From the NCBI RefSeq assembly GCF_036826855.1, contig NZ_CP104578.1, forward strand, positions 8,242,501 through 8,306,500: DNA of 64,000 nucleotides. The letters are read 5' to 3'. The stretch comes from Streptomyces sp. SJL17-4 (GTDB lineage: Bacteria > Actinomycetota > Actinomycetes > Streptomycetales > Streptomycetaceae). Below, piece by piece: positions 1-64,000 of the stretch; position 1 is the stretch's first letter; every line of letters starts with the position of its first letter. The notes under the pieces were generated by a model. It saw only the letters and a program-made list of their open reading frames with translations, was not told the DNA's origin and made no database searches. A program made the translations under genes and the position numbers.

Positions 1-372
1 GGCGTGAGCGAGAGGTCGCTGCGCTACTACGAGGCGCAGGGCCTGCTGACGTCCGAGCGGACGCCCGGCGGGCAGCGCGACTTCGGCGAATGGGCCGTCG
101 ACCGTGTGATCCGCATCCAGGCGCTGTACGCGGCGGGGCTCACCAGCAAGAAGATCGGCAGGCTGCTGCCCTGCATGAGGGACACGGACGGCGCGCCGAG
201 CGAGATCGCGACACCGAGGCTGGTCGAGGAGCTGCACGCGGAACGCGAGCGCATCGACCGCACGATCGCGGACCTGGTCCGCTCCCGGGACGTTCTCGAC
301 GAGGTCATCTCCGCAGCCTCCACCGCCTTCCCGACCGGTCTCCGCGCGGAAGCCCCGAGCGCCGTCGGGTGA
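1..372 (+). CDS. MerR-family transcriptional regulator, 5' truncated by window edge
   Basis: The reading frame is open from the first base (..GVSERSLRYYEAQGLL), the second helix of a MerR winged-helix DNA-binding domain. The start codon and about 10 residues must lie upstream of the window; the GTG at base 4 is an internal valine. The winged helix (about residues 1-65) is followed by a helical stretch (LVEELHAERERIDRTIADL) typical of the MerR dimerisation coiled coil. There is no cysteine pair or long effector domain, so it resembles short single-component MerR regulators of drug or redox genes. The effector and target are unknown. A perfect hairpin follows 70 bases after the stop. Confidence 0.9.
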   Translation, partial: GVSERSLRYYEAQGLLTSERTPGGQRDFGEWAVDRVIRIQALYAAGLTSKKIGRLLPCMRDTDGAPSEIATPRLVEELHAERERIDRTIADLVRSRDVLDEVISAASTAFPTGLRAEAPSAVG

Positions 373-443
373 CGGCCACCGTGACGGCCGGTGGCTGAGT
401 GTCCTGCGGCCCGAGCTGCGCACCGACCCCGGCGCGTCCTTCA

Positions 444-486
444 GCGGCTGCCGCGGAGAGCCGGATTGGCTCTCCGCGGCAGCCGC
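444..486 (+). terminator. Perfect 19-bp hairpin after the MerR gene
   Basis: Arms 444-462 and 468-486 are perfectly complementary, with the 5-nt loop ggatt. The hairpin sits between the plus-strand MerR gene and the convergent minus-strand SRPBCC gene. It lacks a T-run, as is usual for high-GC actinobacterial terminators, and could work in both directions. Confidence 0.8.
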
Positions 487-548
487 CACTACGTGAACGC
501 GTCGGGTGGCGGGGCCGCGGCCCGGCGCGCGGGGGTCGAAAGCGGGAT

Positions 549-605
549 GGTCAGCGCGACGGCCAGCGCGACGGCCAGCGCGACGGTCAGCGCGTGGGTC
601 AGCTC
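549..605. repeat. 12-bp tandem repeat, about 4.7 copies
   Basis: Units ggtcagcgcgac / ggccagcgcgac / ggccagcgcgac / ggtcagcgcgtg / ggtcagctc run without interruption in the gap after the MerR gene. They are in-frame multiples of three, and the minus strand reads as an AVALAVAL-like hydrophobic run, but no credible gene covers them. Confidence 0.8.
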
Positions 606-615
606 AGCCCCGGGT

Positions 616-1233
616 TCACAGGCGCGGGTCGTCGGTGGCGGGCGGCATCGGCCAGGGCTCCTGCGCTCGCGAGGGCGTGCTCGTCGGACTGGGCGCCCCC
701 ATCTCTCCGGGGGCCTCCCGGACCGGCGCGTCGGTCGGCGTCGGCGAGCCGGACCCGGTCGGACCTTCGGTGGCGTCCGAGGGCTGGACGCGACCGCGCC
801 AGGCACCGGTTTCGTGACCGTGGTCCTCGATGAAGCCCTTGAACCGCTTGAGGTCTCCCTTGACCCGCCTGTCCAGGATGCCGAGTGCGTCAGCCGCCTT
901 CTCGGCCATGCCCTCGGGTTCCATGTCCATGGCGAGACTCACCCGGGTGTGACCCTCGTCGAGCTCTTGGAAGGTGACGACGCCCTTCTGCTGCACCTCG
1001 CCGCCGACCGTGCGCCACGAGATGCGCTCGTCGGCAAGCTGATCGACGATCTCCGTGTCGAACTCGCGTCGGACGCCTGCGATCTTGGTCCGCCAGTGGC
1101 AGTGCCGGTCGTCGACCTGCGTGACGTCCTCGACGCCCTCCATGAAGCGCGGGAACTCCTCGAACTGCGTCCACTGGTTGTAGGCGTTCCGCAGGGGAAC
1201 GTCCACGTCGATCGTCTGCTTCACCATGCTCAT
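616..1233 (-). CDS. SRPBCC-family (START-like / polyketide cyclase-like) protein
   Basis: The 205-residue protein begins MSMVKQTIDVDVPLRNAYNQW, the usual first strand and helix of an SRPBCC fold. It continues with W-T-Q-F-E-E-F-P-R-F-M-E-G-V, a stretch typical of the cyclase/dehydrase branch. The fold occupies about residues 1-145. The tail (146-205) is rich in Pro, Ser and Thr and looks disordered. The start at 1233 was chosen because AGGAGG lies 7 bases upstream; a longer frame from 1329 has no site and no conserved residues. These proteins bind hydrophobic ligands, and many Streptomyces paralogues have no known substrate. The gene stands alone on the minus strand. Confidence 0.85.
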   Translation of the reverse strand: MSMVKQTIDVDVPLRNAYNQWTQFEEFPRFMEGVEDVTQVDDRHCHWRTKIAGVRREFDTEIVDQLADERISWRTVGGEVQQKGVVTFQELDEGHTRVSLAMDMEPEGMAEKAADALGILDRRVKGDLKRFKGFIEDHGHETGAWRGRVQPSDATEGPTGSGSPTPTDAPVREAPGEMGAPSPTSTPSRAQEPWPMPPATDDPRL

Positions 1234-1325
1234 GGCGATGCCTCCTGCCTGTGTCGCGGACAATTCGGGCTCGCTCCGCGCGTACCCGGCGAATCCCGGC
1301 CCAATCGTCGGGACGTCGGCTTCGA

Positions 1326-1835
1326 TCACTCGGTCGGGTCGTCGGCTTCGGCAACTCCGTCGGGAAGTCGGCGGACGATCGTGAACAGGTGCCTCACACG
1401 GGCGTGTTCCAGCCCGTCGGCGTCACTCAGGCGCGCCGTGACTTCGTAGGTGCCGCAGTGGGTCCGCCCGAGGGGCAGGCGTTCCGGCGGCAGCCGGATC
1501 TCGTACGGGCCTCCGGTACGGAAGCTGCCGAGAGCGATCCGTCGGGTCACCGGGGCCTCACCCGCTCTGATCCTGATGGTTTCGAAGACGAGGCCGTCGG
1601 TGTCCGCCCCCAGCCGGAAGGTGAGGGCGGTGCTGACCACGGTGCCCTCCGGCAGTTCGTACGGGACCTCGGTACCCGGCCCGTCGAGGGGCACCGTGAA
1701 CGTACCCAGGTCGTCGGAGACGAGAGACAGCTCCATCAGCTCGACGGCCTCCGTGGCGGGTCTGCTCGCTTCCCCGTGGGACGGGGGAGGGAGGGAGGCG
1801 GGGGACGCGCGGGTGGCGGGCTGCATGGGGTTCAT
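1326..1835 (-). CDS. RhoGDI-like immunoglobulin-fold protein
   Basis: The 169-residue protein has a low-complexity N-terminus (about 1-30), then a domain that follows eukaryotic Rho GDP-dissociation inhibitors along its whole length. The shared landmarks are VELMELSLVSDD, LPEGTVVSTALTFRLGADT, then LGSFRTGGPYEIRLP, then GTYEVTARLSDADG and a final HLFTI strand. In human RhoGDI the matching positions read LTLVCSSAPG, LKEGVEYRIKISFRV, VGSYGPRAEEYEFLTP, RGSYSIKSRFTDDD and WNLTI (recalled, not searched). The ATG is preceded by GGGAG and overlaps the stop of the STAS-like gene (ATGA), so the two are translationally coupled. Function in bacteria is not established; binding an isoprenoid or another hydrophobic group is only inference. 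Confidence 0.7.
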   Translation of the reverse strand: MNPMQPATRASPASLPPPSHGEASRPATEAVELMELSLVSDDLGTFTVPLDGPGTEVPYELPEGTVVSTALTFRLGADTDGLVFETIRIRAGEAPVTRRIALGSFRTGGPYEIRLPPERLPLGRTHCGTYEVTARLSDADGLEHARVRHLFTIVRRLPDGVAEADDPTE

Positions 1836-2215
1836 CTCCCTGAGGTGGCTGCAAGGCCCTGCCGGGCCCGGCAGGGCCGGCGACCACGGCGCGTCGGGCG
1901 AACCCGAGGCGCGCGGTCCGGGACGACGGTGAACAGGCGCAGGGTGCCCGTCCGCAGGAACGGGTGGTGCAACTGGCGGGGGACCGGTCCGACGAGCAGC
2001 AGGTCGGGGTGGGAGAAGTGCGCGGAGAGCAGTTCGTGCAGGCAGGAGACGGTCGTCAGGCCGATCGCGCCGGTCAGTGTCAGGAGCACGGTGTCGGACC
2101 CGGACGTGACTTCCCGGACGGCACGAGCCCCGCCCTCCTGCGCCCGGTAGGGCGGAGGCGCGGTCGGGGGGCACGGCGTCATCATGACGCGGCGTCGGCG
2201 TCGCCGTCTGGTCAT
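1832..2215 (-). CDS. STAS-like (anti-sigma-factor antagonist-like) protein
   Basis: The 127-residue product has an Arg-rich start, then a segment (about 35-100) with the strand-helix rhythm of STAS domains: TVLLTLTGAIGL, an amphipathic helix CLHELLSAHF, a second strand, and LRLFTVVPD, which matches the LFEVVPD end common in anti-anti-sigma factors. The usual phosphorylatable Ser/Thr in a D-S-S/T-G loop is not visible, and the domain is short, so it may be non-signalling or decayed. The C-terminal 25 residues are basic and unstructured. The ATG at 2215 has GAGGGTGA upstream; ATGs at 2185 and 2182 are alternatives. It overlaps the RhoGDI-like gene by 4 bases. Confidence 0.5.
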   Translation of the reverse strand: MTRRRRRRRVMMTPCPPTAPPPYRAQEGGARAVREVTSGSDTVLLTLTGAIGLTTVSCLHELLSAHFSHPDLLLVGPVPRQLHHPFLRTGTLRLFTVVPDRAPRVRPTRRGRRPCRARQGLAATSGR

Positions 2216-2340
2216 GGCCGGTCACCCTCGTGCGAACGTTCGTGGACCTTCTTCGCACGGGCGGCTGCCCGCTTCTCGACCCGGCAATCGTCGGGGGCGC
2301 GGTTCTTTGCTTCCCCCTGCTCAGCCTCCTCCACATGTGC

Positions 2341-2840
2341 TCAGACCCCGCCGCCTCGTGGTGGCCTCGGTCCCGACCCTGATGGCCGGCCGCATTCTGC
2401 TCGGTGCCGCCGAGGGCCCGGCGGCCTCCATGTCGATGCACGCCCTCTACAAGTGGTTCCCACCGGAGCGCCGCGCCCTGCCCTCGGCACTCCAGATCGG
2501 CGGCGCGGCCCTGGGCACGCTGATCGCGGCACCCCTGGTCACCTGGCTGATCGCCCTGGCCTTCGGCATGGTCGCGGTCACCATCCCCCTCCACTACATG
2601 ACGACCGCAGAGGTCGTCCCTCCCGCCCAGCGTGGAGCCGTCTTCGGCATCGTCGCCGGCATCGGCACCCTCCCGGGCCTCGTGGCACCGTTCCTGACCG
2701 GCCACCTCATCGACACGGCCGACACCCCGGCCGCCGGCTGCACCACCGCCTTCCTCGTCGCCGGCGCGGTGATGCTCATGGCCGGCACCTGCGCCCTCAC
2801 GGCCATCCGCCCGGAGCAGGACGCACGACGACTGGGGCTC
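2341..2840 (+). pseudogene. MFS transporter relic with internal deletion
   Basis: The frame reads GRILLGAAEGPAASMSMHAL, the TM4 region of a major-facilitator transporter, then KWFPPERRALPSALQIGGAA and TM5. It then jumps straight to LHYMTTAEVVPPAQRG and a TM11-TM12 pair, as found at the end of such proteins. The N-terminal helices and the whole central part (TM6-TM10) are missing. No start codon with a ribosome site is present. A full-length relative would be about 430-450 residues; about 165 remain. This is a clear in-frame deletion relic. Confidence 0.75.
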
Positions 2841-2995
2841 GACGTCAGGCCCCAGCCCTGGCCGCGTCGCATCAGTGGTCACCGACCGGCCATGCACATT
2901 CCGATCAACCGATGGGCAGATCATGCCGACCTGGTGCCATTGCGGCGGAGGCTGTGCCACGAAATCCTTGACCCTATAAAAGCCGGGGGAGCGCG

Positions 2996-4006
2996 GTGAG
3001 GCGGGTGGTGGTCATGGTGCGGCCGGTGTGGTCAGGGGCCTTGACGTTCGGACTGGTGAGTCTTCCGGTCGGGCTCTACACGGCCACGGACAGTCACACC
3101 TTCCACTTCCATCAGTTGCAGCGCGGCACCTCGGACCGCGTCCGGAACAAGAGGGTGAACGAACGGACAGGTGAGGAGGTCGCCCTCGACGACATCGTCA
3201 AGGGATTCGACACCGGGGGCGAGTACGTACTCGTGGAGCCCGAGGAGCTGGCGGACGTCGCTCCCGGACGGTCCAAGGCGCTGGAGATCACCGGATTCGT
3301 CGAGCTCGACGAAATCGCCCCGATCTTCTTCGACAGGACGTACTACCTCGGTCCGCGCGGCAAGGACTACGGGAAGATCTACCACCTCCTCGCCCGGGTC
3401 CTGTCGGATGCGAACCGGGCCGGCATCGCGACGTTCGTGATGCGGCAGCGGGAGTACCTGGTCGCGGTGAAGGCCGAGGACGGGCTCCTGACCTGCCACA
3501 CGCTCCACTGGGCGGACGAGATACGCGATCCCCACGAGCAGCTCGACGACCTCCCCGGCCGCACCAAGGTCTCGCCCAAGGAGCGGCAGATGGCCGAGCA
3601 GCTCATCGAGGCCCTGGCGATCGGCTGGGACCCCGAGGACTACCACGACACCTTCCAGGAGAAGGTCGCCGCGCTGATCGAGGCGAAGCGGGCGGGGGAG
3701 ACCGTGGAGAAGGCCGAACCGGCCGCCGAGTCCACGAACGTCGTCGACCTCATGGAGGTCCTCCGTGCCAGCGTCGAGAACGCCGACGGCGCCGGGAAGG
3801 GCCGGGGCGGTCCCGGCCGCCGCGGCCGCCGCGCTTCCGGCAAGCCGGCCGGGGCGCGGTCACCGAAGGGCGGCGGCGCGGAGCGGCGGCCCGGCGACCT
3901 CCAGGAGCTGACCAAGGCCGAGCTGTACGACAGGGCGGCCGAGGCCAAGGTGCGGGGTCGCTCCACCATGACACGCGACGAACTCATCGAGGCCCTCGCG
4001 GCCTGA
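2996..4006 (+). CDS. ku: Ku protein (bacterial non-homologous end joining)
   Basis: This is a typical bacterial Ku: [20 protein letters not shown] at the N-terminus, then the beta-barrel ring that threads onto DNA ends (to about residue 255). Ku homodimers bind broken ends and recruit LigD. The tail is an Ala/Gly/Arg-rich basic linker (about 265-300) and then a small helical module, [19 protein letters not shown].., like a Rho-N/SAP domain. The extended basic C-terminus is common in Streptomyces Ku. The GTG at 2996 has GGGGGA five bases upstream; the ATG at 3014 is an alternative giving MVRPVWSG. No ligD is nearby. The PfpI gene follows after 29 bases. Confidence 0.95.
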
Positions 4007-4035
4007 AGCGGAGCCCTTCACAGCAGGGAGACATC

Positions 4036-4602
4036 GTGTCACTCGACGGCAAGAACGTACTCTTCCTCACGACGAACTACGGCACGGAGCAGGACGAGTT
4101 GATGAAGCCGGCTGCCGCCCTGCGCGACGCCGGCGCCCGCGTCACCATCGCGGCGAAGAAGGACGAGGCGGTCCAGACCCTCGTCTCGGACCGCAAGCCA
4201 GGCGCTCTCGTCCCGCAGGACACGACCCTCGCGAAGGCGACGGCGGACGAGTTCGCCGCGGTGGTCGTGCCCGGCGGCACCGTGAACGCCGACCGGTTGC
4301 GGACCGACACGGACGCACGCCGTCTGCTCGCGGCCTTCGCCGAGGCAGGCAAACCGATCGCCGCCATCTGCCACGGGCCCTGGATCCTCGTGGACAGCGG
4401 GCTGACCGGTGACCGCGAACTCACGTCGTACCCGTCGCTCCGCTCCGACCTCGAGAACGCGGGCGCCACATGGCTGGACCGGGAGGTCGTCGTGGACACC
4501 TCCGGGCGCCATCCCCTCATCACCTCCCGTCGGCCCGGGGACCTCGACGCCTTCGCTTCGGCGATCGTCGACGTCCTCGAGACCGGCGGACACCGCGGCT
4601 GA
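4036..4602 (+). CDS. DJ-1/PfpI-family (type 1 glutamine amidotransferase-like) protein
   Basis: The 188 residues form a flavodoxin-like DJ-1/PfpI fold. The nucleophile elbow is IAAICHGPW (Cys112), and the acidic partner is Glu18 in GTEQDE. Family members act as proteases, chaperones or deglycases for methylglyoxal damage; which activity applies cannot be read from sequence. The GTG start at 4036 has GGGAG seven bases upstream. It follows ku by 29 bases and may share its transcript. The convergent alcohol dehydrogenase ends about 55 bases away. Confidence 0.92.
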   Translation: MSLDGKNVLFLTTNYGTEQDELMKPAAALRDAGARVTIAAKKDEAVQTLVSDRKPGALVPQDTTLAKATADEFAAVVVPGGTVNADRLRTDTDARRLLAAFAEAGKPIAAICHGPWILVDSGLTGDRELTSYPSLRSDLENAGATWLDREVVVDTSGRHPLITSRRPGDLDAFASAIVDVLETGGHRG

Positions 4603-4629
4603 CGATTCCGGCCTGTCGCGGCCCGGTCG

Positions 4630-4665
4630 GACGGCTCGTCAACGGCCGACGGCTCGTCAACGGCC
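4630..4665. repeat. 18-bp perfect tandem duplication
   Basis: The unit gacggctcgtcaacggcc occurs twice in a row (4630-4647 and 4648-4665). The second copy contains the stop codon region of the convergent alcohol dehydrogenase gene, so the duplication extended its 3' flank. Confidence 0.85.
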
Positions 4666-5847
4666 CGGGGTCAGCACGACCTTGACCATGCCGTCCCGCT
4701 TGGCCTGGAAGGTCTCGTAGGCCTGAGGTGCCTCCTCCAGGGGGAGGACGTGGGTCGCGAAATCGTCGACCCCCAACGGGTCGGCGTCGTCGAGCAGCGG
4801 GAGAATGTCGTCCACCCAGCGCCGGACGTTGGCCTGGCCCATCCGGAGCTGGATCTGCTTGTCGAAGAGGCTGCGCAGGGGCACGGGATCGACGGCGCCG
4901 CCATAGACCCCGACCAGACTGATGGTGCCGCCGCGGCGCACCGCGTCCACCGCCGCGTCGAACGCGGACATGCTGTCCACGCCGGCCCTGGTCATCAACC
5001 TCTTGCCGAGGGCGTCGGGCAGCAGTCCCGTGACCCGTTGCGCGGCCTTGGTGAGGGGCGCGCCGTGAGCCTCCATGCCGACGGCCTCGATGACGGCATC
5101 CGTGCCACGGCCGTCCGTGAGGTCCCGGATCCGGTCCCCGAGCCCGTCGCCCAGCTCGGCGAGGTCGAGCGCGCGAACACCGCGCTCCCGGGCCCGCGCG
5201 AGCCTCTCGGGAACGAGATCCACGCCGAGGACCTCGCCCGCGCCCCGGTGAAGGGCCACCCGGGCGGCCATGTCACCGATGGGCCCGAGCCCCAGCACCG
5301 TCACGCTCCCCCCGGGCGGAACCCCGGCGTAGGCGACGGCCTGCCAGGCGGTCGGCAGGACGTCGGAGAGGTAGAGGTACCGCTGGTCGGGGGCGTCGTC
5401 GGGCACCTTGACCGGCAGGGTGTCACCGAAGGGCACCCGGAGGAACTCGGCCTGGCCGCCGGGAACCTGACCGTAGAGCTTGGTGTAGCCGAACAGCGAC
5501 GCCCCCATGCCGTACTCCGTCACCTGCGTGGTCTCGCACTGCGACTGCAGCCCCTGGCCGCACATCCAGCACGTGCCGCACGAGACGTTGAACGGCACCA
5601 CCACCCGGTCGCCCGGCACGAGCGTACGAACGTCGGGCCCGACCTCCTCCACGATCCCCATGGCCTCGTGCCCGAGGATGTCACCGGCGTCCATGAACGG
5701 GCCGAACAGCTCGTACAGATGCAGGTCGGAGCCGCAGATGCCGGACGAGGTGACGCGTACGACCACATCCGTCGGATCGACGATCACCGGATCGGGCACG
5801 GTGTCCACGCGCACATCGCGCTGCCCGTGCCAGGTCAACGCCCTCAT
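4657..5847 (-). CDS. Zinc-dependent alcohol / formaldehyde dehydrogenase (MDR superfamily)
   Basis: The 396-residue medium-chain dehydrogenase has catalytic zinc ligands Cys38, His60 and Glu61 (SSGICGSDLH, GHEAMG). A structural zinc set is formed by Cys90, Cys93, Cys96 and Cys104. The Rossmann motif is LGLGPIG at about 204-210. An inserted segment around residues 265-300 and the overall pattern resemble the glutathione-independent formaldehyde dehydrogenase branch (FdhA-like), though the substrate is uncertain. ATG 5847 was chosen because GAGGAGAGG lies just upstream; an upstream extension to 5907 is not conserved. It is monocistronic and may serve aldehyde detoxification. Confidence 0.92.
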   Translation of the reverse strand: MRALTWHGQRDVRVDTVPDPVIVDPTDVVVRVTSSGICGSDLHLYELFGPFMDAGDILGHEAMGIVEEVGPDVRTLVPGDRVVVPFNVSCGTCWMCGQGLQSQCETTQVTEYGMGASLFGYTKLYGQVPGGQAEFLRVPFGDTLPVKVPDDAPDQRYLYLSDVLPTAWQAVAYAGVPPGGSVTVLGLGPIGDMAARVALHRGAGEVLGVDLVPERLARARERGVRALDLAELGDGLGDRIRDLTDGRGTDAVIEAVGMEAHGAPLTKAAQRVTGLLPDALGKRLMTRAGVDSMSAFDAAVDAVRRGGTISLVGVYGGAVDPVPLRSLFDKQIQLRMGQANVRRWVDDILPLLDDADPLGVDDFATHVLPLEEAPQAYETFQAKRDGMVKVVLTPGR

Positions 5848-5996
5848 GGTCCTCTCCTCACGCTCGACGGTTCGGCAGGCTCGACACCTCGCGACTGCCC
5901 GACCCACCGGGACCTATGCGCTTGTCCCCTACGGCGCCCCCACGGTCGGAGAACACCGCGGGGCGAGACAGGAACGCGGAGCGGGGGGCGCACAAG

Positions 5997-6212
5997 GTGA
6001 GCGCCGACCTCTTCCAGGGTCTCGACGACGTCGGCTTCTCCCTCGCCCCGAACGCCGTCACCTACTGGGTCGGCGAGGCCATGCACACGACGGACTACCA
6101 GGACCTCGACAAGACCCCGGAGGCCACCGCGGACGCGACCGCGACCCTGGCGGCCAACACCGCCCACCTCGCCCGACGCCTCAAGACCGCTCCCTACCCT
6201 GCCTCGCCCTGA
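5997..6212 (+). pseudogene. C-terminal fragment of a flavodoxin / NAD(P)H-dependent FMN reductase-type protein
   Basis: The frame reads SADLFQGLDDVGFSLAPNAV, then TYWVGEAMHTTDYQDLDKTP and TLAANTAHLARRLKT. This is the last third of a flavodoxin-family NADPH-dependent FMN reductase, including the late tyrosine-aspartate segment. The first 120 or so residues with the FMN phosphate loop are absent and there is no start codon with a ribosome site. It lies between the start of the alcohol dehydrogenase gene and the end of the phosphatase gene. Confidence 0.6.
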
Positions 6213-6252
6213 CCCCGGGCCGAGGGCGGGGACGCCGGCGTCGGTGCTGCGC

Positions 6253-8034
6253 TCAGTCCACCCGAATCCCCAGGACACACGCGTCGTCCTCGTGGCCCGC
6301 GACGTCGGGATCGGCCAGCAACGCATCGATGAGCCCCTGCACCCCCTGCACCCCCTGCACCCCTTGCACCGCTTGCACCCCCTGCACCCCTTGCACCCCT
6401 TGCGGTTCCGGCGGAGCAGCGGACGCCACCGCCTGGGCCAGCCGGTCGATCCCCTGGGTCACGTCCTCACCGCGGCGCTCGACCATGCCGTCGGTGTAGA
6501 GCACCAGCAGATCGCCCGGTCGCAGCCGCGTCGACGCGGTCTCGTACGCATAACCCGGCAGGGCTCCGAGGAGCGGCCCGCGCTGCTCGGTCCCCAGCGG
6601 CTCGGCACGGCCTTCGCGCAGCAGAAGTGGTGCGGGATGCCCGGCGTCGGCCCAGTGCAGGACCTTGTCCTCGTCGAGGTGACCGACCACCACGGTGGCC
6701 GTCTGATCCGCCGGATCGCTGCACACCAGCTCGTTCAGCCAGGTCGTGATCTCGCCGGCGGAGGCGCCCGTCTGCGCCAGCCCCGCCAGCGCGTGCCGCT
6801 GCTGGGCCATCCGTGCGACGGCGTCCAGGCCGTGTCCCGACGCGTCGCCGATGGCGACGAGCACCCGGCCGTCCGGCAGCAGCCGGCACTTGTACCAGTC
6901 ACCGCCCACAGCGGCGTCGGGCTCGGCCGGCCGGTAGGAGGCGGCAACCGTCAGGCCGACCGCGGCCAACGCCTCGGAGTGCGTGGGCAGGATCGCCTCG
7001 CGCAACGTGTCCGCGATCCTCCGCTCCGCCTCCGTCTGCCGTCGCAGCTGATCCGACTCCCGCTCCGTCTCGGCCAGCCGCCGTCGGCTGCGGATCTGCG
7101 GGGTGAGGTCGCGGGCCACCAGGTTCAGCGCCCACGCCCTGCCGTCCGTCCCGGTGACCGGCCGCCCCAGCAGGTCGAGCGTCCGGAGCTCGCCGAGCAC
7201 AAGGAAACGGATCCGCGTCCAGGCGGGCTCCTCGCCCGCAAGCACCGAGCTGAGGAACTCCGCGAGCGCCGTCAGATCGTCCGGCAGCAGCGCGTCGCAC
7301 AACTGCTCCAGGGTCCACGGCATGCGCACATCGGCGTGGAAGATGCGACTGAGCCCCTCCGACCAGGTGACCTTCCCGGAGAGCAGATCCCAGTGTCCCC
7401 AGCCCATCGAGGCCACGAACTGCGCGTCGATGGTCAGCAGCTCAGCCTGGCTCTGTACGGGTTGCCACGTCGCCAGGATCTGTTCACCGCACCGGGCGGC
7501 GGAGTACAGCAGCGGCGCCCGGTGGATCCGGCCCAGCCGCTGCTCCGTGTAGTCCACGACCAGCCGGTCCAAGGGCTTTCCGGTGTCCACCACGTCCACC
7601 AGGGCGGCCAGCAGCCCCGAGTGCGCCGCGCCCGGCCGCGCCTCCAGGAACCGTTGGCCGACCTGGTGGTCCGGGGCCTCCAGCCATTCCGCCGACCGCA
7701 CGCGGTTGCCGGCCACGATGCGGAAGTCCAGGACGGCGCCCGTGTCGTCCTGGACCGGTTCGAGCAGTACGGCTGAGGCCGGGATCGCCGCGAGGACCGA
7801 GCAGACGCCGCTGCCGCCCGGCTCGTGGGTGCCGCACAAGCACGGTGAGGCCCCATCCGTCTCCGCGGACGGCGGGAGCACGGCCAGGGACTGCAACGGC
7901 GACGCCAGCTCCGTACCGCCCGATCCGTCGAGCGGGCGCTCCGCGTTCCGGCGCACCGCCGCACGCAGGGCGGTGATCTCTCGGCCGATCATGCCCTTGA
8001 GGGCGTCGACACTGTCGGGCAGGGGAAAGGTCAT
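6253..8034 (-). CDS. PP2C-type SpoIIE phosphatase with N-terminal sensor regions
   Basis: The 593-residue protein probably dephosphorylates an anti-sigma-factor antagonist. Residues about 1-350 look like two divergent PAS/GAF-type sensor domains (AAIPASAVLLEPVQDDTGAV and MGWGHWDLLSGKVTWSEGL). The SpoIIE/PP2C catalytic domain follows, with AVGGDWYKCRLLPDG, IGDASGHGLDA and LVLYTDGMVERRGED supplying metal-binding aspartates, and a closing HEDDACVLGI. A (Val-Gln-Gly)n tract of about 24 residues is inserted just before the last helix. No histidine-kinase-like domain is seen. GGAGG lies six bases before the ATG. It is one of two SpoIIE-type phosphatases in this window. Confidence 0.92.
   Translation of the reverse strand: MTFPLPDSVDALKGMIGREITALRAAVRRNAERPLDGSGGTELASPLQSLAVLPPSAETDGASPCLCGTHEPGGSGVCSVLAAIPASAVLLEPVQDDTGAVLDFRIVAGNRVRSAEWLEAPDHQVGQRFLEARPGAAHSGLLAALVDVVDTGKPLDRLVVDYTEQRLGRIHRAPLLYSAARCGEQILATWQPVQSQAELLTIDAQFVASMGWGHWDLLSGKVTWSEGLSRIFHADVRMPWTLEQLCDALLPDDLTALAEFLSSVLAGEEPAWTRIRFLVLGELRTLDLLGRPVTGTDGRAWALNLVARDLTPQIRSRRRLAETERESDQLRRQTEAERRIADTLREAILPTHSEALAAVGLTVAASYRPAEPDAAVGGDWYKCRLLPDGRVLVAIGDASGHGLDAVARMAQQRHALAGLAQTGASAGEITTWLNELVCSDPADQTATVVVGHLDEDKVLHWADAGHPAPLLLREGRAEPLGTEQRGPLLGALPGYAYETASTRLRPGDLLVLYTDGMVERRGEDVTQGIDRLAQAVASAAPPEPQGVQGVQGVQAVQGVQGVQGVQGLIDALLADPDVAGHEDDACVLGIRVD
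6334..6405. repeat. 9-bp tandem repeat, 8 units, inside the SpoIIE phosphatase gene
   Basis: Units of cccctgcac with C/T variation run eight times without a break. On the coding (minus) strand each unit encodes one Val-Gln-Gly triplet (one reads Val-Gln-Ala). The period is a multiple of three, so copy-number change would lengthen or shorten a protein loop without a frameshift. Confidence 0.95.
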
Positions 8035-8071
8035 CGTTCGCCTCCGCGAACTTCATGACACGCCGCTCGTC

Positions 8072-8395
8072 TCAGTGACCGAGTGACTTCTTCAGTTCGG
8101 ACTTGTTCATCGACGAGCGTCCGTGGATGTTGCGCCGCTTCGCCTCCTCGTACAGCTGGTCGTACGTGGGGCCTTCCGAACCGCTCGAAGAACGCTGCCC
8201 GCCCCGCTTCGACGACGACTTGTCCTGGGTGGAGGACTTGCTCGCGGTCTTCGACTCGCCGGAACGCGCCCGCTCCTTGTTCACCGTCCGTGCGGCGATC
8301 TCCTTGGCACGCTTGGTGCTCTCTCCACGGTCCTCCGCGCTCTCCTTGATGTGTTCGTACTGTCGTTCCCGCTTCGGGCTCGATCCACGAGGCAT
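8072..8395 (-). CDS. Small basic protein with C-terminal Rho-N/SAP-like module
   Basis: The 107-residue, strongly charged protein starts MPRGSSPKRERQYEHIKES, a segment found in many short Streptomyces proteins often labelled plasmid stabilisation protein. A Ser/Lys-rich linker follows, then a helical module (YDQLYEEAKRRNIHGRSSMNK..LKKSLGH) resembling the Rho termination-factor N-terminal/SAP fold. A nucleic-acid-binding role is likely but unproven. The start at 8395 has AAAGGGAG upstream; the extension to 8509 is a basic non-conserved run. The C-terminal module resembles the one at the end of Ku in this window. Confidence 0.8.
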   Translation of the reverse strand: MPRGSSPKRERQYEHIKESAEDRGESTKRAKEIAARTVNKERARSGESKTASKSSTQDKSSSKRGGQRSSSGSEGPTYDQLYEEAKRRNIHGRSSMNKSELKKSLGH

Positions 8396-8553
8396 GACGA
8401 CTCCCTTTCGTCTCCGCCGGATGTGTGACGGTGGACGCGTGCGCGTGCGCGCACGGACACACGGTCGTACTCCGCCCTGCCGCTGCCCGCTCGGACGGAC
8501 ATCAATCACTCGACCCTGTCATCGGCCTCGCCCCTCGGCAGGTGGAGATGCTC

Positions 8554-8601
8554 GAACGGGTGAGATGCGCGCGGGAGTGATGTGAACGGGTGAGATGCGC
8601 G
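8554..8601. repeat. 18-bp direct repeat with a 30-bp period
   Basis: gaacgggtgagatgcgcg occurs at 8554-8571 and 8584-8601, in the upstream region between the divergent small basic protein gene and the methyltransferase operon. It could be a regulator-binding pair or a chance duplication. Confidence 0.7.
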
Positions 8602-8727
8602 TGGGTCACACGTCCAGCGCCGGGTCGAACCCGCCCTCCCCCGAATGAGGTGATCGGCTCGGGGCAGTCGCAACCCGTAGCCCATGGAAGCGGCCCGCGC
8701 GGCCGCACCCGAATCCGGAGGTACGCG

Positions 8728-9414
8728 ATGGCCCTCACGGTCCCTCCCACCGGGACGCTCCCCGGCGGCCTGGTCGCGCTCCCGAGCGTCTACCGGCCAC
8801 AGGAGGACACACGCCTGCTCGCCGAGGCACTCGCCCACGAAGAGCTCGGACCCCGCACGGACGTCCTGGAGATCGGCACCGGCACCGGGGCGCTGGCCCT
8901 GCACGCCGCACGCAGGGGCGCCGCGGTGACAGCGGTCGACGTCTCCTGGCCCGCGGTGGCGACAGCACGAGTGAACGCCCTGGTCCGCCGACTGCCCCTG
9001 CGCGTCCTGCACGGCGACTTCGCGACCCGCACGAAGGGGCGGCGGTTCGACCTGGTCGTGACGAACCCTCCCTACGTCCCGGCCCCCGGTGCCCGGCAGC
9101 CCTCGCGGGGCGCGGAGAGGGCCTGGGACGCGGGCCCCGACGGACGCCTGGTGATCGACCGGATCTGCGCGTCCGTGCCCGTTCTGCTGCGTCCGGGCGG
9201 TGTGCTGCTGATGGTGCACTCGGGCATGTGCGGAGCCGAGGCGACCGTGGGCCGGCTGACCCGCGCGGGTTTGACCGTCGACGTCACGGCGCGAGCCTCC
9301 GTCCCCTGGGGACCGGTGCTGCGTTCCCGACGGGCCTGGCTGGAGCGGCAAGGCCTGGCGAGCGAAGCCGAGCAATGGGAAGAGCTGGTGGTCATCCGTG
9401 CCCGGAACGCCTGA
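8728..9414 (+). CDS. HemK2/PrmC-like class I SAM-dependent methyltransferase
   Basis: The 228-residue enzyme has SAM-binding motif I VLEIGTGTGALALHAAR, acidic motif II AVDVSWPAV and the catalytic NPPY motif in DLVVTNPPYVPAP. NPPY is typical of methyltransferases acting on amide or exocyclic nitrogen, such as release-factor glutamine N5 methylation. The protein lacks the PrmC N-terminal helical domain, so it matches the short HemK2/Mtq2 type. GGAGG lies just ahead of the ATG. The next two genes overlap head to tail, making a three-gene operon with a CDGSH protein and an iron-containing enzyme, a grouping I have seen annotated in other Streptomyces. Confidence 0.9.
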   Translation: MALTVPPTGTLPGGLVALPSVYRPQEDTRLLAEALAHEELGPRTDVLEIGTGTGALALHAARRGAAVTAVDVSWPAVATARVNALVRRLPLRVLHGDFATRTKGRRFDLVVTNPPYVPAPGARQPSRGAERAWDAGPDGRLVIDRICASVPVLLRPGGVLLMVHSGMCGAEATVGRLTRAGLTVDVTARASVPWGPVLRSRRAWLERQGLASEAEQWEELVVIRARNA

Positions 9415-9643
9415 CGACACCCCGGGCCGGGCGCCCGCTCGCCGGGTCTCCCTGGACCCCCAGGGGCCGGTCCTCGTGGAGGGGCCCGTCGAGATCGTCC
9501 TGGACGACGGGACGATCGCCCGGTCCGACCGCTTCGCCGTCGCCCTCTGCACCTGCCGTCGCAGCCGTACCTACCCCTGGTGCGACACCAGCCACCGCCG
9601 CCGCGCGCGAGCCACCCCGCCGACCGAGGACAGGAAGCCGTGA
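9398..9643 (+). CDS. CDGSH-type iron-sulfur protein
   Basis: The 81-residue protein carries a single CDGSH (mitoNEET-type) motif in CTCRRSRTYPWCDTSH. Cys51, Cys53, Cys62 and His66 are positioned to bind a [2Fe-2S] cluster with 3Cys:1His coordination. The usual glycine after the aspartate is replaced by threonine (C-D-T-S-H). The GTG start overlaps the methyltransferase stop by 17 bases, and its own stop overlaps the next start (TGATG), so all three genes should be translated together. The role is unknown; redox or iron-cluster transfer is the usual suggestion for the family. Confidence 0.92.
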   Translation: MPGTPDDTPGRAPARRVSLDPQGPVLVEGPVEIVLDDGTIARSDRFAVALCTCRRSRTYPWCDTSHRRRARATPPTEDRKP

Positions 9644-10665
9644 TGCCCCCTCCCAGCCCGACGCCCCTCGCCGCCGCGCCCGCTCCCCGCCTCGCCGAGG
9701 GACGGGGAGAGCTGTCCCGGGCCGTGACGGAAGCCCTGCGGTCGGGCGGCACGCCGCAGTACGAGCCCGAGGCCGTGTCGAGCGCCGACGTGTGGGGCGA
9801 GGACCTCCAACTCGCCCTCTATCTGCTGTACGAACTGCACTACAAAGGCTTCGAGGGAGTCGACGACGCACAGGAATGGGACCCCGACCTGCTGCGGCTG
9901 CGCCGGGAGATGGAAGCCCGCTTCCTCGACGCCCTGCGCGGCGAGCTGCCCGGGGCGCCGCGGACGGTCGAGGAGGCCTTCGCACCGCTCCTGGTGGAGC
10001 CCGTGGACCTGTCCGGCAGCCTCAGCCACCACCTCGAAACCGACGGGAAGCTGTGGCAGCTGCGCGAGTACGCGGCCCTGCGCTCCCTGTACCACCTCAA
10101 GGAAGCCGACCCGCACGTCTGGGTGATCCCCCGTCTCAGCGGACGGGCGAAGGCCTCCATGGCCGCCATCGAGTACGACGAGTTCGGCGCCGGCCGCGCC
10201 GACCGCGTCCACGCCAGGCTCTTCGCGGACCTCATGGCCGACCTCGGCCTCGACCCCACCTACGGCCGGTACGTGGACCACGCGCCCGCGCCGCTCCTCG
10301 CGACGGTGAACCTGATGTCCCTCTTCGGGCTCCACCGCGCCCTGCGCGGCGCCCTCGTCGGCCATTTCGCGTGCGTCGAGATCACCTCGTCGCCCGGGTC
10401 CAGGCGCCTGGCCGGGGCGATGCGCCGGTGCGGGGCGGGGCCCGCCGCGGAACACTTCTACGCCGAGCACGTGGAGGCGGACGCGGTCCACGAACAGGTC
10501 GTGCGCCACGACGTGGTCGGCGGCCTGCTGGCCGACGAACCCGGCCTGGAGGCCGACATCGCCTTCGGCTCCGCCGCCACCGTCTTCCTGGAGGACCGGC
10601 TGGCCGACCACATCCGCGACGCGTGGGACCGGGGAGGCAGCGCGTTGCGCCGCCCGCTGGCGTAG
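9643..10665 (+). CDS. Iron-containing redox enzyme family protein (heme-oxygenase-like fold)
   Basis: The 340-residue alpha-helical protein has repeated Glu/His-rich helices suited to a di-iron site: YLLYELHYKGFEG, then FACVEITSSPGS, then AEHFYAEHVEADAVHEQ. It is of the kind annotated as iron-containing redox enzyme, a heme-oxygenase-like diiron oxidase superfamily. The substrate is unknown. The start at 9643 is fixed by the TGATG overlap with the CDGSH gene; an earlier ATG-like start at 9580 has no site. Its place behind a CDGSH iron-sulfur protein suggests that protein may deliver electrons or iron to it (inference). Confidence 0.85.
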   Translation: MPPPSPTPLAAAPAPRLAEGRGELSRAVTEALRSGGTPQYEPEAVSSADVWGEDLQLALYLLYELHYKGFEGVDDAQEWDPDLLRLRREMEARFLDALRGELPGAPRTVEEAFAPLLVEPVDLSGSLSHHLETDGKLWQLREYAALRSLYHLKEADPHVWVIPRLSGRAKASMAAIEYDEFGAGRADRVHARLFADLMADLGLDPTYGRYVDHAPAPLLATVNLMSLFGLHRALRGALVGHFACVEITSSPGSRRLAGAMRRCGAGPAAEHFYAEHVEADAVHEQVVRHDVVGGLLADEPGLEADIAFGSAATVFLEDRLADHIRDAWDRGGSALRRPLA

Positions 10666-10684
10666 GTGCGTCCGCCTGGCGCAG

Positions 10685-10735
10685 GTGCCTGAGGTCCGGT
10701 GGTGCCTGAGGTCCGGTGTGCCGTGAGGTCCGGTG
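10685..10735. repeat. 17-bp tandem repeat, 3 copies
   Basis: gtgcctgaggtccggtg occurs twice exactly and once with two changes, filling the short gap between the convergent iron-enzyme gene and the DUF5709 gene. Confidence 0.85.
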
Positions 10736-10745
10736 TGCGGTGCCG

Positions 10746-11297
10746 TTACTCGGGCTCGCTCTCGGGTGACGCCGACCGCTCCCCGCTCGCGTCCACCGCC
10801 GTGTCGACGTGCATCGCGGCCTCCTCGGCCGGCGCGGAGCCGTCGTCCAGACCGACGTCCCGGGCGACGGCGCGATCGTGGTGACCGCGCGGTGTGTCGA
10901 CCGGTGCCAGGCGTCCGGCCCGGGTGGCCCCCGCCTCGTGGTCGACAGGCTCTCCGGCGCCGCCGGGGAGGTCTCCGATGCCGTCGTCGTCGGGCGGCGG
11001 CTGTCCCGGGGAGTCGGGGACCTCCTGCGCGAGACGCTCGTCGAGCGTTTCGCCCTCCTGCTGTTCCCGTTGCGTGGTGCCGTGCCGGGTGACGCCCCGG
11101 GGGCGCTCGGGCGGGGAGTAGCCGGGGACCGACATGTCTTCGAGGGGATCCGTGGTCAGCGCGTTGTCGGGGTCGAGGTCATCGGAGGGACGGTTGGCCG
11201 CGTCGGAATGGGTGGGCTGGTACACGTCGTCACCCCGGGCTTCGTCCGGGCGCGGGTCGTCGCTGCCGATCGTCGGGTCGGACTCGTTGCGGGCCAT
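10746..11297 (-). CDS. DUF5709-type hypothetical protein
   Basis: The 183-residue acidic, proline-rich protein has the signature YSPPERPRGVTRHGTTQREQ, then GETLDERLAQEVPD, and ends near ARDVGLDDGSAPAEEAAMHV, the pattern of the actinobacterial DUF5709 family. The function is unknown; it looks soluble and largely disordered. ATG 11297 is preferred because AAAGGA sits six bases upstream; ATG 11303 is directly adjacent to the site. The same frame stays open upstream through a hydrophobic segment beginning at ATG 11456, listed separately. Confidence 0.85.
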   Translation of the reverse strand: MARNESDPTIGSDDPRPDEARGDDVYQPTHSDAANRPSDDLDPDNALTTDPLEDMSVPGYSPPERPRGVTRHGTTQREQQEGETLDERLAQEVPDSPGQPPPDDDGIGDLPGGAGEPVDHEAGATRAGRLAPVDTPRGHHDRAVARDVGLDDGSAPAEEAAMHVDTAVDASGERSASPESEPE

Positions 11298-11456
11298 GGC
11301 CATTCCTTTCGCTGAGGTGGGGCGGGTGTGGGTGCGGGTGCGGGTGGGGGTGTGGGCGGGGGTCGGGCGGCGGCCGGGTCGGTCCGTGGCGAGAACGATC
11401 GCGTACACGAGGAAGAACAGGGCGCACAGGATGACCAGCGACCAGATGATCACCAT
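11298..11456 (-). other. In-frame upstream segment encoding one transmembrane helix
   Basis: From ATG 11456 the frame reads MVIIWSLVILCALFFLVYAI, a clear membrane helix, then a His/Pro/Arg/Thr-rich linker that runs straight into the DUF5709 protein without a stop. Either a small membrane-anchored version exists or this is what is left of a separate small membrane protein. Further upstream in the same frame (PYRPPRRG..) also looks protein-like but has no start codon; an ATG at 11550 with GGGAG upstream lies in a different frame, so an old frameshift is possible. Confidence 0.4.
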
Positions 11457-11665
11457 CGGGCCCGTCGCCCACCCCCGCCGCGGTGGCCGGTACGGGCCGG
11501 TGCCGGTGCCGGTGCTCGTACCGGACTCCGCCGGTGGTGGGTCCGGTCATGACGTTCATCTCCCGGAAAGTTGCAGAAGGGGCGAAGAGCCGAGGGGGAG
11601 GGGGCCGAGGGATCGGTTCGGGCCCATGTCCCGCCGCCGCTGTCGAGGCAGGCGCGGAGCGCCGC

Positions 11666-12622
11666 TCAGCCGAGCAGGGCGGGGAGGACCTTCTCGCGGT
11701 AGGCGGTGAAGAACTCCTCCTGCCCCTGCCCCATCTGGCCGACGTACACCTCGTCGAATCCCGCCTCCACGTACGCGCGGACGGCGTCGACGTGTTCCTC
11801 GACGTCCGGGCCGCACGGTACGGAGTCGGCCACCTGCTGTCGGGTGACGAGCTCCGTGGCCTGCTCGAAGTGGGCGGGCGTGGGAAGGATCTGGTTCAGT
11901 TCGCCGGGCAGGTGCTCGGTCGGCCACATGCGGTGTGCCGTGTCGACGGCAGCCTCGCGGTCCTGGTCCCAGCAGACCTTCAGGCCGCCGACGACGGGCT
12001 TGCCGGCCCCACCTGCCTCACGGAACGACGCGATGGCGTCCTCGTCGGGTCCCATGGTGACGAAGCCGTCCCCGATGCGGCCCGCGAGCGCGGCGGCTTT
12101 GCTGCCGAAACCCGAGACCAGGATCGCCGGCGGCGACTCGGGAACGGTGTAGAGGCGGGCGTTCTCGACCGTGTAGTGACGTCCTCGATGGCTGATCTCG
12201 CGGCCCGGGAACATCTTCCGCATGACCTCCACCGCTTCTTCCAGCATGTCCGCCCGCTCGTCGAACGCGGGCCATCGGTCACCGAGAACGTGCTCGTTGA
12301 GAGCCTCACCGGTGCCCACCCCCAGAGCGAACCGACCCTTCAGCAGCACACTCGAGGTCGCCGCCGCCTGGGCGGTCACCGCGGGGTGCATCCGAACGGT
12401 GGGACAGGTCACGAGCGTGGTGACGGGCAGGTCCACCGTCTGGGACAGGGCACCGATCACCGACCACACGAAGGGGCTGTTGCCCTGGGTGTCGGTCCAC
12501 GGGTGGAAGTGGTCGGAGATCGCCAGGTGCGTGAATCCCGCGTCCTGCGCCAGATGTGCCTGGCGCAGCAGCTGGTCCGGGGTGAACTCCTCGCAGGACA
12601 GGAAGTAGCCGAAGGACGTCAT
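11666..12622 (-). CDS. LLM-class F420-dependent oxidoreductase
   Basis: The 318-residue luciferase-like TIM-barrel begins TSFGYFLSCEEFTPDQLL and contains AGFTHLAISDHFHPWTD and GVGTGEALNEHVLG. These match the F420-dependent glucose-6-phosphate-dehydrogenase-like group of the LLM superfamily. ISDHFHPW holds the conserved histidine near the deazaflavin. Such proteins transfer hydride between F420 and varied substrates; the natural substrate here is unknown. GAAGGGAA lies seven bases before the ATG. It is monocistronic, upstream of the relic TPP enzyme. Confidence 0.9.
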   Translation of the reverse strand: MTSFGYFLSCEEFTPDQLLRQAHLAQDAGFTHLAISDHFHPWTDTQGNSPFVWSVIGALSQTVDLPVTTLVTCPTVRMHPAVTAQAAATSSVLLKGRFALGVGTGEALNEHVLGDRWPAFDERADMLEEAVEVMRKMFPGREISHRGRHYTVENARLYTVPESPPAILVSGFGSKAAALAGRIGDGFVTMGPDEDAIASFREAGGAGKPVVGGLKVCWDQDREAAVDTAHRMWPTEHLPGELNQILPTPAHFEQATELVTRQQVADSVPCGPDVEEHVDAVRAYVEAGFDEVYVGQMGQGQEEFFTAYREKVLPALLG

Positions 12623-12699
12623 GCGCGCATTCCCTTCACATCGGCCCCCTTGATCCGGCTACCCGGACAGGCCGTGTGAATGCCCACCAAGGCCGGACG

Positions 12700-13194
12700 C
12701 TCCCGCGCCCGGCCGACATGCGGGCTCCCGCGCGATCAGGCTTCGCCGTTGTGGCCGCGGCCGCGTCCGGGCTCTCCACGCGTACGCCGTCCAGACCGAT
12801 GGAGCGCGCGACGTCCGCGTGGGGGACGTCGGGCAGCGACTGCGAGGGCAGGAACTGGGGGGGCTCCGGACAACGACCGCATCTCCCAGGTGACCTGGTT
12901 GAGGTCTAGGTTGTTGACCACGGCGACGACCAGCCGAGGGTCCTGCCGGTCCTGGTGGTACTTGGCCGCGGTGATGAGTTCGGCCATGCCGTTCATCTGC
13001 ATGGCGCCGTCGCCGACGAGGGCCACCGCCGGGCGGTCGGGATGGGCGAACTTCGCCCCGATCGCGTACGGCACCCCGGGACCCATGCTCGCCGGCGTCC
13101 CCGAGAGCGATCCTCGCATGGCCCCGCGCAGGACATGCTCCACGTCCCACTCGCGCAGACGCTGGAGGATGAAGTCGGAGATCTTGATCGGCAT
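12700..13194 (-). pseudogene. TPP-requiring enzyme (pyruvate oxidase-like) pseudogene: deleted, frameshifted and truncated
   Basis: A proper start remains: AAGGAG, then MPIKISDFILQRLREWDVEH, the N-terminus of TPP-dependent oxidase/decarboxylases. After about 22 residues it jumps to LSGTPASMGPGVPYAIGAKF and VALVGDGAMQMNGMAEL..NN, the C-terminal TPP pyrophosphate motif (GDG..NN), so roughly 370 central residues are gone. At a run of seven G (near 12867) the frame breaks; the next frame resumes as FLPSQSLPDVPHADVARSIG and LDGVRVESPD, then decays without the normal C-terminus. At least three lesions are visible. Confidence 0.85.
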
Positions 13195-13470
13195 GATGCT
13201 CCTTCTCGTCGCCTGGTGTGCGGTCGGGGGCTCTTGTGCGGTGGGGCGCACGAGGCGCGAGCACCCCGACGGATCCGCTTGCCGGCCACGGAACGTCACG
13301 AGCGGCAGCGCGTCGCCCGTGCGTCCCGTGCCCGCGCCTGACCGCTCAAGGCGGCGCGAATCGCCACGGCGTCCGCCGCCGGTAGCGTGGGGATCGACAG
13401 CCGGTCCCCGACCGTGCGGGGCAGCGCGTGCGCGGTAGACGACGGGACGTGACGAGAGGCGGCGGCATCC

Positions 13471-14028
13471 ATGCCTCGTACGGCAGCACTCATCGTGATC
13501 GACATGCTCAACACCTACGCACACGAGGACGCCGAGGCTCTGGTGGTGTCCGTCCGCGAGGTGCTCCCCGGGATCGAGACGTTGCTGCGACGTGCGCGTG
13601 CCGACGACGCGCCCGTCCTCTACGTCAACGACAATTTCGGTGAGTGGCGCTCCCATCACGGAGAGATCCTGAGAACCGCCCTGGACGGCCGGCACCGTGA
13701 TCTGGTGGAGCCCGTCGCGCCCGACGAGAACTCGCTCTTCGTGGTCAAGGCGCGGCACTCGATCTTCTTCGAGACCCCGTTGGCCTATCTGCTGGGTCAG
13801 TTGAAGGTCGAGCGTCTGGTGCTGTGCGGGCAGGTCACCGAGCAGTGCGTGCTGTATTCGGCCCTCGACGCCCACATCCGGCACTTCGACGTGGTCGTGG
13901 CGGCCGACGCGGTCGCGCACATCGACGCCGAGCTGGCCGAGGCGGCCCTGCGGATGATGCGTACCAACATGTCCGCGACCATCTGCCCGGCGGCCGAGAT
14001 CACCTTCGACGCGCGACTGCCGGAGTGA
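13471..14028 (+). CDS. Isochorismatase-family cysteine hydrolase
   Basis: The 185-residue alpha/beta hydrolase has the isochorismatase catalytic triad: Asp11 in ALIVIDMLN, Lys93 in VVKARHS and Cys126 in CGQVTEQCVL. Family members hydrolyse isochorismate, nicotinamide or N-carbamoyl compounds; the presence of Cys points to an amidase-type (nicotinamidase-like) activity. The substrate is not resolved. GAGAGG lies 11 bases before the ATG. The 276 bases upstream, shared with the relic TPP gene on the other strand, contain no other gene that I can support. Confidence 0.9.
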   Translation: MPRTAALIVIDMLNTYAHEDAEALVVSVREVLPGIETLLRRARADDAPVLYVNDNFGEWRSHHGEILRTALDGRHRDLVEPVAPDENSLFVVKARHSIFFETPLAYLLGQLKVERLVLCGQVTEQCVLYSALDAHIRHFDVVVAADAVAHIDAELAEAALRMMRTNMSATICPAAEITFDARLPE

Positions 14029-14169
14029 GTCGGGCGCCGGCCCCTCCCCCTCTTGGCCCATCCCGGCCCGTCTCCCGGCCGACCGCGGCCCGTCTCCCGG
14101 CCCGACGCCTTTGTCGGGTTTACGGTGGAAGTGTCCCCGCCCCGCATATGTGATCCGAGAGTGACGGCT

Positions 14170-14958
14170 GTGTCGACGGCGAGCCACGAGATCGCGGGCG
14201 CCCCGTGCTGGGTCAGTCTGATGACCCGGGACCTGGCTGCCGCACAACGCTTCTACGCCGGTGTCCTCGGGTGGGACTTCCGGGCCAGCGGGCTCGGGGA
14301 AGGCTTCGCGGTCGCTCTCCACGAGGGCACGCCGGTCGCGGGGATCGGTGCCCTCGCGGAACGCCTCGACCTCCCGGTGGCGTGGACGACGTACTTCGCC
14401 GTCGCGGACGCCGACCTCACCGCCGCCCGGATCTGTGAACGCGGCGCGACCATGGCCGTGGGGCCCCTCGCCTTCGGCACCGGCCGCGCCGGGCTCGCCG
14501 CCGATCCCGCCGGAGCGGTCTTCGGGTTCTGGGAGGGCGCCGTCGTCCCGGACTGGTCGGTGGGCCGTGGCAGGGCCCCGGCCTGGCTGGAACTGCACAC
14601 ACGCGACGCTTTCGCCGCCTCGATCTTCTACGGGGAGGTTCTCGACTGGGCCGGACAGGAATCCGGCTGCTGCGTGGCGTCCTTCGAACACGACCACGTC
14701 GTCCTGCGGCACGGCCACGACACCGTCGCGCGCATCAGCGGCGGTACTGCCGGCCAGGAGCCGGACCCCGAGATCCGCCCGCGCTGGCACGTCCACTTCC
14801 CCGTAACGGACCTGGAGGAGACGATCGCTGCCGCCGAGGCGCTGGGGGGCGCGGTCGTCGCCCCCGTCGGTACGTCCCCGACGAGCCGGTGGGTCGACCT
14901 CGTCGACCCGGACGGGGCGCGCTTCACCGTGGTCGCACCCCGGATCACGTTCCCCTGA
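14170..14958 (+). CDS. VOC-family (glyoxalase/bleomycin-resistance-like) protein with two modules
   Basis: The 262-residue protein consists of two vicinal-oxygen-chelate modules, each beginning with a W-SLMTRDLAAAQRFYAGVLGW- or WLELHTRDAFAASIFYGEVL-type segment and closing near DPAGAVFGFWEG or DPDGARFTVVAP. This two-module form is common in Streptomyces as a putative hydroxylase or glyoxalase. The usual metal ligands are only partly visible, so catalysis is uncertain. GTG 14170 was chosen because GAGAG lies eight bases upstream; GTG 14161 is an alternative. Confidence 0.88.
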   Translation: MSTASHEIAGAPCWVSLMTRDLAAAQRFYAGVLGWDFRASGLGEGFAVALHEGTPVAGIGALAERLDLPVAWTTYFAVADADLTAARICERGATMAVGPLAFGTGRAGLAADPAGAVFGFWEGAVVPDWSVGRGRAPAWLELHTRDAFAASIFYGEVLDWAGQESGCCVASFEHDHVVLRHGHDTVARISGGTAGQEPDPEIRPRWHVHFPVTDLEETIAAAEALGGAVVAPVGTSPTSRWVDLVDPDGARFTVVAPRITFP

Positions 14959-15033
14959 AGCCGCCGCCCCCGGCCCGGTTTCTCCTCGGTGCCGAGGGTA
15001 GGCGTGCGGGTGAGCGTATGAGGAGGGACCGTC

Positions 15034-15211
15034 ATGAGCGCCAAGGAAAAGGCCAAGGCCAAGGCCAAGGCCGAGCAGTTCATCGGCAAGGCCGTTCAGA
15101 AGACGGCTCATATGCGGGGAAAGAAGCACGGAGGCCAAGGGGGCCGCTTTGGGGATCCGTGGGAAAGGCCGTGAGCGCAAGGAGAAGGCAAAGGATTTCT
15201 TCAAGCGCTGA
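15034..15211 (+). pseudogene. CsbD-like gene broken by a frameshift
   Basis: AGGAGGG precedes an ATG that encodes MSAKEKAKAKAKAEQFIGKA and VQKTAHMRGKK. Continuing in the same frame gives a Gly-rich tail and an early stop. Shifting frame just after the two lysines (near base 15127) restores TEAKGAALGIRGKGRERKEK and AKDFFKR with a stop at 15209-15211, which is the proper end of a CsbD-type protein of about 58 residues. A one-base indel has therefore split it. It lies directly upstream of an intact CsbD gene. Confidence 0.75.
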
Positions 15212-15324
15212 CCCGCTCTGAGCATGCTTGTTCTCATGCATGCATGAACACCTACGTTGCGGGCAGGCGCAACCACGCGTCTCGCTGGGAGGCGTGGAAA
15301 CAGCGGTGCGAGAAGGTGACGAAA

Positions 15325-15498
15325 ATGGCCGGAGGCAAGAAAGCCAAGAATGTGGCGAAGACCGCCAAGGGCAAGGTGAAGGAGACCACGGGCAAGGCCG
15401 TCGGGAATGAGCGCCTGGAGATGAAGGGCCGCGCCGACCAGATCGAAGGCGACGCGAAGCAGGCGGCGGAGAAGGTCAAGGACACTTTCAAGCACTGA
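15325..15498 (+). CDS. CsbD-family stress-response protein
   Basis: The 57-residue protein is rich in Lys, Ala and Glu with the CsbD pattern: KVKETTGKAVGNERLEMKGR, then ADQIEGDAKQAAEKVKD. CsbD proteins are small, hydrophilic and strongly induced by general stress in many bacteria; the molecular role is unknown. The ATG at 15325 has AAGGTGA upstream; an upstream frame to 15244 is not CsbD-like. It follows a frameshifted paralogue and is followed by a strong hairpin. Confidence 0.9.
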   Translation: MAGGKKAKNVAKTAKGKVKETTGKAVGNERLEMKGRADQIEGDAKQAAEKVKDTFKH

Positions 15499-15594
15499 CC
15501 CGTCGGCCACCGCCGGCGAAAGCGCGGTCGAGAGCGCTGTCGAGAGCGCGGTCCGGCGCGACAGAAAGTCGCCGAGACGGAAGTCTGCCGACAG

Positions 15595-15629
15595 AAGGTG
15601 GAAGCGGCCCGTGGGGCCGCTTCCACCTT
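15595..15629. terminator. Perfect 16-bp hairpin between convergent genes
   Basis: Arms 15595-15610 and 15614-15629 are perfectly complementary, with the loop gtg. It lies between the plus-strand CsbD gene and the minus-strand universal stress gene, so it should terminate both transcripts. Confidence 0.88.
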
Positions 15630-15688
15630 CGTCCGCCGGTCGGCGGTCAGCGCCCGCGTCGGCGCCGACCTGCCAACACTGCAGGACC

Positions 15689-16237
15689 TCAACCTCGACC
15701 TCGGCCCGCTGCGGCCTCTCCTCCCACCGGCCGACGGAGGGCCGGGGCGACGTGTGCGGCAGGCTTCATGTCGACCTGCGAACGGTGACGACGGGGGTCG
15801 ATTCCCAGGACGACAGGCCCCCCGCCGGCGGATGGCCGGTGGACTTCGCGGACGGTCATCACCGGGCAGTGACTGCGGGCGGCCAAGGAGAGCGGCGTCG
15901 ATCCGAGCAGCAGGCCCTTGAGGCCGCCCATGCCCCTGGAACCGACGACGATCAGGTCCGCGGCCTGCGACTCGACCTCCAGCACGTGCACCACGTCACC
16001 GGTCACCACCGCCGTGGTCACGGTGACCTCGGGAGCCGTGCGACGTGCGTGGATCGCGGCTTCGTGGACCAGTGCCCTGGCAGCCGGGTCCGGCACCACG
16101 TATCTGGGCTTGATCGGCACTTGGGCGTGCACCACACGCAGCTGCGCACCGCGCAGGACGGCCGCCGCGGCGGCCGCTTCCACAGCGGTGAGACTCATCG
16201 ACGAGCCGTCCACCCCGACAACGACGAGTGTGCCCAT
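15689..16237 (-). CDS. Universal stress protein, second UspA domain truncated
   Basis: The 182-residue product contains one whole UspA domain (about 1-132): LVVVGVDGSSMSLTAVEAAA at the start and the ATP-binding loop GSRGMGGLKGLLLGSTPLSL. A second domain begins normally (GPVVLGIDP) but stops after about 35 residues in an Arg/Ala-rich tail. Streptomyces homologues usually have two complete domains of about 290 residues, so the 3' half appears lost. GAGGAG lies nine bases before the ATG. It probably retains nucleotide binding. Confidence 0.85.
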   Translation of the reverse strand: MGTLVVVGVDGSSMSLTAVEAAAAAAVLRGAQLRVVHAQVPIKPRYVVPDPAARALVHEAAIHARRTAPEVTVTTAVVTGDVVHVLEVESQAADLIVVGSRGMGGLKGLLLGSTPLSLAARSHCPVMTVREVHRPSAGGGPVVLGIDPRRHRSQVDMKPAAHVAPALRRPVGGEAAAGRGRG

Positions 16238-16588
16238 GGACGACCGCTCCTCTTCAAGCTGTGGGTTCTCAGCGTCGCCCCGTCGCCATGGCGCTGCAAT
16301 TCATGCGAGCCCGGGGCGCAGCGCACGACGGCCGCCGTCCGGTCGCACGGCGGCCCCGCGCCGCGGCCCGGCGCGCGGCGTGGGCCGCCGGGTTCAGACG
16401 GTGCGGCGGTTGCCTCGTCGTCACAGGGCAGCCGCGCATCCGCGGCAGTCGGCCGGAGAGGTCTCTCCGGCCACCGCGCCGGTACGGCCCTCCTCGGCTG
16501 GGGTACGTGATCGAGCCCAGCGGCGGGCAGCGGATGAGTGTGCTGTCGGCGCCGGGGTGTGGGAGGAAGGCCGGGCCTTGGCGGCGAT
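16238..16588. other. 351-base intergenic region with an inverted repeat
   Basis: I see no gene here. The notable element is an inverted repeat at 16451-16472, GGCCGGAGAG gt CTCTCCGGCC, with 10-bp arms. It lies 117 bases beyond the LysE stop and could be a terminator for that gene or an operator for the universal stress gene. Confidence 0.6.
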
Positions 16589-17209
16589 TCAGGGCTGGGA
16601 GGTTGCGACCTTGATCCCGAATCCGATCAGGACGACGCCCGTGATGCGGTCCATGGCCCGTCGTACGCCAGGCTTCTCGAAGAAGGCGCGGGCCTTGGCC
16701 AGCACCAGCACGTAGCTGCCGAGCCAGACGAGGGTGAGGGCCGCGTGGACGAGGACGAGCACGGTCATCCCGAGGTGCGGCGTGAGGCCGGACGGAGCGA
16801 GCGTGGGCAGGAGGCCCGTGTAGAAGACGGCGATCTTCGGATTGAAGATGTTGCTGACCAGTCCGGTACGCCACGGATTCCCGGACGGGACCGGCGAACT
16901 CGCCTCCGGGGCCGTCGAACGACCGCGCCGACTCTGCCGCAGCGCCTGGACACCCAGGAAACCGAGGTAGACGGCACCGGCGAGCTTGACGAGCGTGTAC
17001 GCCGTGGCGGACGCCGCCAGGACGGCGGCCAGACCTACCACGGTGAGCGAGCCCCATGTGAGCAGCCCCGCCGTGATGCCCCCGACCGTGCGCAGACCGT
17101 CCCGCCAGCCGGACGCGATGGCACGCTTCGTCACCACCGCCATGTCCGGCCCGGGAACCACGGTCAGGACAGCGAGCACACCGGTGGCCGTGAGCAACTG
17201 AACGAACAT
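16589..17209 (-). CDS. LysE/RhtB-family amino-acid exporter
   Basis: The 206-residue membrane protein has about six hydrophobic helices and the family signature VVPGPDMAVVTKRAIASGWR near residues 18-38. A second conserved part is NPWRTGLVSNIFNPKIAVFY around 110-130, where the NP-K motif is characteristic. Members export amino acids or homoserine lactones by proton antiport; the substrate is undetermined. Start ATG 17209 has only a weak GAG-type site. Upstream coding frames on this strand are not conserved. Confidence 0.9.
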   Translation of the reverse strand: MFVQLLTATGVLAVLTVVPGPDMAVVTKRAIASGWRDGLRTVGGITAGLLTWGSLTVVGLAAVLAASATAYTLVKLAGAVYLGFLGVQALRQSRRGRSTAPEASSPVPSGNPWRTGLVSNIFNPKIAVFYTGLLPTLAPSGLTPHLGMTVLVLVHAALTLVWLGSYVLVLAKARAFFEKPGVRRAMDRITGVVLIGFGIKVATSQP

Positions 17210-17289
17210 GGGCTCAGTCTCGCACCGAGGACCGCAGGCGCTTGATCTCGGTGGGACGGATCTGCACCGAGCGCCGGTCGGCGCCTTCC

Positions 17290-17422
17290 CGTACCCATCC
17301 ACAGCACCCTCTCCGAGTCCTTCTCCTTCGAACGGCTCGAGGAGTACGCGGAGCGCGGCCCTGAGGAGCTCCGGGCCTTCGCCGAGCAGCAGGACACCTA
17401 CTTCACCGACCGGACGGCGTGA
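17290..17422 (+). pseudogene. Unidentified C-terminal protein fragment
   Basis: The frame ending at 17420-17422 reads IHSTLSESFSFERLEEYAER, then GPEELRAFAEQQDTYFTDR. This is convincing protein-like sequence with normal Streptomyces third-base GC. It has no start codon, and a stop codon in the same frame lies shortly upstream. It looks like the remains of a larger gene cut by the neighbouring LysE region. I do not recognise the family. Confidence 0.45.
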
Positions 17423-17503
17423 GGCGCGCAGGGCCTGAGGCGGTGTCGACGAACTGCTCGCTGCGCCGCCCCGTCCCGCCCACGTGGGGCTAGGCTCCGT
17501 GGG

Positions 17504-17884
17504 ATGGAGCGAGCTGAGGTTCTGAAGCGAGTGATCGGCATCCTGACGGAGGCTCAGGAGATCCGCCGGGCCGTGGAGGACGAGAGTCAGGACGAGGACG
17601 CGTTCGAGTCCGCGGCCGAGATCGACCCGCGCGTGGTCACGGAGATGCTGAACGAGATGCTGCCCCACATCAGCGTGCCGGCCGACGCCGCTCCCCAGGA
17701 GGTCGCCCGCCTCCTCGCCACAGCCCTCGGTCCCGCCCTGTACACCATGGTCTCCGGGTTCACCCTGGCCTTCACCAGTCTCGCCATGGCGCACGACGAG
17801 GGGCGGACCGACGTCTCCTCCGCCGAGGTGCTGCAGAGCCTCGCCCTCCAGGTGGAGGCGGGCCGCTTCGACGAGGGCGCCTGA
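17504..17884 (+). CDS. Conserved hypothetical protein
   Basis: The 126-residue acidic protein begins MERAEVLKRVIGILTEAQEI and consists of several predicted helices, with one hydrophobic helix (ATALGPALYTMVSGFTLAFT) that could be buried or membrane-associated. It has no catalytic motif that I recognise. No ribosome site precedes the ATG (tccgtgggATG), so it may be translated from a leaderless or very short leader. It stands alone between two plus-strand units. Two GC-rich hairpins follow it. Confidence 0.7.
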   Translation: MERAEVLKRVIGILTEAQEIRRAVEDESQDEDAFESAAEIDPRVVTEMLNEMLPHISVPADAAPQEVARLLATALGPALYTMVSGFTLAFTSLAMAHDEGRTDVSSAEVLQSLALQVEAGRFDEGA

Positions 17885-17901
17885 ACGATCCACCCGCGCT
17901 G

Positions 17902-17933
17902 CGTGACGGCGGACTCTGCGGGGAGCCGTCACG
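17902..17933 (+). terminator. Candidate terminator hairpin
   Basis: CGTGACGGC (17902-17910) pairs with GCCGTCACG (17925-17933) across a 14-nt loop, just after the stop of the conserved hypothetical gene. Confidence 0.55.
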
Positions 17934-18041
17934 GCCTGCTCCCACCCGCGGCAGGCGGGCGGACTCGGCGGCCCGCGTGCTGACAGGGCCGCAGCCCAGT
18001 CGAATTCTTCGCTGCGGCCCTCGGGGACGAGAATCCCCGGT

Positions 18042-18073
18042 GACCGCCCGTTTCCGGGGCCCCGCGGGCGGTC
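18042..18073 (+). terminator. Second candidate hairpin before the membrane phosphatase gene
   Basis: GACCGCCCG (18042-18050) pairs with CGGGCGGTC (18065-18073) across a 14-nt loop. It may be a second terminator or a structure in the upstream region of the next gene. Confidence 0.4.
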
Positions 18074-18139
18074 GCTCGCGGGCCGCCGTGCACGTCACCT
18101 GAAGCGCTATGCACCTACTGTGCGGATATTCTGTCCGAT

Positions 18140-19249
18140 GTGATCACGTTTGGACCGCTATGGCTTCGCCGGCGCTACGGCCCGGGGGTGCTTGTGCGGC
18201 TGTCGCCGGTCATCCTGACCGTCGTGATCGCCGGGCTTGCCTACACCACTCCACCCGAGATGGCTTTCAGCCGCCTCCTGCCTGCCGCACCGGCCCTGGC
18301 CGCCGCCATGTGGCCGGTCCTGCCCACGGTCCTGCTCGGCACGATCTGCCTGGTGCTGATGATCGGCCTGAGCCTCGTCTTCCCCGACCTGGGAACATGG
18401 TGGACGGGCGCGGGGATCATCGCGGTCACCGTCGCGGCCGCGTACGGAAGCCATGTGCGACTGCAGCGGGAGCGCACCCTCCTTCAGGTACGGCTCGTCG
18501 CCGACGCGGCGCAGCAGGTCGTGCTCGGCCCGATGCCGCGCCACTTCAGGAACGTCGAGATCGAGTCGTTGTACCTCGCGGCCGCGGCTGAGGCCCGCAT
18601 CGGCGGGGACTTCTACGAGGTGGTCGACACGCCGTACGGCGTCAGACTGCTCATCGGTGACGTACGCGGCAAAGGCCTGCCGGCGGTGGGAGCGGCCGCG
18701 GCCATCGTCAACGCCTTCCGCGAGGCCGCGTACAGCGAGACAGATCTGGTCCACGTGGCCCGCAGGCTCGACGCCAGCTGCACCCGGTACAACGGCGCCT
18801 TTCCCCCGGACGGGGTGACGGAGCGCTTCGCCACCGCGCTTCTCGTCGAGATCCCGCTCGACGGCGGGCGGATCGGCATCCTCAACTGCGGACACCCGCC
18901 TCCGCTGCTCCTGAACCGCAAGACAGTCCGTGTCATCGAGTCCGCGACCCCCTCACCACTGCTGAGCCTGGCCGATCTGCTGGGGGACCACTACAGCGTC
19001 GACACCTGTGACTTCGCCCCCGGTGACCTGCTGCTCCTGTACACCGATGGGATCGCCGAGGCCCGCGCACGTAACGGCGAGTTCTTTCCGCTGACAGCCT
19101 GGATGCGCCGACAACCGCGGACCCCGCCCCGTGAACTGCTCACGGCACTTCACCGCGACCTGCTCCGCTATACCCAAGGACGTCTCGACGACGACATCGC
19201 CGCCCTCGCCGTACACCTGGGTGAGCACCGAGCCACCCAGTCCCCGTGA
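18140..19249 (+). CDS. Membrane-anchored PP2C SpoIIE-type phosphatase
   Basis: The 369-residue protein has an N-terminal membrane region of three hydrophobic helices (about 20-115), then a SpoIIE phosphatase domain: EARIGGDFYEVVDTPYGVRL, LIGDVRGKGLPA, LNCGHPPPLLL and LLLYTDGIAEARARNGEFF, with DDDIAALAV at the end. The metal-binding aspartates are present. The fold should dephosphorylate an anti-anti-sigma factor in response to a membrane signal, but no partner is adjacent. The start is GTG 18140. A TATTCT box about 10 bases ahead suggests a leaderless message. Confidence 0.9.
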   Translation: MITFGPLWLRRRYGPGVLVRLSPVILTVVIAGLAYTTPPEMAFSRLLPAAPALAAAMWPVLPTVLLGTICLVLMIGLSLVFPDLGTWWTGAGIIAVTVAAAYGSHVRLQRERTLLQVRLVADAAQQVVLGPMPRHFRNVEIESLYLAAAAEARIGGDFYEVVDTPYGVRLLIGDVRGKGLPAVGAAAAIVNAFREAAYSETDLVHVARRLDASCTRYNGAFPPDGVTERFATALLVEIPLDGGRIGILNCGHPPPLLLNRKTVRVIESATPSPLLSLADLLGDHYSVDTCDFAPGDLLLLYTDGIAEARARNGEFFPLTAWMRRQPRTPPRELLTALHRDLLRYTQGRLDDDIAALAVHLGEHRATQSP

Positions 19250-19451
19250 GCGAGTCACCGGCCCGTCACGCCGGAGGCATCGTCGGCCCGGAGACGCCGG
19301 CTCGCCCGGCCCGGCCGGCAATCGCCACGTTCGGGGAGCCGGGCGCGCATGGCCTGGCGTATCTCCCGCGCCCGGCCTGATCCTCCGGGAGGTCGCCCGT
19401 AAGGCGGCCGCCCGGAGAACTGCCGTCTTTCCCGGCGAGGTGGCTCAGGGC

Positions 19452-20627
19452 TCAGCGCAGCGCGAGTGCGACGAACTGCGTGACCGCGTCCTTGTCGAAG
19501 TTGTCGTCGCTGACGAGGATCAGGGATCGCTCGCCGGACGGCAGGGTGGGGCCCCAGGTCATGCCTTCGGTGTTGTCGACGGTGGACAGGCCGAGCGTGT
19601 GGAAGTCGGCGACGAGCCTCTTCCGCATGGGCACGACGGGCTGTCCGGCCAGGGAATCCACGGCCCGTACGTCGGTGGCGCCCCGCGTGGTGGTGTCGTA
19701 CAGGCGGATCTTGTACCCGGAGCCGGCGACCCAGGTGCGTTCGAGCACGAGGTAGCGCTCGGGGTCGTCGGGGAAGGCGAGGAGAGAGGGCACGCCGGTG
19801 TCGGGGCCCCACGGGCTGGTCGGGTCGGACTCGGCGAAGATCTTCTCGATGGGGTACGCGAACTGTCCGAGCACCCGGCCGCCGCGGGTCTGCCGCGTGA
19901 CGCGGACGAGCGCGCCGTGCGTCAGGTCCGGCACCGGGCCGTCCTGAAGAAGCGGGCCCTCGACCGCGCTGGTCACCACGGTGCCGCGGGCGCCGAAGGT
20001 GAGTGCCTCGACGGCCTGGTTCCGGCGCGGCCCGCGCTCCGGGGTGATCGTGTAGTTCTCCGGGAGCCGCAGACGGCCGTGGTGGGCGCCGTCGGGGTCG
20101 GAGATCTCGATGGACGGCTGGATCACGGGCGGGCCGGCGACGGCGGGCCGGTCGCCCTCCTGCCCCCACCAGTAGCGGCAGTCGCGCGGGTCGACGCGGA
20201 TCTCCTCCGGATCGATCGCCTTGCCGTCGCCGAGCGCGGGCGACGGGTAGACCGAGCCGTCCGGCTGGAGGAGGGGGTGGGTCGCGGTGAAGTCGACCGC
20301 GTGCACGCCGGCGGCGTCGATGTCGAGCTTCGCGGTGTAGAAGCGCGCGGGCTGGAGGAAGGAACGGTCGTCGCTGATGAGGACGTACTCACCGGTGCAC
20401 CTGTCGCGGTCGATGCCGGACAGGCCGCCGACCGTGGTCCCCTGGAAGTCGAGCTTGTGCGGGACGGTCTTCTCGCCGAGCAGACGGGCCTGCACCGCAC
20501 GCTTCGACTCCGGTCCGTACGCGCCGGGTTGGGGTGCGGCGGCCACGGCGGGGGCGACGGCGGAGGTGACGAGCAGGGCCGCGACGCAGGCGCGGCGGAT
20601 CACAGAGGCACTCATACCGATGATCAT
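19452..20627 (-). CDS. Secreted esterase-like protein of the phytase-like family
   Basis: The 391-residue protein has an N-terminal signal peptide (RRACVAALLVTSAVAPAVAA, with AAA-type cleavage near residue 30). A beta-propeller-type domain follows: GGLSGIDRDRCTGEYVLISD, DPEEIRVDPRDCRYWW, NTEGMTWGPTLPSGERSLIL and VSDDNFD at the end. This pattern matches proteins annotated as esterase-like activity of phytase family. An extracellular phosphoesterase role is plausible but unproven. The start at ATG 20627 is supported by a G-rich stretch upstream; ATG 20615 is an alternative. It is divergent from the secreted nuclease gene, with a 187-base shared promoter region. Confidence 0.85.
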   Translation of the reverse strand: MIIGMSASVIRRACVAALLVTSAVAPAVAAAPQPGAYGPESKRAVQARLLGEKTVPHKLDFQGTTVGGLSGIDRDRCTGEYVLISDDRSFLQPARFYTAKLDIDAAGVHAVDFTATHPLLQPDGSVYPSPALGDGKAIDPEEIRVDPRDCRYWWGQEGDRPAVAGPPVIQPSIEISDPDGAHHGRLRLPENYTITPERGPRRNQAVEALTFGARGTVVTSAVEGPLLQDGPVPDLTHGALVRVTRQTRGGRVLGQFAYPIEKIFAESDPTSPWGPDTGVPSLLAFPDDPERYLVLERTWVAGSGYKIRLYDTTTRGATDVRAVDSLAGQPVVPMRKRLVADFHTLGLSTVDNTEGMTWGPTLPSGERSLILVSDDNFDKDAVTQFVALALR

Positions 20628-20814
20628 GACCCGGCCCCCGCCCACCCCGCAGTCACCCAGGCGAGTGTTCCTCACGCCCACCGGGCCGACAGTCGGACCA
20701 TAGGTGTGACGGGAGGGCTGGGATTGATCACGCCGGGCCTCGTTTGGCAGAGTCCAGGGGCGTCCCGAGGGGGGACGGGGGTGCGGACACCCATATGTTC
20801 GATAGTGAGTTGAT

Positions 20815-23040
20815 ATGAGAAGATCTGCGGCCACGTGGCTGCGCAGGGTCGCACCCGCCCTGGTGGCGGTCGCCCTCCTCGGCGCGCATGCCGTGCCTGC
20901 GGCGGCTGTCACGACGACGCCCGGTGACGCGGCGGGGAACGCCTACACCCGGGACTCGGTTCGCGCGGCGACCTGGAACATGTGCGGTGAGGCCGGCGGC
21001 GAGTACGCCTCCGCCCCCGGCTACTGCCCATGGCGCAACGGCAAGACCAACACCGGGCAGAAGGACCCCGCCGGGAATCCGATCTACGAATACCTCGGTC
21101 CCGAGAAGAAGATGAAAGGCGTCGCCAAGCTCATCAACGAGCGCAATCTGAACGCGGTCATGCTGCAGGAGGTCTGCGCCGGTACGACGGCGGGCGATAC
21201 GGCCGGATCCAGCCACCTCGACGAACTCGCGGCTCTGCTCCCCGATGACTGGACCTTCGCCTCGGCGGGCGTCACGCGGCCGGACGAACCGTACGAGGAG
21301 CCCGAGCGTTCGGAGGTCGAGCTCATCGACCAGGAGGGTTCGGACTGCCGTGGTCCGGCCCTGACGGGGACTCTGAGCATCGCCATCGCGGTCAAGGGAC
21401 AGATCACCTGGAAGACGGAGAAGGCCTTCCACACGCCTGTCGACGCCGGACTGTCGATGAACAGCGGATCCGTGCTCTGTGTCGAGGTGGCCGGCTGGGA
21501 GAGTCACCTCTGCACCACGCACATCTCCAACTTCGACAAGGACGAGCAGGAGGGACGGCTCGACCAGGGCAAAGCCAAGGAACTGTACGACCAGCAGATA
21601 GCGACCACCGCGGACGTGGTGAAGAAATTCCCGTCGGTGGTTCTGGGCGGTGACTTCAACACCGGCAACCGGGACAGGATCCAGACCCTGTACAGCCTCA
21701 TGGCGGAGTGCGACCAGCGGTCGTATCTGCCGGGCGATGCCGCGAACGAGACCACGAAGTTCAACCGGACGAACGAGACGCTCGCCGACCCCAACGGCCC
21801 CGACGCGGGCGGGTACGAGTCGTACGACGACACGGAGTCCAAGATCGACTACCTGTTCTCGACCGGCGGCTTCACCGGGTGCGACTCGGCGACCGAGTAC
21901 GGCGACAGGACGAACTACAGACTCACGGCCCAGCCGCAGTGCACGATGGCCGCCAAGAACTGCGTCGCCGGCGATGAGGCGTACTCGGACCACACTCCCG
22001 TCTACGGATACACGCAGGGGGGTCCGACACTGTCCTGGAAGCTCGACGGCAGCGCCGACGCGACGTCCGGCGGATCCGGCGGCCACACCGGTGTGCGCAC
22101 CGGGGGAGCGGACTGGGCTCCGGCGGAGCACGGAGGAGCCCTGCTGCTGGACGGGAGCGACGACACCGTCACCCAGAGCGGTCCCGCGGTCAACACCGCC
22201 CAGAGCTTCACGGTCTCGGCCTGGATCAAGGTGGACCCCCTGACGACCGCTACCTCGGCCGTACTCTCCCAGGACGGGGAGCGGATCAGCGGGATGATCC
22301 TCTGGTACAACGCGACCGACTCCTCCTGGCGGTTCGGGATGCCCAGGGCGGACGCCGACGGCTGGAGCGTCGATCAGGCCGTCGCCCCCGGAGCCGTCAA
22401 GGGCGAATGGACCAGGCTCACGGGTGTGTACGACGCAGCCGCAGGAACGATCAGCCTCTTCGTCAACGGTTCCAAGAAGGCCACGAGTGCCCACACCGCC
22501 CGGTGGAGCGCGTCCAAGTCCTTCGTCGTCGGCCGAGACCTGGTCAACGGCGCTCACAACGCCCACTTCAAGGGACATGTCCAGCGGGTCGAGGCCTTCG
22601 CCTACCCCATGCGGGACGACCAGGTGGCCTCCTACGCCGGAAGCATGACCGCGCCGACCGGCAAGAAGACAGCGCTGCAGGGTCCCGAGGGGGAGCTCTC
22701 CCAGGGCTGCCATGTGTCGCTCGACGAGTTCGGCAACGACTTCGGCACGACCGGCAGCCTCACGCCCACGCTCACGGCGAAGGTCCGGCACCCCGACCCC
22801 TCCAAGGACGTCTGGGCCGAGTTCTCCCTCTGGGACAACACCTCCTCGACACAGATCCTGACGCTCGGCACGCCGGGATCGAGAAGCCTCACGACGGTCA
22901 AGGGACAGGGCACGGTCTCTCTCACCGTGCCGGCCCTCACCCCCGGGCACAGCTACGGCTGGCGGGTACGCACGGCCGACCAGACGACCAACGACACGCC
23001 TGTCTCCGCCAACTGCCACTTCAGGGCTCCCGCAGCCTGA
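20815..23040 (+). CDS. Secreted endonuclease/exonuclease/phosphatase-family protein with LamG domain
   Basis: The 741-residue protein has a Sec signal peptide (about 1-31). The EEP domain (about 45-400) shows RAATWNMCGEAGGEY, AVMLQEVC, TTHISNFDKD, LGGDFNTGNRDR and the terminal SDHTPVYGY. These supply the metal-binding Asn/Glu, the catalytic Asp-Asn pair and the final His, so nuclease or phosphodiesterase activity is likely. A LamG/concanavalin-type domain (about 410-610) follows with SFTVSAWIKVDPLTTATSAV and GTISLFVNG. The C-terminal 120 residues look like an Ig-like domain. The enzyme should act outside the cell on nucleic acid or phosphorylated polymers. It ends at a clear terminator. Confidence 0.9.
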   Translation: MRRSAATWLRRVAPALVAVALLGAHAVPAAAVTTTPGDAAGNAYTRDSVRAATWNMCGEAGGEYASAPGYCPWRNGKTNTGQKDPAGNPIYEYLGPEKKMKGVAKLINERNLNAVMLQEVCAGTTAGDTAGSSHLDELAALLPDDWTFASAGVTRPDEPYEEPERSEVELIDQEGSDCRGPALTGTLSIAIAVKGQITWKTEKAFHTPVDAGLSMNSGSVLCVEVAGWESHLCTTHISNFDKDEQEGRLDQGKAKELYDQQIATTADVVKKFPSVVLGGDFNTGNRDRIQTLYSLMAECDQRSYLPGDAANETTKFNRTNETLADPNGPDAGGYESYDDTESKIDYLFSTGGFTGCDSATEYGDRTNYRLTAQPQCTMAAKNCVAGDEAYSDHTPVYGYTQGGPTLSWKLDGSADATSGGSGGHTGVRTGGADWAPAEHGGALLLDGSDDTVTQSGPAVNTAQSFTVSAWIKVDPLTTATSAVLSQDGERISGMILWYNATDSSWRFGMPRADADGWSVDQAVAPGAVKGEWTRLTGVYDAAAGTISLFVNGSKKATSAHTARWSASKSFVVGRDLVNGAHNAHFKGHVQRVEAFAYPMRDDQVASYAGSMTAPTGKKTALQGPEGELSQGCHVSLDEFGNDFGTTGSLTPTLTAKVRHPDPSKDVWAEFSLWDNTSSTQILTLGTPGSRSLTTVKGQGTVSLTVPALTPGHSYGWRVRTADQTTNDTPVSANCHFRAPAA

Positions 23041-23056
23041 ACCACCGGCAGCTCTC

Positions 23057-23085
23057 GTGCCCCGGTCGGCCACCGACCGGGGCAC
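23057..23085 (+). terminator. Perfect 13-bp hairpin after the nuclease gene
   Basis: GTGCCCCGGTCGG (23057-23069) pairs perfectly with CCGACCGGGGCAC (23073-23085) across the loop cca, 17 bases after the stop codon. Confidence 0.88.
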
Positions 23086-23157
23086 CCCTGCTCCGTAGCC
23101 CCCGGCAGGCGGCCGGTGAACCGGAGCAGGCCCCTTGTCAGACCCGGGCCGTACCGT

Positions 23158-23290
23158 GCTGTCCGTGCCACGCGAACAGCGATCGCTGACCGACGAGAAC
23201 GCCGCTTGGGCCCTGCGCGCCGTAGCCGCGGGGATGACGCGCGCCAGCGTGCGGCCGACCAGCTCGGTGTCCGGCCCGGCGTCATCCAGG
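23158..23290 (+). pseudogene. Helix-turn-helix fragment with a frameshift
   Basis: The frame reads EQRSLTDENAAWALRAVAAG, then MTRASV. With a one-base shift near 23250 it continues AADQLGVRPGVIQAL. Together this resembles a short helix-turn-helix like those in resolvases or small regulators. It breaks off into the hydrolase relic. The assignment is tentative. Confidence 0.35.
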
Positions 23291-23400
23291 CGCTGTGCCC
23301 CGGCGGCAGCAGCCCCGGCTGCTGCAACCCGTTCCACGATCTCGGCACCCAGCACGAGAACCCAACCCCAGGCCGGCCCACACGACCCCGCCCGCCCCAT

Positions 23401-23971
23401 GGGGCTGCTGGACGACGCGGAGGCCATCCGGGACAGCCTCCGGCGCATCGACGGCCCGGTCGCGGTGATCGCCCACTCCTACGGCGGCGTCCCCGCCACG
23501 GAGGCCATCGCGGACGCTCCGAACGTGGTACGGGCCGTGTATCTCGCCGCTTTCCAACTGGACGCGGGGGAGAGCATGTTCACCTTCCTCGGGTCGCCCG
23601 TACCGGACGACGGCACGGGTCACGCTCCGCCGTACGAGGACGCCCGACGGATCCTCTTCGACGACGTGCCCGACGCCGACGCCGAACGCGCCGTGGCCCG
23701 GCTGCGCCCGCAGACCGTCCTGTCCTTCACGGAGCGGGTGACCAGCGCGGGTTGGCGCACCGTGCCCTCCAGCCACGTCGTCTGCGAACGCGACCGGGCG
23801 CTCGAACCGTCCCGGCAACACGAGCTCGCGACGCGCGCCGGTTCCGTCCACCGGCTGCCCAGCGGCCACTCGCCGTTCCTCTCCATGCCCCGGCAACTGG
23901 ACACGCTCCTGGTCCGGATAGCCACCTCCGCGGCGGCTCCCCCGCGTGAACCGACCCATTGCCGCAGCTGA
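23401..23971 (+). pseudogene. Alpha/beta hydrolase lacking its N-terminal half
   Basis: The frame contains LLDDAEAIRDSLRRIDGPVA, then VIAHSYGGVPATEA with the nucleophile Ser in GHSYGG-like context, then NVVRAVYLAAFQLDAGESMF. The final catalytic His is in RLPSGHSPFLSMP. The first 60 or so residues of such esterases (the oxyanion HG motif and the first strands) are missing. Upstream the same open frame runs back to 23135 through unrelated Ala/Ser/Pro-rich sequence. It might still be translated from an upstream GTG, but is probably inactive. Confidence 0.65.
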
Positions 23972-24194
23972 CTCTCGCAGGCATCGCCCGCACCGCGCAG
24001 TACCTCTTCGGCCACGGCCACCGCAGAGTTCCCCGATCGCGGCTCCGTAGGCATCCCACGCCGGTGGTGGCTACGGCGCTGACGGCGGTGATCGGACTGC
24101 CGTTCGGGAGCGGCATTGGACCGACCGGGTCCTCCGTACGGGTACCCGCCGGTGTCGCCCCTCGGACGGCTGCCGCCCCGGTGAGGATCGGTCC

Positions 24195-25049
24195 ATGGGC
24201 GTCGTCCTGCCGGTCCTCTTCTCGCTGCTCGCCGCGTTCAGCAACGCGCTGGCCACGGTGCTCCAGCGGCGTGCGGCGCTCACCGTCCCGCAGTCCGACT
24301 CCTTCCGGCCCGGACTGATCATCGACCTGCTGCACCGCCCTCTTTGGCTGGCCGGCATCGTCGCCGTCATCGCCGCCGGGGTCGGACAGGCGGCGGCCCT
24401 CGCGACCGGGCCGCTGGCCCTCGTACAGCCGCTTTTCGTACTGGAACTTCCCCTCGCCCTGCTGATCGCCTCCCTGCTGTCGCGCGAACGACTGCCCGGC
24501 CGGCTCTGGGCCGCGGTGGCGGGGGTCGTGGCCGGACTCGGGGTGGCGCTCGTGGCCGCCTCGCCCACCGGCAACCGCACCCATGTGGAACTGGACCGTT
24601 GGGTGCCGGTCCTGGTGACCTGCGCCGTCGCCGTGGTGGCCCTCGCCGCCATCGGATCGCGCAGACCGCCCGGGCGCGCGAGGGCCGGCTGTTTCGGCGC
24701 CGCGACGGCGATCTGTTACGCGCTCACCGCCGCCCTCATGAAGACGTCCATGCACATCCTCGGCGACGGCGGCATCGGCGCCTTCCTGACGGCCTGGCAG
24801 ACCTACGCCTTCTGCGCTGCGGGGATCGCGGCCCTCCTGCTGCTCGAACACGCCATGCAGGGCGGTCCGCTCGTCGCCTCGCAGCCCGCCCTGACCCTCG
24901 GTGACGCCACCGTGAGCCTGAGCCTCGGCGTCCTGCTGTACGAGGAGCACGTACGGGCGGGCTGGTGGCTGCTGCCCCAGCTCGCGGGGATCGCACTGAT
25001 CGTCCTCGGGGTGTTCACGCTGGCGCGTAGCGACGTCGGCGCGTCCTGA
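24195..25049 (+). CDS. DMT/EamA-type transporter
   Basis: The 284-residue protein has about nine hydrophobic helices in two halves, beginning MGVVLPVLFSLLAAFSNALA and containing PLALVQPLFVLELPLALLIA. It resembles drug/metabolite transporter (EamA, DUF-type) proteins widespread in Streptomyces. The substrate is unknown. GAGG lies eight bases ahead of the ATG. It is convergent with the lanthipeptide export permease, with only seven bases between the stop codons, so the two transcripts could interfere. Confidence 0.85.
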   Translation: MGVVLPVLFSLLAAFSNALATVLQRRAALTVPQSDSFRPGLIIDLLHRPLWLAGIVAVIAAGVGQAAALATGPLALVQPLFVLELPLALLIASLLSRERLPGRLWAAVAGVVAGLGVALVAASPTGNRTHVELDRWVPVLVTCAVAVVALAAIGSRRPPGRARAGCFGAATAICYALTAALMKTSMHILGDGGIGAFLTAWQTYAFCAAGIAALLLLEHAMQGGPLVASQPALTLGDATVSLSLGVLLYEEHVRAGWWLLPQLAGIALIVLGVFTLARSDVGAS

Positions 25050-25056
25050 CGGTGTG

Positions 25057-26028
25057 TCACTCCGGCCGGTTGAAGCGTCGTGCGGCCCAGAGCAGGGCGG
25101 CGATGCCAGTGGCGAGGAGGAGGCCGGCTTCGAGAGGGAGAGGCGGCTGCCGGCCTGCCCATTCGATGCCGGCGATGGCTTGCTGGTCGGGTACGCGGTG
25201 GGTGACGCAGCGGCGGAGCAGGTCCACCGCGTAGGCGAGCGGGTTGGCGCGGGCGAGGGCGTGGGCCCAGCCCGGCAGGGCGTGCAGGGGGAAGAAGCCG
25301 CCGGAGAGGAACAGCAGCGGCATCATGATCAGGCCGAGGAGGATGTGGAACGTTTCCGCCCTGCGGAGGGATACGGCCAGGGCCAGGGCCAGAGCGGTGA
25401 TCGTGAACGACGCCAGGATCATGCCGGCCAGGAGCAGGACCAGAAGGAGCGGGTCGTAGGGCAGGCCCACCGTGCCCGCGAGGCTGAGCAGTACGGCGCC
25501 CTGCGCCGTGGCGGTCATGGTGCCGCCGGCGCAGTGCCCCAGGAGGAGCGTGGCACGGCTGACGGGGGCCATGAGGAGCTCCCGAAGGTAGCCGCTCTGC
25601 CGGTCGGTGATCAGACGGATGCCCACCATGATGGCCGGAGTCTGCACGGTCATCATCAGCATGCCGGGGAAGAGGTAGGTCTGGTAGCCGGTGCCCAGGG
25701 AGGAGCGGGGGATGAGGGCGGCCAGTCCGCCTCCCAGGATGAGGAGGTAGAGCATCGGGTGAAGCAGCATCAGCGCGGTGTGGGTGCGCTGGCCCGCGAG
25801 GCGCAGGAGGTCGCGGTGGACCAGGGCGTGGATCGCGCGCAGTTCGCGCCGGAGACGGGCCGCGCGTCCGGTGCGGTCGGTGCCGGAGTTGCAGGCGTTG
25901 CCGTCGAGGCCGGAGCTGCCGGAGTTGCGGGAGACGCCAGAGGGGCCAGAGGCGCCAGAGGGGCCAGAGGCGCCAGAGGGGCCAGAGGCGCCAGAGGTGC
26001 CCGGGGCCTTCACCGTGAGTTCGGTCAT
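25057..26028 (-). CDS. ABC-2 type permease of the lanthipeptide cluster (VenH-like)
   Basis: The 323-residue ABC-2 permease has six predicted membrane helices (about residues 85-315). Landmarks include TYLFPGMLMMTVQTPAIMVG and ITDRQSGYLRELLMAPVSRA, the cytoplasmic motif of ABC-2 permeases. It should form an exporter with the ATPase encoded just upstream; their reading frames overlap by four bases (ATGA). In the venezuelin cluster of S. venezuelae the matching gene is venH (from memory), and it probably exports the modified peptide. The first 40 residues hold an unusual Ser-Gly-Ala/Pro repeat tract. Confidence 0.88.
   Translation of the reverse strand: MTELTVKAPGTSGASGPSGASGPSGASGPSGVSRNSGSSGLDGNACNSGTDRTGRAARLRRELRAIHALVHRDLLRLAGQRTHTALMLLHPMLYLLILGGGLAALIPRSSLGTGYQTYLFPGMLMMTVQTPAIMVGIRLITDRQSGYLRELLMAPVSRATLLLGHCAGGTMTATAQGAVLLSLAGTVGLPYDPLLLVLLLAGMILASFTITALALALAVSLRRAETFHILLGLIMMPLLFLSGGFFPLHALPGWAHALARANPLAYAVDLLRRCVTHRVPDQQAIAGIEWAGRQPPLPLEAGLLLATGIAALLWAARRFNRPE
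25936..25998. repeat. 9-bp tandem repeat, 7 units, in the permease N-terminus
   Basis: gccagaggg and gccagaggc units alternate seven times, giving an 18-bp higher-order period. The coding strand reads as Gly-Ala-Ser-Gly-Pro-Ser repeats ahead of the first membrane helix. Copy-number change would keep the frame. Confidence 0.95.
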
Positions 26029-27032
26029 CGGCTGCCGCCGCTCTCTGACGTGGTTGCGTCGAGGCTGCGGCCGGTGTGATGGAAGAAGACGTCGTCGAGC
26101 GTGGGCGGAGCTGCGGAAGCGGCGTGTACGGCGATGCCGTGGCATTGCAGTGCCGCGCAGAGGCGCGGAATCCACGTGCTGCCGTCCGGCATCCGCAGAC
26201 AGACCCCACCGGCGTCCGCGGTGATGGTGCGGTCCGGCGGCACGATGCCCCGTACGACCCGTTCCGCTCCCGTGTCGTCGCCGGTACGCAGTACGACCAG
26301 GTCGTCTCCGATCGCGGCCTTCAGCGCGAGGGGCGTGCCCTGCGCCACCACACGGCCGCGGTCGATGATGGCGATGCGATCACACTTCTCCGCCTCCTCC
26401 AGGTAGTGGGTGGTGACGAAGAGCGTGCTGCCGTCCCGGTCGCGCAGCGTACGCAGGTGCTCCCAGACCTGGGCGCGGGCGTGCGGGTCGAGTCCGGTGG
26501 TCGGCTCGTCCAGGAACAGCACACGCGGGGAGTGCAGCAGGGCGCGGGCGATCTCCAGGCGGCGCCGCATGCCGCCTGACAGGGTGCGTACCGGGGAGCG
26601 CCGCCGGTCCGTCAGCCCGGCCGTCTCGAGTACCTCCGCGGCGCGTGAGCGGGCGTGGCGGCGGGAGAGTCCGTAGAGGCGTGCGTGGATGTGGAGGTTC
26701 TGTTCGGCTGTCAGTTCCGCATCCAGAGCGCTGTGCTGGGAGAGCACGCCGACGCGTCGCCGTACCTCCTGGGGCCGGCTGAGCACGTCGGCGCCGGCGA
26801 CGGTGGCGTGGCCGGCGGTGGGGCGGGCCAGGGCACACAGCACGGCGATGGTGGTGGACTTCCCCGCGCCGTTGGGCCCGAGGAAGGCGAAGGTTGCGCG
26901 TTGCGGCACGTCCAGGTCCACGCCGCGTACGGCGTGGACGGTGGTGCCCTGCGGGCCCGGGTAGCTCTTGACCAGACCGCGCATGCTGATGGCGTACGTG
27001 GTCGGGTCCTCGTCACCGGCGGGTAGCTGCAT
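26025..27032 (-). CDS. ABC transporter ATPase of the lanthipeptide cluster (VenT-like)
   Basis: The 335-residue ATPase has Walker A FLGPNGAGKSTT, the Q-loop region VGVLSQHSALDAELT, signature LSGGMRRRLEIARAL, Walker B VLFLDEPTTGLD and switch His in VTTHYLEEAE. The C-terminal 90 residues are the accessory domain seen in DrrA-type ATPases. It pairs with the ABC-2 permease encoded downstream. The position after lanL and lanA matches the venezuelin order venL-venA-venT-venH as I recall it. It likely powers lanthipeptide export or self-protection. The intergenic hairpin ahead of it may reduce its transcription relative to lanA. Confidence 0.92.
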   Translation of the reverse strand: MQLPAGDEDPTTYAISMRGLVKSYPGPQGTTVHAVRGVDLDVPQRATFAFLGPNGAGKSTTIAVLCALARPTAGHATVAGADVLSRPQEVRRRVGVLSQHSALDAELTAEQNLHIHARLYGLSRRHARSRAAEVLETAGLTDRRRSPVRTLSGGMRRRLEIARALLHSPRVLFLDEPTTGLDPHARAQVWEHLRTLRDRDGSTLFVTTHYLEEAEKCDRIAIIDRGRVVAQGTPLALKAAIGDDLVVLRTGDDTGAERVVRGIVPPDRTITADAGGVCLRMPDGSTWIPRLCAALQCHGIAVHAASAAPPTLDDVFFHHTGRSLDATTSESGGSR

Positions 27033-27110
27033 GGGGTGAGGTCCTCATCTCCGGTTACGCCCTCCGCGGCCACTGGGGCGCGCGGCAGGAGGCGGCTGGT
27101 TCCGGCAGCA

Positions 27111-27150
27111 CATCCGGCCGGCGGCTTCCCGGGTGGTCGCCGGCCGGATG
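27111..27150 (-). terminator. 12-bp hairpin between lanA and the transporter genes
   Basis: CATCCGGCCGGC (27111-27122) pairs perfectly with GCCGGCCGGATG (27139-27150) across a 16-nt loop, starting 13 bases after the lanA stop on the minus strand. It is placed where lantibiotic clusters often have an attenuating terminator that keeps precursor mRNA higher than transporter mRNA. Confidence 0.75.
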
Positions 27151-27162
27151 ACGGTGTCTTGC

Positions 27163-27318
27163 CTACGCGCAGCTGATGCCGATGCAGACCGTGTTGAGGA
27201 GGGTCAGCAGACCGACGCACTCACACGTCGCGGCGAACGGCGCTCCGTCGACGCCGACGGGGTCGGTCTCCGGAAGGGCGTGGAGCCGGGCCAGCAGTTC
27301 GAGGTCGTTGTTCTCCAT
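27163..27318 (-). CDS. lanA: Class IV lanthipeptide precursor (venezuelin-like)
   Basis: The 51-residue peptide starts MENNDLELLARLHALPETDP and ends with the core TCECVGLLTLLNTVCIGISC plus Ala. The acidic, helical leader (ELLARLHAL) is the part recognised by LanL enzymes. The core has three Thr, one Ser and four Cys, so up to four (methyl)lanthionine bridges are possible. From memory, the core appears the same as VenA of S. venezuelae, with a few leader differences; this was not checked against a database. GGAGAG-type sequence precedes the ATG. It lies 44 bases downstream of lanL. The gene is shorter than usual gene-finder limits and easy to miss. Confidence 0.93.
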   Translation of the reverse strand: MENNDLELLARLHALPETDPVGVDGAPFAATCECVGLLTLLNTVCIGISCA

Positions 27319-27362
27319 GGTTCTCTCCTTCGTTCTGAGACTTGCGGCAGACTTCCTGCCGC

Positions 27363-30074
27363 TCAGACCGGCAGCCGGACCATCCAGTGCCGGGGGTCGG
27401 CGTGACGGGTCCGCAGGAGGAAGGCCAGGATTCCGGCGGATCCGTCGCTCCAGCTGGTCGAGACGTCCCCGTACTCGTTGGGGAAGACCACCTGGGCATG
27501 GCGGTGGGCCCTCTCGCTGAGGATGAGACGGGCCAGGTCCTCGGCCATCGTGCGGTAGACGGGGTCACCCGTGGCGGCGGCCATGTCGAGGAGGAAGTCA
27601 CCGTTGCCCGCCAGGCCGTGGCACTGGGAAAGGGCGGCGCGGGAGGCGCGCTCGGTGACGGCGTGCGTACTGCGGCGGGCGAGGTCGCCGAACCTGTCGT
27701 CCCCGGTGGCCTGCCACAGCCGGACGAGGAAGGTGCCGATGCCCGCCGCGCCGTGGCACCAGTACGGGGCCGTGGGCAGGTCCCCTGCCTGTGCGGGCCA
27801 TTGGGCCGCTTCGCCGGTGCGTACGGCTCCGGCCAGCAGATGCTCGCCGGCCTCCACCGCGAGGTCCAGGTGCTCCGGGCGCTGTGAGACGGACGCGGCG
27901 GCGAGGAGGAAGCAGCCGATGCCGGCCGTTCCGTGGGCGAAGCCGAGGTAGCGTTTGCCGCCCTCGGAGGAGACGGCTTCCGCGGGAACCGGCCAGCCCA
28001 CTCCGGACGGATCACGCCGCGCCGCGGCGGCGAGCCGGTCGGCCGCGTCGACGGCCAGTTCGGCGAAGCGCGGATCACCGGTGCGGTGCCACAGGTGGAC
28101 CGCGGCCAGCCCGCTGCCCGCGCTGCCGTGGGTGATGTCGTGGTGGGGTGCCGCCTGTTGCGGAGCCAGTGCCAGAGCCAACGCGTGGTCCACGAGTCTC
28201 TGGTCGTCCACGGCGCGCCCGGCGTCGTACAGCGCCCAGGCGGTTCCGCGTCCGCCGAAGTGCAGGCCGGGGCGTGTGGAGCGGACATCGGTGCGGCCCG
28301 CGATCCAGTGGCCGGCGGTGGAGATCAGCTCGGGCAGGCGGTCGTCACCCGTGAGTTCCCAGTAGCGCGTCAGCACGGCCAGGACACCGGCCGCGCCCTG
28401 CTGCACGGTGCAGGGGTCGGCCTCGCCGGCCATGGTGGACACGGGCCACAGTCGGCGCTCGTCCGCCGGAGTCATCGAATGGATGAGATGGTCCACGATC
28501 CCGGCCAGAGCGTCGTGCGGCCCGCTCGGAGTCCGGCAGTTGTTCCGGTCGTCATGGCGGCTGTCGCTCCGCGCCGTGCGTGGGGCGGCGTGGTCCCGTG
28601 GCCGTACCGGATCCGCCCTCCGGAGAGCCTCGCGCGCCCGGGTCGGGTCCCACCGCTCGGCGGGGTCGTCCTTCATCAACCCGAGGATCATCTCCGTGAG
28701 GCCGTCCGGCAGTCGAAGCGGCCCTGTGCAGGCGGTGAGCCATGCGGCGAGCCGCTGCTCCGGGGCCCTGGTGGCAGGCTCCTCGGGCAGCAGGTTCGGC
28801 ACCTTCCCGGCCAGCACGAAGCACGCGGTGGCGCCGAGGCTGTAGTAGTCGCCCGTCGGGCTGACCATTGCGTCGGCCAGACGTTCGGGGGCGCTGAAGC
28901 CAGGAGTTCCCACGCGGGTCGGCAGTGCGGCCTCGTCTTCCAGGACAGCGAGTTCGAGGTCGATGAGGCGCAGCTCACCGTCCGGGCGGACCATGACGTT
29001 GCCGGGTGTGAAGTCCCGCAGGACGCAGCCTCGGGCGTGTGCCGCCGCGACCAGGTCCACCAGGCGTCCGACCTGCGCCAGCGCGTCGGCGCGGTAGCGT
29101 TCCGCTCCGACATCGCGGAAGTGCTCGGCCACCCACGTACGCAGGGTGATGCCCGGCACTTCGTCCTGGGCCAGGAAGAGGTGCCCGCCGTGCTCGATCA
29201 ACGCCAGCGGTTCAGGAACCAGCCCCGTGCCCTTGAGCTTTTCCAACGTCCTGGCCTCGGCGCGCAGCCAGTCGCGGACGTCGCACCCGGAGGCGTCGGC
29301 CTCCACGTGAGGCCTGGCCTCCTTGATCACCACGAGGGCACCCGTACGGACGTCGCTGCCCCGGTAGACGCCGCCCTTGTTCGTGTGCCGGATCGCCTCC
29401 CGTACCGCGAAACGACCACCGAGCAGTACCGGAGCAACCGGCCCCTCCGCTGTGTCCGCCGCGCGCGGCACGACGGGCACCGTGGCGGGGAAAGGGGAGA
29501 CCGCCCAAGGGGGCGGGGAATACTGGCCGGTGCGCTTGTCCTCCACGGGATTGCCGTCAGGGTCCACGATGAACCACACCAGCAGACCGTCGTCCGACAG
29601 CCGCCTCCGGCCGACGAACGAGCCGTATCGATAGTGCACCAGCGAGTGCGGGGCGTACGGCTGGTCGGACAGGATCCGAGGGCCGGTCAGCCCCGCCGTG
29701 GCCCTGTGCAGCTCCTGGGCGAGCCGGGCCGCTTCGTCGTCGGAACGCGGATAGACGGTGATGAACTTGCCCGAGCTTCCCCGGGGCGTGGCACGGGAGT
29801 TGAGCGCACTCACCTGGTCCAGCGACCGGGCGAACTTGAACGCCGACTCCTCCCGAAGCAGCACCTCCAGGGCCTTCTCGAGGACAGCCGCCGCGGAGGC
29901 GACGGTCGCCGAGAGATGCAGCTTCCACCCTTGCTCGCGCCGCGTTCCGGACCCGGGCGCGACACGGCACCACATCTCGTCCGCGTCGGCCGCCCAACGC
30001 TCGCCCTGGCCCGTGGAGTGCAGCGCCTTGCGGAGAAGGCCTTCCAGTTCGACTTCGGTGACCTGGCTCGTCAT
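27363..30074 (-). CDS. lanL: Class IV lanthionine synthetase LanL (VenL-like)
   Basis: The 903-residue enzyme has three parts. An N-terminal OspF-like phospho-Ser/Thr lyase domain covers about 1-205. A Ser/Thr kinase domain covers about 215-490, with Lys251 in VVIKEARPH, RDFTPGN (Asp354, Asn359) and Asp372 in LIDLELA. A LanC-type cyclase covers about 545-903, with zinc ligands Cys773 (YWCHGAAG), Cys818 and His819 (SQCHGLAG). The zinc ligands distinguish class IV from class III LanKC. It phosphorylates, eliminates and cyclises Ser/Thr of the LanA core. ATG 30074 has AAGGA six bases upstream. The operon order is lanL-lanA-ATPase-permease. Confidence 0.95.
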   Translation of the reverse strand: MTSQVTEVELEGLLRKALHSTGQGERWAADADEMWCRVAPGSGTRREQGWKLHLSATVASAAAVLEKALEVLLREESAFKFARSLDQVSALNSRATPRGSSGKFITVYPRSDDEAARLAQELHRATAGLTGPRILSDQPYAPHSLVHYRYGSFVGRRRLSDDGLLVWFIVDPDGNPVEDKRTGQYSPPPWAVSPFPATVPVVPRAADTAEGPVAPVLLGGRFAVREAIRHTNKGGVYRGSDVRTGALVVIKEARPHVEADASGCDVRDWLRAEARTLEKLKGTGLVPEPLALIEHGGHLFLAQDEVPGITLRTWVAEHFRDVGAERYRADALAQVGRLVDLVAAAHARGCVLRDFTPGNVMVRPDGELRLIDLELAVLEDEAALPTRVGTPGFSAPERLADAMVSPTGDYYSLGATACFVLAGKVPNLLPEEPATRAPEQRLAAWLTACTGPLRLPDGLTEMILGLMKDDPAERWDPTRAREALRRADPVRPRDHAAPRTARSDSRHDDRNNCRTPSGPHDALAGIVDHLIHSMTPADERRLWPVSTMAGEADPCTVQQGAAGVLAVLTRYWELTGDDRLPELISTAGHWIAGRTDVRSTRPGLHFGGRGTAWALYDAGRAVDDQRLVDHALALALAPQQAAPHHDITHGSAGSGLAAVHLWHRTGDPRFAELAVDAADRLAAAARRDPSGVGWPVPAEAVSSEGGKRYLGFAHGTAGIGCFLLAAASVSQRPEHLDLAVEAGEHLLAGAVRTGEAAQWPAQAGDLPTAPYWCHGAAGIGTFLVRLWQATGDDRFGDLARRSTHAVTERASRAALSQCHGLAGNGDFLLDMAAATGDPVYRTMAEDLARLILSERAHRHAQVVFPNEYGDVSTSWSDGSAGILAFLLRTRHADPRHWMVRLPV

Positions 30075-30282
30075 GCGTGTCCTTCTCGACGGTGAGGTCC
30101 GCTGACCGGAAGGTGCCCGATGGCATGACCGGACCAACACGCACCCGCCCGCATTCACTTGATCCGGCGAGCGCACAGCGCGATGGCGCGGCCCATGCAT
30201 GCGCCCAGCGCAGAAACAGGCTCACGGGCCTGGTCGCGCACAGCGGCCGCACGCTCGTTCGGCGGCGTGGAAGGATGGGCGC

Positions 30283-31311
30283 ATGTGGTCGCGACTGCCG
30301 TTCGGGGACGAACTCAGGGCCGAGCTGGGATCGCCCAGGCGCCCTCGCAGACTGGGCAGCAGCCCTCGTTCGCGCGTGTGGCGCGTTGCGTTGCCAGAGG
30401 CGACGGCGGTGGTGAAGCAGATCGTCGACGGTCCCGATGCCGACGAGCGATACGCCCGTGAGGTGACCGCCCTGAAGCTCGCCGCCCGAGCTGAGACGCC
30501 CGTGGTTCCCGCGTTACTGGCCACCGATCCCGGCAAGCGGGTCCTGGTGCTCGAGCATCTGGAACACCGACGCCCGGCCGACGACTGGATCGTCGAGTAC
30601 GCGGCCGCCTTGGCACGCGTACATGCCACCGGCCGCCCGGAGGACGCGGGGGTGCTTCCCCGGTGGCAGGGCCCGAACCAGGCCGACACCGAGTCCTTCC
30701 TGCGGCTGGCAGAGGCTCTGGAGGTACGTGTCGCCGCGGGCGTGCCCGGCGAACTCAAGGACCTCGTGGACCGGCTCGACCAGGCGCCCGGCGACGCCCT
30801 TCTCCATGGAGACCCCTGCCCCGGAAACGATCTCCACACCCCCACGGGGATCAGATTCATCGACTTCGAGCAGGCGTCACTGGGCAGCGGATTGATGGAG
30901 CTCGCCTACCTGCGCATCGGGTTTCCGACCTGTTGGTGTGTCACGTCGGCATCGGAGCCGCTGCTGCTACGGGCGGAGAGCGCGTACCGCAACGAGTGGC
31001 GCGCCCTGACGGGTTCCGAAGCCCGAGACGGGCTCGCTGACGCGTGTGTCGGCTGGCTGATCCGCGGCGACGCGCTGGTTGAGCGGGCACGGCGCGAAAG
31101 CGTCGATCACCTGGCCCGGATTCCGTACCAGGACTGGAAGTGGGGCACGGCGACCGCCCGGCAACGACTTGTCCACCGGCTCGGCGTCGTCGCACGGATG
31201 TCGGCTGGCCACACCTCGCTCAGCGGCATCAGCAGCCTCAGCACGGCTCTGCGTCAACGGATGGTTGCTCGCTGGCCGGTGCTCCAGCCCGTTCCGGCGA
31301 AGCGTCCGTGA
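30283..31311 (+). CDS. Aminoglycoside-phosphotransferase-family (APH-like) kinase
   Basis: The 342-residue protein has the APH/choline kinase fold. A Lys in ATAVVKQIVDG sits in the N-lobe; the catalytic loop is LLHGDPCPGNDL and the metal-binding site is RFIDFEQAS. The brace between HGD and DFE is normal. The substrate could be an antibiotic, a sugar or another metabolite; nothing nearby decides. AAGGA lies seven bases before the ATG at 30283. It is divergent from lanL, sharing a 208-base upstream region, so co-regulation with the lanthipeptide cluster is possible but not shown. Confidence 0.85.
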   Translation: MWSRLPFGDELRAELGSPRRPRRLGSSPRSRVWRVALPEATAVVKQIVDGPDADERYAREVTALKLAARAETPVVPALLATDPGKRVLVLEHLEHRRPADDWIVEYAAALARVHATGRPEDAGVLPRWQGPNQADTESFLRLAEALEVRVAAGVPGELKDLVDRLDQAPGDALLHGDPCPGNDLHTPTGIRFIDFEQASLGSGLMELAYLRIGFPTCWCVTSASEPLLLRAESAYRNEWRALTGSEARDGLADACVGWLIRGDALVERARRESVDHLARIPYQDWKWGTATARQRLVHRLGVVARMSAGHTSLSGISSLSTALRQRMVARWPVLQPVPAKRP

Positions 31312-31341
31312 CCACCGCAGTGGACCTGTGCACGCGGGGGC

Positions 31342-32058
31342 TCAACGCAGCAGGCGGGTGACGGAGTCGGGAAGGATGTCGCAGAGGTCGGTGATGCGGA
31401 CGTGTGCGGCATGGGTGGCGGTGAACTCGCGTATCGGCATGGTGGGTGAGCCGAAGGCCGATTCGAAGGTGCGCAGCGCGCCGGGCGATCGGTCCAGTGC
31501 CCACGCTGCGGTGGCGGCACTCGTACGCAGGAAGCGGGCGGGTTCGGGGCCGATGACGAAGAGATCGGCGCACCGTCCGGACCGGTCGGCGGCCAGCATG
31601 GTGAGGTCCTTGAAGACCTGGCGCTTGCGCATCGCGTCGGCACCACGCCAGCGGGCCAGCTTGAACTCCGCTACGCGCCGGTTCGTCTCCAGGTCGTACG
31701 GGCGGCTGGGGTCGTTGCCGGCACCGAGGGACGGGCGCCGTGAGATCGTCTCGTCGTCCTCCAGAACGTGCGGCAGGGCGAGCAGGATCCCCGAGGCGTG
31801 GATGAGGTCGTTGATCCTGCCGAGACTCTCCCGCACGGTGAGCGCGGAGGCGAGGAGACCGGCGTCCACTCCGCCGCTGTCGGCGGTGAGGACGGCCTGC
31901 GCCGCGTCGGCACCGTCGAGGCTGTGCTCAAGTGCCGCGATGGCCTCGGTGAGTGGCGCGCGGTGAATGAACCGGGCAAGGGTGTCGACGGCCACGCCCA
32001 GGCCCTCGGGCGCGGTACCGGGTACGACTGGTGCTCCGGACGGGTCTGTGCTGTCCAC
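31342..32058 (-). CDS. Conserved hypothetical protein with PD-(D/E)XK-like motif
   Basis: The 238-residue protein has helical N-terminal and C-terminal parts around a central segment, YDLETNRRVAEFKLARWRGA, then QVFKDLTMLA, then RCADLFVIGPEPARFL. The D-(x)n-E-x-K arrangement (Asp in YDLETN, then E-F-K) followed by a strand is that of PD-(D/E)XK nucleases of the restriction-endonuclease-like fold. Streptomyces has several related small proteins of unknown role. No methyltransferase or helicase is nearby, so a restriction system is not supported. The start at 32058 lacks a strong site. Confidence 0.6.
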   Translation of the reverse strand: MDSTDPSGAPVVPGTAPEGLGVAVDTLARFIHRAPLTEAIAALEHSLDGADAAQAVLTADSGGVDAGLLASALTVRESLGRINDLIHASGILLALPHVLEDDETISRRPSLGAGNDPSRPYDLETNRRVAEFKLARWRGADAMRKRQVFKDLTMLAADRSGRCADLFVIGPEPARFLRTSAATAAWALDRSPGALRTFESAFGSPTMPIREFTATHAAHVRITDLCDILPDSVTRLLR

Positions 32059-32154
32059 GTCACCATGATGGCCTACCGCTGTGGCGGGCGGAGTGGCAAC
32101 AGACTCTGATCGGCTCTGATCGACGCCTCCTGCTGCCCTGAAGACAGCGACTGC

Positions 32155-32760
32155 TCAAGGCCGGAGCCCGATGTGCTTGAGGGCGATCGTGTTGAGGTCG
32201 GTGATGGCCTGTTCGTCCCCCTGACGCCACGCGTCGGCCCATCCGCCCGGTGGGACCGGCAACGTGGCGAGTGCCCCAGGAGGGCCGGTGAGGGCGCGCA
32301 AGGCGAGCAGGTCGGCGCCTCCGGGAGCCTCGGCGAGGCGGCGCAGGGTGCTGCTGCGTCGCATCCAGAGCAGGCGCGGCGGGAGCCACAGCAGCAGGAC
32401 GACGAACACCGGAATGACGATGAGCGCCGTCGTGATCACGTCGGCGACCTGGCTGACGGTCTCCTGGAGCGACACTCCCGCGTCGGCGAAGCCGGAGCCG
32501 GCGTCGGCCGCGGCTTGGAGCGGCTTCTTGAGGACGCCGCCGATGAGCGGTACGCCCGACGCCGCGTCTCCCGCGTTGCCGAGCCCCTCGGCCAGACTGT
32601 CGCCGGAACTCTCGACCTTGCGGCCCGGCGCGGCCAGCAGCATGATCGTCTCGCGGACGACGAGCGCTGCCCACACCGCGGCGGCGATCAGGGCCACGGC
32701 GATGAGGTCCACGAGCACCTGGCGATTCCGACGTGCGGGTGTCTGGGCGTACAAGCGCAA
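32155..32760 (-). CDS. Two-helix membrane protein of unknown function
   Basis: The 201-residue protein has a first membrane helix near residues 17-40 (VDLIAVALIAAAVWAALVV) and a second near 108-128 (ITTALIVIPVFVVLLLWLPP). They are separated by a Gly/Ala-rich loop, DSLAEGLGNAGDAASGVPLI.., that is probably extracytoplasmic. The C-terminal 70 residues are soluble and end with DLNTIALKHIGLRP. This architecture recurs in Streptomyces proteins of unknown role. It lies alone between two other minus-strand genes. Confidence 0.75.
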   Translation of the reverse strand: MRLYAQTPARRNRQVLVDLIAVALIAAAVWAALVVRETIMLLAAPGRKVESSGDSLAEGLGNAGDAASGVPLIGGVLKKPLQAAADAGSGFADAGVSLQETVSQVADVITTALIVIPVFVVLLLWLPPRLLWMRRSSTLRRLAEAPGGADLLALRALTGPPGALATLPVPPGGWADAWRQGDEQAITDLNTIALKHIGLRP

Positions 32761-32949
32761 CGGTGGGCTCCGTTCGATTCATGGCGTCGAGGAGGTCCGG
32801 CCGCCCAGACGGCGACGCTGCCGACCGGTCGTCGGTTTCAACCCTTCCACCACGCCTCACGAGCAAACGTGCGCCGCACGAGCCCGCCGGGAGTCCCGGT
32901 GCCCCTGGTGACCCGAGCCGGACAGCGGTGCGCGTCACTCCTGCGGCGC

Positions 32950-33714
32950 TCAGTGCCGTACGAAGGGCAGATCCCCCGGCCGTACCCGCTCGCGTGGCCC
33001 CGCCGCCCGCAGCACCACGTCCAGCACCCGTGCCGGGTCGGCAGCGTACGCGTGGGAGAACCAGGCCATGTTGGCCTCCACCACGGCCCACCGATGGCCC
33101 GGTCGGTACGGGTCGACCAGTTGTCCGATGTCCACGACGACCGCGCTCGGCAGGGCGGGCCCGACCTCGGCGACCAGGCGGTCGGTGAACTCGGTGATCT
33201 CCGCGGCGATGGCCCCGTGCTCGTCGAGGGGGAGTGGGTCCAGCCGGCCGAACACCGCATACCGACTGCCCGCGGCGATCCGCCCGTCGAGCAGGAACAG
33301 TCGGTACTCGGCGGCGAACGTCACCACATCGGAGAGCAGCACCGGCGTCGCCGGGTCCAGATCGGCGGGCAGCCGGGAGCCGTCGGCGTAGACGTCCGCC
33401 GGGAAGGACTTGTCCCGCGGCGGCTTGACGAACGTCGGGCGCTCGATCGCCCACGCATCCGCGAGCGTCGCCGCGCGGACCTCCCGCCCGGCGAACTCCT
33501 CCGGCAGCTCGGCGAGCCAATCGTCCGCCGGTTCCAGCAACGCGAACCCCAGGCGTCCGGCCAACCGCGCGCCCGCCACCGGACCGCCGTACCAGTACGC
33601 CGGTCCCGCCACCGCGCCGACCTCCTCCGCCGACTGGACCACCATCCCCCGACCCGTCGCCTCAGCGGCCAACAGTTCCATCGTCGACGTGCGCCGACCG
33701 GGCATGACGAGCAC
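32950..33714 (-). CDS. ATP-grasp-domain protein
   Basis: The 254-residue protein reads FVKPPRDKSFPADVY in the ATP-grasp lysine region, then AEYRLFLLDGRIAAGSRYAV, and ends with VVEANMAWFSHAYA, the acidic Mg-binding strand. These features fit the DUF4343-like ATP-grasp group, whose members ligate carboxylates to amines using ATP. The substrate is unknown. The GTG at 33714 was chosen because GGAGGAGG lies six bases upstream, giving VLVMPGRRTSTM; the extension to 33801 is unlikely. It is divergent from the PadR operon. Confidence 0.8.
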   Translation of the reverse strand: MLVMPGRRTSTMELLAAEATGRGMVVQSAEEVGAVAGPAYWYGGPVAGARLAGRLGFALLEPADDWLAELPEEFAGREVRAATLADAWAIERPTFVKPPRDKSFPADVYADGSRLPADLDPATPVLLSDVVTFAAEYRLFLLDGRIAAGSRYAVFGRLDPLPLDEHGAIAAEITEFTDRLVAEVGPALPSAVVVDIGQLVDPYRPGHRWAVVEANMAWFSHAYAADPARVLDVVLRAAGPRERVRPGDLPFVRH

Positions 33715-33826
33715 CGAACCCCTCCTCCATGACGTACGAGGACGCCACGCTAGCCCCCGTCCCGTCCCTGTCACACAGGGGAGTGTGTGTGAGGCGTACA
33801 CACCCCTCCGCTACTCGGTGATACCG

Positions 33827-33858
33827 TATAGTGGTACTCGGTAGTACATAGTACCGAG
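33827..33858 (+). promoter_or_regulatory. PadR promoter -10 box and overlapping inverted-repeat operator
   Basis: A TATAGT -10 box lies at 33827-33832. Immediately downstream, CTCGGTA (33837-33843) and TACCGAG (33852-33858) form an inverted repeat across an 8-nt spacer. A partial copy, CTCGGTGATACCG, lies just upstream at about 33814-33826. The AT-rich site over the start point is typical for an autoregulated PadR gene. Confidence 0.65.
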
Positions 33859-33878
33859 GGTGTCGAGGAGGAGTCGCG

Positions 33879-34205
33879 ATGGACGGACTGACGGAGATGC
33901 TCAAGGGCACGCTCGAAGGGTGCGTGCTCGAGATCATCGGCGGCGAGGAAACCTACGGGTACGCCATCACCCGTCAGTTGAACGAGCTCGGATTCGCCGA
34001 CGTCGTCGAGGGGACGGTGTACACCATCCTGCTGCGACTGGAGAGGAACGGGCTCGTCCAGGTGACGAAACGGCCGTCGGGGGTCGGTCCGCCGCGCAAG
34101 TTCTACGTGCTCAACGACGCCGGACGCGAGGAACTCGCGAGGTTCTGGGTGAAGTGGCAGTACGTCTCATCGCGCATCGACAGGCTCAAGGAGGGCGGGA
34201 GATGA
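33879..34205 (+). CDS. PadR-family transcriptional regulator
   Basis: The 108-residue winged-helix protein has the PadR signature LEIIGGEETYGYAITRQLNE, then GTVYTILLRLERNGLVQVT and GPPRKFYVLNDAGREEL. PadR proteins repress stress, efflux or detoxification genes and often themselves. GAGGAG precedes the ATG by about ten bases. The stop overlaps the next start (ATGA). With the two following DUF1048 genes it makes a standard actinobacterial and firmicute operon. Autoregulation is suggested by the inverted repeat over the promoter. Confidence 0.92.
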   Translation: MDGLTEMLKGTLEGCVLEIIGGEETYGYAITRQLNELGFADVVEGTVYTILLRLERNGLVQVTKRPSGVGPPRKFYVLNDAGREELARFWVKWQYVSSRIDRLKEGGR

Positions 34206-34558
34206 ACTTCTGGGAGACCGTCACAGGCAGCGATCTCACGAGGGAATGGCGGGTGTTCGAAGCACGGGCCGAGGCCCTGCCGGACGACTACCGGACGGCG
34301 TGGGAACAGATCAAGTGCGACCTCTTTCCCCACGGGGATTTCACCGGCCGCAACCTGATGCCGATCCTCGACGCCGCCTTGGGGCTGCTCGAAGAAACAG
34401 CGGCGGACGGGCAGAGCGTCCACGAGGTGCTCGGTGACGACATCCGAGGCTTCTGCGCCGCGCTGGTCGGTGGAGAAGGGGCTCGAACCTATCGCGACCG
34501 GTGGCGCGAGCGGTTGAACAGGAACGTCGCGAGGAAACTGAGCCGGCTGGGAGGCTGA
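34202..34558 (+). CDS. DUF1048-family protein (first of two)
   Basis: The 118-residue helical protein begins MNFWETVTGSDLTREWRVFE and contains ALPDDYRTAWEQIKCDLFPH and LPILDA..LLEETAADGQSV. This is the DUF1048 pattern of small all-helical proteins encoded behind PadR genes. The function is unknown; a partner or effector role for the PadR regulator has been proposed for such operons but is not established. It overlaps PadR by four bases and is followed by its paralogue after one base. Confidence 0.88.
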   Translation: MNFWETVTGSDLTREWRVFEARAEALPDDYRTAWEQIKCDLFPHGDFTGRNLMPILDAALGLLEETAADGQSVHEVLGDDIRGFCAALVGGEGARTYRDRWRERLNRNVARKLSRLGG

Positions 34559-34559
34559 C

Positions 34560-34886
34560 GTGGGCATCCAGGACATCATCGAGGGCAAGAAGCAGTGGCG
34601 GGCGCACGCGGCTCGGGTCAAGGCGCTCCCGCCGGACTACCAGATCGTCTACAAGGAGATGCAGAAGTACCTGTTCAAGGTCGGACCGGTCGACCTGCCT
34701 GACGGGCCCCTGCTCCCCGGGATCGTCGACTTCTTCGAGGAGGGCGTCGCCGGTGGTAGGGGGGTCCTGGAGTTCATCGGCCCGGACGTCGCTGCTTTCT
34801 GCGACGATCTGGTCAAGGACTCACGCACCTACGCGGACGTCTACCAGGAATCCATCAGTGGGGAACCCGGCGCGACCGAGAAGTGA
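34560..34886 (+). CDS. DUF1048-family protein (second of two)
   Basis: The 108-residue paralogue of the preceding protein begins MGIQDIIEGKKQWRAHAARV and contains ALPPDYQIVYKEMQKYLFK and FFEEGVAGGRGVLEFIGPDV. It is of normal length for DUF1048. The GTG start lies one base after the previous stop, so translation is coupled. The pair probably acts together, perhaps as a heterodimer (inference). A perfect 16-base palindrome follows the stop by five bases. Confidence 0.88.
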   Translation: MGIQDIIEGKKQWRAHAARVKALPPDYQIVYKEMQKYLFKVGPVDLPDGPLLPGIVDFFEEGVAGGRGVLEFIGPDVAAFCDDLVKDSRTYADVYQESISGEPGATEK

Positions 34887-34891
34887 CACCC

Positions 34892-34907
34892 GCCGACCCG
34901 GGTCGGC
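34892..34907. promoter_or_regulatory. 16-bp perfect palindrome
   Basis: GCCGACCCGGGTCGGC reads the same on both strands and lies between the PadR operon and the paired oxygenase genes. It may be a terminator stem or an operator for the downstream genes. Confidence 0.5.
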
Positions 34908-34970
34908 TCGACCGTGACATCCACTCGCACGAGTAATCCACCACGTTCTGCGAACGGCAGGTACCGCTTG

Positions 34971-36200
34971 ATGCGCGCAACAGAGTTGACAGAAGCCTGC
35001 ATCGAGGACGCGAGCAACATATTGGTCGCGCCTTCGACGTTGCACGACGATTCCGTGATCAGAGACTTCTTCGGGTCCGTCATCACGCCGGAGTGCCTTG
35101 CTTCAGGGGCGCCCGACCTCACGCAGAAGACCGTCTACCTGTGTGGTGACATATCCGGGATCAGCAGCCGCCAACTGGATGCGGCTTCACGGGTTTTCGT
35201 CGTCCGCGACCGCTCATACGGTTACCATGAGGCCGTCGACAAGCCTTGGGCCCTCGTCGATCTCGGCCGAGTCCCCACCCGCGTACACGGGGTCGGGGTG
35301 TACTACCGCCGGTTCTTCGACCTCGGTGCCGATCACTTCGGACGGATCCGCGCGGAGCACGAGTTCCAGTCCCTGACGGAGTCCACCAAGCCGGGAACAG
35401 CTCATCGCAGCGGAATCTATCTGACGCCCGTCACGCGAAACGGTGACGAACTGCATTTCCGCCTGCTCCGGTGCTCCACGAATCTCTCGGGGCCGACCGA
35501 GAGCTTTCGCCCGACCGACACACAGATTGTCGAGGCCCTGAATCGCGAGGCCGGGGTCGTCTTCCGGAACCAGGCACAGCTCAATCACGTGCTCGCCCAG
35601 ATCTACCACAACACCCTCGCCACGGCGGAGCGCAAGCAGTCCAAGGCCAAGATCTCGGCCCACGCCGACAAGACCAAGGACATGCCCGTCAACGGCATCA
35701 TGGCCTTCTGCACCTTCTATGACGGGCTCGACGAGCTGCAGCCCCTGGCGGAAGACGCGTTCGACTACGGGGTGAAGGGTGTCAGTGGGCTCACCAAGCT
35801 CCACTTTCGCCTGAAGGAGCCGGCGGGAGAACGTGACGGGGGAGTGCTCCCGCAGCAGTTCACCGTGACTCTCTATCCCGGCTCGGTGTTCTTCGTGCCG
35901 CTCTCCACCAACCGCCTGTACACGCACGAGATCCGACCCTCGGCTTTGGGCGCCGAGCTGCTCCCGACCCGCCTGGGATACGTGGTGCGGTGTTCGAGCG
36001 CCGAAGCCGTTCACAAGAACGGCGACACGTTCCTCAAGAAGGCCGGAGATCTCGTGAAGCTGGGGCCACCCACGCCGGTCGGCATGGACGAGCTGCGCAG
36101 GCTGTACGCCGAGGAGAACAGGACCTCGTCCTTCATCGACTACGGCGACGAATTCCTCTTCAGCATGAACACGGGAGATTACATTGCCCCCCGAGCCTAG
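34971..36200 (+). CDS. AlkB/2OG-Fe(II) oxygenase-like protein, first of a pair
   Basis: The 409-residue protein is of unknown function. Residues about 190-345 carry an Fe(II)/2-oxoglutarate dioxygenase arrangement: His231-Ala-Asp233 in SAHADKTKDMPV, a distal His319 in RLYTHEIRPS, and Arg340 in GYVVRCSS to hold 2-oxoglutarate. The first 170 residues have no recognisable domain. The preceding helix LNHVLAQIYHNTL resembles the AlkB substrate-loop region. ATG 34971 is preferred (GCAGG upstream); a GTG at 34914 would add 19 unlikely residues. Its stop overlaps the next gene by 17 bases. The target could be protein, nucleic acid or a small molecule. Confidence 0.65.
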   Translation: MRATELTEACIEDASNILVAPSTLHDDSVIRDFFGSVITPECLASGAPDLTQKTVYLCGDISGISSRQLDAASRVFVVRDRSYGYHEAVDKPWALVDLGRVPTRVHGVGVYYRRFFDLGADHFGRIRAEHEFQSLTESTKPGTAHRSGIYLTPVTRNGDELHFRLLRCSTNLSGPTESFRPTDTQIVEALNREAGVVFRNQAQLNHVLAQIYHNTLATAERKQSKAKISAHADKTKDMPVNGIMAFCTFYDGLDELQPLAEDAFDYGVKGVSGLTKLHFRLKEPAGERDGGVLPQQFTVTLYPGSVFFVPLSTNRLYTHEIRPSALGAELLPTRLGYVVRCSSAEAVHKNGDTFLKKAGDLVKLGPPTPVGMDELRRLYAEENRTSSFIDYGDEFLFSMNTGDYIAPRA

Positions 36201-36957
36201 GACAAGGATCTCGGACGAGATCCTCTTGTGCGCTGTGGCGACCGAAGAGAATCTCTTCGCGGAGCTGTCCGCGTCGGCTCGGCTGGAGGACGTAGGAAGA
36301 GGCCGGCGAGGCGCCGTCCTGGCCAAGGTCGACGAGGCGGAGGGTGTGCCTCTCGTACGTACCACCACTCGATACAGCAATCCGGCACAGCGCTTCCGGT
36401 CGGTGCACGAACGGCTGGCGCTAAGGATTCAAGAGCGTGCGGCGCTTCCGGTCGGCTTCAACAACGCCCTCATCGAGCGCTACACGAACGCGTACAGAAC
36501 CATGGGCAGTCATTCCGACCAGGCGCTCGATCTGGCCGACGACTCGGCCATCGCCGTTTTCTCCTGCTACCAACGACCCGAAGCGGGCCCGCCGAGGAAG
36601 CTGATCTTCGAATCAAAAGAGGCCGGTGGCGACGAGTTCGAGATCCCCCTGGTCCACAACGGTGTCGTCGTGTTTTCCGTCGAATCGAATCGCCGGCTCA
36701 GGCACAAAATCGTGCTGGACGCGCCCGGGGCGGCGGAAAACGAGTGGCTGGGCGTAACGTTCCGAACCTCGAAGACCTTCGTTCGGTTTCGCGACGGACA
36801 GGCCTACCTCCCGAAGGGTGCCCGCCTCACGTCGGCCGACACTGAACAGGGGCGCGAGTTCTACGGGCTCCGCCGCCGTGAGAACAACGAAACGGACTTC
36901 GTCTACCCGGTGCTGACATACACCATCAGCGAGAGCGATCTGTTGCCACCCGTCTGA
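36184..36957 (+). CDS. AlkB/2OG-Fe(II) oxygenase-like protein, second of a pair
   Basis: The 257-residue protein is translated from a TTG at 36184 with GGGAG six bases upstream, and overlaps the first gene by 17 bases. FNNALIERYTNAYRTMGSHS followed by D gives the AlkB-like tyrosine loop and metal motif His110-x-Asp112. The distal His174 is in RLRHKIVL, and Arg194 is in GVTFRTSK. All three metal ligands plus the 2-oxoglutarate Arg are therefore present. It is shorter than its neighbour and has no extra domain. The overlap and shared fold imply the two work together. The substrate is unknown. Confidence 0.68.
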   Translation: MPPEPRTRISDEILLCAVATEENLFAELSASARLEDVGRGRRGAVLAKVDEAEGVPLVRTTTRYSNPAQRFRSVHERLALRIQERAALPVGFNNALIERYTNAYRTMGSHSDQALDLADDSAIAVFSCYQRPEAGPPRKLIFESKEAGGDEFEIPLVHNGVVVFSVESNRRLRHKIVLDAPGAAENEWLGVTFRTSKTFVRFRDGQAYLPKGARLTSADTEQGREFYGLRRRENNETDFVYPVLTYTISESDLLPPV

Positions 36958-37058
36958 CCGTCACGGAGGGGTGAGGCTGAGGGCGGGGGTGGATCGCGCG
37001 CCGACGGCCGGACGCGGCGCGTCCCCCGGGCGCGCCGCGTCGTTCTACGCCTCCGCCG

Positions 37059-37664
37059 TCAGCAGGGGCTCAGCCACCACACCCAGCCCCAGGGGGCGTG
37101 GCGGTCCTCGCTGTAGCCGCCCGGCGAGGTCCAGCCGAGGTTGCCGTTCTGGTCGTAGAACTTGGCGTACAGGGTGGAGCGCTGGTTGTTGATCCAGGAG
37201 CCGGTCCCGGTCCAGGGGATGTAGTTGAGGTAGTTGCAGGTGTACAGGCGCAGTTCGTCGCCTGCGAAGTTCTCGTACGGGTAGGCGCACACATAGGTGT
37301 ACGGGCAGCCGGCGGCCGCGCCGAGCTCCGCGTTCGGGGCGGTGAGGTCGCGGGCGTTCCGCTCGCCGGGGAGCGTGAGCAGCAGCTCACCGCCGCCCGC
37401 CAGAGCGATCTTGTTGGCGCTGACCTGCGTTCCGGGCATCTTCGCCAGGTAGCCGTCGACCCGGGCCTGGAGGCCCTTCGCCTCGGTGCCGTTCAGCCCC
37501 GCGCTTCTGGCCTGGGCCGTGAAGTCGGTGCGGGCGCCCCGCGCGGCGTCGGCCGCTCCGGCGGAGGCGGGGGTGGCCACGAGGGCCAGGAGCGCCAGCA
37601 TGAGGGCGGCGAGGGCCTTCGCCCACCTGCCGGTCGGTAAGGATCCCTGCTTCGGCTTCGTCAT
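37059..37664 (-). CDS. Secreted protein with peptidase-inhibitor I36-like (crystallin-like) domain
   Basis: The 201-residue protein has a signal peptide (ALAALMLALLALVATPASAG, cleavage near 38). A helical propeptide-like region (about 40-110) follows, then a C-terminal domain with CPYTYVCAYPYENFAGDELR, RLYTCNYLNYIPWTG and a last WWLSPC. The paired cysteines and the Y-NF-G pattern are those of the Streptomyces metalloproteinase inhibitor (I36/SMI) family, which has a beta-gamma crystallin-like fold. It probably acts outside the cell on a protease or the wall. AGGTGA precedes the ATG at 37664. It is divergent from the AraC-type regulator. Confidence 0.8.
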   Translation of the reverse strand: MTKPKQGSLPTGRWAKALAALMLALLALVATPASAGAADAARGARTDFTAQARSAGLNGTEAKGLQARVDGYLAKMPGTQVSANKIALAGGGELLLTLPGERNARDLTAPNAELGAAAGCPYTYVCAYPYENFAGDELRLYTCNYLNYIPWTGTGSWINNQRSTLYAKFYDQNGNLGWTSPGGYSEDRHAPWGWVWWLSPC

Positions 37665-37862
37665 CGGGTCACCTCTGTTTCGTCCGTGGTCGTGCGTCGG
37701 ATCATCACTGTGGGGTGCGCGGGCCCCTCCCGTCGTTGGCGTCCTGCGCACGTTCCTTTCGCACCGAGTGCACGACTGCGGGGCCGGTTGACCGACTTCG
37801 CCCTATGCCCGCGGCCCGGCCAGCCCCAACTATGGACATGCCCACATCACGAAGGGGGGAGC

Positions 37863-38837
37863 GTGAACGGGATCACGACGGTCTCCACCACGAGCGTCGG
37901 CGCACACGACGGCTTCGAGTGGTGGTCCCAGATGGTCGGCGACGCCGTCATGCCCGTGGCCATCGCCAGCCCGTACGCCGACCGCTTCCGCGGCACCGCC
38001 ACGGCGATCCGGCTGACCGACACCGAAGTCTCCGACTTCGCCTTCTCGCCGATGACCGCCCAGCGGGCCGCCGCCCACATCCGGCGCGCGGACCCCGAGC
38101 AGTACTTCCTCGTCCTCGTCCACGGCGGCCCGATCGGCATCGAGCAGCGCCGCAACAACACCCTGCTCACCGCGGGCGACCTGGGGCTCTTCGACACCTC
38201 CCACCCGCTGAGCTGCGAGTTCCAGGACGACGGCCGGCTTTCGCACGTCAGTCTGCTGCGTCTCCCCAGGGCCACCCTGCCGCTGCCGCAGGACCGCGTC
38301 GACCAGCTGCTGGGCACCGCCCTTCCCGCCCGCACCGGGTCGGGAGCGCTGCTCGCCTCGTACCTCACCGGACTGCGCGCCGAAGCCGGACGGTGCGAGC
38401 CGGAGGAGCTGCGCCGGTTGGGCGCTGTCGCGCTCGCGCTCTCCGTGACGTTCCTCGCGGCCCGGACCGACAGCCCGGGCCCGACGGCCCACGAGACCCG
38501 GCACCAGGTCCTCCTCGCGCGGGTCCGCGCGTTCATCGAGGCCAACCTCGCTGATCCCGGCCTCGGCCCCGACGCCGTCGCGGCGCACCACCACATCTCC
38601 GTTCGGCTGCTCCATGTGCTGTTCCGCGACGAGCCGGAGACGGTGGGTGCCACGATCCGCCGGCTCCGCCTCGAACGCAGCCGTGCCGACCTCGCGAACC
38701 CGGGCCTCGGTCACCGCCGCATCGGCGAGATCGCCGAGCGGTGGGGATTCCGCCACCAGGCGGACTACAGCAGGGCCTTCCGCCGCGCGTACGGGATGCC
38801 GCCGAGCGACTTCCGCAGACAGGTCCTGCCCGGGTGA
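37863..38837 (+). CDS. AraC-family transcriptional regulator
   Basis: The 324-residue regulator has an N-terminal AraC-binding-2 type cupin-like domain (FEWWSQMVGDAVMPVAIASP at its start). Its C-terminal double helix-turn-helix (about 225-320) reads FIEANLADPGLGPDAVAAHH, then RLRLERSRADLANPGLGHRR and FRHQADYSRAFRRAYGMPPS. The GTG at 37863 has GGGGGGAG close upstream. It may control the divergent secreted inhibitor gene (inference from arrangement). A perfect 19-bp hairpin ends the transcript. Confidence 0.92.
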   Translation: MNGITTVSTTSVGAHDGFEWWSQMVGDAVMPVAIASPYADRFRGTATAIRLTDTEVSDFAFSPMTAQRAAAHIRRADPEQYFLVLVHGGPIGIEQRRNNTLLTAGDLGLFDTSHPLSCEFQDDGRLSHVSLLRLPRATLPLPQDRVDQLLGTALPARTGSGALLASYLTGLRAEAGRCEPEELRRLGAVALALSVTFLAARTDSPGPTAHETRHQVLLARVRAFIEANLADPGLGPDAVAAHHHISVRLLHVLFRDEPETVGATIRRLRLERSRADLANPGLGHRRIGEIAERWGFRHQADYSRAFRRAYGMPPSDFRRQVLPG

Positions 38838-38840
38838 CGA

Positions 38841-38883
38841 CGAAGGGCCCGGCACCGGATGTGTTCCGGTGCCGGGCCCTTCG
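38841..38883 (+). terminator. Perfect 19-bp terminator hairpin
   Basis: Arms 38841-38859 and 38865-38883 pair without mismatch across the loop tgtgt, starting three bases after the AraC stop codon. Confidence 0.92.
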
Positions 38884-38920
38884 GATACCCAGAGGCCAGA
38901 GCGCGTACGTGGACTCCTCG

Positions 38921-38947
38921 GCCGAGCCCGTGATCCCCGGGCTCGGC
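38921..38947 (-). terminator. 10-bp hairpin downstream of the Old Yellow Enzyme gene
   Basis: GCCGAGCCCG (38921-38930) pairs with CGGGCTCGGC (38938-38947) across a 7-nt loop, about 90 bases after the oxidoreductase stop on the minus strand. Confidence 0.65.
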
Positions 38948-39035
38948 GAAGGCGCCACCCGGCGGTTCCTTCTGCAGGTCACCCCGAGTCCGGCCGCGTG
39001 CTGGTGGGCGCGACAGGCGGACTTTCGATCCACGC

Positions 39036-40163
39036 CTAGCTCAGCGTGTTCACCGCGGCCGCGTCGTACGGCTTGAGCTCGTCGGTCCGTCCCGCCAGGA
39101 CCTTTGCCGCCCACTCCGGGTCCTGGAGCAGCGCGCGACCGACGGCGACCATGTCGAACTCCTCGCGTTCCAGGCGGTCGAGGAGGTCGTCGATGCCCTG
39201 GACCGGGGCGCCTTCGCCCGCGAAGGCGTTGATGAAGTCGCCGTCGAGGCCGACCGAGCCGACGGTGATGGTGGGCCTGCCGGTGAGCTTCTTGGTCCAG
39301 CCCGCCAGGTTCAGGTCCGAGCCTTCGAACTCGGCAATCCAATGGCGGCGGGTGGAGGCGTGGAAGGCGTCGACGCCGGCCGCGGCGAGCGGGGCCAGGA
39401 TCGCCTCCAGTTCCTGCGGGGTCTCGGCGAGCCGCGCGTCGTAGGCGTCCTGCTTCCACTGCGAGAAGCGGAAGATCACCGGGAAGTCGGGCGAGACGGT
39501 CCCGCGGACCGCGGCCACGATCTCGGCCGCGAACTTCGTACGGGCCACGGGGTCGCCGCCGTAGGCGTCCGTACGGCGGTTCGTCCCCGCCCACAGGAAC
39601 TGGTCGAGGAGGTAGCCGTGGGCGCCGTGCAGCTCGACGCCGTCGAAACCGATGCGCTCGGCGGCCGCGGCGGCCTCGGCGAAGGCGCCGATGACGTCGT
39701 CCACATCGCTCTGGGTCATGGCCTTGCCCGTGCCCTCGGTGCCATCGGGGCGGATGCCGGAGGGGCCCATCGCCGGGGCGTCGGCGTAAGGCGCCTGCCC
39801 CTGCTTGCGCACCATGCCGATGTGCCACAGCTGTGGCACGATCGTGCCGCCCGCCGCGTGCACGGCCTCGGCGACCTTCGCCCATCCGGCCAGCTGCTCC
39901 TCGCCGTGGAACCGCGGCACACGGTCGCTCTGGCCGGCCGAATCGTGGCCGACGTACGTCCCCTCGGTGACGATCAGGCCCACGCCTGCGGCGGCGCGGC
40001 GGGCGTAGTAGGACCGCACGTCCTCGCCAGGGACTCCGCCGGGGGAGAACATGCGCGTCATCGGCGCCATCGCGATGCGGTTCGGGACGGTCAGGCCGTT
40101 CAGCGTGACGGGCCGGGACAGGATCTCGGCCGCGCGGGAGGTGGGGGACGCGGTGACGGTCAC
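39036..40163 (-). CDS. Old Yellow Enzyme family NADH:flavin oxidoreductase
   Basis: The 375-residue FMN TIM-barrel reads LNGLTVPNRIAMAPMTRMFS at the start, VPQLWHIGMVRK (catalytic/nicotinamide-binding region) and DGVELHGAHGYLLDQFL with the His-x-x-His/Asn pair. MVAVGRALLQDPEW binds the FMN phosphate. Members reduce activated double bonds in electrophiles. The GTG at 40163 was chosen because AGGAG is seven bases upstream; the ATG at 40178 has no site and itself carries that AGGAG. It is divergent from a MarR gene, an arrangement typical of electrophile- or redox-sensed OYE control. Confidence 0.93.
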   Translation of the reverse strand: MTVTASPTSRAAEILSRPVTLNGLTVPNRIAMAPMTRMFSPGGVPGEDVRSYYARRAAAGVGLIVTEGTYVGHDSAGQSDRVPRFHGEEQLAGWAKVAEAVHAAGGTIVPQLWHIGMVRKQGQAPYADAPAMGPSGIRPDGTEGTGKAMTQSDVDDVIGAFAEAAAAAERIGFDGVELHGAHGYLLDQFLWAGTNRRTDAYGGDPVARTKFAAEIVAAVRGTVSPDFPVIFRFSQWKQDAYDARLAETPQELEAILAPLAAAGVDAFHASTRRHWIAEFEGSDLNLAGWTKKLTGRPTITVGSVGLDGDFINAFAGEGAPVQGIDDLLDRLEREEFDMVAVGRALLQDPEWAAKVLAGRTDELKPYDAAAVNTLS

Positions 40164-40184
40164 AGGGACACTCCTCATGGCAAC

Positions 40185-40257
40185 TACTTGACAACCTTGA
40201 TGCTTGAGAACTTCATGCAACGAGAGAACGGTAGAGGTCGATGTTTGAGGTAGTCAA
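40185..40257. promoter_or_regulatory. Operator candidates between OYE and MarR
   Basis: The 12-base motif GGTWGTCAAGTA occurs twice in opposite orientation: minus strand over 40185-40196 (GGTTGTCAAGTA) and plus strand at 40249-40260 (GGTAGTCAAGTA). The plus copy overlaps the palindrome TTGAGGTAGTCAA (40245-40257). This AT-richer region contains both promoters and probably binds the MarR regulator. Confidence 0.6.
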
Positions 40258-40281
40258 GTATCTCCGAGTAGAGTGACCCTC

Positions 40282-40716
40282 ATGACAGAAGCTCCCCGCG
40301 CCGACACGGCCCAGCTCATGGAACTGCTCTCCGTGTCGCTCGGCGTCTACTACGGCGACTTCACCGTCGCGGCGGCGAGTGAGAACCTCACGGCGAGCCA
40401 GGGCAGGGCCCTGACCGCGCTGCGCCGGGGTCCCGCCGCGATGCGTGCCCTTGCCGAGACCATGACCTGTGATGCCTCCAACATGACCGGGATCATCGAC
40501 CGGCTGGAGAAGCGCGGCCTGGTGCGCCGCGAAGCCGATGCCTCCGACCGGCGCGTCAAGAACGTCATCCTCACGGCCGAGGGGGAGCGCGTCGCCGACG
40601 CGATCCGCGCGAAGATGCGTACGACGCAGGAGGGCCTGGAGAGCCTGAGCGGCCAGGACCGGGACTCCCTGTACACCCTGCTGGAACGCGTCTTCCTCTC
40701 CCCGCCCGACGCCTGA
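40282..40716 (+). CDS. MarR-family transcriptional regulator
   Basis: The 144-residue winged-helix protein has the MarR core LTASQGRALTALRRGPAAMR, then MTCDASNMTGIIDRLEKRGL and VRREADASDRRVKNVILTAE. One cysteine lies in the DNA-recognition region (MTCDAS) and could be a redox sensor, though this is inference. ATG 40282 is taken; the GTG at 40273 would add three residues. It should repress the divergent Old Yellow Enzyme gene and itself through the TCAAG-containing sites. Confidence 0.9.
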   Translation: MTEAPRADTAQLMELLSVSLGVYYGDFTVAAASENLTASQGRALTALRRGPAAMRALAETMTCDASNMTGIIDRLEKRGLVRREADASDRRVKNVILTAEGERVADAIRAKMRTTQEGLESLSGQDRDSLYTLLERVFLSPPDA

Positions 40717-40800
40717 CCGGTCCGGCCCGATGTGTGCTCCGCCGTGGGCGAGGGCGCGTCGGGGCGGGGGGCGTCACGAGACGGCGCTACCGTCGCGAGG

Positions 40801-41601
40801 ATGACGGGAAGTGATGCAGACCGGCGGTGGTCCGAATCCATGCCGGCGGTCTACGAGCGGTACCTCGTGCCGACGGTCTTCCGGCCCTTCGCCGAGGACC
40901 TGGCCGCCCGGGCGGCGGCACTCCAGCCCGGTCGCATCGTCGAACTGGCGGCGGGGACCGGCATCTTGACGTCGGAACTCCTCGCGTCGGCACCCTCGGC
41001 CGAGGTGACGGCCACCGACCTGAACGAGGCCATGGTCGCCTTCGGGTCGGCCCGGGCCCCGGGCGCGGTGTGGCGGCAGGCCGACGCGCAACGACTGCCC
41101 TTCTCGGACGGATGCTTCGATCTGGTCGTCTGCCAGTTCGGCGTGATGTTCTTCCCCGATCGGGTCGGGGCGTTCGCCGAGGTCCACCGGGTTCTGGCCC
41201 CGAGCGGCCGATTCCTCTTCAACACCTGGGGACCGCTCGCCACGCACGCCTTCGGAGCCGCGCTGCAGGCCGGGCTGGAGCGGGCCTATCCGGCCGACCC
41301 GCCGCGGTTCCTGCCGACGGTTCCGCACGGCTACGCCGATCCCGCCGTCGTTGCCGCCGACCTGGCGGCCGCCGGGTTCTCCGTCGAGGAGAAGCGGGAG
41401 CTGACGCTGGAGGGCCGGGCGGCATCGGCCGCCGACGTCGCCATCGGGTTCCTCGCCGGGACGCCGCTACGCGCGGCCGTCGAGGAGCGCGGAGACGGGC
41501 CCGCTGCCCGGGCCACCGTCATCGAGGAGATGACCGCCCGCCTGGGCCAGGGCCTGGTGACCGCACCGATGACGGCGTTCGTCTTCCGTGGCGCGGTCTG
41601 A
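40801..41601 (+). CDS. Class I SAM-dependent methyltransferase (UbiE/Methyltransf_11-like)
   Basis: The 266-residue enzyme has motif I IVELAAGTGILTSEL, the acidic motif EVTATDLNEAM and motif IV DLVVCQFGVMFFPDRVGA. A helical cap follows. The substrate is unknown. The ATG at 40801 has GAGG directly adjacent, too close to be a normal ribosome site, so a leaderless message is possible. It is monocistronic. It ends about 360 bases before the next gene. Confidence 0.85.
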   Translation: MTGSDADRRWSESMPAVYERYLVPTVFRPFAEDLAARAAALQPGRIVELAAGTGILTSELLASAPSAEVTATDLNEAMVAFGSARAPGAVWRQADAQRLPFSDGCFDLVVCQFGVMFFPDRVGAFAEVHRVLAPSGRFLFNTWGPLATHAFGAALQAGLERAYPADPPRFLPTVPHGYADPAVVAADLAAAGFSVEEKRELTLEGRAASAADVAIGFLAGTPLRAAVEERGDGPAARATVIEEMTARLGQGLVTAPMTAFVFRGAV

Positions 41602-41962
41602 ACGGTTCTGAACACCAGGAAGCAGAAGACGACGTGGTTCAGATTCACCATGCGGCGCCCGAGCGCCAGGAAGCCCGGGAATCACCGTCCCAGGGGGTCC
41701 CGGCGGCCCGGGCCGGGGAGGTCGGCCAGTGCCTCGCGGACGCGGGCGGAGAGGTCGGCCTCGCTCACCTCGTGAGGGGCGACCGTGAAGGACGTCGCGG
41801 GCTCTCGGCGGAGTTCCGGCCCGTCTCCCTCGCCGACCCCGGCCTTCGGCCGGACGGCCCAACCCCCGGCCGGGGGAGCCGGGTGCCGTCGCGTCGGTGG
41901 GTCGGCGACCGCCCGCAGGGGCTATCTCTTGACGGAGAGAACCGACTCATCGGGAGTAAGCC
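41602..41962. other. 361-base gap with an open minus-strand frame of unknown status
   Basis: No gene can be firmly assigned. On the minus strand (about 41690-41890) one frame gives protein-like text, PELRREPATSFTVAPHEVSE, then ADLSARVREALADLPGPG and a stop, but no start codon with a ribosome site is seen apart from an internal GTG. It may be a relic. Confidence 0.4.
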
Positions 41963-42607
41963 ATGGGCCTCATCACCATCGAGATGTTCGCGACCCTCGA
42001 CCTCGTCGGGCAGGCGCCCGGCGGTCCTGACGAGGACCCGGCGGGATTCCCGTTCGGCGGCTGGCAGGCGCCCTTGCTGGACGAGGTCGCCGGGGCGCAG
42101 ATCGGTGCCGCGTACGAGGGCACGGACGCCCTCCTCCTCGGCCGGCGGACGTACGACATCTTCGCCGCCTACTGGCCTCATCAGAACGGCGGCGAGGACG
42201 GCGAGATCGCCACGCTGTTCAACAGCGTCCCGAAGTACGTGGCCTCCCGCGGCAGGCCCGACCTGTCGTGGGCCGGGTCCACGCAGCTCGGGCCGGACCT
42301 CGCCGACGCGGTGCGTGAGATCCGGGACCGGCACGAGGACGTGAAGGTGGTCGGGAGTCTGAACCTCGTGCAGACCCTGCTGCGCGAGAAGCTCTTCGAC
42401 CGCATCGACCTCTGGGTGCACCCGGTCGTGCTCGGCGTCGGGAAGAAGGTGTTCGACGACGGCGCGGTGCCCACCAACGTCACGCTCCTCTCGCCCCCGG
42501 TGGCAGGCCCTCAGGGGACCGTTTTCCTGCGCTACGGGATCGCCGACGGCACTCCCGTGACGGGGGACATGAGCCTGCCCGGTCGCGGTCTCGAAAGCGA
42601 GGGCTGA
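41963..42607 (+). CDS. Dihydrofolate-reductase-family (RibD C-terminal) protein
   Basis: The 214-residue protein starts MGLITIEMFATLDLVGQAPG and has the RibD-C/DHFR fold landmarks TDALLLGRRTYDIFAAYWP, YVASRG and VVGSLNLVQTLLREKLFDRI, then HPVVLGVGKKVFDDG. Such stand-alone proteins reduce pterin- or riboflavin-like compounds, but most are uncharacterised. GGGAG lies nine bases before the ATG. It is a single gene in its unit. Confidence 0.9.
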   Translation: MGLITIEMFATLDLVGQAPGGPDEDPAGFPFGGWQAPLLDEVAGAQIGAAYEGTDALLLGRRTYDIFAAYWPHQNGGEDGEIATLFNSVPKYVASRGRPDLSWAGSTQLGPDLADAVREIRDRHEDVKVVGSLNLVQTLLREKLFDRIDLWVHPVVLGVGKKVFDDGAVPTNVTLLSPPVAGPQGTVFLRYGIADGTPVTGDMSLPGRGLESEG

Positions 42608-42726
42608 GACTCTGCCGGCTCAGGGCCGGCGCCTTCACGCGGCGCTCCGTCTCCGGCTCGGCCGGTAGGGCACCCAGGGGCCCGTGGCAGGGGAGGCACG
42701 GACGAGAGCGGGCGGCGCGCGAAGCA

Positions 42727-42778
42727 GTGGCGGCATGGGTCGTGAGAGGTGGCGGCATGGGTCGTGAGAGGTGGCGAC
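42727..42778. repeat. 22-bp tandem repeat, 2.4 copies
   Basis: gtggcggcatgggtcgtgag plus ag repeats exactly at 42727-42748 and 42749-42770, with an 8-base partial third copy. It lies in the 389-base gap (42608-42996) ahead of the MFS gene. That gap holds no gene I can support. Confidence 0.9.
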
Positions 42779-42996
42779 AGGCGCACCTCTGGTGGTGGAG
42801 CGGGCCGGAGGGGACCTGGCGGCATCCCGCCGGAGAGGGCAGCGACGGATTCATCGGCCGTCCCGGGCCGACGAAAATCGCTTGAGCCCGGGCCGCCGCG
42901 CCGACAGGATCGGGGGACACCGATGAGTTCTGCCCCGTGCCGTGGTCTGTTGATGTGACCTGCCACCTGCGGAGGACTCACCTCACGGAAGGCGCC

Positions 42997-44496
42997 ATGC
43001 TCGCACCGCACGCAACGCCCACCCTCTCGCCCGCCCGCGTCACCGCCGTGCTGCGGATTCTCGTGCTGTCCACGTTCGTCGTCCTCCTCAACGAGACGAT
43101 CATGGTCAACGCGATCCCGCGCCTCATGCGCGAGTTCGACGTCACCGCGGCAGCCGCGGGGTGGTTGTCCACGGCCTTCATGCTGACCATGGCCGTCGTC
43201 ATCCCCGTGACGGGGTGGTTCCTCCAGCGCGTGACGACCAGGACCGCCTTCGGCCTCGCCATGGCCCTGTTCCTCGCCGGAACGGCTCTGGCCGCGGCCG
43301 CGCCCGTCTTCCCCGTCCTGCTGGCCGCCCGCGTCATCCAGGCGAGCGGCACCGCCGTGATGATGCCGCTGCTCATGACGACGCTCATGACCCTGGTGCC
43401 CCCGCGCGACCGGGGCCGTGTCATGGGCAACATCACCCTCGTCATCTCCGTCGCACCCGCCCTCGGCCCGGCGGTCTCCGGTGTGCTGCTGGAGCTGGGG
43501 AGTTGGCGCCTGCTGTTCCTGGCGGTGCTGCCGATCGCCGGAGCCATGGCCGTGTTCGGCCGGCTCAAGCTGGTCGACATCGGCGAGCCGCAGGCCGGAC
43601 CCATCGACTGGCCGTCCGTCCCCCTGGCGGCGGCGGGCTTCGGCGCCCTGGTCTACGGACTGAGCGGTCTCGGTGCTGAGAACGCGTCCCAAGCCCCCGT
43701 GCACCCGGCGGTCACCACCCTGGCCGGTGCCGTACTGGTGGGACTGTTCGTCTGGCGACAGCTGGTCCTCCAGCGCTCGTCCACCCCACTGCTGGACCTG
43801 CGCGCGCTGACCTACCGTCACTTCTCCGTGGCGCTCGGCCTGATGTGCCTGTCCTTCATGGCCCTGATGGGCGCGTTCATCCTGCTGCCGATCTATCTGC
43901 AGGAGGTGTGCGACCTGACCTCGCTGCAGACCGGGCTCCTGCTCATTCCCGGTGGTCTGACCATGGGCCTGCTCGGACCGCAGGTCGGCAAGCTCTACGA
44001 CCGCATCGGCGCGCCTCGCCTGGTCGTACCCGGAGCCGCGCTCACAGCGCTGTGCCTCGCGCTGTTCGCCTTCACGGGCGAAGAGACCTCGCCGTGGCTG
44101 GTGCTCGCCCTTCACGTGGCCCTGAGCGCCGGCATGGCGTTCGTCTTCACCCCCGTCTTCACCTCGGGCCTGGCCGTGCTGCCCCCGCAGCTCTACCCCC
44201 ACGGCTCCGCCATCCTGGGCTCGCTCCAGCAGGTCGCGGCCGCCGCCGGCACCGCCCTGGTCATCAGCATCATGTCGGGACAGGCCGCCTCGGCGGCCGC
44301 CGAGGGCGCCGACCCCACCGGCGCGCTGGCCACGGGCATCCGCTGGGGATTCGGCATCGGCGCCGTGATCGGCACCCTGGCCGTGCTGGTCGCGCTCCTG
44401 GTCCGCACTCCACCCGTTCCGGAGCAGCCTGCCGAGCCGGAGGCACCGGACGAGGACGGCACCGCGACGAACAAGGTCGCCCACAGCCCGACCTGA
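42997..44496 (+). CDS. DHA2-family MFS drug/proton antiporter
   Basis: The 499-residue protein has about 14 membrane helices. It begins with TFVVLLNETIMVNAIPRLMR, the motif D1-like start of DHA2 (EmrB/QacA-type) exporters, and has GRVMGNITLVISVAPALGPA (motif C region). The C-terminus is acidic and soluble. It likely exports drugs or hydrophobic metabolites; the substrate is unknown. The start ATG 42997 has GGAAGG upstream; the longer frame to 42937 is not conserved. A long hairpin follows the stop. No regulator is adjacent. Confidence 0.92.
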   Translation: MLAPHATPTLSPARVTAVLRILVLSTFVVLLNETIMVNAIPRLMREFDVTAAAAGWLSTAFMLTMAVVIPVTGWFLQRVTTRTAFGLAMALFLAGTALAAAAPVFPVLLAARVIQASGTAVMMPLLMTTLMTLVPPRDRGRVMGNITLVISVAPALGPAVSGVLLELGSWRLLFLAVLPIAGAMAVFGRLKLVDIGEPQAGPIDWPSVPLAAAGFGALVYGLSGLGAENASQAPVHPAVTTLAGAVLVGLFVWRQLVLQRSSTPLLDLRALTYRHFSVALGLMCLSFMALMGAFILLPIYLQEVCDLTSLQTGLLLIPGGLTMGLLGPQVGKLYDRIGAPRLVVPGAALTALCLALFAFTGEETSPWLVLALHVALSAGMAFVFTPVFTSGLAVLPPQLYPHGSAILGSLQQVAAAAGTALVISIMSGQAASAAAEGADPTGALATGIRWGFGIGAVIGTLAVLVALLVRTPPVPEQPAEPEAPDEDGTATNKVAHSPT

Positions 44497-44503
44497 CGGG
44501 TGA

Positions 44504-44537
44504 GGGCCGGAGCGCGTACGCGTACGCACTCCGGCCC
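44504..44537. terminator. Long hairpin between convergent MFS and P450 genes
   Basis: GGGCCGGAG (44504-44512) pairs with CTCCGGCCC (44529-44537). After one mismatch, GCGTAC pairs with GTACGC inside. It lies seven bases after the MFS stop and about 90 bases beyond the P450 stop on the other strand. Confidence 0.8.
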
Positions 44538-44628
44538 ACCGGGGGTGCGCCCGGCACCGGAGGAACGGGAGGGCCCCCGCCCCGGGGAGGAAGCCGCGCT
44601 GCCGGGCTCCCTCCCCGGGACGCAGCCG

Positions 44629-45873
44629 TCAGGCCAGCACGACCGGGAGGTCGAACAGGTCGTTCTGCGTGACGACCGGCTTGTTCCGCAGCTTCTCGGG
44701 CGCGACGGCGAGACGCAGGCCCGGGAAACGCGCGTACAGGGCGGGCAGCGCCACCGACGCCTCCAGGCGGGAGAGGGCGGCCCCCGGGCAGACGTGCGGG
44801 CCGTGACCGAAGGAGATGTGCCGGTTCGGCGTACGGGTCACGTCGAACGAGCCCGCCGTCGGGCCGTGCTGCTCCTCGTCCCGGCCGATCGCGCCGAACG
44901 ACACGATCAGGGCCTCGCCCTTGGGCAGGACCCGGTCACCCACCTCGATGTCCTCGGTGGCGAAGCGGATCAGCACGTGCGAGGTCGGCGTCGACCAGCG
45001 CAGGGTCTCCTCGATCACGTTCGTCCACGGCACCTCCCCGGAGAGGACCAGGGCACGCTGCTCGGGGTGGGTCTCCAGGGCCACGACGGCGTTCACGATG
45101 AGGCTGATCGTCGTCTCGTGCCCGGCCGCCACCATCAGCTGGAGGGTGTTGGTGATCTCCTCCGTGGTGAGCCGGTCGCCGCCCTCCGACGCCTCGATCA
45201 GCGCACTCGTCAGGTCGTCGCCGGGCTTCTCGACCTTGCCCGCCACGATCCCCGCGAACAGCGTGCCCAGGTCCGCCATCATCTGCGGCACCTCCTCGGG
45301 CGGCGTCTGCGTCGAGAAGAACTTCTCGAACAGGGCCTTCATCCGCGGGTGGTCGACCGGGTCGACGCCCATGAGGTCGCTGACCACGTTCATCGGCAGC
45401 GGGTAGGCGAACTCCGCCTTCAGGTCGACGACCTCACCCGCCGGACGCTCCGCCAGCCGGTCCAGCATGCCCGTCGTCAGGGCCTCGATGCCCTCGCGCA
45501 GCCGCTCCACCCGGCGAGCGGTCAGCGCCTGCGCGACCAGCGTCCGCAGCCGCCGGTGTTCTTCGCCGTCGACCGTCAGCATCGACCGGCCGGGGTTGGC
45601 GAGGCCGATCAGCGGCCAGTCCATGGGTATCTCACCGCGCTGCCAGGCACCCCAGACGTCGATGTCCTTGACCAGCCGGGCATCGGTCAGCAGCCGCCGC
45701 GCCTCGGCGTGGTGCGTGACGGCCCAGCAGGCCACCCCGCCGGGCAGGACGACACGGGCCAGCGGGCCCGCGGCCCGCAGCCGCGCGCTCTCGCCGTCGA
45801 GGTCGGCGACGAACGGGTCCAGGGTGATGGCGTCGGCGGCGGACGCGGCGGCGTGGGCGTGCGGGCAGGTCAT
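44629..45873 (-). CDS. Cytochrome P450 of the conservon (CYP154-like)
   Basis: The 414-residue P450 has the I-helix oxygen-binding motif AAGHETTISL, the K-helix ExxR in EETLRW and the heme loop SFGHGPHVCPGAALSRLE. All standard P450 residues are present. In Streptomyces conservons a CYP154-type gene commonly sits next to a CYP157-type gene; that pairing is seen here. The substrate is unknown. The ATG start overlaps the upstream P450 stop by four bases (ATGA), so the whole cvnA-P450-P450 operon is coupled. It is the last gene of the operon. Confidence 0.92.
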   Translation of the reverse strand: MTCPHAHAAASAADAITLDPFVADLDGESARLRAAGPLARVVLPGGVACWAVTHHAEARRLLTDARLVKDIDVWGAWQRGEIPMDWPLIGLANPGRSMLTVDGEEHRRLRTLVAQALTARRVERLREGIEALTTGMLDRLAERPAGEVVDLKAEFAYPLPMNVVSDLMGVDPVDHPRMKALFEKFFSTQTPPEEVPQMMADLGTLFAGIVAGKVEKPGDDLTSALIEASEGGDRLTTEEITNTLQLMVAAGHETTISLIVNAVVALETHPEQRALVLSGEVPWTNVIEETLRWSTPTSHVLIRFATEDIEVGDRVLPKGEALIVSFGAIGRDEEQHGPTAGSFDVTRTPNRHISFGHGPHVCPGAALSRLEASVALPALYARFPGLRLAVAPEKLRNKPVVTQNDLFDLPVVLA

Positions 45874-47099
45874 CCGAGGGCTCCAAGGGCGGGGGTCGGG
45901 GTGTAGGTCACGGGGAGCGCGGTGAGTCCGCGCAGCCACGGCGAGGGGCGGCGGGCGAGCGTGGCCTCGGCGACCGCGAGGTCGACGTCCGGCAGCCGGT
46001 CGAGCAGCACCTCGATCCCCGTGCGGGCGATGGTCTCGGCGACCTCCTGCGCGGGGAAGGGGCAGCGGTGCTCGCCGTGACCGAAGGAGAGATGGGCGTT
46101 GTTGCCGCCGGTGAACCGGCCCGCGTCGGCGCGCACGTGCGGGTCGGAGTTGGCGGCGGCCAGGCCCAGCAGCAGCAGGTCGCCACGGCCGATCCGGCGC
46201 CCGCCGAGGTGGGTGTCGCGCGAGGCCCAGCGGCCGGCGACGTTCTGGGTGGGGGTGTCCTCCCACAGCACCTCGTTCATCGCCTCGCCGACGCTGTGCC
46301 GGCCACCGGACAGCGAGGCGGCGAAGCGGTCGTCGGTGAGCATCAGCCGCAGCGAGTTGCCGATCCAGTCGGCGGTGGGCTGATGGCCGGCGGCCATCAT
46401 CACCATGAGGTCCTGGGCGACCTCCTCGACCGTGAAGCCGGCGGTGTTCCCCAGCATCCGGGAGGCCACGTCGTCGCCCGGCTCCGCCGCCTTCGCGGCG
46501 AGCAGGGCGAACATGGACTCCGCCAGGTGGCGCTGGCCCTCCAGCGCACCCTCCTGGCCGTTGATCATGTCGTTCAGGGCGGTGACGAGCCCCGGCCCCT
46601 GCTCGTCGGAGAAGCCGTAGACGCTGGCGAGGACGCGTACCGGCAGCAGCATCGCGTACTCGGCGATGATGTCGCAGGCCCCCTTGCCGCACAGCGCGTC
46701 GATCAGCTCGTCGGCGAAGCGCTCGGCCCGCTCCTTCAGCACGAACGGGTCGATCCCCTCCAGGGCCGTGGAGATGACGTTCGCGCGCTCGCGGTGCCGC
46801 TCGCCGACGGTGTAGAGGATGGACGGCTGCTTGCGGCCGATCATCGGCAGCAGCGGCCAGTCCGCCGGAATGACGTCCCACTGGTTCCACAGCTCGGAGT
46901 CGCGGGAGAAGAGGACCGGGTCGCTGGTGACCTGGTGGAGCTCGCGGTAGCCCAGTACCAGCCAGGCCGGCACGTCGCCGTCCAGCACGACGGGGGCGAC
47001 GGCCCCGTGCTCGCGCCGGATCTGCCGGTACAGCTCGTTGGGGTCGGTCTGGAAGCGCGGCCCGCTCAAGGGGACGGGCGGGTGCTCGGGGAGGGTCAC
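45870..47099 (-). CDS. Cytochrome P450 of the conservon lacking ExxR arginine (CYP157/RarE-like)
   Basis: The 409-residue P450 has the heme loop SFGHGEHRCPFPAQE with the axial Cys. At the K-helix it reads EAMNEVLWEDTPTQN, so the normally invariant ExxR arginine is replaced by Trp (E-V-L-W). The I-helix reads AAGHQPTADW instead of AG-(D/E)-T-T. This is the known CYP157-family peculiarity. RarE of the S. griseus/S. coelicolor rar conservon occupies the same place. The GTG start overlaps the cvnD stop by four bases (GTGA). Its catalytic competence is uncertain. Confidence 0.9.
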   Translation of the reverse strand: MTLPEHPPVPLSGPRFQTDPNELYRQIRREHGAVAPVVLDGDVPAWLVLGYRELHQVTSDPVLFSRDSELWNQWDVIPADWPLLPMIGRKQPSILYTVGERHRERANVISTALEGIDPFVLKERAERFADELIDALCGKGACDIIAEYAMLLPVRVLASVYGFSDEQGPGLVTALNDMINGQEGALEGQRHLAESMFALLAAKAAEPGDDVASRMLGNTAGFTVEEVAQDLMVMMAAGHQPTADWIGNSLRLMLTDDRFAASLSGGRHSVGEAMNEVLWEDTPTQNVAGRWASRDTHLGGRRIGRGDLLLLGLAAANSDPHVRADAGRFTGGNNAHLSFGHGEHRCPFPAQEVAETIARTGIEVLLDRLPDVDLAVAEATLARRPSPWLRGLTALPVTYTPTPALGALG

Positions 47100-47725
47100 G
47101 GGGTGGGCTCCGGGATCGGCTGCGGGACCGGCGGCGTGGCCGGGGCGACGACGGTCCGCAGGTGCTCGACGAGCGAGATGAGGACCTGCTTGCTGGACTC
47201 GCGCGACCGGGCGTCGCAGAAGACCAGCGGAACCTCGTCGGCGAGGTCGAGGGCCCCGCGGATCTGGGCGGGGGAGTGGGCGGGACCGCCGAAGTCGTTG
47301 CAGGCGACGACGAACGGCGTCCCGTGGTGCTCCAGGCGGTCGATGGCGTACCAGGAGTCGGCGAGCCGGCGGGTGTCGACGAGCACCACAGCGCCGAGCG
47401 TCCCGGAGAACAGCCGGTCCCACAGGAACCAGAACCGCTCCTGGCCGGGCGCTCCGAACAGGTACAGGACGTTGTGGGCGTCGAGCGAGATCCGGCCGAA
47501 GTCGAAGGCCACCGTGGTGGCCGACTTGGCGGCGACCCCGGCGGTGTCGTCGACTCCCTCGCCCGCCTGGGTCATCGTCTCCTCGGTGTTCAGGGGACGG
47601 ATCTCGCTGACCGAGCGGACGAGAGTGGTCTTGCCGACTCCGAAACCGCCGACGACGACGATCTTCAGTCCGTTGTCGGCGGTGCTGCGCAGGGTCTGGC
47701 GCTGTTCAGAGGTTACGGAGTCCAA
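47096..47725 (-). CDS. cvnD: CvnD-type small GTPase of the conservon
   Basis: The 209-residue Ras-like GTPase has P-loop VVVGGFGVGKTTLV, switch region RPLNTEETMTQ and the G3 motif LYLFGAPGQERFWF. The G4 motif CNDFGG deviates from NKxD. Conservon proteins A-D are thought to form a membrane-associated complex resembling eukaryotic G-protein signalling and to affect development or secondary metabolism. The start is inferred as TTG 47725 (LDSVTSEQ), overlapping cvnC by 20 bases with GGAG and AGGTG upstream; no ATG or GTG is near. In the rar operon this is rarD. Confidence 0.9.
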   Translation of the reverse strand: MDSVTSEQRQTLRSTADNGLKIVVVGGFGVGKTTLVRSVSEIRPLNTEETMTQAGEGVDDTAGVAAKSATTVAFDFGRISLDAHNVLYLFGAPGQERFWFLWDRLFSGTLGAVVLVDTRRLADSWYAIDRLEHHGTPFVVACNDFGGPAHSPAQIRGALDLADEVPLVFCDARSRESSKQVLISLVEHLRTVVAPATPPVPQPIPEPTP

Positions 47726-48059
47726 CGAGCACCTGCTCCAGGATGTCGTGATCGGGAAGGCGGTACGACGCACGGGGATGCCGGGCGCTGATCCGGCCGG
47801 TGTCGTGCAGGTCGGCCAGGAGGATCCGGGTGATCGACACCGGCAGGCCGAGCCCGGCCGCGATCTCCACCACCGCCGTGGGAAGCAGGCACATGCGCAG
47901 GATCGCGGCGTGCTCCGACTGCATCCCGGGGACCGGGTCGCTCTCGGAGACCACCAGGGTCACCAGGTCGAAGGCGTCGGACCCGGCGCGGGTGCGCCCG
48001 CCGGTCAGGGTGTAGAGCCGGTCGGGGGAGTCGTCCCGGCCCGGCCTGCCGCGGCTCAT
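47706..48059 (-). CDS. cvnC: CvnC-type DUF742 protein of the conservon
   Basis: The 117-residue protein reads SRGRPGRDDSPDRLYTLTGG, then RTRA and AAILRMCLLPTAVVEIAAGL. This is the DUF742 pattern, with a winged-helix-like C-terminus ending RLPDHDILEQVLVGLRNL. Its ATG overlaps the cvnB stop (ATGA). DUF742 proteins belong to the conservon complex; their biochemical role is not settled. In the rar operon this is rarC. Confidence 0.92.
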   Translation of the reverse strand: MSRGRPGRDDSPDRLYTLTGGRTRAGSDAFDLVTLVVSESDPVPGMQSEHAAILRMCLLPTAVVEIAAGLGLPVSITRILLADLHDTGRISARHPRASYRLPDHDILEQVLVGLRNL

Positions 48060-48457
48060 CCCCGGGGCCTCGCGACCAGGTGCTCGCCCAACTGCTCCAC
48101 CAGCTCCGACATGTTGTGGCCCACGAGGCCGGCGTCGGCGTCCTCGTCGGCGACGACCGCGAGGTGGGCGCCCTCGCCGGCCTCCACGATGAACAGGATG
48201 CCGCCGTAGAACTCGGCGATCGCGGAGCGGACCCCGCCGGTGCCGTCGCCGAACTCCATGGAGGCACCGTGCGACAGGCTCTGGATTCCGGCGGCGATCG
48301 CGGCGAGCTGGTCGGCCTGGTCGACGGAGAGCTCGGGGGTGCGGCAGAGCTTGAGGCCGTCACGGGAGAGCACCAGGGCGTGCCGGGTGCCCGGGGTGCG
48401 TTCCAGCAGGCCCTCGAGGAGCCAGCTGAGCTTCTCGTCGGTGGTGGAGCCGGTCAT
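48056..48457 (-). CDS. cvnB: CvnB-type Roadblock/LC7 protein of the conservon
   Basis: The 133-residue protein has a Roadblock/LC7 domain: LSWLLEGLLERTPGTRHALV, then LSRDGLKLCRTPELSVDQAD, and GGILFIVEAGEGAHLAVVAD. Roadblock proteins regulate small GTPases, and CvnB is likely to act on CvnD. The ATG shares one base with the cvnA stop (TAATG). In the rar operon this is rarB. Confidence 0.93.
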   Translation of the reverse strand: MTGSTTDEKLSWLLEGLLERTPGTRHALVLSRDGLKLCRTPELSVDQADQLAAIAAGIQSLSHGASMEFGDGTGGVRSAIAEFYGGILFIVEAGEGAHLAVVADEDADAGLVGHNMSELVEQLGEHLVARPRG

Positions 48458-50169
48458 TACGAGGTGCCTTCCGGGTACGGGGGGTTCGAGGTCGGCGACG
48501 GCGTCCGCGGTGTGGACGCCGGGCCGGCCGGATCGGTGGGTACGGAGGGGGAGTCGGGACGGTCGTCGCCGGCGGAGGTGGCGGGGGCGGCGGCGTCGCC
48601 GGCGGACGTGGCGAGGGCGGGGGTCGACGCGGTCGCGGTCTCCGGCGCGGGGCCGCCCTCAGGTTCGCCGTCCGGCCGGGCGGGGGTGCCGCGGACCGCG
48701 CGGCGGAACGTGCCGAACCGGTTCGCCGCACCGGCGGCCGCGCCGGTGCGCGGCCCTTCGGCGGGCGTCTTCCCGGCGGCTTGCGGCCCCTCGGGGTGGG
48801 CGGCGGCCATGGCCCGGCCGCGGCGGCGCTGGGGCAGGCCGCTCTCGCCGAACCGCGGGTGCTCGCCGGTGGACTCGGCCGCGCTGTCGTGCACGGCGCT
48901 GTCGTGCACGGTCTCGGGCTCGGGCTCGGCGGACGCGGCCGGGGAGCCGGTCGCGTCGCCGGTCGCAGTGGGCGCGGACACGCCGCGGCCCGAGACCGGC
49001 GGCAGCGTGTCGGCGGGCATGGTCGCCGGCTCCTCGGGCGCGTGGCTGATCAGCTCCTGCGGCAGCATCAGCAGGGCGCCGGTGCCGCCGCGCGCGGAGG
49101 GGCGGAACGACACGGTGAGGCCGTGCTTGCGTGCCAGCCGGCCGACGACCGCGAGGCCGAGTCGGGTGCCGGAGAGGCCGGCCAGGTCCTGCGGTGCGGA
49201 GCCGACGGCGGCCTCCGCGCGGCGCTGCTGCACATCGCTCATCACGAGGCCGCTGTCCTCGATGGCGATGATGACGCCGGCCGGGACCTCCTCGACGTAG
49301 ACATGCACCTCGGCGGTGGGCGGCGAGAAGTTCGCCGCGTTGTCCATGAGTTCGGCCAGGGCGTGCATGACGCCCTCGGCCGCGTGCCCGGCGACGGCCG
49401 CGTCGCTGCTGGAGTGTAGCCGCACCCGCTGGTAGCCGCTGATCCGGCCCATGGCGCCGCGGAGGATCGACTCCATGACGATGGGGCGGGCCCAGCGCCG
49501 GCCGGACCTGGCCCCGCTGAGCACGGCGACGGAGTCGGCGAGCCGGCCCGCCTGCGCGGTGCGGTGGTCGAGGTGGAGCAGGTCGGTCAGGACGTCCTCG
49601 TCGGCGTGCCGGTGCTCCATCTCCCGGAGGTCGGCGAGCATGCTCGTCGCGAGGGCCTGCATGCGGCCGGCGGCGTTGGCCGCGGCGGCCATGGCGGCGG
49701 ACCGGCCGGACTCGGCACGGCGCAGCCGGGTTTCGAGGCCTGCGATCTCGGCGGCGTGTTCCCGAACCAGTTCGGCGATCTCGGCCGCGTGCGACCGGGT
49801 GAGTTCCTCGGCCCGGGCCGCGTGGGCCGCCCGGGCGGCAGCGGTCTCCGTCTCCTGACGGTCCCTGAGGGTGGCCGTCTCGCGCTCGGCGGCGGCCGTG
49901 AACCGGGCGACGTACGCGTCCTTGGAAGCGACTTCGGCGGCGAGGGTCTCCGCCCGCCGGGCGAGTACGCGCGAAGTCCGCCCGTACCAGGTCACGGCGA
50001 AGGCCGCGGCCGAGAGCAGCAGGACGCCGCAGGCGGCGAACCAGCCGAGCGGGGCGCGGACTCCGCCCGGTGCCGCCGCGGCGGCGGCCGCGGCGAGCGC
50101 ACCGCCCGCGGCGGCGGTCAGCAGCGAGGCGGTCAGGGCAGGACGGAAGGGGGTGGGTGACGCCGACAT
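48457..50169 (-). CDS. cvnA: CvnA-type sensor histidine-kinase-like protein of the conservon
   Basis: The 570-residue membrane protein has two N-terminal hydrophobic helices (about 14-60), a long coiled coil (70-165, Ala/Glu/Arg-rich) and a dimerisation-like helix with VLTDLLHLDHRTAQAGRLAD. A HATPase_c domain follows with ALAELMDNAANFSPPTAEVH, IEDSGLVMS and GTRLGLAVVGRLARKHGLTV. The C-terminal 200 residues are Pro/Ala/Thr-rich and disordered. It probably senses an envelope signal. GAGAG lies eight bases before the ATG. As the first gene of the operon it is preceded by a promoter candidate. In the rar operon this is rarA. Confidence 0.93.
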   Translation of the reverse strand: MSASPTPFRPALTASLLTAAAGGALAAAAAAAAPGGVRAPLGWFAACGVLLLSAAAFAVTWYGRTSRVLARRAETLAAEVASKDAYVARFTAAAERETATLRDRQETETAAARAAHAARAEELTRSHAAEIAELVREHAAEIAGLETRLRRAESGRSAAMAAAANAAGRMQALATSMLADLREMEHRHADEDVLTDLLHLDHRTAQAGRLADSVAVLSGARSGRRWARPIVMESILRGAMGRISGYQRVRLHSSSDAAVAGHAAEGVMHALAELMDNAANFSPPTAEVHVYVEEVPAGVIIAIEDSGLVMSDVQQRRAEAAVGSAPQDLAGLSGTRLGLAVVGRLARKHGLTVSFRPSARGGTGALLMLPQELISHAPEEPATMPADTLPPVSGRGVSAPTATGDATGSPAASAEPEPETVHDSAVHDSAAESTGEHPRFGESGLPQRRRGRAMAAAHPEGPQAAGKTPAEGPRTGAAAGAANRFGTFRRAVRGTPARPDGEPEGGPAPETATASTPALATSAGDAAAPATSAGDDRPDSPSVPTDPAGPASTPRTPSPTSNPPYPEGTS

Positions 50170-50231
50170 CAACCAGACTCTCGGGAGCGGGCACACGGGG
50201 GAAGGAACGGGAAGGAAGTCGCAACGACGGC

Positions 50232-50261
50232 ACTATAGAGGCGTTGTTGATCAGTTCGGAA
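50232..50261 (-). promoter_or_regulatory. Candidate promoter of the conservon operon
   Basis: On the minus strand TTCCGA (50256-50261) and TATAGT (50232-50237) are separated by 18 bases and lie about 65 bases upstream of the cvnA start. The -10 box is good and the -35 box weak. Confidence 0.4.
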
Positions 50262-50423
50262 CTCTTGTGATCGGATCGGCATTCATCGAGGGGAATATTC
50301 TTCCGATGCTGCGCCCTTGAAGGTCCGAACGTGCTCGCCCCGCAGGAAGTACCGTGCGGCAAGCGCTTCCTGAATCTCCCTCACGTTCTTGTTCGGGTCT
50401 GATCCTTGGGCGAGGATCGGTCC

Positions 50424-51188
50424 ATGAGCCGGGTCTACGACGATGAGCGACTGGCCGGCGCCTATGAGCGTGGCAACGAGCTGCCCGAGGGGTCGCTGCG
50501 GGCCTGGGTCGAGCTGATCGCTTCCCACGCGCGGCGGCCGTCCCCGTCCATCGTCGAGATCGGCTCGGGAACGGGCATCTTCTCGGCCGCGATGGCTCGA
50601 TGGATCGAGGGCAGTGGGGTGGTGGGCGTCGACGCGTCCGAGGCGATGCTCGCCGAGGCCCGACGGCATCACCCGCATCCCGCGGTGCGGTACCTGTCGG
50701 GGGAGGCGGAGGCCCTGCCGGCGGCTACGGGCGCCTTCGACCTGGCCTTGATGTCCCGCGTGATCCATCACATCCCCGACCGCGCGCGAGCGGCCCGCGA
50801 ACTGGTCCGCGTACTGCGTGCCGGCGGGAGAGCCATCATCCGCACCACGTTCCGTGAACGGCTGGACGCGGTGGTCTACGACTACTGGCCGCGGCTTCGG
50901 GCGATCGACGAGCGGCGTTTCCCGGGGGAAGAGGAAGTCGTCGCCGACTTCGTCTCCGCCGGACTCACCTTGGAGGAGGTCACCTCCTTCGCTCAGCCGG
51001 TGGCGGCGAACCTGATGGAGTACCACGCCAGACTCGTCGGCCGGCCGCAGTCGAAGTTCACCCACCTCACCGACGAGGAGTTCCGTCGGGGCCTCGTCCG
51101 CCTGGAGACCGCGGCCGGGAACGAGGCGCTGGACACGCCCCGGCCCGTCCTCGAACGCTACGACGTGGCCGTGTTCTCCCGCTCGTGA
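50424..51188 (+). CDS. Class I SAM-dependent methyltransferase
   Basis: The 254-residue enzyme has motif I IVEIGSGTGIFSAAMARW, the acidic loop GVVGVDASEAMLAEARRHHP and motif IV FDLALMSRVIHHIPDRAR. It is of the UbiE/Methyltransf_11 kind with a helical C-terminal cap, and the substrate is unknown. ATG 50424 was chosen (GAGGA seven bases upstream); a TTG at 50406 is an unlikely alternative. It is divergent from cvnA. Confidence 0.87.
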   Translation: MSRVYDDERLAGAYERGNELPEGSLRAWVELIASHARRPSPSIVEIGSGTGIFSAAMARWIEGSGVVGVDASEAMLAEARRHHPHPAVRYLSGEAEALPAATGAFDLALMSRVIHHIPDRARAARELVRVLRAGGRAIIRTTFRERLDAVVYDYWPRLRAIDERRFPGEEEVVADFVSAGLTLEEVTSFAQPVAANLMEYHARLVGRPQSKFTHLTDEEFRRGLVRLETAAGNEALDTPRPVLERYDVAVFSRS

Positions 51189-51326
51189 CCGGTACTTCGT
51201 CGCTTCGCACGGCGGGGCGGTGTCTTCTTGGGCCATCTTGTTCCGGTCCCCGGTGAGTTGGTACGGGGTACGGCGTACGTCTACCGTCACGGCGGGACGG
51301 GTGGGATTCGGCAACGGGGGATCGTG

Positions 51327-52742
51327 ATGGCGCGTGCGCTGGAGCTGCCGGGGACGGCGCAGGCGCTGGACCGGTACGGGCGAAGAGCGGGCGGGGTGAT
51401 GGTGGGCGGGGGCCTCGTGTGCGCGCTGGCCGCGGGCGTCGCGCTGGTGTCGCCCGGGGAGCCGTGGACGGGCGACCTGGTCGGCGCGCTCGTCGCCGTG
51501 GGCGTGCTCACGCTCGCCGCCGGTGCCGCGTCCTGGGCGCTGGCGCGGCGGATGAGGCGCGTACTCGGCTCCGGGACCTGGTCGGCGCTCCCCGCGCTGT
51601 CCGTGCGCAGCCTGCGGACCACCGAGGCCGTCGTGCTGCGTTCCCCGGCCGGGGACGAGCTGTGGCCGCTGGAGGTGGCCGCGATGCGGCAGCGGTACGA
51701 GCCGCTGCGGCCGGGCCCCGACGGGGTGATGTGGTGGTGCGGGGACCCGGCCAGGGGCGGGGTGCTGGCCCCGCCCGGCGGCGGGGCGCTGCTCTGGGCC
51801 AGGCCGGTGCGGCACCGGCGGGCGCGGCGGCGGATCGTGGAGCAGGCCGAGCGCACGGGCATTCTCGGCCGGGCGGCCCTCGCGCAGCCACAGGAGCGAC
51901 CGGAGCCGGACCGGCACGTCCGGGGTCCGGTCCCGGCCCCTCGCGTGAGTCTGGTCAAGCCGCCCGAGTCCGATGTCTCCGGCGCCCCGACGTACGAGCG
52001 GCTCGCTGCCCATGCCGCGCGGCAGGCGGTGACGCAGTCGCAGACACGAATGCAGCCGCAGCCGCAGCCGCAGTCGCAGGCGCGCACGCGCGCCCGGCGG
52101 CCCGAGGCGGATGTCCGCGAGGTCGCGTGGTGGAGAGTGCGGAGCCTGCGGCGGGTCGCCGGGGTCGGCCGGCTCCTGGGGGCGCTGGCCCTGTGCGCGG
52201 CCACGCTCGCCGCGGTGCTCCTCCGGCTCGACGGCGGCAGCCTGATGAAGCTGTTCGTCCTGGCGATCGTAGGAGTCGCCGCGCTCGCCGTCGCCGGCTA
52301 CCAGCTGGTGACCGGCGGCCTGCCCGCGGTCCGGTCGATGGCCCGTGCGGCGCGTTCCCCCGTACTCGTACTGCGGCGGTACGTCCTGCTCCACGACCCG
52401 CAGAACGGCGTGCCGGTCCTGGTCCTCTTCCCCGACCACGGCGGGGGTCACGCCCTCCCCGAGGGGCTGCTGTCACTGCTGCCGCCCGGCACCGCCAAGG
52501 ACCCGCGGCGCGGGCTGCCGCCGGAGCCCACCGGAACCGTCGAGCTGCGCGGCTGGCGCGACTTCTCCCCCGAAGGGCTGGCGGTCGTCGTGGCGCGGGT
52601 CGGCGAGCGCGCGCTGTGGCCGGCGGAGCTGTACCGACCGTCGAGCGGGGCCGCGAGCGCCGCGCTCCTCGCCAGGCTTGCCCCGCCGCAGGCGCCGGCT
52701 CAGACCTCGACGAGCAGTCTCTCGAAGCCCCGGATCACGTGA
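51327..52742 (+). CDS. Membrane protein of unknown function
   Basis: The 471-residue protein has two pairs of membrane helices: about 24-75 (VMVGGGLVCALAAGVALVSP and VGVLTLAAGAASWALARRM) and about 280-330. Soluble domains follow each pair. The first contains LWPLEVAAMRQRYEPLRPGP and the last DFSPEGLAVVVARVGERALW, two similar blocks ending in an ALWP or LWPLE motif that suggest an internal duplication. The loop between them has a Gln-Pro repeat (MQPQPQPQSQ). I do not recognise the family. GGGGGATC lies ahead of the ATG. Its 3' end overlaps an antisense P450 relic. Confidence 0.7.
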   Translation: MARALELPGTAQALDRYGRRAGGVMVGGGLVCALAAGVALVSPGEPWTGDLVGALVAVGVLTLAAGAASWALARRMRRVLGSGTWSALPALSVRSLRTTEAVVLRSPAGDELWPLEVAAMRQRYEPLRPGPDGVMWWCGDPARGGVLAPPGGGALLWARPVRHRRARRRIVEQAERTGILGRAALAQPQERPEPDRHVRGPVPAPRVSLVKPPESDVSGAPTYERLAAHAARQAVTQSQTRMQPQPQPQSQARTRARRPEADVREVAWWRVRSLRRVAGVGRLLGALALCAATLAAVLLRLDGGSLMKLFVLAIVGVAALAVAGYQLVTGGLPAVRSMARAARSPVLVLRRYVLLHDPQNGVPVLVLFPDHGGGHALPEGLLSLLPPGTAKDPRRGLPPEPTGTVELRGWRDFSPEGLAVVVARVGERALWPAELYRPSSGAASAALLARLAPPQAPAQTSTSSLSKPRIT

Positions 52743-52880
52743 CCCGGCTTCCGCACCGGCTCGGCCGCGAGTCTCAGACCCGGCGCTGACCTGCCTCAGC
52801 AACTCGCCGAAGACGGAGCTCAGTTCGCGGCGGGCGAGCGGCGCGCCGAGGTAGTAGCGGACGCGCTGCGGGATTGCGAG
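52700..52880 (-). pseudogene. Cytochrome P450 C-terminal relic, heme cysteine lost
   Basis: On the minus strand one frame reads RVRYYLGAPLARRELSSVFG, then ELLRQV, which matches the P450 heme-loop/L-helix pattern HYCLGAPLARLEL but with the axial Cys changed to Tyr. A frameshift near 52780 then gives LRLAAEPVRKPGHVIRGFER and LLVEV with the stop at 52700-52702, the usual P450 C-terminus. Only about the last 60 residues survive. It overlaps the 3' end of the plus-strand membrane protein gene by 43 bases. Confidence 0.72.
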
Positions 52881-52957
52881 GCACGCCCGCCCTCCGGTGA
52901 GGAGCGACCCGGTGAGGGGCCGCTCTATGCCGACCGCAGGTCCGGACGGGCCGGGAT

Positions 52958-53194
52958 TCAGGTGGTGCCGGGTGCTGGAGCCTGGCCGACGAGGTAGATC
53001 CGTTTGCGGAGTTCCGTCTCGGCCCGGTCCAGGTCAGCTCGTAGGTCGAACCAGACCTGGTCCTTGCGTTCACCGGGCTGGTCGAGCCTGACCGCGACCC
53101 AGGAGAACGCGCCCTGGAGGATCTCACGGTTGCGTCCGGGGCTGATCACGGAGAGCGCGAAGGGCAGGGCGATGCCGGCCCGGGTGACGGTCAT
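52958..53194 (-). CDS. Small hypothetical protein
   Basis: The 78-residue protein begins MTVTRAGIALPFALSVISPG and contains WVAVRLDQPGERKDQVWFDL and RADLDRAETELRKRIYLVG. The charged helix looks like normal Streptomyces protein, but the family is not recognised. GGAGG lies ten bases ahead of ATG 53194. The frame stays open upstream (WIKIIDVPRYLTGGRPQLED), so a longer form from a start nearer 53270 cannot be excluded. The 317 bases from 53195 to 53511 hold this extension and the leader of the next gene, and nothing else I can support. Confidence 0.5.
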   Translation of the reverse strand: MTVTRAGIALPFALSVISPGRNREILQGAFSWVAVRLDQPGERKDQVWFDLRADLDRAETELRKRIYLVGQAPAPGTT

Positions 53195-53511
53195 GTGGCT
53201 CGCATCCTCCAGTTGGGGGCGGCCTCCGGTGAGGTAGCGCGGAACGTCGATGATCTTGATCCACTCAAGAACCGCGCCAGGACCTGTTCGTCCAGGATTC
53301 CCGCGATGGATTCGCGGACGGCGACGGCCGACGACGGCCGGCTGTGCCATTCGGGTGAGGCGGAAACGATCCGTTGGCCGGTCGGGGTAGATGGCTGCTG
53401 GTCGGGCTCGGAAGCATGCTGTGTGCCCGTCGGCCCGGGGTGACTGCCCGGCGTATGGCCGCATTGCCGGCCGGCGAGCAGCCCGTACCCCTGCACGAGG
53501 AAGGTTGTACC

Positions 53512-54666
53512 GTGCCGCTGACAGCCCAGTACGTTGCCCAGGAGCTCGAGGCCGCGAGCAAGGTGGGTGATCCGGAAGCCGACGAACTGGTCTCCGAACT
53601 GATCGACAACAAGGAGATCGACGGGGTCAACGCCTTGTTTCGTACGATCGCCACCCTCAAGCCCGGCCAGGACCGTTCCCAGCTCCCGCCCAAGCTGGGC
53701 GCCTTCCTCGACAGCGCCGAGGCCGACCCGCCGGGCTGGACGGGCGCGGACGTGAAGGCTGCGGAGAAGTTCTTCGACCGCCACCGCGGCGAGGTGGCCA
53801 TGCTCCAGGGCACGGTCGGTCTGATCGGCACGTACCTGTCCCCGACAGGCGCATTCACCCTGCGGTCCACCGGCCGCCTGGGCGGCGTCGAGGGGCCGGG
53901 CCGCAGGCTGTCGCAGTCCTCGCGCCTGTTCGTCGACATGGACAAGAAGGACGCGCTGACAGACGGCACGCTGAAGGCGAACGTCACCAAGGTCCGACTG
54001 GTCCACGCCTCCGTCCGCCAGCTCCACAAGAAGTCCGGCGAATGGGATTACGCCAAGTGGGGTGAGCCGGTCTCGCAGAAGTACACCACCGGGGCCGCCT
54101 GCGTCTTCTCCGTACAGATCCTGCAGGCCATGCGCAACCTGGGCCTGGACGTCTCCAAGGACGACGCCCACGGCTTCATGTGTGCCTGGCACTACGTCAA
54201 CCACTTCCTCGGGACTCCGGAGAAGTGGGTGCTGCCCAAGGACGCCGACGAGGTGGACCGGTTGTGGGATCAGGAGCGGGACAAGGAGTGGAAGAGGACC
54301 GACGACGGGGTCTTCATGACCAAGCAGGCCACGGACTACTACAAGAAGTTCTTCCCCGGGCCCTCCCATGACGCGTTCATCGCCATGGTCCGCACCGCCC
54401 TCGGCGACAAGTACGCCGATATGGCAGGCCTGGCCAACAGCGTCCTGGCCACGGGAGCCAAGCCCCTTGCGACCGGCCACAGGATGGTCAGCTCGCTCGG
54501 CGGCGGCCTGCTGGGCGGTGGCGCGGAGAAGGTCACGGGAGTCAACCCCTACAAGGACATCATCGGCGTCGCCTCGACCGCGTTCCGGGACATGGAGAAG
54601 GCGGCGCTCACCCAGGGCCAGGACGACCAGCCTCAGATGCACCAGGAACTCGGCGACAACCGCTGA
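53512..54666 (+). CDS. MpaB / latex-clearing-protein-like oxygenase (DUF2236)
   Basis: The 384-residue helical protein matches the MpaB/Lcp family of b-type heme oxygenases. VTKVRLVHASVRQLHKKSGE carries the conserved Arg and neighbouring residues near the heme, and FMCAWHYVNHFLGTPEKW carries the His expected as proximal ligand. Family members cleave polyisoprene or modify small molecules such as mycophenolic acid precursors; the substrate here is unknown. There is no signal peptide, unlike secreted rubber-degrading Lcp. The GTG at 53512 was chosen for GAGGAAGG upstream; the frame extends to 53374 without support. Confidence 0.82.
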   Translation: MPLTAQYVAQELEAASKVGDPEADELVSELIDNKEIDGVNALFRTIATLKPGQDRSQLPPKLGAFLDSAEADPPGWTGADVKAAEKFFDRHRGEVAMLQGTVGLIGTYLSPTGAFTLRSTGRLGGVEGPGRRLSQSSRLFVDMDKKDALTDGTLKANVTKVRLVHASVRQLHKKSGEWDYAKWGEPVSQKYTTGAACVFSVQILQAMRNLGLDVSKDDAHGFMCAWHYVNHFLGTPEKWVLPKDADEVDRLWDQERDKEWKRTDDGVFMTKQATDYYKKFFPGPSHDAFIAMVRTALGDKYADMAGLANSVLATGAKPLATGHRMVSSLGGGLLGGGAEKVTGVNPYKDIIGVASTAFRDMEKAALTQGQDDQPQMHQELGDNR

Positions 54667-54979
54667 CCATCGGATCCGGCGGGGCCGGCCGAGCGCACGG
54701 GCCGAGTCGGCCCGAGGGCCACGGATGTGGCGGTTGGTGGGACTCACGTGACGTCCGAGCGGCCAAGCCGCGTATCTGCTCCAGGGGCCGCGTGCCGCGG
54801 AGCCTCGGCGCTTGCGCCTATCGGGTGATATCCGGCGCTCTTGGCAGGTGCGGGGAACGGTCGTGCGGCCAGCGTTGATGTGGATCATCAGCCCCGTCAC
54901 CCCGTCGAACAGCACGATGGTGACGGGCAGAGGGCTGCGCGGCACCGGCTGGGGCCGGCATCGACGTCAAGACGTCATC

Positions 54980-55375
54980 TTATTCGGTGAGGTGCCGTCG
55001 GATGAACGGTGCCGTTCCCAGGACGAGTGCGGCGAAGACGGTCATTCGTTGAAGGCCAGGCTGAGCGGCGAAGCTGCTGTGCTGGATGCCGTAGACCGCG
55101 TACCAGTTGGCGGCGAGGTCGGTCGCCATGATGGCGCAGGCCAGGTCGGTTCCTCGGCGTTTGCCCCTGATCAGGAACACAGCGGCGAGCGTGTCGAAGA
55201 GCGCCAGCGACGACCAGTAGAGGTTGAGCCAGCTCGGTGCCCAGCCGTAGGGGTGCAGACCGTGGCTGAGAAGGTCGGCTACATGCGCGGAAGCGCCGAC
55301 GAAGAGCAGCAAGGCTGCTATCACGCAGACCAATATGACCGCCCAGCGCGGCGTGTGGCGCATCCATCCGATCAC
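54980..55375 (-). CDS. Four-helix membrane protein of unknown function
   Basis: The 131-residue protein has four hydrophobic stretches: WAVILVCVIAALLLFVGASA, LNLYWSSLALFDTLAAVFLI, LACAIMATDLAANWYAVYGI and MTVFAALVLGTAPFIRRHLT. This resembles small DoxX-like or unnamed four-helix membrane proteins, without a clear family motif. The GTG start at 55375 has no ribosome site; ATG 55363 is an alternative. It lies beside IS fragments. Confidence 0.65.
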   Translation of the reverse strand: MIGWMRHTPRWAVILVCVIAALLLFVGASAHVADLLSHGLHPYGWAPSWLNLYWSSLALFDTLAAVFLIRGKRRGTDLACAIMATDLAANWYAVYGIQHSSFAAQPGLQRMTVFAALVLGTAPFIRRHLTE

Positions 55376-55408
55376 GCGGGGGATCGTCCCATTTCCGGGC
55401 GCTGCCCG

Positions 55409-55530
55409 TCAGGCCACCAGCCTGCTACAGCAGATGAGAGCGGCTGTGATCCCGACGAAGGCCTGGAAGAGCTCGGCCTTGCGCTCGTGGCGGCGGTGCC
55501 GGCGGCGGCAGCCGCACATCACGATTGCGG
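55409..55530 (-). pseudogene. IS5-type transposase C-terminal fragment
   Basis: One minus-strand frame reads CGCRRRRHRRHERKAELFQA, then FVGITAALICCSRLVA and a stop. This is the last about 40 residues of an IS5-family transposase, with the RYERKAE..AF..I..ALICYRRL ending. Nothing of the catalytic core precedes it; the GrpB gene begins 23 bases away on the other strand. Confidence 0.7.
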
Positions 55531-55552
55531 CAAGCCCTGCAACACTCGCAGT

Positions 55553-56098
55553 ATGGGAGAGCCAGTCGAGATCATGCCTTACGACCCTGCGTGGCCAGCC
55601 ATGTTTGCCAGGTGGGGCACGTGCCTACGTGTCGCCCTCGGTGATGCTGCGGCTCGAATCGACCACATCGGGTCCACCTCGGTGCCAGGGCTGGCGGCCA
55701 AGCCGGTGATTGACATCCAGATCTCAGTGGCATCGCTGGAAGCCACAGATGCATTCCTGGGCCCGCTGACAGAGATAGGGCTCGTGTACCGGGCGGATAA
55801 TCCTGAACAGACCAAACGGTACTTCCGGGAACCTCCAGGTCAGCGCCGGACCCACGTGCACGTGCGGCAACTGGGCAGCTTCTCAGAGCAGTTCCCACTA
55901 CTGTTTCGCGACTACCTTCGGTGCCACACGGCTGCTGCGAACGAGTACGCGGCAGCCAAGAAGCACTGCGCAGCCAAATTCCGCAACGACCGTCCCGGTT
56001 ACGCCCAAGCAAAAGATGCCTTCGTATGGGACATCATCCGACGCGCTGACGCCTGGGCCCAGCACACCGGCTGGGCTCCCGGTCCCAGTGACGCCTGA
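55553..56098 (+). CDS. GrpB-family nucleotidyltransferase-like protein
   Basis: The 181-residue protein has the GrpB/UPF0157 pattern: VEIMPYDPAWPAMFARWGTC, RIDHIGSTSVPGLAAKPVID (the nucleotidyltransferase-like GS-(x)n-DI motif) and THVHVRQLGSFSEQFPLLFR. The biochemical function of GrpB is unknown, though the fold suggests nucleotide transfer. No ribosome site precedes the ATG, so it may be leaderless. It sits between IS fragments, so horizontal acquisition is possible. Confidence 0.88.
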   Translation: MGEPVEIMPYDPAWPAMFARWGTCLRVALGDAAARIDHIGSTSVPGLAAKPVIDIQISVASLEATDAFLGPLTEIGLVYRADNPEQTKRYFREPPGQRRTHVHVRQLGSFSEQFPLLFRDYLRCHTAAANEYAAAKKHCAAKFRNDRPGYAQAKDAFVWDIIRRADAWAQHTGWAPGPSDA

Positions 56099-56152
56099 CC
56101 AAGCCTTCCGATCACAGTCGAAGCCAAGGCCGTCGGAGTGACGAGACAACTC

Positions 56153-56170
56153 TTAGAAGCCGTATCTCAA
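56153..56170. repeat. IS-end-like sequence, inverted copy of 58850-58867
   Basis: TTAGAAGCCGTATCTCAA here is the reverse complement, with one mismatch in 18, of TTGAGATACGGCTTCTTA at 58850-58867. The latter lies just beyond the 3' end of an IS5-type transposase relic, so both are probably IS termini. They flank a 2.7-kb segment. Confidence 0.7.
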
Positions 56171-56271
56171 CCGAGCGCGATCGCTTGATTTTCGCTGGTC
56201 AGGCATGGTCTAGCTCAGCGTGAGGGATGCATGCGGCGTCTTGTTTTGGCTTCGTGATCGAGGGGTGCGCG

Positions 56272-56608
56272 ATGGCGTCGGTGCTGGGAATGCTGGAGGA
56301 GCGGGAGACAGCGGCCCGAGTGCGGGTGGAGGGACTGCGGGAGGAAGCCGCCGGTGACGGTGCTAGCGCCGGACTACCAGGGGATTCTGGGCGTGCTGGA
56401 GGAGCGGCAGTCCGCGGGCCAGCAGCCGCTGAAGGCCAGGGAGATCACGGCTCGGCTGGGCTTGGAGACATCGTCGGCGAAGGTCGAGGGGGTGCGCTCG
56501 AAAGCCCGGCGGCTGGCCGAGCGCGGGTGGCTCCTGCTCGAGGCGTCCGGGGCATTCAGTGCCGGCCGGCGGCCCGTGGCCGTGCCAGACGCCGGCTCAT
56601 CCGCGTGA
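56272..56608 (+). pseudogene. Broken Streptomyces coiled-coil/HTH hypothetical gene
   Basis: It starts normally with MASVLGMLEERETAARVRVE and GLREEA. The middle part of about 50 residues is missing and the frame changes. It resumes as LAPDYQGILGVLEERQSAGQ, then QPLKAREITARLGLETSSAK and VEGVRSKARRLAERGWLL, the winged-helix end of a family common in Streptomyces (function unknown to me). The last part overlaps the end of the convergent transposase gene. Confidence 0.65.
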
Positions 56609-57404
56609 CCATCGACCAATGGATCATCGCCTCGCTGCTGGCCGGCAACGTCTCGTAGTCCCGGGCCAGCCGACGTGAATGCATCAGCCACGCGAACGTG
56701 CGCTCTGCCACCCACCGCCTGGGCAGCACCACGAAGCCCGTCATGTCATCGGTGCGTCTGACGATCTCCACGGTCAGGGCGAGTTTCTCCCGTGCCCAGT
56801 CGACCAGGCCACCGGTGTAGCCGCCGTCAGCCCAGACCAGGGTGATGTCGCGGTGCAGGCGCCGCAGCCGCCTCAGCAGGCCCGTTGCGGCGTCCCGGTC
56901 GCCGATGTTCGCGGCGGTCACCGCGACGACCAGGAGCAGGCCGAGCGTGTCGGTCACGATGTGCCGTTTGCGCCCGGGCACCTTCTTCCCGCCGTCGTAG
57001 CCACGTGAGGCGGCCGGCACCGTCGCGGCGGCCCGCACCGACTGCGCGTCGATGATCCCCGCCGTGGGGGAGGCCTCACGGCCCTCGCGTTCACGCACCC
57101 TCCCGCGCAGCCGGTCGTGGAACTCGGTGATCAGCCCGTGCTCACGCCAGCGGCGGAAGAAGGCATAGACCCGGCCCCAGGCGGGGAAATCCGCGGGCAT
57201 CGCCCGCCACGAGATCCCGCCCGCGACCAGGTAGCGGATCGCGTCCAGCAGCTGGCGGTGGCAGTAGCCCTCAGGCCGCCCGCCCCTGCCCTGAAGCCAG
57301 GTCGGCACCGGCAGCAACGGCCGGACAGCCGCCCACTCCGCGTCCGTCATGTCCGACGGATAGCGGCGCACCCGGTCCGGATGGTCGGCCACGTTGCCGT
57401 ACAC
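56556..57404 (-). CDS. IS5-family transposase (apparently complete)
   Basis: The 282-residue transposase has an N-terminal DUF4096-type region (YPSDMTDAEWAAVRPLLPVP, GRPEGYCHRQLLDAIRYLVA). The DDE domain follows, with first Asp in GIIDAQSVRAA, second Asp in LVWADGGYTGGLVDWA and Glu in RRWVAERTFAWLMHSRRL. All catalytic residues are present, so it could be active. GTG 57404 is taken as start because the homologous fragment at 58.7 kb is conserved from there; ATG 57350 is an alternative. The element's true ends could not be fixed, but 57553-57584 is repeated at 58799-58830. Confidence 0.88.
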   Translation of the reverse strand: MYGNVADHPDRVRRYPSDMTDAEWAAVRPLLPVPTWLQGRGGRPEGYCHRQLLDAIRYLVAGGISWRAMPADFPAWGRVYAFFRRWREHGLITEFHDRLRGRVREREGREASPTAGIIDAQSVRAAATVPAASRGYDGGKKVPGRKRHIVTDTLGLLLVVAVTAANIGDRDAATGLLRRLRRLHRDITLVWADGGYTGGLVDWAREKLALTVEIVRRTDDMTGFVVLPRRWVAERTFAWLMHSRRLARDYETLPASSEAMIHWSMVTRMSRRLARPRAAGRH

Positions 57405-57742
57405 GTGCGCGAGGCAATCGCACGACACGGCGGGCAAGTTGAAGTGAAGGGGCTCGGGCACGTACAACAACGACAACAGGGTCTCCGGAACCGCTCGGAT
57501 GGGATCGCACCCCCGAGCTACCAGAAAGCCCTGCCTTCATGCACGCACGGCCGGAAGACCACCCGACCAGGAACTCTGTTCGACCGGGCGGTGCGGCGGC
57601 TCCACGAGGAGGACCAGCCGGCCCTGGTCGTGGACGTACGCGCCGGGGCCGACGGACGCCACGGGGTGTGCGCCGACGCCCGTACGCCCTCGGCACCGCC
57701 GCTGGTCGCGTACTGCTCGGCTCCGCGCGGGCGCGCTGCCCG

Positions 57743-58588
57743 CTACTGCGCCCAGTCGAAGACGCCCGACTCCAGGTCGATCTGGGCGTTGCCACCGCCG
57801 AAGTTGACCCCGCCGACGCCGTCCTCCAGCTCGAAGACGTACGGCGTCAGCCCCTCCGGCAACGTCTGGCAGGGCATCACCGTTCCGCCGAGGTGCGAGA
57901 TGCCCTCGACGGACGACCAGAACGCATCGAGATCCTTGTCGTCCGAGGACCAGGCCTCCACATAGCCGCCCTCGCCGTCCTCCGCCGGGGCGATGCCGGT
58001 GTTCGGGTCGCCGGTGCGCTCCCCGATCCAGACCGTGATTTCGGGGGCGCTGTCGTCCCAGGCGTTCTGGCCGCGGCTGTACTTGTCGCCGAGGCCGTCC
58101 GGCCGGATGTCGGCCGGGGGATCCATGCGGGGCGCGGCGAACTCCGCGGCGGTGAGCCAGATGAGCGCGTGCGCGCCGCCGATCACGTCCTCCAGGTCCT
58201 GCTGCCGGGGGTGGCGGGCTGCGGCCGTCGCGGCCACCGCGGCGAGGAACGGATCGGCGGCCTGCTCCGGGGTGGGCACGGTGCCCGCCAGCAGCTCGTC
58301 CACGCCCTCGATGTCGTCGGCGACGTGGTCGTCGGCGTGGAAGAAGGAGACGGCTACCAGGTCCTGGCCCTTGCGCCGGTAATCCTCCGGCAGTTCGAGG
58401 GTGATGACATGGGTCATCGGCAGTCCCGTGACAGGGCTCCGGGGCCAGGAGGCCGTTCCGATGCCGGGCGCACGACCGCCGCACCACCCGGCGACGCGGG
58501 CCCCGGGCAGATCGATCTCGACGGGCTTGCCGGGCCGGACCGACAGCGCGTCCACGGACTCTCCGAACCCCAGGTCGTATGCCTTCAC
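57743..58588 (-). CDS. Hypothetical protein
   Basis: The 281-residue, acidic, soluble protein begins MKAYDLGFGESVDALSVRPG and ends GGVNFGGGNAQIDLESGVFD followed by WAQ. It contains GAHALIWLTAAEFAAPRMDP and LPEGLTPYVFELEDGVGGVN. The final part resembles small immunity-like or DUF1963-like proteins, but I cannot assign it. The GTG start has GAGGA six bases upstream. It sits between an intact IS5 copy and IS remnants, and is read in the same direction as the transposase. Confidence 0.7.
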   Translation of the reverse strand: MKAYDLGFGESVDALSVRPGKPVEIDLPGARVAGWCGGRAPGIGTASWPRSPVTGLPMTHVITLELPEDYRRKGQDLVAVSFFHADDHVADDIEGVDELLAGTVPTPEQAADPFLAAVAATAAARHPRQQDLEDVIGGAHALIWLTAAEFAAPRMDPPADIRPDGLGDKYSRGQNAWDDSAPEITVWIGERTGDPNTGIAPAEDGEGGYVEAWSSDDKDLDAFWSSVEGISHLGGTVMPCQTLPEGLTPYVFELEDGVGGVNFGGGNAQIDLESGVFDWAQ

Positions 58589-58711
58589 TGTGTTCCTCGT
58601 TCATTCCGTTCGACTGCGACGGTGCTCAACCTACGTGAGGCCTCCGACAGTCCCCGTCCCCGTCGTTCCCGCTCGGTCCGCCCGGGCACCCGAACCAGTC
58701 TGCTCGTACAC

Positions 58712-58830
58712 CAGCCGCCCACTCCGCGTCCGTCATGTCCGACGGATAGCGGCGCACCCGGGCCGGATGATCGGCCGCGTTGCCGCACACGTGCGCTTGG
58801 AAGATCACCCGACCAGGAACTCTGTTCGAC
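58712..58830 (-). mobile_element. Fragment of the neighbouring IS5 element
   Basis: 58712-58797 is nearly identical to 57326-57412, the start of the intact transposase (YPSDMTDAEW region). 58799-58830 matches 57553-57584 at 31 of 32 bases. In this copy the roughly 140 bases between the two blocks are deleted, so it is a trimmed IS end. Confidence 0.85.
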
Positions 58831-58849
58831 TTGCACGTTCCAAGATCGA

Positions 58850-58867
58850 TTGAGATACGGCTTCTTA
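58850..58867. repeat. IS-end-like sequence, inverted copy of 56153-56170
   Basis: TTGAGATACGGCTTCTTA lies about 20 bases beyond the end of the transposase relic on the minus strand and is the inverted partner of the site at 56153-56170 (17 of 18 bases). Confidence 0.7.
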
Positions 58868-58879
58868 CGGCAGAGTTCA

Positions 58880-59225
58880 CCTTGTTCGGTGAGTTGAGTC
58901 TGCGGTAGCAGATCAGGGTGCAGGCGATGCTGGTGAAGGCCAGGAGGGCTCGGCCTTGCGCTCGTAGCGTCGATGGAGTCGTCGGCAGCCGGCGAGCCAG
59001 GACATGGTTCGCTCGATGGTCCATCGGTGTCGTCCGAGTCGCTGGGAACTCTCGGTGCCTTTGCGGGCGATGCGGTGTCGGATGCCTCGGCCGGAGACCC
59101 ATCGCCGCAGGTGGCGGTAGTCGTAGCCTTTGTCGGCGTGAAGCTTGCCGCGCTTGCGCCGACGTCCGGCCGCGGCGCGAACGGACCGGGGGTATGCCCT
59201 TCACCAGCGGGATCAGGGCCCTCCT
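58880..59225 (-). pseudogene. IS5-type transposase C-terminal half with two frameshifts
   Basis: Three minus-strand frames must be joined. ALIPLVKGIPPVRSRRG is followed by KLHADKGYDYRHLRRWVSGR and RWTIERTMSWLAGCRRLHRR, where the catalytic Glu is in the TIERTMSWL segment. After ERKAE the frame shifts to LLAFTSIACTLICYRRL. The N-terminal part with the first Asp is missing. It differs in sequence from the intact IS5 transposase 1.5 kb away, and its end resembles the fragment at 55409-55530. Confidence 0.78.
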
Positions 59226-59507
59226 CTCCCTGACTTCCACCCCTGGTACGCACCCCGCCCGGGAGACCTACGCGCAAGCGCTGGAACCGGTGAGATCCGC
59301 GTTCCCGGAAGCCCTGGCACTGTCTACGCCGCTCCGAGTCTCATCGGCCACTACGTCGTCGACCACGACTACCTGCCGCCCCAGCCGTTCATTGAGGCAG
59401 TCCTCGCCTTCGACCCGTACGGAGCCTGGCAGGCAAGGTTTCCAGGCATCAGGTTCCCGTGGATACCGAAGGATGCGGTCCTTCGCCACGTCGACGACGA
59501 GGACTGA
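59225..59507 (+). pseudogene. Hypothetical protein cut by the IS relic
   Basis: From the IS boundary the frame reads PDFHPWYAPRPGDLRASAG, then IRVPGSPGTVYAAPSLIGHY and VVDHDYLPPQPFIEAVLAFD, ending RFPGIRFPWIPKDAVLRHVD. This is a well-formed C-terminus of a protein family I have seen in Streptomyces without a function. The start and N-terminal part are missing, replaced by the IS5-type relic. Confidence 0.6.
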
Positions 59508-59911
59508 TCGTTTCAGAATGACCGGGGGTGTCCCTACCCGATGATGATGCACGCGTGTTGGCGGAGCCCCCAGTGATCGCGTGCGAGTACCCGCTGAGAG
59601 GGCCGCTCAATCGGCACCCGGACCGGTGCCGTTGTCGTGCCTGCGCCATCGGTGAGCCCGGGTAGCATGCGCGTCTTGTCGGCGGACCGGGCCCGCAAGG
59701 ACATTCCGCCCCCGCCCCACCTGTGTGGGGGCGACGGTTCACATGAACGGCGGGCCCATGTCCTCCTGTCCGATCTGCTGGGCGAGCCACTCGGCGAAGC
59801 GGCCCCGACGCTTCCCACGCTCCAGGCCACGCCCGAGACGCTGACACGGCAACCGTCCACAGTCCTGCCGTCTTCGACGGGGGCCGACGTGGCCCGAAGA
59901 CGGCAGCCTGG
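59508..59911. other. 404-base gap without a supported gene
   Basis: No gene is supported. A short minus-strand frame ending near 59740 reads KRRGRFAEWLAQQIGQEDM, which looks protein-like and may be a small relic. A GC-rich hairpin (CCCCAC, loop, GTGGGG) at about 59715-59730 is a possible terminator for the lipoprotein gene. Confidence 0.4.
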
Positions 59912-60598
59912 CTAGGGTTTGGCGGGGGCGCACGACGCCAGGTCCTGGCCACCCGCCTTCCAGGACAGGTCCAGTTCGAGGGATTCCGTGACCACTCGCG
60001 TTCCCCTCCGCACCTTCACGCTCACCGCGCCCACCGTGATGTCGGGGAACTCGATGGCGTGGATCGTACGGCGCCCGTCCGCCATCACGCCGACGTCCCG
60101 CACACGGACCGGCTCACCGTTGCAGGTGACCGACTCCACCGTCTCGTGCTCCGCGCCGAAGACCACGTTCCATCCCGTCGCCATCATGCGGACCAACGGC
60201 ACGAGCCGCGGAGTCTCCGCCACAGGGGGCGTGTCCGGACGGGAAGCGCACGCGACGGACGTCATCCCCTGCGTCGTCGCGGCACCGTGACAGAGCCGGT
60301 CGTCCGCCGTCTCCCAGACGAAGAGCGCCCCATTGCTCCCCTCGGCGGCGACCAACAGACCGGGCTCGGCAGGGGAATTGGTGCCCGTGGCGGCGGTGAG
60401 CATCTTGCCTGTCGCCTGGGCGACGGCTTCGTCCGTGCTCGGCGATTCCACCGCCGAGGGCTCCGAACCCGCCGTCCCGAGCAGGCTCCCGCGCTCGGCC
60501 GTCGGCAGTGGCGACCTCGCCGGCTCCTCCGGACCTGCACAGGATGCCAACGCCAGGACAACGCATCCCACCGCCACTGGGGTCATCAGACTCCGCAC
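59912..60598 (-). CDS. Putative lipoprotein
   Basis: The 228-residue protein has a lipoprotein signal peptide ending in the lipobox LALASC (Cys around residue 20), after the hydrophobic run PVAVGCVVLALASC. The mature part has a Pro/Ser/Glu-rich spacer and a domain with LFVWETADDRLCHGAATTQG and VRRGTRVVTESLELDLSWKA. No family is recognised. The GTG at 60598 was chosen because GGAGGGG lies nine bases upstream, and the lipobox fixes the position. It is likely attached to the outer face of the membrane. Confidence 0.78.
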   Translation of the reverse strand: MRSLMTPVAVGCVVLALASCAGPEEPARSPLPTAERGSLLGTAGSEPSAVESPSTDEAVAQATGKMLTAATGTNSPAEPGLLVAAEGSNGALFVWETADDRLCHGAATTQGMTSVACASRPDTPPVAETPRLVPLVRMMATGWNVVFGAEHETVESVTCNGEPVRVRDVGVMADGRRTIHAIEFPDITVGAVSVKVRRGTRVVTESLELDLSWKAGGQDLASCAPAKP

Positions 60599-60874
60599 GG
60601 TTCCCCGCCCCTCCTTGCATCGCGCGACTACGCCACACCACACGACGCGCGCCACAGCGCACCGGTTCTCCCTCACCCACACGCGGCCCGTGCGGGAGCT
60701 GCCGCTCCGGTGTGGCGTCGTCCGTCGTCGTGACGTCGACACCGCACCACATGCCCTCCCTGGCCGGACCGGTGCGCATCTCCCCGCAGTCGAAGTTCGC
60801 TGCAGGCAAGACCTCGGCCACGTGCCGAACAGCTGGTGACGCTTCCTCAGGTGTCCGCTCCTCTACGGCAGGCG

Positions 60875-62206
60875 TCACAACACGTCGGGTGCACTCTCGT
60901 GGGCGGGCTCCTTGGCTTCCTTGGGTTCCTTGAAATCCTTGGGTTCTTCGCATGCCCGGTGTTCCGGACCGTCGGCCTGGGCAGCGGCACGCAGCGCCGC
61001 TTCGACCCGGCGGTTGCTGGTCATGGATGCCGTGACGGCCGTCATCGCCAGGAGGAGGACGGCGGCGGCGTAGAGCGGGGTGCGGATGTCGTAGGTGGTG
61101 GCCAGCCAGCCGCCGAGAAAGGCGCCGATGGGGGCGGCGCACATGGCCAGCATGCGGGAGGTGGAGGCGACCCGGCCCATGAGGTGGGCCGGGACGATCG
61201 CCTGCCGGAGGGAGGGCCCGAGCACCATCGTGGCGCCCATGCCGGCCCCGCAGACGGCGAGCGCCAGCCCAGCCACGTACGGGTTCGGGGCAGCGGCAAG
61301 GCCCAGAATGGCAAGCCCTTCGACGGCGGCTGTGCAGGTCAGTGCGGTGCCGGTGCCGAGTCGTCGGCCAAGGCGGGAGGCGATGCCGGCACCGAGCAGG
61401 CCGCCCGTGGCCTCCGCCGTGAGGAGCAGGCCGAAGCCGTAGGTGTCGATGCCGAGGCGGTCGTGCGCGAAGAGAGCGAGGACGGTCTCCACAGCGAGGA
61501 AGGCGACGTTACCGACCGCCGGGCGGAGCGCGAGCCCGAGGAGCAACCGGTCCCGGAAGACGTACGAGGCCCCGGCACGCGCCTGCCGAAGCAGCGGCTC
61601 GCGGACCTCCGGAACGGGTCGGGGCATGGCGGGTAGTGACCGTACGAGCAGGGCGGAGAGCAAGAACGACACCGCGTCGGCGACCAGCGGAACCGCCCGC
61701 CCGAGCCCGAGGAGCGCACTGCCCGCAGGCGGCCCCGCGAAGCCGGACATGGCGGTCTGAGCGCCTCGCAAGCGTGAGTTGGCGCGCTCCAGGAGTGCGG
61801 GGTCGCGGCCGAGTAGATCCGGCAGATAGGCCGTGGCTGCCGTGTCGAAGAAGAGTCCGCCGAGGCCGAGCAGGAAGGCGACGGCCGTGAGCAGCGGAAT
61901 GCTCAGTGCGTCGAGCGCGGCCGCCGCAGCCGGTATCGCGAGCAGCACCGCACGCGCCGCGTCCACGACCCACATCGTGCGCCGACGGTCCCAGCGGTCC
62001 ACCAGTGCGCCGCCGAGCACCCCGAAGAGCAGCCACGGCAGCGTTCCGGCGGCCGTGACGACAGCGAGTGCCATCGGGTCCCGCGTCAACGTCAACGCAA
62101 TCAGTGGCAGCGCGGCATGCGACACCCCGTCACCGAGCGAGGACACCGTCTGCGCAGTCCACAGCCGCCCGAACCCGGCAGGCAACTTCCCAACATCTGA
62201 GGTCAC
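60875..62206 (-). CDS. MFS transporter co-expressed with an ArsR-type regulator
   Basis: The 443-residue protein has about 12 membrane helices. It begins GFGRLWTAQTVSSLGDGVSH and reads GVLGGALVDRWDRRRTMWVV (motif A), then LPDLLGRDPALLERANSRLR, typical of the MFS_3/enterobactin-exporter-like group. The C-terminal tail is a charged repeat (EEPKDFKEPKEAKEPAHES). The GTG start overlaps the regulator stop by four bases (GTGA), so the pair is one operon. Export of a drug or metabolite under repressor control is the likely role; the substrate is unknown. Confidence 0.9.
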   Translation of the reverse strand: MTSDVGKLPAGFGRLWTAQTVSSLGDGVSHAALPLIALTLTRDPMALAVVTAAGTLPWLLFGVLGGALVDRWDRRRTMWVVDAARAVLLAIPAAAAALDALSIPLLTAVAFLLGLGGLFFDTAATAYLPDLLGRDPALLERANSRLRGAQTAMSGFAGPPAGSALLGLGRAVPLVADAVSFLLSALLVRSLPAMPRPVPEVREPLLRQARAGASYVFRDRLLLGLALRPAVGNVAFLAVETVLALFAHDRLGIDTYGFGLLLTAEATGGLLGAGIASRLGRRLGTGTALTCTAAVEGLAILGLAAAPNPYVAGLALAVCGAGMGATMVLGPSLRQAIVPAHLMGRVASTSRMLAMCAAPIGAFLGGWLATTYDIRTPLYAAAVLLLAMTAVTASMTSNRRVEAALRAAAQADGPEHRACEEPKDFKEPKEAKEPAHESAPDVL

Positions 62207-62739
62207 TTGACATCCCCCTCGGCCTGCGGGCGCGATGACGGGTGGAACAGTGCGAAGACGAGTGACGCGTCCGGCAGCGACGGATCGGACAGCTCCCGGT
62301 ACTCGTCCGCCAGCGCCTGCAGCCGCGCCCCCAGCTCCGCGAACTGCTCCTCGGTGAGCCGCAGATGTGCCATCCGTACGTGCCGCTCATCCACCGGCGA
62401 CGCCTCCAGATCCGCCACCGCATGGCGCATCAGCACATCCGGCCCTCCCTCGCCCGGATCCGGCAGCGCGATCGACCGCGCGGCCATCGCGTAGTACCGC
62501 TCGGTGACACCCCGCACCTTCCTCGTCCGCACCACCTTCACCAACCCGGCCCGCTCAAGGAGTCGCACGTGATAGCTGGAACTCCCCTTCGCGAGGCCCA
62601 TGCGCTCGGCGATCTGCGTGATCGTCGCGGGCTCGAAGCGGAGCACGGCCATGATCCGGTGGCGGGTGAGATTGGAGACGGCGCGCAGTTGCTCGTCCGT
62701 GGTGACGTGAAACGTCTCGGGAAGATCATCGGTAGGCAT
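62203..62739 (-). CDS. ArsR-type winged-helix regulator (HTH_20)
   Basis: The 178-residue regulator has the winged helix RAVSNLTRHRIMAVLRFEPA, then TITQIAERMGLAKGSSSYHV, then RLLERAGLVKVVRTRKVRG. The C-terminal half is helical and lacks the cysteine metal site of classical ArsR, so the signal is probably an organic ligand. ATG 62739 is taken as start; the frame extends to a TTG at 62775. A perfect inverted repeat begins seven bases upstream. It heads the operon with the MFS exporter and likely represses it. Confidence 0.9.
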   Translation of the reverse strand: MPTDDLPETFHVTTDEQLRAVSNLTRHRIMAVLRFEPATITQIAERMGLAKGSSSYHVRLLERAGLVKVVRTRKVRGVTERYYAMAARSIALPDPGEGGPDVLMRHAVADLEASPVDERHVRMAHLRLTEEQFAELGARLQALADEYRELSDPSLPDASLVFALFHPSSRPQAEGDVK

Positions 62740-62745
62740 GCGAGC

Positions 62746-62769
62746 AATGGTCAACGTTTCTTGACCATT
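62746..62769 (-). promoter_or_regulatory. Perfect inverted-repeat operator for the ArsR-type regulator
   Basis: AATGGTCAA (62746-62754) and TTGACCATT (62761-62769) are exact inverted copies separated by six bases (cgtttc). The site sits directly in front of the regulator start and should block transcription or translation of the operon when bound. Only the minus-strand operon is downstream. Confidence 0.8.
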
Positions 62770-63353
62770 AGGCAAGGGGATTTCGCGTGGACTACCGGAA
62801 TCTGCTGTCCGGCGCGCGAGAGCTTCCGTTCAAGCCCCCACACGCTTCCCCTTGGCTCGACCGTCTCGTCCCCTGCTGTCGGCGGCACCTGCCCGGCGCC
62901 GAGGGGGCCCCGTCGCCCGCACGTGATGACCTGCAGGGACTCACTACCGGAAGCCGCTCGCGACGGAGGCGGGGAAGGCCGGCCGGATTGTCAGACCGAC
63001 CTTGTGGCGTCGAAGGCGAGGGCTTGGCCGGCCGCCGGGCCTCTGGCGATCCGGAGCCGACCATGGGTGAGACCAAGGTCGACGGCCGCGACCGGGCGCG
63101 ACGGGCCGCTGGGTTTAGAGGGCGCCGCTGTCCGTGTCGCGCAGCGCACTGTCGCGGTGGCTGGGCCATCTGGCACCACCACAAGACCGGTGCTCCGGTC
63201 CTGTGACCGCTGACCGTCTTCGATAACTGACTACTGTCCTGCTGGCCGTAACGGACTACTGTCCCGCTGGCCGTCGAGGCCCCAGTGCGGGCCCCAGGGC
63301 GGGCCCAGGGTGGGCCCAGGGCGGGCCCCAGTGCGGGCCCCGGAGCGGATCTG
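62770..63353. other. 584-base gap with repeats but no supported gene
   Basis: Plus-strand and minus-strand frames are open here but none has convincing composition or a start site. A minus-strand frame at about 63000-63180 reads VAAVDLGLTHGRLRIARG and might be a small relic. The right third is repetitive (see next entry). Confidence 0.5.
63229..63342. repeat. 21-bp direct repeat followed by a GGGCCC-rich tandem array
   Basis: gactactgtcctgctggccgt at 63229-63249 recurs at 63254-63274 with one change. From about 63279 to 63342 units close to gggcccaggg follow each other six times. The array ends 12 bases from the stop of the acetyltransferase gene and may act as its terminator. Confidence 0.85.
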
Positions 63354-63926
63354 TCAGCGCAGGTCGAGTCGCATCAGGACCCGGGGGTGACCGGCCAGCA
63401 CGGACGTGGTGTCGGCGGCGTGAGTGAACCCGGCGCGTTCGAAGTTCTTCCGGATCCCGGCGTACGCCATCGTCATGTCGACCTTCGCGTCACCGCTGTC
63501 GAGCGGGTACGCCTCGATCGCCGGTGCGCCGTGGGTGCGGGCGAACTCGACCGCACCGGCAATGAGGGCGTGCGAAATCCCCTTCTTGCGATGACCAGGG
63601 CGTACGCGGATGCACCACAGCGACCAGACCGGCAGGTCGTCGACGTGCGGGATCTTACGGCTGCGCGCGAAGGAGGTGGCCGAGCGCGGTGCCACGGCGG
63701 CCCATCCGACCGGCTCGTCACCGTCGTAGGCGAGCACCCCCGGAGGGGTTGCCGACCGACACAGTTCGGCCACGTACTCACCGCGGGCCGGCCCACGGAG
63801 CTCGTTGTTGAGCTTGGAGGGGATCCGGTAGCTCAGGCACCAACAGACGTTGGCCCCAGGTGACTTCGGGCCCACCAGGGCGCGGACATCCTCGAAGACT
63901 GAAGCTGGGCGAACTGCGATGGTCAT
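63354..63926 (-). CDS. GNAT-family N-acetyltransferase
   Basis: The 190-residue protein has GNAT motif A in LWCIRVRPGHRKKGISHALI, where R-x-x-G-x-G/A binds the acetyl-CoA pyrophosphate (here R-P-G-H-R-K-K-G-I). It also has YDGDEPVGWAAVAPRSATSF and a late FERAGF strand. A Cys-Trp-Cys segment (GANVCWCLSYRIP) near residue 26 is typical of a GNAT subgroup in actinobacteria. The substrate is unknown. ATG 63926 is taken; an upstream frame to 63983 is unsupported. Confidence 0.88.
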   Translation of the reverse strand: MTIAVRPASVFEDVRALVGPKSPGANVCWCLSYRIPSKLNNELRGPARGEYVAELCRSATPPGVLAYDGDEPVGWAAVAPRSATSFARSRKIPHVDDLPVWSLWCIRVRPGHRKKGISHALIAGAVEFARTHGAPAIEAYPLDSGDAKVDMTMAYAGIRKNFERAGFTHAADTTSVLAGHPRVLMRLDLR

Positions 63927-64000
63927 GGCTCCACGATGCCACGGCGTACATGGTGGGCGCCGCTCAGGATCAAGTCCGGCCAAACCCTGCCGGCCAGTGC

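Follow-up and report, generated by a model that had tools for sequence, protein, structure and literature searches.

A RhoGDI-like gene in Streptomyces: probably an old eukaryotic fold in new bacterial use

How does a gene resembling eukaryotic Rho GDP-dissociation inhibitors (RhoGDIs) come to stand beside stress-response genes in Streptomyces, and what could its product do there? In the table of a 2016 review, bacteria are listed without GDI or prenyltransferases, and the review gives RhoGDI as lacking in Lokiarchaeum (PMC4917890). Among the matches listed in a search of open-licence papers, none described a bacterial RhoGDI family in its title or the start of its abstract. We analyzed a 64,000-nucleotide stretch of Streptomyces sp. 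SJL17-4 (the window) together with related loci, and conclude that the RhoGDI-like gene probably represents an old eukaryotic fold in new bacterial use. The features of the window that bear on this question are:

1326..1826, minus strand: RhoGDI-like gene (Pfam PF02115; AF2 model with PDB matches; start codon supported by alignment to two relatives)
1832..2215, minus strand: remnant of a decayed STAS gene, earlier read as a STAS-like ORF (no Pfam match; 74% and 68% identity to full STAS ORFs; deletion and shift in the DNA alignment)
616..1233, minus strand: SRPBCC (Polyketide_cyc) gene (Pfam PF03364, 3.6e-18), the gene that follows the RhoGDI-like one on this strand, 92 bases past its stop
4036..4602, plus strand: DJ-1/PfpI gene (Pfam PF01965 for its homologue at L088:6526-7089)
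6253..8034, minus strand: SpoIIE-type PP2C phosphatase gene (Pfam PF07228, 5.7e-38, at L042:14756-16534, window offset 8500)

The RhoGDI-like ORF on the minus strand has 169 codons, from a first ATG at position 1835 to a stop at 1326-1328. DNA alignment showed that the ATG of Met4 (position 1826) is the start common to the window and two loci of its own clade, L085 and L088. A GGGAG in the window lies nine bases 5' of this second ATG and directly abuts the first one. The gene most likely starts at Met4 and comprises 166 codons, whereas a start at the 1835 ATG would give 169.

The product matched the Pfam Rho_GDI family (PF02115) with an E-value of 9.1e-8, scoring 32.4 bits where the cut-off is 26.5. 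Residues 26-155 of the 169-residue reading align with profile positions 56-192 of 193. With E-values up to 10, the Pfam search of the protein returned no family besides PF02115, and an NCBIfam search gave no match. Against the PDB, the window sequence alone (E up to 10) found 24 chains, all of them RhoGDI1 or RhoGDI2 (best E 8.9e-4), and a family profile built from 27 sequences (the window and 26 relatives) found 25, of which 24 are RhoGDI (2.2e-23 to 7e-21) and the 25th is an adapter protein with an E-value of only 1.6. The AF2 model predicts an Ig-like C-terminal domain of RhoGDI type, preceded by low-confidence residues 1-30 without helix or strand. These data bear out the RhoGDI homology proposed by a sequence-only reading of this locus: Pfam and the family profile both support it, the predicted structure that the reading had suggested checking matches RhoGDI, and the motifs it had listed (EG, GSF, GTY and SDADG) are all found in the protein. 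The likeness was said to run from end to end, which holds for the C-terminal domain but not for the N-terminus, where the first 55 profile positions are left unmatched. We regard the window protein as homologous to the RhoGDI family with near certainty. Across the window clade (21 pairs), the RhoGDI-like domain had a dN/dS of 0.23-0.63, which places it under purifying selection, though not strong.

Human RhoGDI1 is described as having an acidic pincer of E109, D140, E163 and E164 and residues with switch-binding roles (PMC8622166), and a hydrophobic triad of L77, F102 and W194 has been described (PMC2362126). The N-terminal switch-binding arm is absent from the window protein, whose match begins at profile position 56 and whose residues 1-30 are helix-free, and all 27 PF02115 matches in the genus start at profile position 55 at the least. 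Among the sequences seen, the arm was present in that of genome G995; in the residue alignment, the sequences other than human and G995 were trimmed to the domain and are uninformative on arms. The window protein has V, V, E and R at pincer positions 109, 140, 163 and 164 and L, Y and H at triad positions 77, 102 and 194, leaving neither the acidic pincer nor the hydrophobic triad intact. Across the 58 aligned sequences of the family, position 164 is Arg in 54, Lys in three and His in one, so that E164 occurs in none; E163 is kept in 50, Glu at 109 occurs in 16 and Asp at 140 in one. Position 194 is His in 39 of the 58, Tyr in 10 and Trp in none, and the triad is partly kept, with Leu at 77 in 46 and Phe at 102 in 13. 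New fixed residues are R151, G153, G154 and Y156 (58/58) and P155 and E157 (57/58), of which Y156 and E157 are the human letters too, and the main branch carries the fixed motif R-x-GGPYE...LPPER. Because the protein has no arm and neither an intact triad nor an intact pincer, we do not class it as a RhoGDI in function.

The same sequence-only reading had joined the gene to the upstream STAS-like gene as a translationally coupled pair, and had suggested checking its conservation across Streptomyces. No Pfam match indicated an intact STAS domain in ORF 1832-2215, which shares 74% identity with the STAS ORF of L085 and 68% with that of L088; both of these loci hold full-length STAS genes (STAS_2, 1.3e-7 and 7.4e-6, that of L088 lying under the cut-off). 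Compared with them, the ORF has 90 bases (30 core codons) deleted from its core and 2 bases missing near its 3' end, which puts the terminal part out of frame, so the gene is indeed degenerate, as had been supposed. The dN/dS of the remaining part was 0.48 and 0.57 (window versus relatives), and this measure is therefore no proof that the remnant is dead. Elsewhere in the clade, inspection by eye showed STAS pieces in L086, L087 and L143 and nothing recognisable in L046. As for the overlap, the STAS TGA (1834-1832) does overlap the ATG at 1835, but the shared start is Met4 at 1826. Comparison within the clade led us to reject a conserved coupled pair: the window copy is decayed, the STAS stop in L085 and L088 lies 65 bases before the shared RhoGDI-like start, and the four other clade members show no intact STAS gene. 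One result goes against this rejection, namely that in L088 another in-frame ATG, 66 bases further up, overlaps the STAS stop (TGATG), so that some form of overlap may exist in that locus. On balance, the STAS/RhoGDI overlap in the window is an accident of gene decay.

A looser link to anti-sigma signalling can nevertheless be seen in other clades. In Streptomyces coelicolor, sigma B has a role in osmoprotection and is thought to be controlled by RsbA, RsbB and RsbV (PMC9739823). In the window, the neighbour models detected neither STAS nor SigB as an intact gene up to 8 kb from the RhoGDI-like gene. We compared 43 loci with 40 control stretches, taken about 90-310 kb away in 22 of these genomes. 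As the neighbour HMMs derive from the target loci, the comparison is biased towards the targets, and as some target stretches were shorter than the controls, it is also biased the other way. SigB-type sigma genes were found in 15/43 loci versus 0/40 controls, STAS in 14/43 versus 1/40, SRPBCC in 13/43 versus 1/40, PfpI in 12/43 versus 1/40, CBS in 11/43 versus 0/40, HAD in 7/43 versus 0/40, Usp in 6/43 versus 0/40 and HATPase in 18/43 versus 5/40, Fisher p values overstating the significance as the loci are related by descent. SpoIIE (20/43 versus 10/40) and HAMP-kinase genes (15/43 versus 6/40) were weakly enriched, and SDR genes, the negative control, were not (5/43 versus 5/40). Homologues of the window's SRPBCC and PfpI genes occurred at 17 and 13 of the 60 other target loci, respectively, each versus one of 40 controls.

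The 83 loci collected reduce to 61 distinct sequences. With the annotations of duplicate loci pooled for the targets, SigB or STAS lay within 8 kb in 22/61 loci versus 1/40 controls, and any of six stress families in 46/61 versus 3/40. When clustered at 60% identity, 6/15 clusters had SigB or STAS and 10/15 any of the six families; at 50% identity the counts were 2/5 and 4/5. None of the six families was found within 8 kb at 15 of the 61 loci, G211 and G833 included, and neither SigB nor STAS at 39. Among 18 basal sequences, the genes upstream on the other strand included HATPase in 14 (1.1-4.1 kb away), STAS in 12 (0.6-2.4 kb away) and HAMP-kinase in 14, and SigB-type genes (7) lay upstream on the same strand. 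Strand relations were counted in 55 loci, left from 67 with flanks of about 8-10 kb (some cut by contig ends) after 12 duplicates were dropped; of the 15 STAS cases, 13 had the gene on the strand opposite to the RhoGDI-like gene. At nine loci the RhoGDI-like gene had been missed by the gene caller and was placed by profile, displacing overlapping calls in seven. A SigB-type -10 motif upstream of the RhoGDI-like gene showed no excess (7/61 versus 61/655), a result that speaks against membership in a SigB regulon. The anti-sigma link thus stands for other clades, through the intact HATPase and STAS genes of the basal loci and the enrichment of SigB, but not as the coupled pair first proposed.

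These neighbours bring forward the nearest rival to a ligand-binder reading, namely that the protein is a regulator in SigB-type partner switching that binds STAS, HATPase or sigma proteins and sets sigma activity without any ligand. The enrichment of SigB and STAS, the HATPase and STAS genes upstream of the basal sequences and the invariance of R151, G153, G154 and Y156 in all 58 sequences argue for such a protein-protein role, but the window has merely a STAS remnant, SigB and STAS are both missing from the surrounding 8 kb at most loci (39/61), and STAS usually stands on the opposite strand. We consider this role unlikely.

Several other features of these loci were observed. In the window, a fragmentary MFS frame at 2337-2996 (plus strand; best Pfam stretch at model positions 83-149 of 347) looks broken, and a Ku gene follows at 2996-4006 (plus strand), whose product has a C-terminal Rho_N-like stretch just under the cut-off; Ku homologues lie near two other RhoGDI-like loci and in 0/40 controls. 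A pair encoding a CDGSH iron-binding protein and a haem-oxygenase-like enzyme occupies 9398-10662 (plus strand), whose homologues occur in the vicinity of 7 and 8 further RhoGDI-like loci, respectively, and in 0/40 controls. In L043/L092, the RhoGDI-like gene is closely followed on its own strand by STAS and HATPase genes, and a SigB-type gene stands on the other strand. Immediately past the RhoGDI-like gene of L117, at 8330-8430, there is a run of short direct repeats (unit like ACCGTGCTC). Near the full-length RhoGDI gene of G995 (L132, 425-3467) are a phosphoketolase gene and a ferritin-like gene, presumably Dps, and a phosphoketolase homologue is found near the RhoGDI gene of G833 too.

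Three eukaryote-like forms, the only ones met, bear on the origin of the gene. That of G995 scored 150.7 bits over Pfam positions 10-192 and matched residues 21-202 of human RhoGDI1 with an E-value of 2.9e-27. Its arm has 12/38 identities with the human protein over residues 21-58 and keeps human D42, D45, L48, K50, Y51, K52 and E53; the model places arm helices at 17-22 and 28-36 with low confidence, and the top Foldseek match of this model was RhoGDI from a RhoA complex (3.2e-16). The other two forms are those of G833, from another genus of the family (119.7 bits), and G211, one of the 36 genomes of the genus with a family-profile match (119.2 bits). The G833 assembly has an estimated contamination of 7%, and the gene occurs in one of four genomes of its genus. 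Eukaryotic contamination was considered and rejected, since the G995 assembly consists of a single contig and the third codon positions have a GC of 0.92 in its gene and of 0.83-0.92 in all three.

The distribution is narrow. Of 392 genomes in the genus, 26 had a PF02115 match at an E-value of 0.001, with 20 of these exceeding the cut-off; among 61 relatives there were three matches, two of which exceeded it. The family profile A1 matched in 36 of the 392, a scan that is circular for the 26 genomes that supplied its 27 sequences, and G125 among the 36 gave a weak match (7.3e-4). In the family, the profile found 11 of 249 genomes, in 2 of 17 genera, and in the Actinomycetota, by either profile, one of 396, which is the window's own genome by the family profile. 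No RhoGDI-like protein was found in the 14 control genomes through which other bacterial phyla were covered, and plasmids and phages gave no match to the window protein or to that of G995. A pattern scan of a named genome collection returned 40 loci, 39 labelled Streptomyces and one labelled Microtetraspora glauca, whose gene is identical to that of G100, a member of the window's genus.

In a tree of 61 bacterial sequences with human RhoGDI1 as the sole eukaryotic sequence, G211 (fork 99/73) and the G995-G833 pair (100/92) fall between the human sequence and the 58-sequence family, which sits on a branch of 1.24 (100/99); the program marked G211 as a long sequence, and the make-up of the human, G995 and G211 sequences as unusual. 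As one eukaryote cannot root the tree, the case for a transfer from a eukaryote rests on the distribution and the arm. The reverse course, an ancient family of bacteria from which eukaryotes obtained RhoGDI, would fit the diversity and long inner branches of the 58-sequence family and the slight sampling of other bacterial phyla (14 control genomes), but it is made very improbable by matches in 2 of the 17 family genera and in one of 396 genomes of the phylum, the window's own, and by the finding of just three eukaryote-like forms. We infer that the RhoGDI gene was very likely transferred from eukaryotes to bacteria, possibly more than once.

Does the protein still act on a GTPase? A PPTA model gave no match in 10 genomes; among 14 controls it gave a weak signal in two, and no eukaryote served as positive control. 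A Ras model gave one match in each of the 10 genomes, always inside an open frame of 665-1078 codons, which from its length we take to encode initiation factor IF-2. By these two models, the lipidated partner GTPase envisaged by the earlier reading seems unlikely. That the protein functions as a GDI on CvnD or some other GTPase of bacteria, with or without prenylation, would be in keeping with the fold and descent, with the arm kept in G995 and with the report that human GDI1 binds non-prenylated RAC1 just 2.5 to 4.6 times weaker (PMC8622166). Against this, the window protein is armless, the 10 genomes offer neither PPTA nor a Ras-model match outside the long frames, and pincer position 164 is Arg in 54 of the 58 sequences; in kinetic tests, human GDI1 with E163 and E164 changed to Lys showed no association with RAC proteins (PMC8622166), although E163 is mostly kept here. 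We therefore consider a bacterial GDI highly improbable, and there is in all likelihood no GDI action on a Rho GTPase. A mimic acting on eukaryotic Rho GTPases of predators or hosts, to which the eukaryote-type, arm-bearing G995 sequence might point, is hardly credible for a gene with stress genes as neighbours in a genus where every PF02115 match (27/27) begins after the arm.

We thus return to the reading of a ligand-binding protein of eukaryotic descent. An ancestor of the Streptomycetaceae would have acquired a eukaryotic RhoGDI gene, the full-length form of which may survive in G995, whereas the other forms seen would have come to stand without the switch-binding arm; the main branch would then have remodelled its loop and pocket, fixing R-x-GGPYE...LPPER. 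With no arm, and with neither a Rho GTPase nor a protein prenyltransferase found in the 10 genomes, the beta-sandwich could be a small protein of the cytosol that passively sequesters a hydrophobic ligand (a free isoprenoid or lipid) or a partner bearing a lipid, taking it up once free, as PrBP/delta is described to do without an arm (PMC5758567). The position of the gene beside stress-response genes suggests a role in stress. Taken whole, a eukaryote-derived, armless binder of a hydrophobic ligand or partner beside stress genes is a reading that we hold tentatively, at just short of even chances. That the protein is a ligand carrier in stress is a conceivable but somewhat less secure part of it; since W194 is found in none of the 58 sequences, the pocket may be closed or polar, which argues against ligand binding. 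A bolder proposal is doubtful, namely that Streptomyces domesticated a eukaryotic RhoGDI, of which a full-length intermediate survives, stripped it of its arm and rebuilt it to sense a ligand or bind a partner within general stress control of the SigB type.

If the preferred reading is true, the arm-bearing form, the armless eukaryote-like forms and the diverged armless branch make up a natural series in Streptomyces, which would show how a membrane-extraction factor can lose its GTPase yet keep its fold. Bacteria would then use a fold until now tied to eukaryotic membrane signalling, and the function of a RhoGDI sandwich without Rho would become directly testable in culturable bacteria.

Among known systems, the carbohydrate-binding domain of Wzt was not recovered by the family sequence profile, and there are 0 ABC transporters among 19 annotated neighbour proteins, in contrast to Wzt. 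Human RhoGDI1 and RhoGDI2 (PF02115) are the proteins to which the window protein is compared most directly. It differs from them in having no switch-binding arm, in the changes of E164 to Arg and W194 to His, and in a 150-157 loop that is one residue shorter and carries the GGPYE motif; moreover, the human proteins have a Rho GTPase partner, whereas none is known for the window protein. In its general type of beta-sandwich it resembles PDE6D (PrBP/delta) and UNC119, which bind prenyl or acyl groups, and PrBP/delta is likewise described as being without an arm (PMC5758567).
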